The translations under genes were made by a program, and so were the position numbers. 64,000 bases of DNA from Phorcus lineatus. Lineage: Eukaryota; Mollusca; Gastropoda; Trochida; Trochidae. The stretch spans positions 13,393,940 through 13,457,939 of the forward strand of contig OV121097.1 in NCBI GenBank assembly GCA_921293015.1. The letters run 5' to 3'. Of this stretch, positions 1-64,000 are shown one piece after another (position 1 is the stretch's first letter; the number at the start of each line of letters is the position of its first letter). The notes under the pieces were generated by a model that searched no databases, was not told the DNA's origin, and saw only the letters and a list, made by a program, of their open reading frames with translations.

Positions 1-75
1 TCCACACAAAAATAAGTACACAAAAACAGAGTTCACTCTTAAACTTCTAATAACTAACGGTCATGTTACAATATC

Positions 76-236
76 GATAAATAGTTGCGTTTGTAAAATT
101 TCCGGGATTCATTGTTATTCAGCGCCCGCAAATTTAAGCGTTTAAAACCTCCGGCTATCACTGTCGGTTTAAAACTAAATTTGTGGGTGTTGAATAACAA
201 TGAATCCCGGAAATTTTACAAACGCAACTATTTATC
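76..236. repeat. Palindromic MITE-like insertion
   Basis: Positions 76-121 are the reverse complement of 190-236, and the spacer continues the pairing with mismatches, so almost all 161 bp folds into one hairpin. The right arm abuts the LINE-derived reading frame that follows, so it probably inserted in or beside that LINE relic. No transposase is encoded and no clear target duplication was seen. Confidence 0.6.
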
Positions 237-1060
237 TTCTAATTGTAACAGCATCCTTTCATGCCTAAGTTCTTATCTCATTGACAAGCTTCAGAAGATT
301 CAAAATACATCAGCTCGCATTATCAGCAGAGTTTCTAAAAGGACCCACATGACACCTGTGTTGAAGGAACTGCATTGGCTACCTGTAAAGGCCAGAATTA
401 ACTTCAAGATCCTTTGCCTAACGTACAAGTGCCTCAATGGCTTGGCTCCTACTTACTTGAAGAATATCCTTCATCCCTATGTGCTACATCAGCATATTTG
501 TCTCAGCCAAGCTCCATCATATACCCTGATATCCTTCGGCCTAAAACGCTCGTATCCCTATATGTAGCAAGTCAATGAAATGACTTGCATTCAGCAATTG
601 CGGCACAACCCGGATGAGAATTCAAACAAATGTCAATGTAGACTATGAATAGCCATGAGTACCCAGCCATAAGCGATAAGAGCGATTTAGGCCGAAGGTT
701 ATCAGGGTATATGATGGAGCTAGGCGGAGACAAATACGCTAATGTAGCAGGATGGCACGCAGCTTGCGTTCTAACTCACAAAACCTAGAGGTGCCATCCT
801 ACAAACTTCAATCTTTTCGCTATCGATCATTCTCCCACTCAGCAGCTGTCCTCTGGAACTCTCTCCCTAGTGATGTTAAAAACTCTGTTACAATTACCAT
901 GTTAAAATCAAGACTGAAAACCCATCTCTTTTCAGCATATTTCTAATAATCTTATTATCAACTGTAAATAATGCACTAGCTGTAAATATCCTGTAGCACA
1001 ATCCCTAGGGCCTGGAAGAGGCGTGTTATAAATATGTATTTATTATTATTATTATTATAA
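237..1060 (+). mobile_element. L2/CR1-like LINE, 3' fragment
   Basis: Two separated open stretches encode the conserved C-terminus of L2-like reverse transcriptases: motifs such as LQKIQNTSARII, HWLPVKARI and LAPTYL lie before position 480, and RSLRSNSQ, FSHSAAVLWNSLP and LKTHLF after 752. The same motifs occur in the long LINE frame at 50.7-53.4 kb. The 3' end is an ATT microsatellite at about 1038-1060, typical of L2 tails. The frame is split by an inverted-repeat insertion (483-748). Only the 3' end is present, so this is a dead, 5'-truncated copy, probably inside an upstream intron of WDR47. Confidence 0.8.
483..748. repeat. MITE with ~66-bp terminal inverted repeats
   Basis: Positions 483-548 match the reverse complement of about 683-748 with a handful of mismatches. 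The termini are GCTACAT and ATGTAGC. The element interrupts the LINE frame exactly where the protein should run from the LAPTYL segment to the RSLRS segment, which fixes its limits. No coding capacity and no certain target duplication were seen. Confidence 0.75.
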
Positions 1061-1624
1061 TATTTGCCGAGCAAACATGGTTATAATGTCTTCTCATGTA
1101 TGTCATCATCTGACTTTTTTATTAAAGATTTGAAAGTGATATAGATGGAGTGGGCTGTCACCATATCTAAACCTTCGGGACTGGATAGAATATTGTTCTT
1201 TTACTAAAGTGGTGCAGAAAAGTCTCTTTGAACTTGTTTTGTGAAAGTTAATTACAGATATGATCCAATTCCAATTTGAACAGCAGGTTAGGAATAAAAT
1301 GTTAGATAATGAAAGACTACAGAATCGTAGACTTAATTGTGCGAAGAACAAGAAACAACACTGCCAGGCAGAAGTAAAGCATTATGATAGTAAAAGCATA
1401 AAGTCATAGCAAGGGAGAACTTTATTTCGTTAAAGAAATATTTCTATACAGAATGGATGTCATTATGTAAAATTGTTTAGAAATGTATTAATCTTCCATC
1501 GATGTAAAAGAGACAGGAAAACAAAATGGTATACCTCCAAATGCTGTCCTTACTTACATGCATGGTTATTTGATATCAACCTCTTGACTATATAGGTAAA
1601 TGATATTGTTGAAGTTTATGAAGC

Positions 1625-2690
1625 CACATGACCCATGAGGTACAGCCACTGTAATATTTGTGTACACAATGCATGACTCTCCAATGTTATTCTAGGTGAG
1701 TCACATGGGAATATTGTCACCTATGCTATAGGCTGTAGCTGTCCTGGGAGCTTGAATAGAGGCTTGTGAGTCCATACAGACTTGTCCCACTGTTAGTTTG
1801 TTGCTAGACTGTCACTGAGTCTCTGATGGTGATATATGCCAATATTTTGGATTTTGATTCACTAAGTACCACTAACATATATATGTATTAGAGTGGTATT
1901 TCTTGTCCCTGAAATAGTCATTCACACTGTTGTTTGTAACTGTCGTTAGCCTTGGATGGTATGATAATGTTTAGGATTCTGATTTTCATTCATAAAGAAT
2001 TTAACATATGTGTATTGTGGTGCAATTTGTGGTCCCTGAGGTACAGTCATTCACAATGTTGTTCAAGACTGTCATTTAGTCTCTGATAGTGTTGTGATAT
2101 ATGCCAATGTTAGGGATGCTGAATTTTCATTCAAGTACTACCACTAAGTTATTTGTATTGGAGTGGTATTTCTGGTCCATAAGATACAGCCATTCAAACT
2201 GTTGATCTAAACCGTCATTTAGCCTTCGATGGTATGATAATGTTAGGGATGCTGATTTTGATTTAATAAATACTTTAGCATATGTGTATTGTGGTGGTAT
2301 TTGTGGTCCCTATAAGATACACCCATTCAAATTGTTGATCTAAACTGTCATCTAGCCTTAGATGGTATGATAATGTTTAGGATTCTGATTTTGATTCAAA
2401 AAATAATTTAACATAAGTGTATTGTGGTGGTATTTGTAGTTCCTGAGGTACAGTCATTCACACTGTTGTTCAAAACTCATTTAGTCTCTGATGGTGTTCA
2501 GATATATGCCAATGTTTAAGAAGATGATTTTAATTGAATAACTCCTTATAACATATGTGTATCAGAGTGGTATTTCTGGTGTCTTAGATACAGTCATTCA
2601 CACTGTTGTTCCAAACTGTAGTTTAGCCTTGAATAGTGTTCAGATATATGCAAATGTTTTAGAAGGTGATTTTGACAGAATAACTACTTA
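1625..2690. repeat. Degenerate tandem array, ~130-143 bp period
   Basis: A unit containing a 'cagtcattcacactgttg' core recurs at about 1919, 2048, 2191, 2323, 2455 and 2595, with diverged units before it near 1640 and 1773. Each unit also carries 'ggtatttctggtcc'-like and 'gatatatgccaatgtt'-like blocks. Spacing is 129-143 bp. The divergence suggests an old satellite-like expansion. Confidence 0.7.
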
Positions 2691-4618
2691 AAACATGAAT
2701 TATTGAGAAATTTATTCTGGAAAAAAAGAGCCTATTGTTCAAGTCGCTGAAGCTGTTGACTATTAGAAAATGTTATGGGATGGTGATATAGTATTTTCTC
2801 ATGATGTAGATATCTTTGTTTTTGTGGGATAGTGTAGGTTAATGTTTTAATCGTTTACCATTGTAAATCAAATTAGTGCTATGAATTCCACATCAATACT
2901 TACATGTTTTCTATCTCTTGAAGTATTTTTAAAAATATATTTCTTGTAGTGAAAAAACTGAATAAGAAGCTTGTATGCCAGAGAACAATTTTGTTTGAAA
3001 GTTCCAGGCTTATATTATAGTAAAATAGTGAGACAGAGACTATGAGCAAGTCATGCTTGGTTGAGAGTAAGAGGGGTCTATTCAGTATAGAAAAATCACT
3101 GGTCGCCGCTAGTGCTTTGCAACTATCAATACCTTTATGTGTTTACTATCAACTGTTGTGTGGATTTATTTTGGATATTTCAAGTGTGGATTTATTTTGG
3201 ATATTTCAAGTGTGGATTTATGTGACAGTGTGTGTAGAATCATTATTTATTCAACCGAGTTCCAGTTTTGATTTTTTATATGGAGGATTTTGATGTGTTT
3301 GAAATTCTAAAGATATCACTTTCTTCATGGAGTCCTAAAAGACTGTTATGGTATTACTAGGTTATGTTACCATTTTAGCGAGGGTTATTTTTATTCCTCA
3401 AGGTCAATGAAGTTTTTATTGTCCATTTTTGAGAAATTTTTGTGCCTGATTTTTATTTGAAAAAGTTTATGTTAGTTTTTAAGTGTTTTGTTGGGATATC
3501 AGTGCAGTTTATTTGTATTTGTAAAATATAATGGATACACCTACAGTTCCTTACTCTATTGGCATAATGTGTTTTGATTCCTTCTAAACTATATCCAGAT
3601 TCTTTGTAACAGTGTCAATTTAAAAAGTGCACATTTTGAATCTGAAGTATTACTTGATTTGAATTTTGTTGTTGACATACATATCACATATTATTGATAT
3701 GTTCACCAGTTGTGTTTGAAGTAGTTATTTGGATGTGATATTTTCTGAGTCAAATTACAATAAAAACTAGGTTTTTCAGTGTGCTTGTGCCCCAACAGGA
3801 TATCTCGCATTACTGCTGCATAGGTCATGTGGAATAATCTTTTGTGAAGTTTAGTGTGTTTTTTCACTCTTGACATTTCCAAGTAAGATGTTATTTGACA
3901 TGCAGATTCAGGCAAGCTAAACGTTTGTATTTTGAAATTTGGATTCTGTCAAAGTTTGTTTTTTGTCTTGAAAAAATATTTTTTGTGATTTTGGGTCGGT
4001 TTATCCAACTGTTACATTAGTTTTGGCCTGATTCAACCTCCTTTTGCTGATCTTGGATTTAATCTTTTCAATATTACTCACAAATAATGAGAAAAATTCT
4101 TTTTCATTTTTAACTGTAGTCAATGGATAAGGGTGTCATATATTCATATGCCACATTACTTTGTATTAGTGGTTGTATAGCTTTTGACATAAGTGTTGTA
4201 GAAAGCCAAGAAAGTTTACTTATGAAATAGAGTTTCTTTGGAAATAATGTTACTTTGGAAAGTTCAGCAGTTGAAAAAAAGGTCATTGTGAACTTGAAGC
4301 TTTTATTTGATCAACCCTGAATGGAAATTTAGACTAAGGAGTAAAACAAAGATGGCGGCCAATAAGCCTACAAGTAAAACCAAGCCTGGTGGCAGACCTC
4401 CAATAAAACAGAAAGGACCGGTCATCATGGAGACTGTAGAATGGACTGTAATTATGTTTACTTTTATCATGTGAAAGAAGATTTTTTTATAGTAATTACC
4501 AGTAGACGTCATAATTAAACATCGGCATGTTTGAAATAATACCCATCTGACTGCTGTTAACCTGGTTAACTTTGCTAGAGAACAGTTTCTGCATGAGGTA
4601 CTTTTTCTACAGATGTAC

Positions 4619-4723
4619 AAGGGGAAGTCAATAAGTGCATGGCCTATATCAATAGTGACATCAACAATGATGTCTTCAGGGGTGTTTCAATACTCACTTC
4701 AAAGAACTTATTGACTCCCCCTT
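4619..4723. repeat. Small inverted-repeat element
   Basis: Positions 4619-4636 (AAGGGGAAGTCAATAAGT) are inverted at 4706-4723 with one mismatch. The 105-bp length and near-perfect ends suggest a MITE or a solo pair of transposon ends. No coding capacity. Confidence 0.55.
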
Positions 4724-5057
4724 CCTCATTTGTTTGTATCAGACCTCAGAATTCTGAAGTTTAGCAAAGTCTGATCTTGTCCTGTGCTTATAGATATTTA
4801 TAAGTTGAATACATGAAAACCAGATTGTAGTAGTTGCAGTAGTAGTTTCAATTAAGTAGTTGCTTGACAGATATCCTGCTTTCCTTGTATTCAATTTATC
4901 AATCTCTTTAATCACAGGACAAGAACAGACTTTGAACATTCTGTTGTCTTTCTCTCATTTAAACTTTCTTGGTGATTTGTCTTCCCTTTTCTCCTCTACT
5001 GACCTGCCAACTCTCTTTCTGATGGTAACATCCACATGTTGTTAATAATAGCTTTCT

Positions 5058-5361
5058 TGTACCATGCATATATCCATGACAGAGCATGCTCAAAGGGCAC
5101 AAATTCTTTTATTACCCCGAGGGAATAGTACTTCGATGCAGCCTATCAGGCGCTTTGCGTGACCTTGTAGGTTGATACCTTCTCTTGTTCAGGTACCCAA
5201 TTGTACAGCTATCTGAACTGAGTGCAGTGTGGATGAAGTGTCTTCCCAGGTACACAACACAAGACATGGCCCATGTTACAAATGCCTGGTGCCTCCACCG
5301 GGATTCGAACCCGGGCCATTGGCGTGTTAGGCCAGCATGCTAATCACTACACCAGTGGGCT
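5058..5361 (-). mobile_element. tRNA-Val-derived SINE
   Basis: Read on the minus strand, the right end is a tRNA-like head with an A box (GGTGTAGTGATTAGCATGC), an anticodon-loop segment CCTAACACG like tRNA-Val(AAC), and a B box GGTTCGAATCC (5297-5361). The body resembles the plus-strand copy at 16962-17282, including the 'ggtacctgaac' and 'tcgaagtaatattcc'-like blocks. It ends 90 bp upstream of a WDR47 exon, antisense to the gene. Confidence 0.85.
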
Positions 5362-5412
5362 GAAATGTTGCTGCTGACACATTAAACCCTACTCACTCAA
5401 TTAAAGTTATAG

Positions 5413-12915
<7,503 letters not shown>

Positions 12916-14450
12916 GTTGAGGTCAAGAGGTTAGGGGTCAAGGTCAAGGATTCATGCTGTTACTGATTTTCTTGTCAGTTTTATAGAGAAGGGTCATGGA
13001 CATAATAATTTGCAGTGTGACCCTTGCTGATATGTAAAGGTCATAGAGGTCAAGGCCATATTGATGTCAATTTACTGAGCAAGGTTAAGAGATTGAGCTC
13101 CTTTGTTGTCAATTTTTACTTGGTCACTAGATATTGTAAGCTTTTCACATTTGCTTTAGATCTTGATGTAACAAGTCAAGGTCACTTGCAGTCTAAGGTT
13201 CAAAGTTCAATTATATAGAAATAATTATTGTGTTAATGTGATTAATTACTGTTTTTGCCCTTTAACCTTGCTTTATGGGTTCATCTTTGTTCTTGTAAAT
13301 CAGTTCTGAAAAATGGTGATGACCTTTAGTTCAGAGTCAAAATTCTCTAAGTACTTTAACTCTATGATGAAATGACAATCACATTTTAAAGAGAACTTGT
13401 CATGAATGACATAAATTTCACATTATTATTGTATCAGATAACATAAAGTAGATTTTTAATTGTTGCTTTGCTATTTTGGGAACAAATGCACTGTCTCCAT
13501 CATCGTTCATAACAAAATTAGATTGAATATTTAGATTTTCATGGTAATCATAATATCGTTGATGAGGGATAATATTTTTGAAGTTAAAACATCAAAACTG
13601 AGTTTTGACCAAAGATACATTCAGTGTTAGTTCAAACACAACCGATGTTTCACTAGGTTATTTTGAGTTGAGTGATTATTTGTTGATTTCAGTTTGATAG
13701 AATTATGATTGTTTACAAAGAAAACTTTGTAATGATTGTTTCACATGTTCTCAATAGTTGTTGTGGATTTTTTTCATCCTCATATTTCTACAGGAATGAA
13801 TGCATGAATAATAGAATTGAGCAAACGTAGACAACATTATTCCAAAATATTCAATTATTTTTAACAAAAAGTTCTGACATTAAAAAAGAAATCTCTTGAC
13901 AAGATTCTATTATAACATGGTTTATTTTACCTTTACCATGTTCGAATATTCTTTTATATTAAAACATCAAATTTAAGTAGTGAATCAGATATTTAATTGA
14001 TATTTAATGCTAAAAGCAAAATAGAATATTAACAAATGTTGAAATCAGATTTAAGTCAAGTCTTACTTTAAGGAGATAGTTAAGCCATGATAATAATCCA
14101 GTTTACAATAATTCACTGTAATCAAAGTAATTGTGCAAATTATAATGGATGGAGAGATTTATGATGATCCACACACACCATGACACAAGGCATCTGTATT
14201 TATAAGCACTCCCAGTGTTGTGTTATAAAGGTGTGTTTCCTGGTGTATCTCATCACACATACTCTTTTTGGCATTACACAATGCCCCCATGTACATGTGT
14301 ATTTATCTGGTAGAATAGTATTTATTGACACTGTCTCCTAGGCGCTTCAACTTCCCTGGAAGATAAGATCTAGTACATTATCATTGTACAACATTGTATT
14401 GACTTTTAAATTTTTCTACAGTTATCCAATAAAGAAACATACCCTGTTCA
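12916..14450 (+). other. Probable WDR47 3' UTR and downstream
   Basis: Non-coding sequence directly after the TAG. A canonical AATAAA appears at 14428-14433, the first strong one noticed after the stop, giving a possible 3' UTR of about 1.5 kb. Only the stop and the signal are seen; the transcript end is inferred. Confidence 0.35.
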
Positions 14451-16961
14451 ACACAATTTTCATTTACGGGGTACTTTCTTTATTGGTTAAGTGTAAATGT
14501 TCAAAATACTTATGTAATACTAATCATGTGATACTGAATGTTGTATTAATGTCCTGCTATTCTTATTATTGATATAAGTGATATTAGACTGTAGAACATA
14601 ATTTTCTTAGGTCCATTACTATTCAACAAGAAGTCAAACAATCTTATCGAATTAAGAATCATTTAATTCATTTACTTGGTCAAAATAATGTATTGAAAGT
14701 AAGCTCAGATACGGTTTAAGGGTTAGCTATAATGAAAATAAATTATTCTTTTTTTTTGTGTGAAAAAAGAGGATTGTTTGCATTATTTCATAATAGATTG
14801 CATGCTTTATTTATGAAATCTACTATTTGTTGGATGAAAAAATTTGTGGGTTGAATGGACTGGTTATTAGATTCTTTCTACTTATCTAAAAACAAAGCTT
14901 TGTGATCAGAAGTCTAAAATTGTTTATTATTTTCTTACAAGGTACAAATTTGATTTTGATTTAAGATAAATTCCTTTTTTTCAAGATGTTCAAGTTATAT
15001 TTGTATGTCATTCAAGCCCTTATAAATTCATTGACAGCTTTTATGGAATTTACTTCAGAAGCTCTTTTTGGTTTTGCTTAAAATCAATTTCAATTTCATT
15101 TTAAGCTTAACAACAATGTTATGATTTCTGACTTGTAATGAACAACAATTGCTTATTTTGATAAGGAATTATAAAGCCTGAAAATGTATTTTTCATTGAA
15201 AAAGACTTTTGTCAAAGGATGTTGGAACAACAGAGTTGACGAAGTATGAATATCTTTCGTTTGTTTTAAGATATTGTTTTGATATGCATAAACATAAGCT
15301 TTTATTTGCATAGTAATTCACATGTGCCAAATAGAATTAACGTGAAAAGTGGTTGAAAATTTCATTATATTGTATTAAATTGTACTTATTGTACATTGAT
15401 AAGCTACTCTGAATTAGGTAGATGATGAAAGATTGAAATCAATAATTACTTGTCCAACTTTTCTCTAAGTTTTATGATTTATAATTATAAAAGTTGATGG
15501 ACAAAGGGGTTTAAGTCTGTCATATCAACAAGACATAAGTAGTGCCCATTTTCAATACTAGTTTATTAAAATAATCGGTGAAAGTGTGATTAATGTCTCC
15601 CTGCATATACGATTTCAGATTGTTATTGGTTGCAAAAATGGAATATCTCGGTGACATTTCTGTTCTCATGTCATCGCATTTTGCCCAGGTATATCAATAT
15701 AATTGAAAAATGTACGGGGTAGATATGATATCATGAGAATTTGTGTATGACTATGAATCCATCTCCTTAAGTTTCCAATCTCACCTCCCTTATTGGTCTT
15801 CAATTGAACTTTTCACAGATTTTACTAAATGGTCTCTCAAAATTTGTTTTGTAAATTAACAATTATAGTGTATGATGATTATAAATGTTCACTGTAAAAT
15901 ATACTGACCATGGAATTAGCAGGCATTAAGAAATATTGTTTTTCCTGTAAGGGAGACAACTCAAGGGATAAGCAACAACTGCATACCACTAAAAATCATT
16001 TTAACTCTTGCTCAAAGCTTGAGGAATATCATGATTCTATTTCAAATTCATGTTGTTCCATGAACCAAATTTTCAAACCATATATCTGATTATCATCATC
16101 AGAAAAGTGAAGATTTAATTATTATTATTGCTGCAGGATATTTGTTGTTTGACAAGTCAGTATTTATCGATACTTCTGATGTGTTGTGACATACTCTCCT
16201 TTATTGAAGTATTTTTTGTTTTGATGCCCATATATGTATTATCGTTTGATATTATGCTTATGTTTATCTGCTTAACCATGTAGTTTATGCAAAACTGGTA
16301 TTTACTTTATGTTAAAACTAATAATGTCCTTTAATTTGAATCTGTATCATTATGAATGATTGACTTTAAAATATTATCTTTAATGCAAATTAAGATTCAA
16401 ATTATTGTCTCTAATAGATACTAATAATGTTTCAAATAAATTTCTAATCCAACTATCAGTGATACCGTAATAACTCTTAATTTTCCATTATACATTTAAA
16501 TATTATGAATGAATAACCTATTAACATGAAAACTGTTTGTTGTGATCAGAAACAATTTTTCATGTGGCGTAAATTTTATTCCCTATGTGAGTGAAATATG
16601 TGATGCGTTATGATCTCTACTGCCAGTTTAATTGCATGACATTTTTTGCTTTTATTGTTTTCTCGAGTATTTTTTGATTCATTGAATTTTTAACTTCATT
16701 TTCTGTAAGCACTGAAATAAGATTTACAAAATTGAAATGAAATTTAGTAATATTGGATCCAAACTTATTCATTATATGTAATAACTGAATTATTGTAAAA
16801 ATAATTATATCAAAATATAGATATTTATGTTAGTATAAGAGTTTTCTTGGTAAAGAAGAATAAATCGATTGTTATAAAACAAAATTTCCTTTGATAAGTG
16901 CCAGAGAAGTAATATTCTCTTTTTATAGTTATAGAAGATAGGACACTTTAAACAATATAGA
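14451..16961. other. AT-rich intergenic DNA
   Basis: No gene, long open frame or clear repeat boundary was recognised. Base composition is strongly A+T rich with many short homopolymer runs. Confidence 0.5.
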
Positions 16962-17282
16962 GCACAAGGGTGTAGTCGTTAACATGCTGGCCTCTCACGC
17001 CAATGGCCTGGGTTCGAATCCCAATGAAGACACCAAACATTTGTGACCTGGGACTTGTACTGTGTTGTGTCCCAAAGCAAGACATTTAATTCAAATTGCA
17101 CTCAGTCCAACAAGCTGTACAAATGGGTACCTGAACACAGGAAAGTATGGACCTACATGGTCCCTTGAAACGCTTAAATGGCTGCATCGAAGTAATATTC
17201 CTTCGGGGTAATAATATATTTTATGATCTTTGAACATGCTTTTGCATGGAAAATGCACTATATAAATGGATTATTATTATTG
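16962..17282 (+). mobile_element. tRNA-derived SINE, plus-strand copy
   Basis: The tRNA-like head has an A box (GGGTGTAGTCGTTAACATGC) and a B box (GGTTCGAATCC) at about 17011-17021. A ~200-bp body is shared with the minus-strand copy at 5058-5361, and the end is 'tataaatgg' followed by ATT repeats. The anticodon-loop region reads CCTCTCACG, differing from the tRNA-Val-like loop of the other copy. Confidence 0.85.
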
Positions 17283-17677
17283 TCATTGGTATCTCCTCAC
17301 TGATTATTGAGCAAACAAGAGCATGTAGCCCTCTCCTTTAACTTCACAGTTATCACAAAACATAAAAAATTTGCACTCTTATGGCATATTTTCTTGACCC
17401 GAGATCTAACTCATTATATGCAAATTAGCTATTGCTTTTGAGACCCTGGGTCAAGGGCTTCTTGATTCTTGAGAATATAGTTTAGTTCAAGAAAACATAG
17501 TCATTAGTAATTACATCATATCATTTCAGAGGTTTGTCGTTTTGGATACTGTTAAAAGCATTTGTAATACACATACTGAATGATATGAGGACGGGTGGAT
17601 TGTAAACCACTTAGTGACGGGTTGAATAATCTTTTTTATCGCCAAATGGTCAATTCACTAATTGGCCATGTTATGAA

Positions 17678-18464
17678 CTTAAACGGCCAGTTCGATTACG
17701 TTTTCAGCGATAAGCTTATGCTGCTAACGAAGCTATTTTTAGATACAGTGCGTCAGCAGTTAAGTAGATCTATAAATAGAATGAGAAAAGTCCCTTCCCA
17801 TAATGCAACGCTGCATGTTTTCACAACATGGCGACAATCACGTTTGTTGTCGTCTCGCAGGCGAATTTCCATCGTACTTTCGCGGTCGCCCTCGACTTCG
17901 CACAACTTCACTCATAGTAAAACTCTTCTTTTTTAAGAAAGATATCTAAGTTACTTCACATAAAGTTTTTAATGTACGGAAAACTGCAGCACTGTGAGTA
18001 ATTTGGAGTGCGATAGTCTGGACGAATCTTTGTTTATATTGGGAAGCCGGAGCGAAGCCACTTTTCTCCTCAGTGTCATATTGATTGAGCTTAGCCATTT
18101 GAGATGTCATAATTAGTTATGCAAACATTATTTACATTATTAATCCCCAACAATCAAAACATCCAAGTAACTACAAGGTTACTACAACGCAGATCAATCA
18201 TGCAGCGGACAACAATCTAATGGCCGCCATGATCGCAATAGAGTTAAGCCCCTTGGTAGTGCTGGTCAGTGGCTTCGATTGTTTTCGCTATTTTTTTCAG
18301 TTTGAAGGACGGATTACAACTAATTACCAAACATGAAAAAGTTGTAAACACAGAAAATAGAAAACAAATCGAATATATAAAAAAGTTACGTGTCGCGTGC
18401 AAAAGGGAATTCCCTCCCGAATATTTGTGGAACAGAAAATACCCGGTCGAACTGGCCGTTTAAG
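17678..18464. mobile_element. Element bounded by 18-bp perfect inverted repeats
   Basis: CTTAAACGGCCAGTTCGA at 17678-17695 is inverted exactly at 18447-18464. The 787-bp interior is richer in CpG than its surroundings. It has a short frame at 18269-18463 ending inside the right repeat, containing ACKREFPPEYLWNRKYPVEL, which I do not recognise. Possibly a DNA transposon fragment or a degraded exon-bearing element. No clear target duplication. Confidence 0.45.
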
Positions 18465-18895
18465 TCTCAGGATTAATTTACGTCAAGCAAATTTAACTGC
18501 CTATTGTCTTAAAAAGGGACGAGTCCATGCCTTTGTAATTAACGTTTTGGCAAGTCAGTAAAATCAGAAAGTTAATTCCCTTGAACTTATAATTTACCAT
18601 CTGAATGAATTTGTATCCTGCAAGAATCGATGTTTTGTAACTATCGAACAGGGTTTTTATAATCAGGGGCTGTGTCTCAATGTGCAGAAGGTTTGGCTGA
18701 AGCTCCTAACATTGTCTTCTGTGGTTTTCAAGTATAGAAGTTGTCCAATTCAGTAAAAGTCTGTGTAGAACCTTCTTCTGATTAAGAAGTCTGACATGAA
18801 AATAAAAACACTGACACTTATCGAAGGAAAATTGATAAAATACAGTCTCATTAAAATAAAATCTAAAGTTGTAGCACTGTGTTACGCATATTATA
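18465..18895. other. Intergenic DNA, nothing recognised
   Basis: No gene or repeat identified between two inverted-repeat elements. Confidence 0.4.
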
Positions 18896-20220
18896 GATCT
18901 CACTAGGCTCCATTACTCAAGCCGTCAGGTTAACCTTTGCTTCTTTTTGACCTCTAAATCCCATTGGCTTGTCGCAAATACCCTAGCTCCAGACAGCGAG
19001 TATCCGCTCCGTGACGTCACTAATATACTCGCTGCCATCAGAAGGCTTCAAGGTGAAAAAGCTCTAACACAGCGCGTGCAACCAACGATTGATGTCACGC
19101 TCTAAAAGTGAAGCTCCTAACTCATAGGATTCACAATGCAACTCCGAACAACGACTCAAGAAATGAGTACGGCAAACGAAACGTTTTGTTATTTTATTAA
19201 GTTTTCTCTGATTTGTTGAAACATAACAAATTGTCCACCATATACTCATCAAATTAAATATTATATTTGAAGCAAATTACACCAATTTTGGTAATAATCA
19301 TAGAATTTCATACGCGTAACGCTTAAAACATACTCTCGAACCAAGTTATTTGTATATAAACTAACAATTTGGTTCGTGACTATCGATGACGTCAATTTCG
19401 ATTGTTGTCAAGATTCTTGACAACAATGCCCCCGCAAGTGAAGGCAGGGCAACTACCGTAGAGGTACTCGAAGGGAAGGCGCCCTGACTTGGAGGTTGGC
19501 AAATACCTTCAAGCAATCACAATGAGCGCCTCTTGATGGCCTTCTATGAGCTTGCTAATAACTCCGCAAATTGAAGTTGAAACTCTTATAATTTTTCCAT
19601 TTAACAAATAATAAGTTGAAGTTATTTTCATATGTGTTTTATTTGATAAATTACCCAGCAGAATTAGTAACAACATGTCAGTCTTTGACGAAACAAGGGT
19701 CAATCTCATTAGCATATGTACGTCGCATATGACTAATATATAATGATCAAGAAACGTCTTATTGGTATTTGTACTTGTTACAATGGTTTTCGTTTTTCAA
19801 CATGTTTATGGTTAATTTGTTTCATGAAATCAAAAATTATTCAACGATTTCTACAAACTAGAAGAAATGTTTATTCAACGTATCTGTTTCCAGAAACAGC
19901 ATTTTTGATTAGCACAGTCTACTAATGCATTACGTTGAGGTCTGCAGAGTTAGTTTGCGAATTGTAACTCCATATCTTTCGATTTGACCTTTTTTTCCAA
20001 CAAACCGAGTAGGGTAAATTGAAAATACATGAAATACATTCATTCGAATATTCGGGTAGTTCGACATTCGGAAAACAGTCGGAAATGTTCAATGTCCGAA
20101 TTTCCAATTTCCGAGTGCTAAAAAGCGTACAAGCGAATACGGGGCGAACTCGCTGATTGGCTGATTCGAATTATGTCAGAGGCAAACCTGACGGCTCGCA
20201 TAACAGGGCCTGGTGAGATC
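18896..20220. mobile_element. 1.3-kb non-autonomous TIR element, TA target
   Basis: Termini GATCTCACTAGGC (18896) and the inverse of GATCTCACCAGGC (ending 20220) continue into a second inverted block, GCCGTCAGGTT at about 18930 versus AACCTGACGGC at about 20185. Both ends are flanked by TA, as for Tc1/mariner-like insertion. The interior has no transposase-like frame. It includes a 12-bp-arm palindrome centred near 19413 (ATTGTTGTCAAG to CTTGACAACAAT). Confidence 0.6.
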
Positions 20221-20594
20221 TACACGGGTAATGTAGTGGAGCATTTTAGATTTCACTTTAATGAGATTGGATAAAATATGCACTTGTGTAATGAAAAGTT
20301 TTATTCAAAATGTTCGAGTTTGAGATATTCCTAGTTAAAATGCTTAACCTTTAGGCTTGTTTGCTACGTGTTACACCATGTATCTAGTCAGTTAGATTTA
20401 TCCATGCTAATAAAATCATCTGTGAAAATATTGGGTCTTTTTTTCCAATTCTTAAGGTAAAGGACCTTCAAGTTTTGGACGTCATCTTGTAATGCAGCAC
20501 CATGACACATTTGCACCCAACACAGTCCTGGCAAATAACTGCAAAAGGCAGAGACTGCACCTTAAACCTGAAGTCTCGGAAAATGATTACTAGA

Positions 20595-20686
20595 CAGGGC
20601 CTATATTTTCAAGGTGTTAGTACCTTACATGAACTTTTAACTAAGACTATCTTAGTACTAAGAGAGTTTTGATAATATAGGCCCTG
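20595..20686. repeat. 92-bp palindromic MITE
   Basis: CAGGGCCTATATTTTCAA at 20595-20612 is inverted at 20669-20686 with one mismatch. Internal sequence also pairs around CTTAGTACTAAG. No coding capacity. Confidence 0.6.
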
Positions 20687-21043
20687 GTGGTTACAACATA
20701 GGCAAGTAGAAGTTGTAGACGTAAAAAAATAGCTTATACTTCCAAGAAAATCCTTCTCAATGGACTCTCAGTCATTATCATTATGCTTGTCATAGCATTG
20801 AAAGCTGAACATGCTTACAATACTTGAAAATTGCCATTCCTCATTTCGACAAGCGCTCCTGCCTTTAGGATGACGTGAAATCCCATTGTTGCATTGGATT
20901 AACATGTATATCTACCACTGACCAGAACAAAGGGTATGATTGTCCACTCATGAGTTCAGATCTCAACTCTATTGAGCACATTTGAGTTTTGCCAGTGACC
21001 ACGCCCAAGTTCAAGACTCCTAGCAGAATCAAAGGCAACCAGG

Positions 21044-21157
21044 GCCTCTTTTCACAAAGCAACCTTAACTAAGGTTAACCTTAACTCCCATACTTTAACA
21101 CTGCACTAAGGTTACCTTAAGGACTTACGATCACCTTAGTGCTTTGTGAAAGGAGGC
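21044..21157. repeat. 114-bp palindromic MITE
   Basis: GCCTCTTTTCACAAAGC at 21044-21060 is inverted at 21141-21157 with one mismatch. The interior is self-complementary (CTAAGGTTAACCTTA near 21067). It resembles the 'cacaaagc' class of fold-back MITEs common in marine invertebrates (family resemblance only). Confidence 0.65.
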
Positions 21158-22020
21158 GCGCCCAGGAATTAAAATGATTCAAGTTATCAAAGGCGCATCT
21201 ATCGGTTACTGTCGGCCATGTTGCTTTGAGGGAAAATGACATGAACAAGGGCGCCGTACTTTTACTTATTTGACAGTGTTATAAAAATAAACTCTATGTA
21301 TGGAAAGAATATCTTCAAAATAACAAATGATATACGATAAGACTAAGCAAAGATGCCTTGTAATGACAAAACAAAGCTTTTCACGCTCGTAGCGCCGATT
21401 CATTGGTTTACTTTCTCATTCTCGTTAAATTATACCGAGTGTGCGCTCTAATTTCTAGTTGTAAAACCTAAATAAACAAAATTTAAAAAACAACAACCCC
21501 ATTTTATCCTCAGTACCATGTTTTAACCTATGTTACAATCATGAACATAATAGTACGAACGGGAATATCACCTTGTGGAATCCCGCTAGCTTTTCGGCAT
21601 TTTTGTTTGCAGTTGAGAACTGATCTACATCCAGTAAAGTTTGAGGAAATTTGAAATGTTATACATTATAGTACTTTATGAATGATATATATGAAATGGC
21701 GTTTGTTTTTGCTTTATTACTCAAACTTTGAAAACAGTAGAAATGTCATGAAATAAATCAGGTATTTGCCACGAAATATTCAGTAAAAACAATAATAATT
21801 CAGAATATTCAGAGGAACCAGCGAAAAGCAATAACTTTCAGATACAGAAAATGCAAAAAGACGTTTTCAATACAACGTTGCAATAAATCCGCATTAACTA
21901 CGATATCGAAAATATTATATGATATATATTTTAATACCACCTTCTCGACCTAAACAGGCTGCAGCAACCAATGCCTTGATTGTGAATAAATAATCTGTGA
22001 AGATACAGATTAACCTTGAT
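21158..22020. other. Intergenic DNA left of the retroelement
   Basis: AT-rich, no gene recognised. Confidence 0.4.
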
Positions 22021-22350
22021 GAAATTATATTTACTTCGGTTGAAGTATGAATAAGAAGTAAATTGTTTTCTCCTACTGGGTGTAGCTCAAGGAGTTGTCT
22101 ACCTTGATAGGTGGCGTTGATAGGGTATATAAAGGGAGACTCGATTTGAATTATCATTCTCGCTATATGCGCAGCTACGGTCACTTATTTTTACTACAAT
22201 GGACGCCAGTGCGAAACTAGACGCCATTTTGGAACAACTGGAGAGAGTGGTTTTGGTGGTTACTGTGTTGGTGTAGGTGGAGCTGTCTCTCATGGTCAAT
22301 GGGATGATCGTGAAGCTAAGAACAGTTCAACTTGGAGAGAGTTAAAGGCA

Positions 22351-23037
22351 GTGAATATGGTGCTTATGAGTATGGTTTCCACTTTAAAAAACCAAAGAGT
22401 TAAATGGTTCACTGACAATCAGGGTGTTGTAAGCATAATTGAGAAGGGCAGCATGAAGACCTATTTACAACTAATAGCTATGGACATATTCAACATATGT
22501 ATGAGGAACAGTATAGAACTACATGTGCAATGGCTTCCAAGGAACAATAACCTCCAAGCTGATTATCTGAGTCGTCTTGTTGATTATGATGACTGGGGTG
22601 TTTCACAGACAGTGTTTAATACTATTGACAAGAAGTTTGGTCCTCATCATGTTGATCGTTTTGCATCTTATTACAACACAAAACTTGATCAGTTCAATTC
22701 CAGGTACAGTCACCCAGGGTGTGCAGATGTGGACTGTTTCACAGTAGATTGGAGAGGAACTACTAGCTGGGTTGTCCCTCCTATTTGCATGATATCCAGA
22801 ACTATCAAATTTATGTCTGAGTGTCGTGTAGTAGGGACATTGGTTGTTCCAGAATGGAATGCAGCCAGTTTTTGGCCTCTCTTGTGCAAGAACTCTGTCT
22901 TCATTCCCCAAATATTATATAAACAATATTTACCCACAGCCAGAGAGTTTTATGTCCCCAGTAGAATTAAAGGTGGTTTGTTTGGTAAATCTGACTTACA
23001 TTTCAATATGATTGCTTTAATGCTTGATTTTCGTTAA
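22351..23037 (+). CDS. RNase H-like part of the YR retroelement
   Basis: An open stretch with WFTDNQGVVSII, an RNase H-like core, then HVQWLPRNNNLQADYLSR, the typical C-terminal RNase H motif of DIRS-type and related pol proteins. The downstream segment (HHVDRFASYYNTKLDQFNSR, then DCFTVDW and WVVPP) is the usual tail of DIRS-type pol. It lies between A1 and the recombinase frame. Treated as part of a fossil element. Confidence 0.75.
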   Translation: MNMVLMSMVSTLKNQRVKWFTDNQGVVSIIEKGSMKTYLQLIAMDIFNICMRNSIELHVQWLPRNNNLQADYLSRLVDYDDWGVSQTVFNTIDKKFGPHHVDRFASYYNTKLDQFNSRYSHPGCADVDCFTVDWRGTTSWVVPPICMISRTIKFMSECRVVGTLVVPEWNAASFWPLLCKNSVFIPQILYKQYLPTAREFYVPSRIKGGLFGKSDLHFNMIALMLDFR

Positions 23038-24064
23038 TTCATCATGTTTGTATGTTACAGGAGCGTTTTGTGACGCCTACAGGCGCGAGTTGGAGTGTCT
23101 GCCTGAAAATGTTGCTGATCTCGCGTATGGTTTGCCAGACTTGTTGGTAGAGGCGAAGGCAGATTCTACAAATAGAAAATACCGTTATGGTTATGCAGTT
23201 TGGAAAAGGTGGGCACATAACACCGGCATGTCTGATAGTTTGCCGATTTCACCATTGCATTGTGCTGTCTATTTGTTGGCTGTAATTCAGCAAAGTGATT
23301 CTATATCACCTGTCTTAACTGCTTTTTATAGCATTCGACATGTTCATTGTAGTATCGGATTGTCGAGTCCGGCAGATAGCTCACTTGTCAAAAATGTTTT
23401 GGAGGCGGCTAAGAGGAAGCTATCGAAACCGGTTAAGAAAAAAGAGCCTATAACAATTGATATTTTGGAGCGTGTGTATGATTCCATGATTGGTGACCCC
23501 TCAGTTTATAATTTGAGAATTTTAGCCATGTGTTTGTTAGCATATGCCGGATTTTTTAGATCCGAGGAGCTATTACATATCTGTCGTTCAGATATCATAT
23601 TCTACCAGTCCCATATGTGTCTGTTCATAGAGAAGTCTAAAACCGACATCTGTAGAGATGGTGCGTGGTTGGTGATTGGTAGAACCAATACCAAGCTTTG
23701 TCCTGTTGCATGTATAGAACATTATTTATCTGTTTCTTTAATTGATCCTCTTTCAGGTGTCTATATTTTTCGAAATGTGACTAAATGTGCTTCAAAGCAT
23801 AAGCTCAGAGATGACAATAAACCAATGTCATATACAAGACTCAGAGAGGTATTTATAGAAACTTTCAAACCATATGTCGATGACATTAAGAAATATGGAT
23901 TGCATAGTTTGCGAAGTGGAGGCGCAACTGCAGCTGCAAATAATGGTATCCCAGATCGCATGTTTAAACGTCACGGGCGTTGGAGAAGTGAAAAGGCGAA
24001 AGACGGATATATAAAAGATAGCCTTCATAATAGAATTAAGGTTTCATTATCGTTAGGACTTTAA
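23024..24064 (+). CDS. Tyrosine recombinase of the YR retroelement
   Basis: The frame encodes about 346 residues. Near the C-terminus it shows HSLRSGG (the H-x-x-R box), HGRW, and a following tyrosine (DGYIKDS), with an earlier arginine region around LAYAGFFRSEEL. These are the hallmark positions of phage-type tyrosine recombinases as used by DIRS, Ngaro and Cryptons. The RNase H neighbour and split direct repeats favour a YR retroelement over a Crypton. It slightly overlaps the preceding frame. Part of a fossil element. Confidence 0.85.
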   Translation: MIFVNSSCLYVTGAFCDAYRRELECLPENVADLAYGLPDLLVEAKADSTNRKYRYGYAVWKRWAHNTGMSDSLPISPLHCAVYLLAVIQQSDSISPVLTAFYSIRHVHCSIGLSSPADSSLVKNVLEAAKRKLSKPVKKKEPITIDILERVYDSMIGDPSVYNLRILAMCLLAYAGFFRSEELLHICRSDIIFYQSHMCLFIEKSKTDICRDGAWLVIGRTNTKLCPVACIEHYLSVSLIDPLSGVYIFRNVTKCASKHKLRDDNKPMSYTRLREVFIETFKPYVDDIKKYGLHSLRSGGATAAANNGIPDRMFKRHGRWRSEKAKDGYIKDSLHNRIKVSLSLGL

Positions 24065-24477
24065 CTTCTGACTTTCTTTGTGTTCTCGCTGCCGTGCTGG
24101 CATTGCGTGTCCCAATATAGCTCAATGTGTGTTCTGTTGTTTTTTGTATTTTGAGTGGAACGGGGTTATTTAGGAGAAATTATATTTACTTCGGTTGAAG
24201 TATGAATAAGAAGTAAATTGTTTTCTCCTACTGGGTGTAGCTCAAGGAGTTATCTACCTTGATAGGTGGCGTTGATAGGGTATATAAAGGGAGACTCGAT
24301 TTGAATGATCATTCTCGCTATATGCGCAGCTACGGTCACTTATCTTAAATTGATTACATTTAATCATTTATGTTTTTGTGTGTGATTTTTCACAAATGTA
24401 TGCATTTATCATTTTATTAATTCAAACTTTGTGTTCCAGATTTTTGGCGGCAGTATCTTACTGCTAAATGGGAGTTT

Positions 24478-24814
24478 GAGGCTGGAGAGCTTAGATAATA
24501 CTTCAGGGATGTATTCCTGCGGCTGAAGAGCCGTTAAAATACTTCTGCATTGTAAGCAATGTACATAATAGGCTGAAGAGCCTTTAGAATACTTTAACAC
24601 TTACAATTATTGTACATGATTGGCTGGAAAGCCTTTATAATATTTCATTCCTTTTGATGTACATCTACTTCTACATTGGCAGTTGCTATAAGACTGGGGA
24701 GTCTTCATAATACTTGTTCAGCATCATTCATTTGTGTTGTGCTGTAAAGTCCTTATAATATCTTTTCATTGTCATGTCAATCTAATCTCGGAGCTGAAGA
24801 GCCTTTATAATACT
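24478..24814 (+). repeat. Array of seven short hairpin motifs
   Basis: Between A2 and B2 of the YR element, a motif of the form GGCTGAAGAGCC followed by TTTATAATACTT recurs at 24478, 24519, 24571, 24621, 24691, 24741 and 24791. Spacing is about 41-70 bp. Each can form a small stem (GGCT/AGCC) with a GAAG-like loop, and in the GACTGGGGAGTC unit both arms change together. Intervening sequence is not conserved. Confidence 0.7.
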
Positions 24815-25692
24815 ACATGTAAGTAAATAGTAAATTGTTAAAAGCCATGTACCTCTTATGCATCTTGAATGACACTATTGTGTGTTTTTTACTGTAAACC
24901 CTCCAGTTATGTTGCTGATGCATTCGTTGAGGGAACACGGTTCCAGAGTTTCTTAAAATAAATTTATCTCTGGTTTTACGTGTCGGGCTTCAGCACATGT
25001 GAATGTATATCTATAAATCGATCAATTGATGTGTCTTGATGTTCTTTATTGTGAAATGTGATGTGATGATTTCCGTCTGAATACAAGCGGCCGTGCTGGC
25101 ATTGCGTGTCCCAATATAGCTCAATGTGTGTTCTGTTGTTTTTTGTATTTTGAGTGGAACGGGGTTATTTAGGAGAAGAATATTTCACCACGATCGTCTT
25201 TCAGGGACTATCCGTGGAAATAAGATGGGCAGTCGTCAAAATTCTATAAAAAATAATCATTCAATAAAACTGGCATTTTGTGAATATTTAAACAATTATT
25301 CTAAGAAATGACCCTCATAACTTTGTGTCATATACGAAAATGCAAAACTTTACAAAATGGTTACCTACTGTTTCTGTTTTGACATAGAAATACATGTTGA
25401 ATAATTAAGTCTCATCGCCAATATCATTTTATGGTAGTTTCATTATCCACTGTTCAAGATGTAACAGGTGCATTTTGGCTTGTCACGTAGTGTAATCGTG
25501 TTCACAATATACTAGGGGCATGTGTGCCGTTGCCTAAATAGAACATCGTCATAAAATACAACCATTTTAAAACTTAATATTATTCTATGTTCGGACATCA
25601 TCTTTAAGAGAGTCCGGTTGAAGGTAAAGCATTTTTACGTTTAAATATGCATCACATAAGCTGACACATATTCAATTAGCGGTCGTTATAAG

Positions 25693-25935
25693 CAAAGGCC
25701 CTCGGACCATTAATTCTTTTTTTAAATCTAAAAAAATTTTTAATTCAAAATTAAATTTTTTTTTTAAATTTTCAATTTATTTAGAACACCTTCTGAATAG
25801 AATTGTACCTCTGTTAACAATCCATATACTATTAACAGAGGTACAATTCGATTCAGGGGGTGTTCCAAAAAAATATCAAAATTTTAATTTAAAAAAATAA
25901 AATAATTTCTTTTTATAATGATCCGAGGGCCTGTG
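25693..25935. mobile_element. hAT-type MITE with 8-bp target duplication
   Basis: Ends CAAAGGCCCTCGG and CCGAGGGCCTGTG are inverted, starting CA and ending TG. The perfect 8-bp duplication GTTATAAG lies at 25685-25692 and 25936-25943. An inner inverted pair, AATTGTACCTCTGTTAA versus TTAACAGAGGTACAATT (about 25801 and 25834), makes the centre fold as well. The 8-bp duplication and CA..TG ends fit the hAT superfamily; no transposase. Confidence 0.85.
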
Positions 25936-25943
25936 GTTATAAG

Positions 25944-26354
25944 TAGTGTATTGTTTGCGTGTACATGTAACTAGACTAGTTATATGCTTGCACATTAAAA
26001 TCACTAACTAAAATTGAATTAAGTGTTTATTGTAAGCAAATGTAAGAAAACCATTAAAACATTTTAAAAAGTACAATGTTAAGTAATCAAATTTATGACA
26101 ATCACCAAAATTGACACAAAAAACATATATAAAAGTAAAACGATTTTGAATGCAACAATCATCATAATAATGTAACAACAATATGTAAAACTACAAAATT
26201 AAACGTTGACTGAAAAATGTTAGGGAAACAATCGAAGCAGATACCGAAAACGAATTCTTTCTATTGACGAATCAGTTGATCATTTAAATACTTACTTTGT
26301 TACTTTAATTACTTCAATTTGATACCATTCTGAACAATAGAGGCTGTTTGGGCC
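25944..26354. other. AT-rich flank of lectin unit A
   Basis: No gene recognised. Parts of the wider region (25.3-29.6 kb) align by eye with the flanks of lectin units B and C. Confidence 0.4.
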
Positions 26355-26420
26355 GGGATAGCGCAGCAGTTAACGTTCGGCTTTGCAGCAAGAGGTCTTG
26401 GATTCGAATCCCGCCATCCC
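26355..26420 (+). mobile_element. tRNA-like SINE head or tRNA pseudogene
   Basis: GGGATAG pairs with CATCCC at the ends, with an A-box-like D arm (GCGCAGCAGTTAACG) and a B box GGATTCGAATCC. The total is about 66 nt, shorter than a normal tRNA, and the anticodon arm pairs poorly. This makes a SINE head or pseudogene likelier than a working tRNA. The sequence after it to about 26570 may be the SINE body. Confidence 0.5.
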
Positions 26421-26930
26421 CTTTACAACTTTTTTCGCACCAGAGAACTGTTCTACACGCAGTAAGGTTTGGGCGCAATGCTGCACTGAATGTCAGTGTA
26501 GTGCCGTCCATAGTTTGTTCAAGCCGTTGCTCGAAGGTTTCACCGCAATGCATAGTTACAGTAGTGTTGCAGGCTTTCTCCCTGCAATAATACTAGCAGC
26601 CGCGATATAAGTGAAATACTCATTCTAGCACAGTTAAACCCCAAACCGCTGTTATCTCAAAAATATCTTAAGTGACAATAAATAATCACGAATGTATAAA
26701 ATCATCTACAAACACATTTGTTTATGTAAATACAGAAATTCATTACAAACAATTATTCAATAATCAACCAAAAGAGACAGTCGTCTCGTGCAAGAATAAC
26801 ACGCAGGTTAACAACAACGTTTATAGAGAAAAAAACCCGATAAACATGACAAAAGTGATTGTAGCTCAAGATTTAAATCCAACCAAACGTGCATGCCTTG
26901 CCAGTTTTACTATAAATACAAGCAGTTTTC

Positions 26931-27502
26931 TACGGAAGCACCCTTGTGCCACAGTCAAACATTTTTTATCCCCAAATTAGGATATTCCATCACCTAATTA
27001 GAACTTAATCATCGCCTAATTAGGACATAAGTATCACCTAATTACGAGAAACTTTCATTAGGAGATATTATGTCCTAAATAGGACATACTAACTTCTAAT
27101 TAGGAGATAATTATCACCTAATTACGAGAAAGTATCAACTAATTAGGAAATAGCTATGTCCTAAGTAGGACTAAGTTATCTCCTAATTAGGTGATAATTA
27201 AGTCCTGTTTATGACTTAATTATCACCTAATTAGGTGTTACTATCAGCTAATTAGGAGTTACTATCTCCTAATTAGGTGATAGTATCAACTAATTAGGAC
27301 TTAGCTTAGGATTTAGTTGTCTCCTAATTATGTGTTAACTAAGTCGTAGTTAGGTGTTAAGTAAGTCCTAATTAGGGGTTACTTATCTCCTAATAAGGCG
27401 TTACTATCTCCTAATTAGGAGTTACTATCTCCTAATTAGGTGACAGTATCTCCTTATTAGGAGATAAAGAAATTTGGACTGTGGCACTAGGATGCTTCCG
27501 TA
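26931..27502. mobile_element. Fold-back element with CTAATTAGG palindrome array
   Basis: Terminal inverted repeats of about 27 bp start TACGGAAGCA (26931) and end TGCTTCCGTA (27502). A 6-bp direct repeat GTTTTC flanks both sides. The interior from about 26985 to 27476 is some 23 units with a ~21-bp spacing, most centred on the palindrome CTAATTAGG linked by GAGTTACTATCTC-like spacers. No coding capacity. Inner units differ by single bases, such as CTAATTACG, CTAAATAGG and CTAATAAGG. Confidence 0.85.
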
Positions 27503-28309
27503 GTTTTCAGTTCCAATGGGTTACTTAAAATTTCCTTGAACTACATTGCCACTGCAGTGTTTTTGAGGAGATGTTAAACATTTTAATTGCAAGATGTCAG
27601 AACAATTTGGATCTCGGAGATATGACAAAATTTATCAATTATTTAAAAATACAAAATTGCTAAAAAAATTTGCACTGAACATATCCTATCGAACATTTGA
27701 TAAATGATCAATAAACGGTTTATAAAGCAATAGACCCTCGAACAACATTGATTGAAAATATACCTTCAATGGTTAAGCAAAATGTCCATGTTCACCTAGA
27801 TAAGTGCAAGTAGAATCAAAGGAGACTAAATATGTAGTCTCTGTATGAATGTCAACTTGTCAGTGCACGGGAGTCGATTAAAAAAAGCAATAACAAATCA
27901 ACATAAAGTTATGTTGTTACGGCAGAATCGAAATCAATTTACTGTTTTTTATTACCTACGAGGATGATCATAATATGACTCTTTCATTGTGACGTAACGT
28001 CATAAACAATGAATAGTTTGCCTAAGACGTTACGTTCTATATATGACAGCGGCAGTTAACCGCCAACGCTTGAAGGTTGATTTTGATAATTCTCTTTGAT
28101 TTCGTGACTGCGTTGATAAGCAGAATATATCGCTCTCGCTCGTGAAATACTAATATCTATGCACTCGCGTCCTAAAGATAGTATATTACTGACACTTATA
28201 TAATATCCTCTATATCTGGACGTTTAACTTCTACAACATACGATTTATCAGCAACCCATCAGAGAATAGCAGTAGTAACCGCTTTGCCATTGACAACGAC
28301 TTGATTTAA
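27503..28309. other. 3' flank of lectin gene A
   Basis: No gene recognised. A segment near 27570-27720 ('gcaagatgtcag...aatttggatctc') is homologous to 36810-36930 in unit B and 55310-55450 in unit C. Confidence 0.5.
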
Positions 28310-28777
28310 AGAGCCACACCGTGAGTTGTTGGAGTCATATATGCCAAACTTAATCAATGGTGTCATTTGATCGCGAAGTATCGACTGTTACCAAAAGGAC
28401 ACATTTTAAAGCTTATTGTTTTTTTACAGTGTCAATATGAATGTGGAACGTCGCAATTATGATCGAAAACCGGACAGTGGCGTTCGTCAAATAGTCAAAC
28501 GTTATTTTGGAGACTTATCTAAACAGCCAGGAGGGCAGTTAGGAGTTGATAGCCTTTGTTAGGTTATATAACAAGTATTCATGTATATTGGACGTAATAT
28601 CTACACCTCTATGCATTTATAAGGCTGTTTTTAGATTTTCATTGAAAACAAGTATTTGTCATAAATATGTCTTTTGGACATGAAAAATTAAAATGTTTTG
28701 GTTTTATATCACCACATGTGAAATTTAGGTTCGTATCGAAGGTAAATAATATGTTATGAAAATCACGGAGTGGCTCT
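28310..28777. mobile_element. TTAA-flanked MITE, copy 1
   Basis: Ends AGAGCCACACCGTGA and TCACGGAGTGGCTCT are inverted, with TTAA on both sides (28306-28309 and 28778-28781). It is the same family as 31313-31781, with perhaps 6-7% difference by eye. TTAA duplication is the piggyBac-type target, though the terminal bases are not the classic ones. A 41-codon frame at 28437-28563 (NYDRKPDSGVRQIVKRYFG) lies inside. Confidence 0.75.
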
Positions 28778-28927
28778 TTAATGCTTTCATACATGTATGC
28801 CAGGGATTTACAAACACATAACGTTAATCTCTTTCTCATAAACTCCTTGAAATATTTAATCAGAAAACATTATGAACATTGTTCATGTTATGCTATTTGA
28901 AGTATTTGCACGCTAAAAGAATAAGTT

Positions 28928-29555
28928 TAATTAAAAACATCCTTTTTCATTTTGGATTTGGATTTGTTTGGCTAAGCCAGGGAATTGGTAACCACAAATT
29001 GTTTATCAAATCATTCAGGCAGAGGTTAGATGATAATTTACTCCAATCCTGGCAATCATCTATGGAAAAAAACATTAAATGTTATTACTATAAGCAATTT
29101 AAACCTTTATTAAATGTGGAAAGTTACTTAACAAATAATGATATTCCTCAATATTTAAAAATCATATTTGCAAGATTTCGGTGCTGTAACTTTAAATTAG
29201 CAGTAGAAACTGGTAGATGTAATGAAAGGCATTGTTTGTTTTGTAAATCCAATGGCATTTCAGTTGTGAAGATGAGTGGCATGTATTTTATGTATGTGAT
29301 ACATATTCACAGTTAAAAAAAAGGTACCTATCAAAATATCTAAGTAAATATCGAACTATGATTAATGTTATATCCATTATACAGAGTAATAATGTTAATA
29401 TCATGAAGAATGTTTGTCTATATCTATACTATGTTGACAAGAAACACAAATCTAAATGTAAATAGATAATTATACGCATGTTACAATTTTAAAGTGTTGA
29501 TGTATATGTATTTTGGGCCGGAGGCCTGTTACTGAATAAATGTCTGTCTGTCTGT
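28928..29555 (+). mobile_element. 5'-truncated LINE with 35-bp target duplication
   Basis: The segment encodes the C-terminal tail common to many LINE reverse transcriptases, including IFARFRCCNFKLAVETGRCN and then CLFCKSN. The last part continues in another frame (DEWHVFYVCDTYSQLKKRYL), so there is one frameshift near 29265. The 3' end is 'ggccggaggcctgttactg', AATAAA and a CTGT microsatellite. Target duplication 28893-28927 / 29556-29590 is 34 of 35 identical. It sits 3' of the stop of lectin gene A in opposite orientation. Clade uncertain. Confidence 0.85.
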
Positions 29556-29588
29556 CTATTTGAAGTATTTGCACGCTAAAAAAATAAG

Positions 29589-32367
29589 TTAATCGCCTGC
29601 ATCGATGGCGCCAAGACAGGTTGTTTGGTTGTAGCAGTCCTTAATGATGTAGGTACGCCAGTCGCTGTCAGAGACAAAGTTCCCAGGGATCCCCAAGAGG
29701 CAGTTGAGTTGTCCCCCTTTACGGAAGCTGAAGGCATCGCAGGTCTGATCGTTGTGGCAGAGAGTTCCACATTCAGTTGCCACGGCAACCGTCATGGACG
29801 TTCCAGGTTTAGCAAGCGTTTTTGTCATCAAAATGCCATACTTCGGAGCTGATAAAAACAATGTTTTAAATTGATTTGATTATAACTTTACATGTATACT
29901 ATACGTTATAAACAATTACAAATTTATTTATTTATTTCATTGTATTCTTGTCGTTTGCATGGCTTTTGGCAAACTAAGCATCGAAAAAATCTTTCTTTTT
30001 TATGTCTCTCAGTATTTATAGCTGATAGGGACTTGAGTATTTGAAGTTAACATGGACTGATTTAATAGTTTTGTTATGATCATGAAGTTTTATGGTCTTG
30101 GTGTGAAATAACACGTTAGTTCACATGCTATATAATTGAATATATAAACCGTTAGTTCACATGCTATATAATTGAATATATAACACGTTAGCTCACATGC
30201 TATATAATTGAATATATATATGTAAAGGTAGAGAAGGTCGAACAAGTCTTTTCAACAGTCAGCAGTATCTTTTCTGTTGAAAAGACTTAACAAGTCAAGT
30301 TCTGACGCATCCAGTCATGTTTAAATTGATACTTGCAGCAAGTGTCGACTGAAGTATTTCATTTTCAGATATAAATAAAGCACGTTAGACTCGCTTTAAA
30401 ACTTCAAAATTTGCCTTCCCAAGATAAGATGATGTTGAAGAATGAACGATGGTAGAAATGCCCTGTAAGTGTGATTGTTAAAGATGATGAAATAAGTGAA
30501 GGGTTGAGGCGTTGTTACACTGCTTGTAAGGCAAAGGATCTTTTAAAACTGGAATGTTTGGAGGAAAACAAAATATAGAAACTTGTGTTTTTCCTTTTTG
30601 CTTATGCGGACTAGTTTTTGTACATTTATTTCATTTGTTAACAACGTTAAATGTTTATAAAACAAAGCCGGATTGAATACAAAGTCCATGGCTGCATGTT
30701 TACCTCTATGTTGCTGTTGAGCGTATGCTTCTACAGTTACTTCTGCAATGTTCAGGTAGTCCTTATCCTCACGCCAGATTCTGACAAACCTCATTGGTTG
30801 TTGGAAGCCGCACATGAAGTTCAGGGATGTTGAGTTGACATTAGCTGGCCATTGTCCACACTTATGGACGTCACTGTCTGGACATGACACGTCAAGGACA
30901 GAGACCCCAATGTAGGCACCCCGTATGTAATCCGCTATAACACCATGATAAATTAAATAGATTTATTGAATATGAAATATACGACAAATGAATGAAAATG
31001 TCTCAGAACATGTTAATGCCATGAATTACTCATTGATCAGATTTCTAGGTGTAAAGCCACGGTTGAACAGTTTATGTACTGCGAAAAGAAACGCCTCGAA
31101 AAAGATCTGCTTATCGATTCAGTAATTGATTTGTTAGATGTAAATACTTTTTTCCAGCCTTTGGAGCAATGTTGAAGAACTGACTTTGAGTTTGCCAACA
31201 TATCATTGATCTCCTGACCATAACATATGGCTTTCCTGTATGAAAATTGTATGTGCTACTCTTAAGCACTGGAAACACATTTGTAAAATTTGTTTCTTAC
31301 TACCTGTATTAAAGAGCCACTCCGTGAGTTGTTGGAGTCAAATATGCCAAACTTAATCAATGGTTTCATTTGATAGCGAAGTATCGACTGTTACTAAAAA
31401 GACACATTATAAAGCTTAATGGTTTTCTACAGTGACAATATGAAGGTAGATCGTCGCAATTATGATCGAACACCGGACAGTGGCGCGCGTCAAATAGTCA
31501 AACGTTATTTTGGAGACTCATCTAAAACAGCCAGGAGGGCAGTTAGGAGTTGATAGCGTTTGTTAGGTTATATAACAAGTATTCATGTATATTGGACGTA
31601 ATATCTACACCTCTATGCATTTATAAGGCTGTTTTTAGATTTCCATGGAAAACCAGTATTTGTCAATGATATGTCTTTTGGACATGACAAGTTAAGATGT
31701 ATTGATTTCATATCACCACATATGACATTTAGATTCGTATCAAAGGTAAATAATATGTTATGAAAATCACGGAGTGGCTCTTTAATCTGTATCTCATGTA
31801 AGTATACCATATCACATTGTATCACATTGTATCTTCATTCGCTAGAGGAAATAATGAATATATATCTATGGTAAATCTATTTTTAAAAAAGGAATTCAAA
31901 ATGTTGAACGTACATATGTGACGTGTTACTGTGATGTTTAGGTTTCTGTAATATCCTCGTAGGTCCCCCTGCCAATATGGACTTTGTTGATTGTTAGTAT
32001 AGCTAGATGTGTTTTTGGAGTCATCGTTTGCTTTTGAGCTGTTATACTGACTGTTATCAGGAAGTGAACTGGACTGTTTACTCGGCTTGCCAAGCATTAT
32101 GTTGTCGTCTGCAACGAACCAAATCAACATTCAAAAGCATTTAAATTTTTTTTTTTTTTTTACAATTTAAAAAAAAAGCATTGTGTTTTTTCAAGCTTAG
32201 TATTGATGTTCCCTAGAATATCATGATCTCCTTAGCTTCATTTTACAGAAAGCAAAAAACAGAAATAGTGAAATAATTAAATTCAGACATATAAATGGAT
32301 TCAGCCTATAAAACCAACCTTTAATCTGAGGGAGGCACATCAAGACAAGTGTTAAAAGGAGGTTCAT
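29589..32367 (-). CDS. Secreted F-type lectin-PAN protein, paralogue A
   Basis: Four exons on the minus strand: 32319-32367, 31914-32108, 30704-30934 and 29589-29848. All have GT/AG borders and consistent phase, giving 735 nt and 244 residues. Exon 1 is a signal peptide (MNLLLTLVLMCLPQIK). Exons 2-3 (about residues 17-158) form an FTP/F5-8-type lectin domain: NIMLGKPSKQSS, YWQGDLRGYYRNLNITV, GAYIGVSVLDVS, then MRFVRIWRED. Exon 4 is a PAN/apple domain with six cysteines (ECGTLC, CDAFSF, LNC, DCY, TTC). Likely an extracellular carbohydrate-binding or adhesion protein. The canonical fucose-contact R-x-D reads Q-G-D. Possible N-glycosylation sites include NSS, NTS and NIT. The stop overlaps the target duplication of a LINE, which supplies the new 3' UTR. 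A MITE lies in the intron between exons 2 and 3. Confidence 0.9.
30111..30218. repeat. Three tandem ~37-bp units in the last intron of gene A
   Basis: The unit 'gttagttcacatgctatata' followed by 'attgaatata' recurs three times. A 16-bp-arm hairpin (AAGTCTTTTCAACAG near 30245 and its inverse near 30278) follows shortly after. Confidence 0.75.
31313..31781. mobile_element. TTAA-flanked MITE, copy 2
   Basis: Same family as 28310-28777. Ends AGAGCCACTCCGTGA and TCACGGAGTGGCTCT lie between TTAA at 31309-31312 and 31782-31785. It lies in the intron between the two lectin-domain exons of gene A; no such element was seen in the matching introns of B or C. Confidence 0.8.
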
Positions 32368-32720
32368 CCTTTCAAGGCAAACTATCCTGGAACTACTGAA
32401 AAATATCTGAAATGGTCATACAAAGAATCAAATATCTTTTGAAACTGTCAAACTGACTTTCAGAATTGCTTCTCCAGGATATTGGACCCAAGAGGAAACA
32501 TATTAATATTATAGTTCAACACTTGATAGGATGTAAATTACTTTGAACACATCAACTAAATTCGTCCTCTTAATGTCCTCTGCAATGTTACAAACAATCA
32601 GTTTTATCAACCATATGGGCGTCTTATATTTATTCCTACTTCCAATCATTTTTGGTTAACAATCATTTTAGTTTCGATTTGAGGATAAATCATACTCACC
32701 GTTTCCAAGAGAAATCCTCA
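32368..32720 (-). promoter_or_regulatory. 5' leader of lectin gene A with probable UTR intron
   Basis: Upstream of the start codon, a TTTTTCAG|TAGTTCC acceptor (exon from 32395) and an upstream CG|GTGAGTATG donor (at 32699/32698) suggest a 5' UTR intron. The TAGTTCCAG stretch is conserved before the starts of B and C, and the donor position aligns in all three (with weaker gtcaga or gttagt forms). Promoter itself not identified. Confidence 0.4.
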
Positions 32721-33492
32721 GCACTTTAATGTTTAGATTCCAAAAAACGCCTCTTCAATAATTAAACTTCACATAAAATGTATTGTTTTGATCTTGATGT
32801 GAAGATTCTGTCGTTTTGAGAATTCAATGTACTCGACCAACTATTTTCTTCAATGATACTTTGTAAGAAGTAACAATTCTACTTAGCTTTCAGCAGGTTT
32901 ACATATGACTCTTCCTAGATCTTTTTAAATGTTTTCAACAAACCATGGAGTTTGTTTTTGCTGCAGTCACATCAACCAAACTGCCAATGAAGAGAAGAGT
33001 CTAACTGGGGATGACATCAAGATCTTCCAAGATCCAAGATTCCGTGGCAAAATCTTCCATAAGTTATGAGTTTGTAATGATGGTAGGATGATTAGTAAAT
33101 ACGATTCGAAATATAACAACGTTCGTTCCATATTGTAATTGATTTTCAGAAAAACAGTTTGTTCGTTATTACTGAATGCAAGGGTTCACATTGTGAGGCA
33201 ATGTTTTTCTAATAGTATGAATATGTAATGATTGTAGGGTGATTATTCAGTATATGTCAAAGCATAACTACGTTGGTTCATTAGTGGAAATAATTTCTTT
33301 TGAATTTTTTGTTCTATTCTATTGATTGCAAATATGAATCCCACAGAAATTCAAAGAAATGATTGTTTACACAACGCTATAAAATTTCTGATGGTAATCG
33401 ACGCAACGATAGCGACGTTTCTGTATAGCTTCCTATAATGACAACTTCTAGAATGCCACTCCAGCAGCTAAAATAATCTTGTTCCCTTAAGG
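32721..33492. other. Upstream flank of gene A
   Basis: AT-rich; homologous in patches to 45.8-46.2 kb (unit B) and 61.9-62.1 kb (unit C). No gene recognised. Confidence 0.45.
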
Positions 33493-34175
33493 ATGTTCGC
33501 TCCTCAGTCACAGTTACAACTCTCAAATAACCTTAAATCATAATGTTCTTATAAAATAAATCAAAATAAACTAATTTCTCAATTTTGATGATTTCTGATA
33601 AAATATTCATCAAAATAAAGAAACGTAGTATTTTCATTTTCAAATAATTCACAATTTTTCTGACTCAGCAATTTTAGTTGTAACTTTTATTTGAGCAAGT
33701 TCTATTATCTGTTTATCTTAGAAAGTAGATGTTGTTGAATGAATATGATTTGTATGTATGCGTTCAGGTATATTTTTAGATAATGAGTAGGAGAAAGCAT
33801 GTTTCTAGTCCAAAAATAGCTTGATAATTTCATTTAAAAAGTTTGAATACATGTTGTGCCGTAGCGGCTAGAAAACCAACAGTACCATATATATTTTTTT
33901 ACTTTTTTCTGGAAGAAAATTATGTTAACTCTAACATGATTTCATATTTAAAGAAGTTTAATACAGGAATTAATTCAAAATTAAGATTTCTCAAAAAAGG
34001 TTATCATCTCCCCATTAACTCCCATGTTAAATCTCTGAATGACATAGGGATCTCTGTCTTAAAATATTTCGAAAAACCCCACTCTAACCTCAATTTGTTT
34101 GGGTTGATATTTCAAGCAAATACACTAAACGTTTGAAAACAAAAGTTAAATACTTTAAATTTGAGGAGCGGACAT
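33493..34175. repeat. Inverted-repeat-bounded segment
   Basis: ATGTTCGCTCCTCA at 33493-33506 is inverted at 34162-34175 with one mismatch, and weaker pairing extends outward. The 683-bp span holds an unrecognised 97-codon frame (33843-34136). Probably a small non-autonomous DNA element in the upstream flank of gene A. Confidence 0.45.
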
Positions 34176-37100
34176 ACTTTACGATTCCCATAATCAACCA
34201 TCTTTAATGTTCCATACACGATGGTGCCTTTGTTAAATGAGGGAATCAATTTAATTTTGCTGATTGTTAAACATATTTGCAATGTAAGTGATGATTATCT
34301 CTTTCATTGTTATGGACAAAGCTAATGTCTAACTAATTTTGAATGACCAGTATCATTCATCCAGAGCCTGGCTCGATTGATTTAATTCTCTTATTATTAA
34401 CATCAGAAAAGTTTTTGAGCTAAACATTAATTAGGTTCAAGCGTGTTGTTTAACATGAGACGTCACAAGGAGAAATGTAACCCTGTGACCGAACAAAATT
34501 TACTCATGTCCTTCAATATTGTGATTTCAAATGAATATTGTTTTAGAATTTCAGAAACGTTTTGTATCTCATGTGTTTTACTGTCAACGAATGTATTTAT
34601 TCCTATCTCATTGTCTACATTCAAGGTATATATATAGATATCATCTTATTTCAGCATCAATAAACATATCCTTTACACTCGTATTTATTACTCGTTGACT
34701 TAATTGTGCATTATATGAAAATGATTATTCATTGCTACGTGTATTGCTAATTACTCATTCAACTGAAACTGAAAGTCAATCTATTCAAATCAGTAACCCT
34801 AACGTCTTCTGTATACTTGAATACTTCTTTGCTGTAACACCATGGTAAATATTTTATCATTTGTTTTCGTTCTTCTTTTCAGATACATTCCACTTCGCTG
34901 GAATTCCTGAATAGCACATCTCGTGCCGCTTTTAGCAAGAAGCACTCTGTATGTCGCTGGTGCATCGGTTTCAATCATACTATATATTTTTTTTCTATTG
35001 AAAGCGTTAACTTCATAGCTAGTGGACGTAAATACCATTTTCATTTCAACGAGTTATGTAGGAATATGAATCATATTATCAAAATTGTTAATAAGTTGCA
35101 CATTGATATTTAGGGAAATTAATTATTTTTTCTCGATTTCGCTTTTGTGGGCGTTTTTTGCAGGTTAGGACATAACCTGCAGGAGATCACTTGTTCACTT
35201 GTACACTGATGGCATTCTCATCATCAACTTATAAATAGTGTTCGTAGCCTCATGGTTGTTCTTTAAACGCCTTATCGTCATTCTACATTCACGAGCACAG
35301 AAAATTATAGATTTTTATTTTTTTCTTCATTTAAGCAATCATTTTATAAATTTAATATCAAATTTTAGAATCTACAATACATGTATGCAATTATGCTAAA
35401 TGGAATTAACAAAATTTCCAATCGCTTTTATTGATTAAAATCCATTTAATGGTTTTTCACCTAACTGTAATTTTCAGAACATGCCATCATCGTTCTTATT
35501 TTATATACATTACAAGTCTGATATACTAGCAATGATATACTTGATATACCATATACCTGAAATAATTATATATGCTGGGTAGGTAAATATTTCACAAGTA
35601 GACAATATATAAAGCTACAAGTACAACTTTGAAGCTTTACTAATGAACTCACTTTGATTTCAACTTCAACATATATATCCAGACGCGTTGAATATTGTAT
35701 TTAAGTTTCATGTATAAAACACCCAATCGCTCATCAGTTAAAGAGAGAAAACATCAAAATACAAATACGGATGATAAGCCTAAATCTTTTGCCATTTCAA
35801 ATTTATAATACTATGCCTCATATTTTGCACTTTCAAGAGAAGTTAATAACCAATATATAAACATTCTAACGTGTTTTCTAAATGACCTTCAATTTCAATT
35901 GATACGCTTACATGAATCTTAAAATGGAGTTGGCGCATAGGATTCCTTGCCGTACTATTGACGTTTAAATTCATCCAACAGCTAAGTGGCACCTGCTTTA
36001 TCTGCATATAAAACTCCATAGAATCATACTACTGATCGGTATGATATAATTAAATGAACTTGAAAGCAGTGTGCCCTGTTTTTATGAAGTTCATGCAAAT
36101 AGATGTTACCTGTGTTTGAAAATGAATGAAGACTTTATAGTTTGCAAACACTGGAAACCTGTTTGTTTGAAGCACACTTGCCTCGATTTAAGTTTTGGAT
36201 AAAAAATCGGAACGAATGTTTCAGTCTTGACATATTAAACATGCAAGTTTAGGCGTCGTTATATTTCACAGCATGAATATATTAAACTCAGAGATCATAA
36301 TAGAACAATCTTGTTTCATCACTAATATTGTTGTAATCTCATATGTGTACCTGCATAGCTTTAATTGAATAAGAGGCATTTTCTCATTTGGTGAATTGTG
36401 CGAATTCTTTTATAAGACCTTAACCTCTTTTTTTACTTGTGTATCATGTTTAAAAGTGTATTGCTTTTTCCACTCCACAATGGAAAGCTCTTTTATGACA
36501 AAAATCAACTGAAATGAAAAGCAGTTCAAGCACTACCTTTTATCATTCTCACTGTCTTATTTTCCACAGATTTGATTGTGAAATTTATTCGTATTATTAT
36601 TTCCCAAAACGTTCACGATTTCATCGGAAGGATTACCTTATGTTTCTACTGTTGAGTATACATGTTAATTAATTAAATACAAAGTAATGAATACACGTTT
36701 CTTGCTGAATACGTCTCTACCAACATAAATTTTTATAACTTCATTATCCAGTGTAATATATATTATAGGATATATTTGCCATATTTAAAGAGAATGTGTT
36801 GAACAGGTCTTATGCAAGATGTCAGACGAATTTGAATATCAGAGCAAAGACAAAAAATAGTTACAAATTCGCACTGAATGTCTCCTTATAGGGTTAGACA
36901 TCATTTAGACTTTATTTGTAAACGCTCTGATGATTTTTTTGTTCGAAATAAGTCAGACTGACAGGCTAACAGATTCGTTGGAACCACTATATATAACAAA
37001 CGTTGTTGAGAGATACAAAAAGTTTACTACAGGAACACTTTCTTATGCACACACAATCACAATAAAAGAATTTAAACAGAGAAAAATCACAACCTAGAAT

Positions 37101-38562
37101 AAAGTAATAGTAAAACAGGAGCTATTGTCATATAAAAAATGTCATACAATCATTCGTATTAAATAGATTTAAGTGATCAATTCAAATTGTTATCACAGAA
37201 GAATATATTTACATATTGATTTTGATTTTACTACATCTTATCTATTGAACGTATCACTCAAGCAAATCGAGAAATACATACATACATCCAAGTACTTCTA
37301 TAGCGCTTATATCCGGCGTAAAGCACAGCTCAAAAGCGCTCGGCTGAGTCTGGCAAATAATCTGGAACGTTTGAAAAGAATTCTTATTGATAAGGATGTG
37401 TCTTCGGTTGTTTCTTGATTTTTGTTCCTCCACCTGCAATCTTAAGTCTAACGGGAGTTTGTAAAGCAATGATTAAAAGCTGCAGAACCATATGCCAAAT
37501 GAAAAATATATTGCGCATGTTTTTGTTCTGGGTAAAATCAAAGATATTAATAGGGAGCAGTTTTATCTTGAAAATATATTTTATGACAAGATTTACGCCT
37601 AAACATCAAATATGGGCGCATTACTATTTCAAATCCTGGATATTTTCTTTTAGATTACAATGAAAAAATCAAACAGGAAAATGCTTCAAGTGAAAAATCA
37701 TTGGTATCTGAATGGTAACATTTGTAATAAGCGTAACAGTTATCCTTCGTCAAATGAAAATAATGTTACTCGAAACTATCATATAAAGTGAAAGGACTAA
37801 TTATCACTTTTCCAACTAAAACAATGTTATATATGTCCACAAAAGATTGACCACTTTATAAGCTTCTTCTAATTGTTGCGGATCCAGGGGTTCATGAATA
37901 CATGGGTTTTGACAATCCCCCCTCCCCTACATCCCCTCTTCTTGTTAGCGTATTATAAAAATGGGGTTACCCTCACTCTTTTCCCATACTATAACCTCCT
38001 GAAGTATTGTACTGATGATAAGAACTCAACATGCCCTGCTTGAGGCAACCACAATTTCTCAGTGATTAGAAATCCTTATAAACGGTTACTTATCTACTCC
38101 CGGTGCTGTTTGGGACATTCATTACAAACTTCATTATCAATCCACGAAGACAAGATAACAAGAAGCTAAAATAATAAAAAAATATTACTAAGTCTTTAGA
38201 AGGATTGAACTTCCTTTAATAATTTGAAAAACATTTATTTTTACCTCGGTTATTGCAAGTGTATCTTCATGTCTACTTAAGACCTCATCTCTGTTTATAT
38301 GTCAATTTGTTAGTGCATGGAATCGATTCAAAAGCTACCAACACAAAGTAATTATCTTAGACAGAAACGAGATAAACATACCGTTCACCAGCTCATAACA
38401 GATTGCAAATGTTCACCCTGTTTTTGATTAAAGCCAACTCAGTCAGATTACCAAACATATTAGGCTGACCTTCTTGACATGAATTTTTGAAATATTTGAT
38501 CCAGAAAAAAGTGTGAACATTACTTAGTTTGAATTATAGGAAATATTTGCACGGTAAGAAAA
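34176..38562. other. Inter-gene DNA between lectins A and B
   Basis: No gene recognised. It consists of the upstream flank of A and downstream flank of B, both homologous to other units. A short block at about 37270-37345 (CATACATACATC followed by a 'atagcgctta' motif) looks like the 3' end of a dispersed SINE/LINE-type repeat. Confidence 0.45.
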
Positions 38563-41500
38563 CTAATTGCGTGGATCGTTGACGCCAGGACAGGTTGTTG
38601 GGGTGTAGCAGTCCTTGATGATGTAGGTACGCCAGTCACTGTCAGAGACCAACTCTCCAGGGATCCCAAAGAGGCAGTTGAGTTGTCCCCCTTTACGGAA
38701 GCTGAAGGCATGGCAGGTCTGATCCCTGTGGCAGAGAGTTCCACATTCAGTTGCCATAGCAACTGTGAGGGATGTTTCTGCAGTAGTAAGCGCTTTTGAC
38801 ATCTCGGTGACATACTTCGAAGCTGAAAAAAAATAAAATATTGAACGTGAATTGTTCAGAACTTTATATGAATTTTAATTTTGAGGAATTATGATGTTGT
38901 GAAAACTTGTCATGTAGATTTTGGTTTCACCAATTTCTCATTTACTTTTAAAATCATTTCAAGAATATTTGCTATTAAAAATTTATTTAGGCCTAGTTTG
39001 GGGAGGGGGCAGTTATGCCCATCATCCAAATAATCTTTTTTTAATTATTATGTCTATTAGTAGTTATAGCTAAAAGGGGCCGAGTTATCCGTCCTCCCCT
39101 AATCGGAAATGAGCTGCAAATGACAATGGCCAACTCAATACTGAAGCCTGGCCACTATAATTTCGAAGAATTGTGCCTTGATATAATAAAAGTATTGAGA
39201 TAGATGAGCGTATTGATAAAACTTTGGATAGATTTATAACTTTTTATAACAAGAAGACAGGAAACTTCGCTAACTAATGTCAGATATTAGTATAGTCGAA
39301 TCGTGATCGTTTTCACAAATTGAAGAAGATCCTAGAATGTAATCACACAAGTTTACATCATCTATAGTTGAATATCAATAAGAAATAGATCTAACATCTA
39401 ACACTAAAATCTTTAAACTTTGAATTTGTTTCCATTAGATAGATACAGTTTTATATTTAGATTTTAGATTAATGGATAGGTAACAGATATTGGTCACTGT
39501 CCAGTTTTGTATCAAGATCGGTGACATCAGGATTAAAGTATGTCCATATCTAATACCTTGACATATTGGTCCATCACGGATAAGACTTTATGATATAATA
39601 AATAAATAGCAGTTGCTTTGCGTCAATCTGATTGGCTGAACACGGTAATAGAAGTTCAGTTCATACCTCCATAAACTTAATTTCGTGACGTCACATCATT
39701 TTAAGCCACGCCCATCGACGGAACTATTTGTAAACAAGTTACTTTTTTCTAAAAATAGCAACACTTTGTGCAATGCCACTCCTTGAAAGTAGGTAAATAA
39801 AAAATTAACATAATGTAAGACTTGCTGAAATTGCCTTTTAATTAGCCAAGTTTCTGTCTCACGATAAAGGGATGGGCAAGTGTGCTAGCACGAGTACTTC
39901 GATCAAAGACAACACAACACAAGGATTAGATTAATGATGATATGTATTTTCAGAGTGACTGATATGTTAATGCTGATCTTGATCGTGCATCCAAGGGTAC
40001 CTATCAGAAATTATAAGAGCAGGGTACAGTAGATGTTGACAGCTTGGATGCAGAATCTAGAGAGCCTAATAAAATAATGAAATTATTATTTTAATTTAAT
40101 TGGAGTGGTATATAATGGATGTGATGATAACTACTTACAGGATAGAGAGATAATATAATGATTGAAATATACAATTTGGTTTGCATCAATATGTGCATAT
40201 ACCCACCCAAATAAGGAATTGTATGAAATTATAATTATTATGTTACTTCACCCATAAAGCTTCATCACACCCAACCACAGGGAATAAAGTTGCCACCTGA
40301 TGTAGAGTATAAGTCACATAGTTACCCCTAGGCCAAAAGTATACACTGTAACAATTTAAGGAGATATATCATTTATCTCCAAAATGTATAATATGTATAA
40401 GGTATAAAACCTAACAATACCGGTATTGTGTAATTTAAATGAATCATTAACCATGAAGGGCACCTGGCCTATACTTATATGGAAAATAATAAGGATGGGG
40501 CATGACTGTCTGTTGGTTGATCATACCAATCTATTTGAGACTGGCTCCAACAATATGTACAAACACCCATTAGGTAGAGTAACAAGAAACTACCCAAAAC
40601 ATGGATACCTAACTTTAGTAAAATGAAATATATCAAAATGCAATAATAAGATATTACATAATTAAATTTTACTAAAAGTTGAAGGTAAAAATAGAAAGTG
40701 CCTAGAAGTAATACATAATGTATTATTAAGATAACAGTGACTTTACATCAAGTGGACAACATAAAGAGTTTACAATAATGTTAATAATGGCTAAATCATT
40801 GTGAAAAAACCTCACACTGTATAAACAAGTAAAGAAGTGAGCACAGCTCACATACCCCCGCTTCAAACTATAGTCTAGCTTTCTTTGTTGGTCTTACCCT
40901 CAAAAAGCTCACTCAGGGATCATGGTTGATAAGTATATTAAGTTCGTGAAGCTAGCATGTATAGTTTAAGAGATATGTTCAGGAAAAAGCACTTTGTCAG
41001 ATAGTCACTGTTTTAGTAACGTTTCCATGAAAACCGCAAAAAATAAAAATAATTTTTTGCTCTTACCCTCAAGAGGAGCACCAATATGGATCATGGTTGA
41101 TAAGTGTATGAAGTTTGGTGATGATAGCATGTACGGTTTAGAAGATATACTCCGGACAAAGGACTTAATTAAAATTCACTGTTTCAGTCATGTTTCCATG
41201 GAAACCGCAAAAAAATAAAAATCATTTGTTGGTCTAACCCTCAAAAGGCACATCTAGGGATGATGGTTGATAAGTGTATGAAGTTTTGTGAAGCTAGCAT
41301 GTATAGTTTAGGAGATATGCTCCGGACAAAGGACTTGGTCTTAGAGTCACTGTTTTAGTCATGTTTCCATGGAAACGGCAAAAAATAAAAATCATTTGTT
41401 GGTCTAACCCACAAATGGCACATCTAGAGATCATGGTTGATAATTGTATGAAGTTTGGTGAAGCTAGCATGTATAGTTTAAGAGATATGCTCCGGACAAA

Positions 41501-44500
41501 GGACTTTGTTACATTTCAAGTCATGTTTCCATGGACACAGCAAAAAATAAAAATCATTTGTTGGTCTAACCCTCAAAAGGCACATCTAGGGATCATGGTT
41601 GATAAGTGTATGAAGTTTGGTGAAGCTAGCATGTATAGTTTAGGAGATATGCTCCGGACAAAAGACTTGGTCATAGAGTCACTGTTTTAGTCATGTTTCC
41701 ATGGAAACGGCAAAAAATAAAAACCATTTGTTGGTCTAACCCTCAAAAGGCACATCTAGGGATGATGGTTGATAAGTGTATGAAATTTGGTGAAGCTAGC
41801 ATGTATAGTTTAGGAGATATGCTCCGGACAAAAGACTTGGTCAAAGAGTCACTGTTTTAGTCATGTTTCCATGGAAACGGCAAAAAATAAAAATCATTTG
41901 TTGGTCTAACCCTCAAAAGGCACATCTAGGGATGATGGTTGATAAGTGTATGAAGTTTGGTGAAGCTAGCATTTAAAGTTTAGGAGATATGCTCCGGACA
42001 AAGATTTGTGACGGACGGACAGACGGACAGACGGACAGACGGACAGACGGACGGACAGAATGAACGCTATATACCCCCGCTTACGCTGTAAGGCGGGGGT
42101 ATAATAAATATTGATAGCAATAATTAGAGGGATGAGGAAAAACAATGATGGCATTAATCACGACATTGTGAAAAAAACATCACACGAAGATATTGTGACA
42201 ATATATTGCTTGAAAAGCAGATCAAAATAAACAACCGATTTGAATACAAATCTTATGTAATGTGATGAAAAAACAATGAGTGTTAATGCTTAGCCAGTGA
42301 AATGATTATGATGCATGAGCGCCGATGATATGAGTAATGTGTAGTAATTGTACTATTGGAGAGATAATTGAAATTACTTTTATCAAACTAATTTCTAACA
42401 TGAGACAGTATTGTAACTTAAACATGATAAAGATGCTTTTGTACCAATCATACAATAATGTAACCCAATAATGGAAGAGACTAAGGATTTCCCTCGTAAA
42501 GTTAAAAAAACTTTAGCAGACGACGGTTTGTTTACCTATAGGGCGCCGCCATCTTTATTACCCATAACCCCTGAAGAAGGTAATCTAAAAATAGAGTTGG
42601 GGTAGCCTAACAGGGAATCCCTAATGGAGCTGCAGTGTTGATTACATGGCTTGAGGGCTTAATTAGTACCACGTGTTGCTGAGACAAAGGAATCAACACT
42701 GAAAAGAGGTGATTTGAATTTTGCATTGCGCAAAATGAATTTTGACTGGCAGATCAAATGGTTGAATTATTTCAAAAAGAAAGCAACAGTTACATAAATA
42801 TAATTTCCAGAATGGAAATATTGTTTTCTTGAATTACTGAATGCCATTATTCTTGCCTTTGGGTGCATAAGGGGTTGTGCAACTGAGCAACATCCCCGCA
42901 CGGCGAGAATATCTTTACAATTTGGAATGAAGCAAAACCCTTTACGCCAGTAAATAACTAAATATTCACAATGCCCTTCTATGTGAGTGCATGAAATAAA
43001 AACATCACAAGCATATATGAAGGATAGCATCTTAAATTAAAATCACACACTAATAGAAGGAAACATACAATTTTGATAAGTTCTTACCTATCAGAAATTA
43101 TAAGAGCAGGGTACAGTAGATGTTGACAGCTTGGATGCAGAATCTAGAGAGGCCTACTTTGCACTTTCCCGGGCATGAGTTGGTCACCTGACCATTTCCA
43201 TTGGTCAGTTTGGTCTAACTTTCCCCCAGTCTATAAGAACCCCTCCAGAACTCTCACTGCCCCAAAGCTTAACATCTGGTATTACCCTGTAAGGGTCACC
43301 CTGACCTAGTCTACTGACCTCTCTGTTAATTAGTATAAGGGACAGATTTGTGTTAAATATAATGTATATAAAATACATAAATATGGGCCGTTACACTAAT
43401 TCAGTATGAAATTATCATTGTTGTCAAAGGTTCTTAAGATAGTCCTTTCCATAATAAACAAGAGAGCTCTATCAGAAATTACAACCGATCGTGTTCCACC
43501 CCACAGAAGGCAAATGTCATTGTTCAATGCTCTCGCGGCCGTTGCAGGGAGGTTGGCAAAGTAATGTCGTTAAGTTTATGAACAGAGTTAAGCTTGGCTC
43601 CTCAACAAGGTTATGAACTGTGTGCTGTTTTATCAGATTCCGTTAGATCGAGATCATAACACCACCAGCATAGGCATGTACGAGGGAAAATTCGGCTGGT
43701 TTCCTCTCCGAGTTCTACGTTCGTGATTTGTGTTTTCAACTGTGAGAACTAGCAATGTCAAGGCCACGTGTGACGGACGTCCGAGAAGTTCATGGCCACG
43801 TGCCTTGTAGATTTTCATTGGCTGATGAACGTTTTGTAGGCGGGGCTAGGGATCCGATTAAGTTTTGATTGACATTTTATCTCTTTCATGCTGTTGAGCG
43901 TTGAATTCATTCGCATATATAGTGCAGCTCTATTTGGTGCAAATATGTATATTGAGAGCAATAAAATGGTTAAAAACAACTAGTATGTATATATTTATTT
44001 ATAAGAATTGACTTCAACATTTATTAAGTTCATGGAGGTATAAACTTAAAAACCGATGTGCAAACTCGGCGTATATCCGCTACGCGGATTCACACAGTTT
44101 GCACATCGGTTTTTAAGTTTATACCTCCATGAACTTAATAAATGTTGAAATCAATTCTTAAATATCCTTGCATCTATATAATAACAATACGTTCTTCATG
44201 TTCTCCTGTTTGAGATTACGTTAGTATGGCATAAAACACTTTTGGACATGGAGGGTTTAGCATTGTAACACTGTTTGTAAGCTATGAAGTTTTTATAAAC
44301 TGGAAAGTTTTGGAAGAAAACCAAATTTAAAATCTTGGTTTTTAATTGTTCACCGAATGAAGATTATTCCTTGTAGAATTATTAGCCTTTTGAAAACAAA
44401 GTTAAGAATTTCAACGTTGAATTTTTTCATTTCAATCTATATTAGTTAAAGCTGGTTTGGCAACTAAAACATTTTTACCTCTCAGTATCTGTTCAGATGG

Positions 44501-45516
44501 TGCTTCAACAGTTACTTCCATTATTTTCAGAAAGTTGGTATCCTCATGCCAGATTCTGACAAACCTCAAGGGTTGTGGGAAGCAGCACAAGACGGTCAGG
44601 GAAGGTGGGGAGTCACTGACTGGCCATTGTCCACACTTATGGACGTCACTGTCTGGATCAGACACGTCAAGGACAGAGACCCCAATGTAGGCACCCCGTA
44701 TGTAATCCGCTATAACACCATGATGAAATCAAAATTTACAGAATTTATAGAATCAATCTTTTATTTTTAATATCAAGTTCACCGTGTACTAAAAACTCAT
44801 TATATAGCCTGTATCTATTTTCAAATGAATTCGAAATGTGAAGTTGAACGTACAAAATGATGACGTGACAGTGATGCTGAGGATTCTGTAATATTCCTGT
44901 AGGTCCCCCTGCCAATATGGACTTTGTTGTTGATTAGTACAGCTCGTTGTGGTCATGGAACCATCGTTTGCGTTTGTACTGTTGTCATCACTTCGATCCC
45001 AATAAGTACTAGACTGTTTACTTGGTTTGCCCAGCATTATGTTGTCTCCTGTTAATAAAATACTACAACATTCAAAGTTATTTGGTTAAAGTAAGACATT
45101 AGAAATTCCTTGTTTACTATCAAATTTAATATCTATATACCTTATAGTGTTATGATTTGTATCGAGTGTAACCAACAAAAATAGCGACATTATTGAAATC
45201 ATAAATGTTAATTGACATAGTCAACTAAACTGCTTTTGTACTGTCATGAAAACTGGTAGCCCCTAAAGTACTGTCTCCTGTGACAAAAAAACTTCATTGT
45301 TCAAAGTTATTTTGTTAGATTAAGTTATCAATGACTGCTATCAAACTGTATATCATGTACCTTAGAAAATTATGATTTTCACTTTGGACTTTCGAAAAGC
45401 AAAAAACAAAAAAGTTAAATTATTGAAATCAGACATGTAAATTGAGTCAGTCAACAAAACCAACCTTTAATTTGAGGGACGTACATCAAAACCAGTGTCA
45501 TCACAATCAGATTCAT
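38563..45516 (-). CDS. Secreted F-type lectin-PAN protein, paralogue B
   Basis: Minus-strand exons are 45465-45516, 44854-45048, 44479-44709 and 38563-38822, 738 nt for 245 residues, all phases consistent. The signal peptide exon is MNLIVMTLVLMYVPQIK. The lectin domain includes NIMLGKPSKQSSTYWD, ANDGSMTTTSC, YWQGDLQEYYRILSITV, GAYIGVSVLDVS and LRFVRIWHED. The PAN exon is ASKYVTEMSKAL to TECGTLC and CHAFSF, with six cysteines, ending at TAG. It keeps the NDG turn that gene A changes to NDD, and shares the Q-G-D replacement. The last intron is 5.7 kb, swollen by a Helentron-type element, LTR-like debris and a long hairpin, yet both splice sites remain intact. Confidence 0.9.
39998..40064. repeat. 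67-bp perfect direct repeat, left copy
   Basis: Identical over 67 bp to 43085-43151, 3.09 kb away. The right copy runs into LTR-like sequence, so this may be a detached fragment spanning an internal/LTR junction of the same fossil element. Confidence 0.6.
40837..42106 (+). mobile_element. Pearl-like Helentron derivative (HINE) with 170-bp core repeats
   Basis: A 5' end with the palindrome GTGAGCACAGCTCAC is followed by about seven tandem units of ~170 bp (anchor 'gtttccatgg' at about 41022, 41192, 41363, 41525, 41695, 41865). An ACGG/ACAG microsatellite (42008-42058) and a terminal hairpin TATACCCCCGCTT to AAGCGGGGG-like inverse (42069-42102) follow. This order is that described for pearl elements of bivalves, since assigned to non-autonomous Helentrons (family knowledge). 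It has no coding sequence of its own. It lies in the last intron of lectin gene B. Confidence 0.75.
43120..43396 (+). mobile_element. Possible solo LTR or LTR fragment (fossil)
   Basis: The segment begins TGTTGACAGC and ends GCCGTTACA, with a purine-rich stretch just before it and a TATA-like CTATAAGAAC near 43230. This TG..CA form and promoter-like content suggest an LTR. No matching second LTR of full length was found. Lies in the last intron of lectin gene B. Confidence 0.35.
44002..44160. repeat. Near-perfect 65-bp-arm hairpin
   Basis: Positions 44002-44066 are inverted at 44096-44160 with one mismatch. The 29-nt loop carries a nested ATCCGC-TAC-GCGGAT hairpin. A related block ('catacctccataaactta') occurs alone at about 39662. 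It sits in the 5.7-kb intron of lectin gene B. Confidence 0.9.
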
Positions 45517-48500
45517 CCTTCTGAAGTCAAACAATTCTGGAACTACTGAACACAGTATCAAATGTCAAACTGACTTTCAGAATTGTTTATCCAGGAAATG
45601 GAACTCGCGAAAAACATGTTAATCTATTCCTTCAACACTAGATAAGATTAAATTACTTTGAAAATATTAGCTAAAATTGTCTTTTTAATGTTCTCAAAGA
45701 ATGTTTTTTCTTAATCCTCATCAATTTAGATGATCAATCATTTTAGTTTTATTTTGAAGATAAACCTGACTAACCGGTTCCAATGGCAATCCTCAGCAAG
45801 TGAAGGCCAGATTTCCAAAAGTTGTATTTGCTGCAAAAACAACAACCAAACTGCTTTCGCTATCCGTTCAAATCATAATGAAGGGAGGAATCTGTTCGGA
45901 TTTGACGTTGAGAGGCAAGTCTTTTAACGGTATTGTTTCTGTAATGATGATAGGATGATTAGTAAATACGTTTCAAAATATAACTAAGTTAGTTCGATAC
46001 TGTCAATAATTTCTTTGAAATGAATTTGTTCTTTATCATTGATTGAAAATATCAATACCACAGAATCTAAGAGAAATGATTGTTTACAGGTTACTACAAA
46101 CTTTATTATGGCAAAAGAATTTTATCAAGCAACTGTGACTTATTCGTTTAATCTCGTTGCAATAAAGGTTCCCATACACTGTCGCCTTTAACGATCCCAA
46201 ATCGATGATACCTTAGTTAAATCAGAGAATCAATGTAGCGTTGATTGAGTACTTACTTGCAATGCACTGGTTGGATGTCTCAGGCATTGTTATGGATACA
46301 AACAAATCTAACTAATTTTGAATGATCAGTATTATTGATTGATTATTGATTCAATTGTTGCACTCACCACAACCAGTACTTTAAAAAGTAATCAATCAAG
46401 ATATGACTGTGTATTTTCACGAGCTATTTTACAAGGATAATGGTTTTAAAACAACATAACTGATCAATTTTACTAATACTTTCGTTTGATATCTTGATAT
46501 TTTTGATAATTGATTTGAATATTTAAAAAAAATATTTAAGCAATTTCAATTACCCCTTCGGTTGTCATCTTTTTTTGTCAACGATTGGAAATATTATTTT
46601 CTTATGGATTACAATAGGAGTACAATGAAACCATGCCTTTTTTGCCGTCAAAGTTATTTTCTTTTCCCAGGTAATGTTAAAAGACAATCCCGTTGATCAA
46701 CATAGATGGTAGTCATTACAAATTATGATTCCTCAAGAAATGTAGTGAAATTTAGACTTAACCATGACTGTCTGACAGCAACATCAAAGACATGTATTGA
46801 TTTGAAATAACAATAAGCATGATAAAGATATTGGCTCATTACTGCCAACTTCAGATGTATTTGGATAAAACATTCACATGTTGCTTATATTGTATTTACG
46901 TTACTGGATTTTAAAGCTCGGGTGCATTTTTCAGTCTTTCCGGATTCATTTAAAGGGATTACATTTTTATATGACTTGACATCTAAAATCTGCCGATAGA
47001 CAACTGCATTACAATTTTTTTAACAAACTGACCAATTATCGTCAGCGAGCAGATTTTCAAAGGGTCGTTTGGTCACTAAAGCGTATCTTCCTTCTCACGT
47101 CAAAGTAGTCACTTCTATAACCAAACTGATCATTTTCAACTTGGAATTGGAACTGATTTCAATGTGATTAAACTTGTATTCTATTAGCAAGATGTGTAAA
47201 ACATAATACTCATTTAATAAAATCGTCTACTGTAACCACTAATCTCTTACTAATATATTAAACAGGTATGTAGTGAATATGTTGTCTGCTATGAATACAT
47301 CCGAGGAAAAAACTTATATGTATAGTCATATTCAACGAAGGTATTCTAAACTAAAAATTGTATTTTTATTAATGATGCCCCGATATATAGTAAATTTTAT
47401 GATATTTGGATGACGATGTCACTGATTTTGGCTATATTCTATTTTAACCTCACCTACAGATGAATTAAATTCAGCCCCTTGTGCGGTATGTTGACACCAA
47501 CGGCGTGTACATATGACAGTCACGTGAACTTCCAAATCCTTCTGAATTCGAGGGTATTCTTAACACAGGGTATGAAAAGGCAAATAATAGCGTAATTAAA
47601 GTACATTGTTTACAAAGTCATCTAAGTAGTACATATGATGGTATGTCAAAATAGGTGAAGTTAATCAGTGCTACACGTAATGTTTATTACTGATTCACGC
47701 GAACCTGAAATACAATCTAGTGAGCTTATCAACTCTGACTTTTGTATCATATGAGAAGTGTTTTATCAAACTGAAAATTCGAAAATTGTGTTCATTCTTA
47801 TATCCATAATAGGTGTCCAAACTGAAATTCGATTAGCTGACTTAATACAGGTAGTTAACTGATATATTTTGTGCGGATCTTGCTGAAATAAAGAATCTGC
47901 TTTTCCTGTCCAATAGTTGGTTTATAAGCCACAGTAACTTTTTCTAGTTTTTTAAAGTTGATAACGTCCAGTGGCGAATGTAGGAATTCAAATTTGAGGG
48001 GCTGTGGATGGTCACTAAAAAGAGGACTAACTGTACTGTATTTATATATACCAATATACTTAACACATTGATTTTGTTAAATAATTGATTTCCATAGTTA
48101 GTATGTGAATGAAAGATTAGAATGAAAATCTCAAAACGAAGACAACTCATATTTTTAAACGGATAAACCTAAATATAAAACTAATCTAGATTATTTTCAA
48201 TATAAGCCTAGAACACAAAACACGGAATCTGTATATGTTCATTTCCAATACCTTGCAAAGTAACTAATGAAAAGAGGTTGAATATAAAGTATTGCTATCA
48301 TTTACTAGGATACGATTTGTACTGAATATCACTATATTGCCATTCAAATATATGAATATTTGCCACTGAATATCATAACACAATTTCATTGAAATTAGAT
48401 GATTTAGTTATCTGACCCCATTCAGAAAAATACTTCAAAATAGAAATGAATTTCTAGAAAGCCTTTGACAAAGTTATTGTCGACCTAATTTTGAGATAAA

Positions 48501-49211
48501 TACTTTGTACACCTTTTCAGAAATGCGTTGTAGTTTTGTTTCGACCAAATATGAGCTGATACGATAGTATACAAACACACAATTTTGCGTTTATCCCAGC
48601 TCGGCTTTCTAGCGTCCATTAGGAAAAAGCTCGAAGCCCGAGAAAAAAATGTTTAAATGTGATTTTTTTATGTCATTTCCAAAGATCCAAAGTTACCAAT
48701 GTCTTTCCAGCCTCGATGCTCATTGGCTGACACAGCCTGGCGGTCAAGCCATGGTCAAATCAAGATACGCAGGGAATCATGAGGGACAAGTTTCGATCTG
48801 ATTTCAAAGAGATTTTACAATCACACTATCTAAGCGGAAAAACTCAACTTCACATTTAGGAAAGTGATTTACGAAAAGAGGTTGAATATAGAGTACTATC
48901 ATTCACTTTGGATATATTTTGTAGAAGTAACTATTGAATACCATCACATTTTTTTCTTTCAGAAAGCAAAACTATTGATCATTTGATATTTGCCAGAAAC
49001 ACTTTTCAAGAGTATTCAATCGAGTAGTTTAATCAACTTTCTTCTTTAAAGTTAAATGTTTCTACAGAACTGAAGGCAACACCTAACAAACTAAATGTGA
49101 GCAGGATCAGACACCAACTACATGGGTGAAGCATGAAGTATATTATACATTAACATTTGTTTGGAATAGGTTTTCACTTTATCTATCTATTAAACCATTA
49201 ATAATTAACTA
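45517..49211. other. Upstream flank of lectin gene B
   Basis: AT-rich. A 5' leader like that of gene A (TAGTTCCAG upstream of the start, donor-like site at 45774/45773) is followed by sequence homologous in patches to 32.7-34.4 kb. No other gene recognised. Confidence 0.45.
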
Positions 49212-49262
49212 ACATACATACATACATACATACATACATACATACATACATACATACATACA

Positions 49263-49291
<29 letters not shown>
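49212..49291. repeat. CATA microsatellite
   Basis: About 20 copies of the tetranucleotide CATA, almost uninterrupted. Confidence 0.95.
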
Positions 49292-49297
<6 letters not shown>

Positions 49298-50625
49298 TAT
49301 CTTCTGTGCATCTTCTTTAAATCATAGTATAATATAATAACTTATTGGTTTTATATATTGAAAGGGTTTATTTCATAGTTGGTAGACGTAAAGGCCATTA
49401 CCATAATAACCAGTTATATAGGAATATTAATACTTATTGAAAATAATGCAAACATTGATATTTATGGAAACTATAATGACAGCTTTTGTAGCCTTTTTTG
49501 CAGGTTACTGCGGCACTCCACATTTGGTACCCTGATGATATCATCTGATTATGCAACTTATAACAAGTCTTTGTAGCCTCATATTTGTTATTTTAACGCT
49601 ATATAATCATTATTCACTCATGAGCACAGACAATTATATATTGGTGTGTTTTTTCTTTTTTAAAGAAATAATAACGTTTAAAAAAATGATATCTAGTTAT
49701 AAAATCTACATTTCAATTATGCTAAATGTTGCAAAAATGTTGCATTTTTTGTTTGTCCTTTAAGACCCATTGAATCGATTTTCACCTTGTACTGGAGAAT
49801 TTCCATAACATAACTGATATATTATATCCCTTATATGGTATATATGCGGTAAAGGCACATATTTCAAAACTATATAATAGCTGTAGGTACGATTAAGGAT
49901 TTTTTACTCACGAAATCAAATTAATTTCAAATTAATTTCAAATTGAACCATTTTTCATATTTAAGTATATAATGTGTAAAACACCCAATCGCTTATCAGT
50001 TAAAGAGAGAAAGTATTTAAATACAAATACGGGAGATCAATCATTTCCCATTTATCTTTATACTGGTAAGCATCATATTTTGCAATTTCCAGAGAAGTTA
50101 ACATCCCAGATATGAGAGTACCTATCTTTGTATTTTTGCTCTGTAATTACAGTCATCAAGACACGTTGAAAATACTGCACTTCATTCTGTACAAAAAGAT
50201 AAATGATTTATAGCAATATGATTTAAATAACAATGTTGTTTCATCTTAACGTGTCAACTTATCATGCTTTGTAAATGTGTGTAAAAGATGAACTACAGTT
50301 TCAGTAAATAAGTGTTTTTCCGAGAAACATAGTACATTTGTGAAACAGATTTAGTGTAAAGCATACAAACATAGATGTTTGATATGATAACATTGATTAT
50401 TGTAATTAAATTGTCCCGTTATTATGAAGTTCATGCAATAAAGTTTAGCCAGAACAATGTGTGTGAGGATAAATAAGAAGTTTATAGTTTGTAAAAGTGT
50501 ACTGCTTTTTCAATCCAACCACGGAAAGCTCTATTATGACAAAATTCAACTGAAATAAATAGTACTTCAAAGCAGTAGCTTTTATCATTCTCATTGTCTT
50601 TGTTTCCAAAGTCTTATTTAATTGT

Positions 50626-53432
50626 GAGTGAGTGAGTGAGTGAGTGAGTTGTAGTTTAACGCCGCTTGGGCAATATTTCAGCCATTCGCTGCGACTTATT
50701 TTGGAGGTGTTGCCATTGTCTATCGTGATCATCTACACATATCATTTCCATCAAATCAGACTTTTCAAGTCTCTTCTTTTGAATTCATTGAGACACTACT
50801 CACACATGGGAAAACAGCAACCAGAATCATTGTGATTTATCGACCGCCACCATCTCAAAAGAATAACTTCTCTTTCAAATTGTTCTATGATGAATTCAGT
50901 CATTTTTTGGACATACTATCTCATGCGAAAGGCAGGTTGCTTATCATTGGTGATTTCAACATACATTTTGACAATATAACCCACTGTGACACCCATAAAA
51001 TGATAAAGCTGCTTGAAGGCCACAACCTGTTTCAGCACGTATCTGCTGCCACACACAAGTCCGGCCATATCATAGATTGGGTAGTAACAAGAAACTCTGA
51101 AAGCCCCCTGTGTTCCACATCAGTTACTGACTTACAGATATCTGATCATTTCCTTGTGTCCTTGGTGTTGGATACCACGAGACCACTAAGACCAAAAGCA
51201 TCTATAAGATGTAGAAACTTGGCCAAAATGGATACAGGATCTTTTAGATATGACCTGATGAACTCTGATCTTGTTCAACATCCGCCCGATGATATCAATG
51301 AACTTTGTAATATCTACAACAAGGTGCTTTGTGAATTGCTAGACAAACACGCCCCAGAAAAGTTGAAGCATATACCTATGCGCTCTGATCCAACATGGAT
51401 GATGACACCTGATATTCATGAAGCCCGCTGCAAAAGACGTCAAGCTGAGCGTCTATGGAGAAAGAGCCATCTAGAAATTCACAGACAGATCTACAAGACA
51501 GAAAGAAATCATGTAACAACATTGATTGGTATTTGCAAGCGACAACACATATCTCAAAAGATCACCGAATCATCATCAAATCCAAAGGCACTGTATAAGA
51601 TATTGTTCAAGCTTATGGGAAAGGAAAAGGATACGTCTCTACCCTCTTTAGACGACAAGCAACAGTTGGCAAATTCTTTTGCAAACTTCTTCTCAAAGAA
51701 AATCGAGCTGATACGTGAAGATCTCCTGAGGTTTGTTCAACCGTGTGAGTCTGATCCTGCCAGTTCTAATGTCCCCCCTCTGTCCTGCTACAGACAACTC
51801 ACAGAGCAGGATGTCCACCAGCTCATCAAGCGGAGCAAACCAACCTCGTGTGCCTATGATCCAGTTCCAACCTGCATCATAACTGAAAATCTTGACATCC
51901 TGTTGCCTACTCTAACTAGGCTTGTTAATGTCAGTCTCCAATCCGGTATCTTCCCTGACCAACTAAAGCAAGCTATTGTCAAACCTCTGTTAAAAAAGAA
52001 GACTCTCAACCAAGAAGATCTCAAAAACTTTCGACCTGTGTCTAATCTTGCTTACTTGGGAAAACTCGTAGAGAAGGCTGTGGCGTCTCAAATCCAAGAA
52101 CATTTGAGTGAAAACAACTTGTACCCAAAGTTCCAGTCTGCATATCGACAGAAACACAGTACCGAAACGGCCCTCCTACGAGTGATAAATGACATCAGGT
52201 GTGGCGTTGACCAGGGGAATGTTGCACTACTGATTCTACTCGATCTTAGTGCGGCGTTCGATACGATAGACCACATCAACTTATTACGACGATTGAACCT
52301 TGACTTTGGCTTCAGTGGAGTAGCAATGAGCTGGATCAAGTCCTATCTCTCCAACAGGTCGCAAACAGTTTTCGTAGATGGTTGCAAATCAACGTCCGTC
52401 CAACTCAACTACGGAGTCCCTCAGGGGTCTGTCTTAGGGCCGATCCTTTTCAGCATGTACGTCGCACCACTAGAACACATACTTCATAGTCTACCGCATC
52501 ATTTTTATGCTGATGACTCGCAGCTGTCCAAGATATTCAGACCTACACCTTCTGATGCAGCCCAATCCGCTGAAGACATCACCGACTGCTGTTCAGACAT
52601 TAAACAGTGGATGACTCAGAATACACTGAAGTTAAACGAAGAAAAGACTGAAGCCATTCTAATCGGACCAAAGAATAGGCGGTTGAATGCAAACATCAGC
52701 TCAGTAACAGTTGGACCAAGTGAGATTCCCCTCAGCAGTAAGGTTAAGAATCTTGGCGTCATCCTGGACACTGATCTCTGCATGGAGTCCCATGTTAACT
52801 TCACCACTCAAACATGCTACCTTCAACTCCGCAATATTGGCAAGATCCGGAAATTCATAACAAAAGAAGCAGCAGTTAAACTAGTCATCTCCCTTGTTAT
52901 GTCAAAAATTGACTATTGTAACTCCTTGCTAACGGGTACATCCAAACAGACCATTGACAAATTACAACGCCTGCAGAATACTGCAGCTCGCATTGTGACT
53001 CTCTCTCCAAGAAGATGTCACATTACGCCTATTCTCGCTTCGCTCCACTGGCTCCCAATTCAGCAAAGAATTCAATACAAAGTTTTGTGTCTCACATACC
53101 AATGTGTCACTGGTACAGCTCCAACTTACCTTCAGGAACTCATAAAGGCTCACAATCCTGTCAGATCACTCAGATCCGCATCACAACACCTGCTCCAAGT
53201 GCCAAATACAAAACTGAAAACTTACGGAGAACGATCTTTCTCTTCATCAGCAGCCAAACTTTGGAATCCTCTTCCAATTGAAATAAAGACAGCCTCATCC
53301 CTGACTGTTTTTAAGAAACTGTTGAAAACTCATCTTTTCACCCAGGCTTTTTCTCTCTGCGCTACGAGCATGTCTTAACATGGAGACATTGCGCATTACA
53401 AATGGACTATTTATTTTTATTTATTTATTTAT
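50626..53432 (+). mobile_element. L2-like LINE, 5'-truncated, frame unbroken
   Basis: The element ends in an ATTT microsatellite (about 53408-53436), the normal L2-type tail. A 12-bp candidate target duplication TTATTTAATTGT lies at 50614-50625 and 53433-53444. The 5' part (50626-50696) is not LINE coding. It is a GAGT microsatellite plus GTTTAACGCCGC, a separate dispersed repeat, suggesting a chimeric 5' end. The open frame shows little decay, so insertion is probably recent. Confidence 0.85.
50697..53378 (+). CDS. LINE endonuclease (partial)-reverse transcriptase
   Basis: The frame is open from about 50697 (GGVAIVYRDHL) to the stop at 53376-53378, roughly 893 residues. The start is truncated inside the apurinic-type endonuclease domain; its second half is visible (IYRPPPSQ, GDFNIHFDN, SDHFLVSL). 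The reverse transcriptase follows with LKNFRPVSNL, ILLDLSAAFDTIDH, GVPQGSVLGPILF and the catalytic YADD (FYADDSQL). The C-terminal tail has HITPILASLHWLPI, GTAPTYL, RSLRSASQ and LKTHLF. The assembly fits the CR1/L2 group. It cannot make a full ORF product, since ORF1 and the endonuclease start are absent. Confidence 0.9.
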   Translation, partial: YFGGVAIVYRDHLHISFPSNQTFQVSSFEFIETLLTHGKTATRIIVIYRPPPSQKNNFSFKLFYDEFSHFLDILSHAKGRLLIIGDFNIHFDNITHCDTHKMIKLLEGHNLFQHVSAATHKSGHIIDWVVTRNSESPLCSTSVTDLQISDHFLVSLVLDTTRPLRPKASIRCRNLAKMDTGSFRYDLMNSDLVQHPPDDINELCNIYNKVLCELLDKHAPEKLKHIPMRSDPTWMMTPDIHEARCKRRQAERLWRKSHLEIHRQIYKTERNHVTTLIGICKRQHISQKITESSSNPKALYKILFKLMGKEKDTSLPSLDDKQQLANSFANFFSKKIELIREDLLRFVQPCESDPASSNVPPLSCYRQLTEQDVHQLIKRSKPTSCAYDPVPTCIITENLDILLPTLTRLVNVSLQSGIFPDQLKQAIVKPLLKKKTLNQEDLKNFRPVSNLAYLGKLVEKAVASQIQEHLSENNLYPKFQSAYRQKHSTETALLRVINDIRCGVDQGNVALLILLDLSAAFDTIDHINLLRRLNLDFGFSGVAMSWIKSYLSNRSQTVFVDGCKSTSVQLNYGVPQGSVLGPILFSMYVAPLEHILHSLPHHFYADDSQLSKIFRPTPSDAAQSAEDITDCCSDIKQWMTQNTLKLNEEKTEAILIGPKNRRLNANISSVTVGPSEIPLSSKVKNLGVILDTDLCMESHVNFTTQTCYLQLRNIGKIRKFITKEAAVKLVISLVMSKIDYCNSLLTGTSKQTIDKLQRLQNTAARIVTLSPRRCHITPILASLHWLPIQQRIQYKVLCLTYQCVTGTAPTYLQELIKAHNPVRSLRSASQHLLQVPNTKLKTYGERSFSSSAAKLWNPLPIEIKTASSLTVFKKLLKTHLFTQAFSLCATSMS

Positions 53433-53667
53433 TTATTTAATTGTACAAAATTATTTATATAATTGTTCTTCAAAATATGCATGATTTTTCCGAAAGGTTT
53501 CTATATAGTTGAATATACATGTAAATTAATTATATACAAAGTAATGAGTACTCGTATCCTGCTGAATATGTCTCTATTACCATAAGCATATTACGGCAGC
53601 TTCATCATGCACTGTAAAATATCTTAGTTTGTCTTATCGTGTTATGCTGTTCACAATATGGATCAGT

Positions 53668-53878
53668 GTCCCAAAACCCAAATAGAACATCATCACATTA
53701 GTTGAGATATCATCAATTAAAGTATGCTGTGTAATGAATACGTGTTCGTTTCACCAGACTTCAGATTGACATTCTTTCACAACAAACTTATCATAGTTAA
53801 ATCAAGAGTTAAATCATCATAGTTTTACTTTAATCGATGATATCTCAACAATGAATTTTATTTGGGTTTTGGGACACA
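53668..53878. repeat. Inverted repeat around a fold-back sequence
   Basis: GTGTCCCAAAACCCAAATA near 53668 is inverted at about 53860-53878, and GAGATATCATC/GATGATATCTC pair inside. A related block occurs near 54080-54130. Part of this sequence aligns with unit A near 25510, so it may have arisen from the duplicated unit rather than as a transposon. Confidence 0.45.
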
Positions 53879-55881
53879 GACCCACAAAAATACGTGCAAA
53901 TAGTTTGCTTACAGCTGCTTGCAATAAACTCTAAGCAAACTATTAACACGTTTCAAAAGGTATAATTTGTAACTAAAATTTACATAGAACGGCCATAAAG
54001 GTAAATCTATTTTGAAAAGCAGTAACAATCAATAGTAAAAAAATACAAAGTCAAACATCTACTGAAGAATTTTGTATTCAATACACAGCATAATTTGATC
54101 GATGCTATCTCAACTTATATGATGAAGAATTTTGTCAAAACGCTTGTTTTAAATACAGAAAATAATACGATGCATTGATATCTATAAACCATGATTTGAT
54201 CATTTTCACATTCGTGTTAAATGTTACATTCATCACTCAAATTTAAAATGTGTTCTAAACAGCAAAACGAGCAATAACTGTATTCATCAAACTATGTGGT
54301 AAACATTTCTTACAAGCAATCAAATATTGATTAAACACTAAGAGTTACAAGGAAATCCACAATTAGAGGCATAAGAGATAAGACAGAAAAATACAAACTT
54401 CTTTCTTTAAAAAGTATCTTTTTGTCAGGAAATTTGTGTTAAACTCAGCTACTCCTGGTGAAGTTAGAAGGTCAGGACTATGTACACATAATTTGTAAAA
54501 TATATTTGTATAAAATATTGGACCAGGTTACTTAACATGATAACAAATCACCATCCAAAGGCATGCTATTTAATGCTTAATTCATATGACCACCATGGTC
54601 GTAATAGTAGGGTGTTACTTTCTTTTTTAAAAAAACAATTAGAGGCACTGTTTTTGATTTGTTTTAATGCTTCATTTGATATTAGTTACACAAATCTAAT
54701 TCAATCAAATGGGTTTTCAACAGTCATACAAGTACCATACTTTCTGTGTTCATTTAAGAACTCATTTGACTGTAAAAAACATATGTTAATATTTGAAAAC
54801 ATTTGCTTTCCTTTCCGTAAGGAGCCCAAATTTCCACGAGTAAACCCATTTTCAGACAAAGACGTGCTACATACTCTTTAAAGAAGTTATTATTTGAACT
54901 ACAGAAGCTTTTACCTCAAAGAGAATTTTTAAAAAATCACCTTAAAATCATTTTACAGTTACAACCAATTATCATAAATCTATCAAAATCATCCTAGAAA
55001 TAAAATAGATTAATATATGAAAACAGAGAACGTAAGTTACAACGAATATTCAATAATCAACACAGCGAGGTGGTCGTCTCATGCAAGCTATATTACCCAA
55101 GCTAATACAGGACGGTAAACTTATGAAAGCAGTAACATTAAGAAGAAAAAATAGATATAACCCTCTCATACTCCCGACCAAGCACCCCATACCTATTTGA
55201 CTATTACTATTAGCAGTATTCAGTTCAATACAAATTCAATTCCATTCCATTTTTCCGCATGTGAAGGTAACAAATTCAAAATTTTAGGGGCTGTGTACAA
55301 CACATTTTTATTGAAGATGTCAAGCAAATTTGGATCTCAGAGGAAAGACAAAATTTTTGAAATTTTTCATTTTTGAAAAATCTCAAAATAGCTTGTAAAT
55401 CCGCAATGAACGTCCCCAAATAGGGTAGTCGACATATGCATTATTTGTAAAGATTTGATAATTATGTTTTCAGGAATATATGTAAGTTGGACAAGGTTTC
55501 TTCAGACTGACAGACGAACGGACTAGTTGGTAGCACTACATAAAATGGGACGTTGTTGAGGGATAAAACAAAGGTTTAACTACGGGGACAATTTGTTCAG
55601 CAGACAACATCACAATCAGATTGTTTTAAAATAGGATCACAACACAGTAGAATAAGTTCTAAATAAACAGGAGTTACTGTCCAATGAACAATGTCATACA
55701 AACAATGTTTAAGAAAAGATTTCAAATAGTCATCATTCACATGTTTCTCACAGAAGAATGCATGTACATATTGATTTTGATTTTATCACAAGAAATTATG
55801 TAATGAAGAAAGAATCACTCAAGCAAATCGATAAATCAAAATTTAATGATTAAAATCTGCAGAAGCATATGCCCTAAAATG

Positions 55882-55884
<3 letters not shown>
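53879..55884. other. Downstream flank of lectin gene C, distal part
   Basis: No gene recognised. A 114-codon frame at 54537-54881 has no recognised domain and no coding-like composition. The segment 55040-55450 aligns with 26.7-27.7 kb of unit A and 36.8-37.0 kb of unit B. Confidence 0.45.

Positions 55885-55962
<78 letters not shown>
55885..55962. repeat. AT dinucleotide microsatellite
   Basis: About 39 uninterrupted AT units. Confidence 0.95.
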
Positions 55963-55966
<4 letters not shown>

Positions 55967-57549
55967 TTCTAGGTAAAACGAGATAACAGAGGATCATATA
56001 GGAGACTATAGCAAAACGGTCGACTGTGGGTAAAATGTATATACCTTATCACACTCAAAATTCAATTTGAAAAAGAATGGAACAAATTAAAAACAAAATT
56101 TAAATTTTAATTCTTGAGTGACCATTTAATCCGAAGCAGTTGTATCTTGAAAATATATCTTATGACAAGATGCTTATGTAAACAATCAAATACGGGCAAA
56201 TTAGAAGAATACATGAAATTTTCTGGAATCAAAAAGGAAAACATTTCAACAAAATAATCAATGGTGTATGAGGCCTTGTATCTCAAAATTTACAACAATT
56301 GACCACTTATCCTTTGTCTAATGAAAATAATGTTACATAAGTCCAAACTTACATTTAAGTGAAAGGACCACTTATCCTTTTTCTAATGAAAATAATATTA
56401 CATAAGTCCAAAATAACATTAGCAGTGAACGGACCAATTATCCTGTGTCTCAAGAAATTAATGTAACATAAGTCCAAACTAACATTTAAGTGAAAGGACC
56501 AATTAACCTTTGTCTTACCAACATAATGTTATATAAGTCCAACATAACATTAGCAGTGAACGGACCAATAAGCCATTGTCGAGTGAAAATAATTTTCACC
56601 AAAATAAGTAACATTGTAACATGAAGTAAGTAACTAATATAATCGAAGAAAGCTAATGCAGTAGCTTATGTAGAAGATACGATTTTTATTAAGTAAGAAA
56701 ACATTTAACCTTCAAAAAAACATTGCCAGATTGTGTTCAATAGACATAGTGCAAGTAGATTGTCTACTTCTAAAACGTTACAGGAGGCAGTATCACATGG
56801 TGTGAAATACCAACTGAGGTTGGTATACTCGGTTGGTATACTCGGTTGATACGAACTTGGTCTTTAAATTCCGACTATTCACATTATAGTATTAGAATTA
56901 CAGTATAGTATTTCATTTTCCTTTTTTCTATGATTAGTTCATTTTTCTGAACACAATTTACAAAATTGAAAACTGGCTTGACAATTTCAAAATAAGGTCA
57001 AAATTAATTATAAACCTCTTTGAATTCAATGTTGCTGTTGTTACCGACACAAAAAAAGTACAAATAGTAATAGAAAAACAACACTACGTTAACAAAACAA
57101 TCTTTTTTTCATCATTTTATATGTTTCATCTGATCCATTTGTTCATGAAAATCGTCCGTTTAATAGGTAACATCTAGTTTCTTCGATACATATAACCCCT
57201 TCAAAGTTAAGTATTATACTGTTGATAAGGAACTCAACATGCACTGCTTACAGCATTCAAAATTGCTCAAGAACAAAAAACTTTACGAATGGTTAGTTAT
57301 TTACTCCCGGTTGAGGGTTAATCAATAATAAATATCATTTTTAATCCATGATGATAAGATAAAAAAAGTTGAAAGAGCAAAATATTAATATGTCTTTAGA
57401 ACAATTGAGCTTCCTCTAATGTATTCAAAACGTGTATTTCAAAGGTGTATCTTCAAGTCTACTAAAATATAAATACCTCATCTCATTACATATGTTAACT
57501 TGTTAGTGCATGGGAGTCGATTCACAAGCAACTACCCAGTGTGACCAGG
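55963..57549. other. Downstream flank of lectin gene C
   Basis: No gene recognised. Blocks around 56300-56580 repeat a ~70-bp pattern ('ggaccacttatccttt' ... 'cataagtccaaa...taacat') about four times. Near 57200-57320 it aligns with 38.0-38.1 kb of unit B. Confidence 0.5.
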
Positions 57550-57570
57550 GACTGGTCATTTATTACCGAA

Positions 57571-57610
57571 AGGGGGGGGGGGGGGGGGAGGGGAGGGGAG
57601 GGGGGGGGAA
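57571..57610 (+). repeat. G-run with quadruplex potential
   Basis: About 36 of 40 bases are G, including an 18-G run and GGGGA repeats, just inside the left end of the TIR insertion. It could form G-quadruplexes; length may be unreliable in assembly. Confidence 0.8.
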
Positions 57611-58103
57611 TGGCCGGGGTTTTTTTCTCTTTGGATTGTTCATAAGAATGTGGCCCTCCCCAATTTGTGGTAATTTTCTTCATGGCCCTTCCCTTTTAAG
57701 AATATATTTCATGACCCTCCCCCAAATCATATCTACGAAACTTCTTGAAGTTGGTCTTTTTTCTTGGATTCTTTAGAGATGCTTTCTCCTTAAAAGAATG
57801 TTTAAAAGAAACAAATTTACCCTTCCATTGGTGGGTTTAACATGATGTCCGATAATGGTCTATAGTGTTATAAATTCAGTTTCATTAGAACTGTTTTTAC
57901 AGTCGGCATCTAAGAACATTAACTGCATATCAAAATAGTTTGAATACCATGGCTTATAAATCATAGGTATGTTGAACAAAGTGTGAATTTTTATCTCGCG
58001 AAGTTGAATGAATGCATTCTCACTTTACTTTAGGCTTAGGCTAATTCTTTATTCATTTTAAAAATTCAAATCTCGATTTCCTTTTATCTAAATAAGAGAA
58101 TAA

Positions 58104-58342
58104 GTGAGCACTGCTCACTCATTTATCCCCATGATCAAAAATGTTCAAAATAGCTTATAATTAAGACATTGCACTAGTTTAAAATTCCATCAAAATACAA
58201 ATATGTCTTGCCCACATCATTCCACTGAAAACTCAAAACAATGAATTAAAAAATTGATAAAACCATGGAATGACCATGGTTGAGACGTTTTTCACTTTTG
58301 GATGCTAGCATCTATAGGTTGGGAGGAAAGCTCTGGACCGCA
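58104..58342 (+). mobile_element. Diverged pearl-like Helentron relic
   Basis: It begins with the palindrome GTGAGCACTGCTCAC, one base different from the start of the element at 40837, and ends with GCTAGCATCTATAGGTTGGG and CTCTGGACCG, a diverged form of that element's core unit. Only about one core unit is present. Confidence 0.5.
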
Positions 58343-59287
58343 TGATTTCTTCTTTGAGAGTAAAGAACTGAACACTGTAAAAAGGGATTAAATTATCAAA
58401 TAAACATTTAAATTATTAGTGGGTGGGTTTCATTTAAATAAAACTAAATGTCTTCATTAAGTCTGTAGCATAAATAATCTATAGAATTTTGAAGGTACAT
58501 AACATGAGTACAATAAAGGCACATCAAGCAATCATAGAAATAACATAGGTTACATTTTTATGATATTTAAACAATTAGTGTTTAAGATTTGACAGGAACA
58601 ATAAACATGACGTAAGAAAAAATAGGTATGGCAAATGTTCCCAAATTTTGAATTATCAACACTAGAATTTATTTTTATAAATATACATTTAGATATTTTT
58701 AAAAAGTATGGCTATATCAAGAAATTTGCTCAAATCAAGCCATTTCATAAAGTGTTAAGGTATAATGAATTTGTATAATTTAGAAAGATTAATATAATCA
58801 TTCAAATATTGATTATTTGACTAGCTGTTTTCATTGTATAAGTCTTTTTAGTATCAAATAAGCATCTATGTTGTATAATAATATAGCAAACAGTAAAAAC
58901 GCCTTACACATATTACCTACTTGTATAAACTCTCAGACCTACAGAACTAATTTTCTATTTGTTGTTCTAGAAGTATAAAGAACATTGAATAAGGCAGAGA
59001 ATTCATGGTGATTTTTATATGAGCATCAGTTTTAAGAATAACATGCACCAATCTTGCTTAAATTCTACATCTTTTTTTCATTTACAAAAGCTAATGTTTC
59101 AGCCCTTTCAATTTCTAAAGAAAAATGGTTATTTAGCTGTCGTTTTAAAAATGATCCTCCCCTTCCTTTCGTATTTTTTTTCATGACCCTCCCCTGCTGG
59201 CTGAAAATTTGTATCTGACACTCCCCCGGCCTACTCCCCCCTATAATAAATGACCAGTCTCCTACACAGAAATGAGATAAACATACC

Positions 59288-59620
59288 GTTCAACAGCTCA
59301 TAACAGATCATCATAGATCACGCTACTTTTGATTAAAGGCAACGCAGTAGTGCAGCCACTGATTTTTTAAACATGTTAGGATGATCTTCTTGTAATTTTT
59401 AAAAAATATTAATCAAGAAAACAGTGTGAACATTAGTCAATTTAAACGATATGAAGTGTTCACCAGCTCATAACAGACTGCAAATGTTCACACTGATTTT
59501 GATTAAAGTCAATTCAGTCAGATTACCAAACATATTAGGCTAACCTTCTTGTCATAAATTTTTGAAATATTTAATCCAGAAAAAAGTGTAAACATGACTC
59601 AGTTTGAATTATACGGTGAG
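59288..59620. repeat. Two ~170-bp tandem units after gene C
   Basis: The segment starting GTTCAACAGCTCATAACAG at 59288 recurs at 59458 (offset 170 bp) and both copies carry the 'acatgttagg/acatattaggc' and 'aatccagaaaa' blocks. Units A and B have one copy. The second copy abuts the stop codon of gene C, so the 3' UTR is probably inside the duplication. Confidence 0.65.
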
Positions 59621-59625
59621 AAAAA

Positions 59626-61601
59626 TTAAGTGCGTGTATCCTTGACGTCAGGACAGGTTGTCGGGTTGTAACAGTCCTTGATGATGTAGGTACGCCAGTC
59701 GGTGTCAGAGACCAACTTTCCAGGGATCCCCAAGAGGCAGTTGAGTTGTCCCCCTGTACGGAAGCTGAAGGCATGACAGGTAGGATCCTTGTGGCAGAGA
59801 GATCCACATTCAGTTGCCTTGGCAACTGTGTGGGATGTTGTTGTTGTTGTCAGCTCTTTTGACATCTCAGTGACATACTTCGAAGCTGATAAAAACAATG
59901 TTTAACGTTAATTGTTAAGATTTTTTATTGAAAAGCTTTGAGGAATTATAAAGTCATGAAAACTTCCATGATTTCATGTAGACTTTGGTTGCACTAATTT
60001 CACATTTACTTTTAAAATAATTTCAAGGATACGACGTATTTGGTGATAAAAATAAATTTAGGTGAAGTCCGGAGAGGGGGCAGGTATGCTAATCACCAAA
60101 ATAATCATTTGTTTTTATTATACCAATTAGAAGTTATAGCTGAAATAGAATTTTGTCTTGATATATTACAAGTATGGCGGTTATGTAACAGGGTGACAAG
60201 AAACATTGCTAAATAGTGCCAGATATCAGTATAGTCGAATCATGGTTTTTAAAAGTTTAAAACAAATGAAACAGATTATCAGTCTTGGTGTAAAATGACA
60301 AGTCCATTCAAATCCTCTATTGTTGAATATCATAAGGAAATAGACCTAACATCTAACACTTTAAATTTTGAATTTGAAGACGTTAGATACAGTTTTATAT
60401 TTACGTTTGATTACTTGCTAGGCACCAGATAATGTACACTGTCAATTTTTTTTATCAAGATCGTTGAAATCAATTCAAGGTTGAAATTTTTAAAATTTAA
60501 AATTTATATCACACAAAACCAGTTTTGCAATACAGTTATATTTTACCTCTTTGTGTCTGTTCAGGTGTTTCAACTGATACTTCCCTAATGCTCACACGAT
60601 TGGTATCCTCGTGCCAGATTCTGACAAACCTCAGGGATTGTTGGAAGCAGCATAAGAAGTTCCGGGAACTTGATTGGTCACTGTCTGGCCATTGTCCACA
60701 CTTATGAACGTCACTTTCAGGGTCAGACAGGTCGAGGACAGAGACCCCAATATAGGCACCAAACATGTCAGACCCTATAACACCATGACAAAAATTAAAG
60801 CCTATACAAGACACAAGAATGGAAATATTAAAGTACATGTTATTGCCGTAAATTACTCATGTATTAGATTTCTAGTGAAAGAAACTTTTTCTTTGAAAGA
60901 AATTAAAGCCAAGGTTCAACATTTTCCTGATTTTTTTTACATTGATTTCTGTTTTAAACTGAAAATATTCTTTTAAGTATTTATACCAGTAATTCATGGC
61001 GTTTTCCAAGATGAATCTTTTATTTTAATTTTATTTATCATCTCAAGTCTGGTACGTTTTTAGTGCACATCCACTGTCTATTGTAAACACATTATATAGC
61101 CTGTATCTATTTAAAAAAAATAATCTAAAATGTCAATTTGAACGTACATTGACGTGTGACAGTGATGTTTAGAATTCTGTAAAGTCCCTGTAGGTCCCCC
61201 TGCCAATATTGTCTTTGTTCTTTCTTAGTATTGCTCGTTGTGTTGACGGAACCATCGTTTGCATTGTTACTGCCATAATCACTGTTATCCAAATAGGTAC
61301 TGGATTGTTTACTTGGTTTGCCCAGCATTATGTTGTCACCTGTTTATAAAAATACTTTATCGCACAAAGTAATTTTTTAAAGTAAAATATTTGAATGAAG
61401 GTTAAAAATTCATTGTTTGCTATCAAACTGAATATCGATGTTCCTTAGAATATTATGATTTTCTATTTGGATTTACGGAAAGCAACACACAAAAAAATTT
61501 GAAAGCATTGAAATCTGACAGGTTAATTGAGTCAGTCAACTAAACCAACCTTTAATTTGAGGGACGTACATCAAAACCAGTGTCATCCCAAGCAGGTTCA
61601 T
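59626..61601 (-). CDS. Secreted F-type lectin-PAN protein, paralogue C
   Basis: Minus-strand exons are 61550-61601, 61148-61339, 60547-60774 and 59626-59885, 732 nt for 243 residues. Each lectin exon is one codon shorter than in A and B, and all phases are kept. Exon 1 is a signal peptide (MNLLGMTLVLMYVPQIK). The lectin domain shows NIMLGKPSKQSSTYLD, ANDGSVNTTS, YWQGDLQGLYRILNITV, GAYIGVSVLDLS and LRFVRIWHED. The PAN exon has ECGSLC, CHAFSF, LNC, DCY and TTC. It is compact (2 kb) and is the least interrupted of the three genes. It lies upstream of B and A in transcription order, all head-to-tail. Confidence 0.9.
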
Positions 61602-62348
61602 CCTTCTGAAGCCAAACACTTCTGGAACTACTGAACACAGTATCAAATGTCAAACTGACTTTCAGAATTGCTTATCCAGGAAATGGAAACCCTGACAAAC
61701 ATGTTAATCTATTCCGTCAAGATGTAAATTACTTTGAACATATTAACTAAAATCTTCCTCTTAATGTTCTCTGAAAACTTGTGTTACAAAAAATCAGTTG
61801 TTTCAAACAAATTCTTCTTAATCCTAATCATTTTAAGAAATTATTTATTTCAGTTTTGCTTTGATGACTCATCATTCTGACCGTTTCCAATTGACTTGTT
61901 CCAACAAGTGAAATTCAGATTTAAAAAAAAATGTGTTTTTAACAATTGAAACTTCACATAAAATGTATTGTTTCAATCTTTATACTGAGAATCTGGCTAT
62001 TTAAAGATTTCAATGTATTGAACGAACTATTTTCTTCGAGGATACTTAGTAAGAAGTAACAACTCTTTCTGTTTTGAAACAGGTAACAAAACATTTAATT
62101 TTCTCATACTTACAATTGATATTGTTATTTCAATAGAGGAGGAAAGGAAGGAACTAAAGTGGTTGACATTAAAACAAATATGTTAAATGTTTGACATAGT
62201 TATCAGGTTTGAAAATCAACATTGACAAGAGTCATGTGAGCTTTGAACTCTTAACCTGGCACGAATTGGTACGGAAGAGTGGGAAGCTACAACAGCGTAG
62301 AGCGACTCAAGAGAACAAATATGGTCTCTTCAATTGAGCATACAGAAC
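61602..62348. other. Upstream flank of lectin gene C
   Basis: The 5' leader is shared with A and B (TAGTTCCAG block, donor-like site near 61881). Nothing else recognised before the retroelement fossil. Confidence 0.45.
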
Positions 62349-64000
62349 GCCAAAAAATAACATCAGTCTGTCGATACCATGTGGTTTATTCGCAACCATA
62401 ACACAAGAAGGAAGATACAAAAATTGGAATGGAGAAATATTCCTTCCGCATCAGAAACAAACGAACACAGATTAAGTGTGATGGCGTGACTGCCTTTCCT
62501 TCCCCCTTCTTTTTAAATAAAACGTCTTTAATTGATATAACTAGTAATTAAAGGAAGTAAAGATTCATACATAAAAATAGAGTCACTTTGACAAGTCCCA
62601 ATTCCCATGGCACTGCCAAGCTGGGGGAACTCGAGAGCGTTAAGATCGCAGAAGAGTGGGAGGGTCCTCAAGAGTGTCCATAGGTGTTAGGGGATTGTGG
62701 TCCTTCATGAACTGTTGATGGATCGTCATAACGGGCAGGTCATCAAAATCAGTGGGTAGGTAGGTGGGTGGGTTGTGAGGGAGTAGAACTTGTGATATTG
62801 TCATGCTCAGGGAATCCACTGATGTGGTCATTGGGAGTGGTTCCAAGTAGGGTCGGCTTCTCCCGGTAACAATCAAATGGTTGAATTTCATATATTTTGC
62901 ATATTGGGAATGGGTGAACTTTCGTTTTTGTATACATTTGTCCAGTATAGCGGTGATCAGGTATTTGCTCTGCTCACATTTTTTTTTATCTTGATCAGCT
63001 TTCAGCTTTCAGGTGGACTAAGTCACAAACAGAGACATCAAAAGGGGCATAGTGAAGACTTCCATGAACTTTATACTTGCTCCTTGGAAAGTGGTTCCTT
63101 TGTCGGGATTTCACCTGTTGTAGAATGAGCTGTCGTCCGGCACACGGGCAGGTTTTCGCCCATAATCTGTTCCCTCTGAGTAAGTATTTCTCTGGCAGAA
63201 AGACCACCCTTACGTATCCTTAACTTCAAGTTGGCAGTTGCAAGGTTCAAGGTGAATGTTGACAGGGGGCCCCTCTTCTGGGTTGAGATGAAGACATTCA
63301 AGAGCTTGTTCTTCAATAGTTTTTTCAGCTATTGGGTTGTTGTTACAGTTCTTTTGGGAACCAATTTCTAGTTATATGCCATGTTTGGCCGAGATTTTGT
63401 CCTTAGTAATGGAAACAAAGCCTGGTGCCGGGTCAACCCTGATTACACAACCATCAGATCCGAGATGTTTGATGTCTGCTGAAAGCGTTAAGGTAGCATT
63501 TTCAGGTTGTCATGTTTCTCACTTTGTATGATGTAAGATTTAGTGAAGGATGAAACAGTTTCACGGAGGACAAAGATAAGCTGCCTGTACCGCTTCATTA
63601 CCTCTGCTGCAAATGTAGAACACAGAACATCAGGTAGGGTCGATCCTTGTTGATTGAGGATACAACTGCGATGGAATATGCTTCTGTGACATGCAATGAT
63701 GGCATGCGTCAGTCGTCAAAGGTGGTGGGTGGTTGAAGCAGGTATGTTGGGCAGATGTACGTCAACTGAACTGTCAAATGTTCATTTTTCTCGCGGGAAT
63801 GCAAGGTTGCGTACCGTCTGGTTGAGTTCAAGGGTAAAATATATCACTTAAATCTTGTTTGTCGGATTTTGGACGCGAGTAAAACAGCCGCTGCCACCAC
63901 CCCAAAGAATAACATAAGGCTCTCAACACCATGTGGTTTGTTCGCAACCTTAACAGAAGAAAGATTCAAAACTGGGAATGGAGAAATACTCCTTCCGCAT
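62349..64000 (-). mobile_element. Ty3/gypsy-like retroelement, integrase region (fossil)
   Basis: Minus-strand frames between about 62640 and 63320 carry a pattern of the C-terminal integrase region of gypsy-like pol: GLSAREILTQREQIMGENLP, then CDLVHLKAES. A ~100-bp segment at 62349-62452 recurs at about 63899-64000 in the same orientation, ending at the window edge. The copy is broken in several places and old. BEL/Pao is a less likely alternative. Confidence 0.55.

Follow-up and report, generated by a model that had tools for sequence, protein, structure and literature searches.

The locus considered here raises the question of why a short piece of mobile DNA should be built almost wholly of palindromes that hold TAATTA, the homeodomain core, at their centre. 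It lies on contig C39 of the 958-Mb Phorcus lineatus genome, within an analysed stretch of 64,000 nucleotides (the window), and forms a gene-less repeated element of 572 bp at positions 26931-27502, bounds which are exactly those given by the original prediction. That prediction had described an element transposed as a package, and had proposed that it might titrate homeodomain factors or act as a portable enhancer, or else that its array serves only for fold-back.

The element starts with TACGGAAGC and finishes with GCTTCCGTA, and is bracketed by an exact 6-bp target-site duplication, GTTTTC, at 26925-26930 on the left and 27503-27508 on the right. The left terminal inverted repeat, or C-end (26931-26955, plus strand), begins with TACGGAAGCAC and fits the pattern TAYGGWRGC-N8-GCCA; the right one, or T-end (27478-27502, minus strand), begins with TACGGAAGCAT when read on its own strand, and 34 of the first 40 bases are identical between the two. 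A short A/T-rich linker (26956-26966, plus strand) leads from the left end to the array (26967-27466), which consists of 22-23 two-fold-symmetric units of about 20 bp, TA-WS-T-CCTAATTAGG-A-SW-TA, repeated with a step of 21-22 bp. Twenty-two unit centres are recognized with up to four mismatches, and 23 with a looser spacing limit; 19 of the 21 steps measure 21-22 bp, the two others being wider (37 and 34 bp). The whole 64-kb window contains 20 sites with at most one mismatch to CCTAATTAGG, all of which fall within 26931-27502. Thus, the terminal inverted repeats and the GTTTTC duplication of the original prediction are both present, and its figure of about 23 units was right, with 22 or 23 centres depending on the spacing rule applied.

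Several other repeats are found elsewhere in the window. At 22150-24064, two frames resemble the remnant of a DIRS-type retroelement, with matches of RNase-H-like, Dam-like and tyrosine-recombinase type that all fall slightly short of the Pfam cut-offs. A frame of 907 aa at 50655-53378 with endonuclease/exonuclease/phosphatase and reverse transcriptase domains represents a LINE, and tandem repeats are located at 9441-10356 (a 32-bp minisatellite, 29 copies) and at 40884-42003 (a 170-bp repeat, 6.6 copies).

A search with the whole element detected at least 136 matching stretches in the genome, a lower bound because 40 of 366 candidates were scored. The original prediction had proposed a search of the genome for the element ends, and the 25-base end pattern occurs at 267 exact places genome-wide, compared with none for the reversed pattern used as a control. 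The 61 loci fetched (L001-L061) contained 52 two-ended copies, 48 of which were kept after dropping four repeats of copies already counted; this set comprises ends with a facing partner within 1.6 kb at no more than six mismatches, and its members span 138-909 bp. Target-site duplications of 6 bp are exact in 34 of the 48 copies, show one mismatch in six and more in eight (14 copies are therefore without an exact duplication), and they favour G as the first base (17 of the exact ones) and C as the last (19). At control lengths in the same register, exact duplications of 3, 4 or 7-10 bases were seen in none of the 48 copies and of 5 bases in a single one. Shared flanks show that three of the 48 rows are one insertion which was later duplicated; with this insertion counted once, 33 of 46 are exact. 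Transposition as a package is thereby borne out. The short length, the inverted ends, the duplications, the many copies and the lack of a transposase are all features of MITEs, and the window element is a non-autonomous, MITE-like DNA transposon.

The two ends are distinct, base 11 being C at one and T at the other, and a C-end is paired with a T-end in 42 of the 48 copies. When the copies longer than 450 bp are oriented with the C-end on the left, the best alignment is in the same direction for 704 of 780 pairs. On C1, three copies (L042 and two in L043), each 235-237 bp long, have the target duplication and 30-bp flanks in common, and two of these flank-sharing copies are 7.26 kb apart, which suggests a larger duplicated segment. 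The L031 copy carries an internal deletion inside one terminal repeat (TACGGAAGCACCACAGTC), with TTATTT at both sides.

To which group of transposons does the element belong? The TACGG...CCGTA termini of the window copy and its relatives correspond to TA..TA, and TA..TA termini combined with 6-bp target duplications are the signature of IS3EU/GingerRoot elements in the available text of PMC10045372, which also gives target duplications of usually 6 bp and a DDE integrase-type transposase, with the first D 100-300 residues from the N-terminus, as features of membership. A profile search of the genome with the Pfam model rva_4 detected 18 stretches. This model was chosen because it presumably covers transposases of this kind. 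The L064 copy has an open frame of 324 aa with the rva_4 domain and a D163-D222-E263 set (numbered along the stop-to-stop frame); compared with Pfam, this transposase matched only rva_4 and, below threshold, rve, and no DNA-binding domain was found. The ends of family F1, TACGGAAGCCAAATAGGGCC, bracket three copies with unbroken 324-aa frames (7.6 kb on C1, 7.7 kb on C16 and 8.8 kb on C29), and at the C1 copy, the one at which target flanks were read, the duplication is 7 bp and not 6 (GGATGAT; L064/L068). On C9, a copy of 9.07 kb whose frame is broken is bracketed by the ends of family F3 (TATGGAAGCGCATTGCTGCCAGCAGT) and has a 6-bp duplication (GTTACC), and family F2 (TACGGTGGCATATTAGGGCCATCTG) flanks a transposase match on C7 on both sides, 11.8 kb apart, with the near end read. 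A gene-less F2 copy of 383 bp is nested in a transposase-bearing F2 element (L066, C7:596100-597030), where it is accompanied by a 6-bp duplication (ATAAAG) and occupies a TATA-like sequence between the array and the gene of its host element. On C9 (23798264-23810889), the F2 end recurs every 1.8-1.9 kb or so on one strand, a pattern such as a copy expanded into a satellite would leave.

The pattern TAYGGWRGC-N8-GCCA fits the ends of F1, F2 and F3 and, on either side, those of the window element (family F4); because it was picked after these four families had been seen, their common fit is not a blind test. It is found at 1384 places in the genome, which include those families, compared with 26 for the reversed pattern. 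With TA..TA termini, 6-bp duplications and relatives that encode an rva_4 DDE integrase-type transposase whose first D is residue 163, the window element is, judged by its sequence, very probably a non-autonomous DNA transposon of the IS3EU/GingerRoot type.

No transposase copy with the window family's own ends was detected when 165 listed element places (of 267 exact ends in the genome) were compared with 94 transposase matches. Among the places listed, the nearest transposase match is at least 16 kb away; for the catalytic part the smallest distance is 48 kb, to a match from another family. Sixty-four of the 94 matches are confined to the N-terminal region (up to about residue 120) and do not include the catalytic core, and this domain may be common to another transposon or gene family. 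Ends without an exact partner account for 52 of 100 listed. Twenty of them (L031-L050) were examined together with 8 kb of inward sequence; 13 had a second end at up to eight mismatches and seven had none, and in one case (L038) the second end is 5.4 kb away with LINE-like frames between. The relative's transposase had no match in these 20 stretches, and none below E 1 in L001-L061 (tblastn). Similarly, no relative of this transposase was found in viral contigs and species genomes, comparison by sequence with the PDB gave no match below E 0.1, and the three-unit array pattern had 0 matches in viral contigs.

The palindrome array itself recurs in the transposase-bearing relatives. In four of five rva_4 loci read (L062, L064, L065, L066) an array is located between the end and the transposase, and L063, a distant relative (38% identity over 89 residues), has none. 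The palindrome unit is TTGAAATTTCAA in L064, L065 and L066 and TCTAATTAGA in L062. Two transposase-enclosing families thus have TTGAAATTTCAA where the window family has TAATTA, with the array and its 21-bp step preserved, and in another family with a transposase-bearing copy the centre is TAATTA (TCATCTAATTAGATGA), as in the window family. Both families in which both ends were read (L062/L067 and L064/L068) have arrays at both ends. All steps measure 21 bp in L064 (17 of 17) and L068 (15 of 15), and 21 bp is the commonest step in the arrays of the other relatives, with some of 16-36 bp; in the window family, 1195 units were counted over 48 copies, with a step of 21 or 22 bp in 1086 of 1147 cases. 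Unit number varies by copy, and array lengths range from 482 to 827 bp among L001-L030. A central AATT and a step of about 21 bp are common to all array types. In L065 and L066 the array is directly followed by a TATA-like sequence, TATATAAAG. As the arrays stand beside the gene in the relatives with their step kept, the array probably belonged to the transposon end from the ancestor onwards, and we infer that the window element would represent two such ends with their arrays, joined without the gene. Gene-less copies could in general have arisen through the joining of two ends together with their arrays.

Conservation over the 1195 units is highest throughout CCTAATTAGG and at the TA steps located four to five bases further out (1.3-1.9 bits), with variable positions between. 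TAATTA is intact in 1002 of the 1195 units; because likeness to CCTAATTAGG was used to select the centres, the values for the core are somewhat too high. For pairwise comparisons the 40 copies longer than 450 bp were used. In 49 pairs with 75-88% identity, differences affect 412 of 5756 TAATTA positions (7.2%) versus 1359 of 5533 flank positions (24.6%), the latter possibly inflated by misregistered units, and 350 of 3840 CC/GG positions (9.1%), 317 of 3750 outer TA positions (8.5%) and 16.0% elsewhere. Raw counts for 15 nearest-neighbour pairs with at least 94% identity are 54 of 2741 (2.0%) for TAATTA versus 139 of 2725 (5.1%) for the flanks, with 3.8% for CC/GG, 4.1% for the outer TA and 5.7% elsewhere. 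To avoid swapped or misregistered units, isolated differences were also counted alone, in pairs with 400 or more aligned bases. Here TAATTA shows 4 differences in 377 positions versus 3 in 387 for the flanks at 97% identity or above (three disjoint pairs), 8 in 495 versus 6 in 507 at 95% or above (five pairs), and 16 in 803 versus 28 in 812 at 93% or above (ten pairs; p=0.09). The expectation that copies keep TAATTA more than the spacers thus holds for diverged pairs and for the raw counts between nearest neighbours, but not for isolated differences at the two highest identity levels. Taken over the history of the transposon, the comparison points clearly to constraint on TAATTA; for protection after insertion, the raw and the isolated counts point in opposite directions. 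The CC/GG positions and the outer TA steps are nearly as conserved, which indicates a two-fold-symmetric site of about 20 bp, longer than a homeodomain core.

This length bears on the proposal that host homeodomain proteins bind the TAATTA units and that the element is a decoy or a portable enhancer, which we consider very unlikely. The high proportion of intact cores would suit such a role, as would the TAATTA centre of another transposase-bearing family, and sparing of TAATTA between subfamilies and, in the raw counts, between nearest neighbours is what host use would also predict. However, conservation reaches beyond the core to CC/GG and the outer TA steps, related families carry TTGAAATTTCAA at the same place and step, and TAATTA is not spared when isolated differences are counted at 97% or 95% identity and above, although these are few events and those at 93% lean the opposite way. 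Given that transposase-bearing relatives have similar arrays, some of them made of another palindrome, a part in the transposition machinery is likelier than a portable homeodomain enhancer. The titration and enhancer ideas are thus weakened by the TTGAAATTTCAA arrays and by the constraint outside TAATTA and are no longer favoured; homeodomain use as a side effect of the array is possible. The recurrence of step and position with different units in related families, together with the contrast between conserved centres and variable flanks, also speaks against a by-product minisatellite that grows by slippage or unequal exchange and is tolerated, as in Tetris or bivalve Helentrons, an explanation which seems distinctly improbable. 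The variable unit number, seen in array lengths as well as in the span of the copies, agrees with it, and in the published example of Tetris, internal repeats have seeded satellites (PMC4079207, available text). Yet among 100 of 4008 places listed, all on C1, the array units form 10 clusters, nine of which adjoin the window family's ends and one of which is inside a motif-bracketed element, and no free satellites of array units were seen among these 10.

Another possibility is that structure was selected instead of sequence-specific binding, either as hairpins and cruciforms or as phased AATT tracts that bend DNA or exclude nucleosomes. The AATT centre and the step of about 21 bp shared by all array types would fit this reading, and in single-strand folding the window element reaches -147.2 kcal/mol compared with -46.5 (sd 4.4) for 100 shuffles, but strong folding relative to shuffles is expected because any row of palindromes must fold. 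When the flanks were permuted in 12 of the 48 copies, folding became weaker in 10 of them, mostly slightly and in one case strongly (z -4.9), and one flank position (-2/+11) matches across the unit centre more often than in shuffles. Flank triplets as a whole, in contrast, match less often than in shuffles across the centre (9.6% vs 14.4%) and more rarely still across the spacer (6.8% vs 14.4%), the z-scores of these comparisons being inflated because the units are related by descent. In the 42 copies with 10 or more units, a mirror-like order of flanks and units, reached by no more than 10 of 200 shuffles, was found in six, and a general mirror-image order, that is, a global fold-back, was rejected on this basis. 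The structural evidence is thus mixed and does little to suggest that the array exists mainly for fold-back; with flanks that match across the centre less often than in shuffles, the suggestion that the array serves only for fold-back is not favoured, and we regard selection for structure in general as unlikely.

The explanation that we consider rather probable is that of a gene-less IS3EU/GingerRoot-type element whose array would be a platform for its own transposase, in end recognition and/or autoregulation; taken by itself, the platform role is about as likely as not. A dimer of the DDE transposase or of another element-encoded protein would dock on each two-fold-symmetric palindrome of about 20 bp, and units two helical turns apart would point to the same or nearly the same side of the DNA. 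A phased array might in this way recruit many dimers, mark the adjacent end as transposon DNA and help to pair the ends. In the relatives, where it stands between end and transposase gene, the array could also serve autoregulation, a role that would suit its place beside the gene and the TATA-like TATATAAAG that follows it in L065 and L066.

More tentatively, it is possible that some 20 to 30 helically phased palindromes, all sharing one symmetry, define the ends of these elements, and that transposase dimers would assemble on such an array into a higher-order complex. The unit might then have been replaced in evolution (TTGAAATTTCAA, TCTAATTAGA, CCTAATTAGG) together with the DNA-binding region of the protein while the step of about 21 bp stayed fixed; every family would have an address of its own, and gene-less copies would be nearly all address. 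If true, this would explain a transposon made almost wholly of palindromes, and it would provide a natural series in which changes in a DNA site go along with changes in the protein presumed to bind it, the spacing being fixed. TAATTA arrays in animal genomes could then be transposon machinery and not homeodomain enhancers. The presence of four families in one genome makes the coupling of transposase and unit directly testable.

Compared with known systems, the transposon kind of the element is itself already known, but arrays of this type in IS3EU seem to be undescribed: no description of palindromic arrays in IS3EU was found in the literature searched, a body that leaves Repbase and most subscription papers outside, and the available text of PMC10045372 makes no mention of them. 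The window copy further differs from IS3EU/GingerRoot elements in being without a transposase. Foldback-like elements have long inverted ends made of internal tandem repeats. In the window family any array folds because every unit is palindromic, and the unit order is mirror-like in only the six of 42 copies mentioned above. Tetris, a foldback transposon of D. virilis, is likewise apparently non-autonomous, and its internal tandem repeats fed longer arrays, but these repeats are of about 220 bp and no phased palindromes are described in the part of PMC4079207 available. In bivalves, tandem repeats are tied to mobile elements in repeat-bearing MITEs and satellites, and two oyster satellites are labelled IS3EU, although the accessible text of the source (PMC8268682) describes neither a transposase-side array nor a palindromic unit. 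Galileo likewise has long, internally repeated ends, and binding of its transposase, through the THAP domain, to sites in these internal repeats has been shown, which gives a precedent for the platform reading; its authors suggest that the many sites supply specificity (PMC3688188, as far as available). Galileo, however, is a member of the P superfamily, and its extra sites are few and wide apart (561-577 and 701-718 bp in the same available text), whereas units at a step of 21-22 bp fill the window element.
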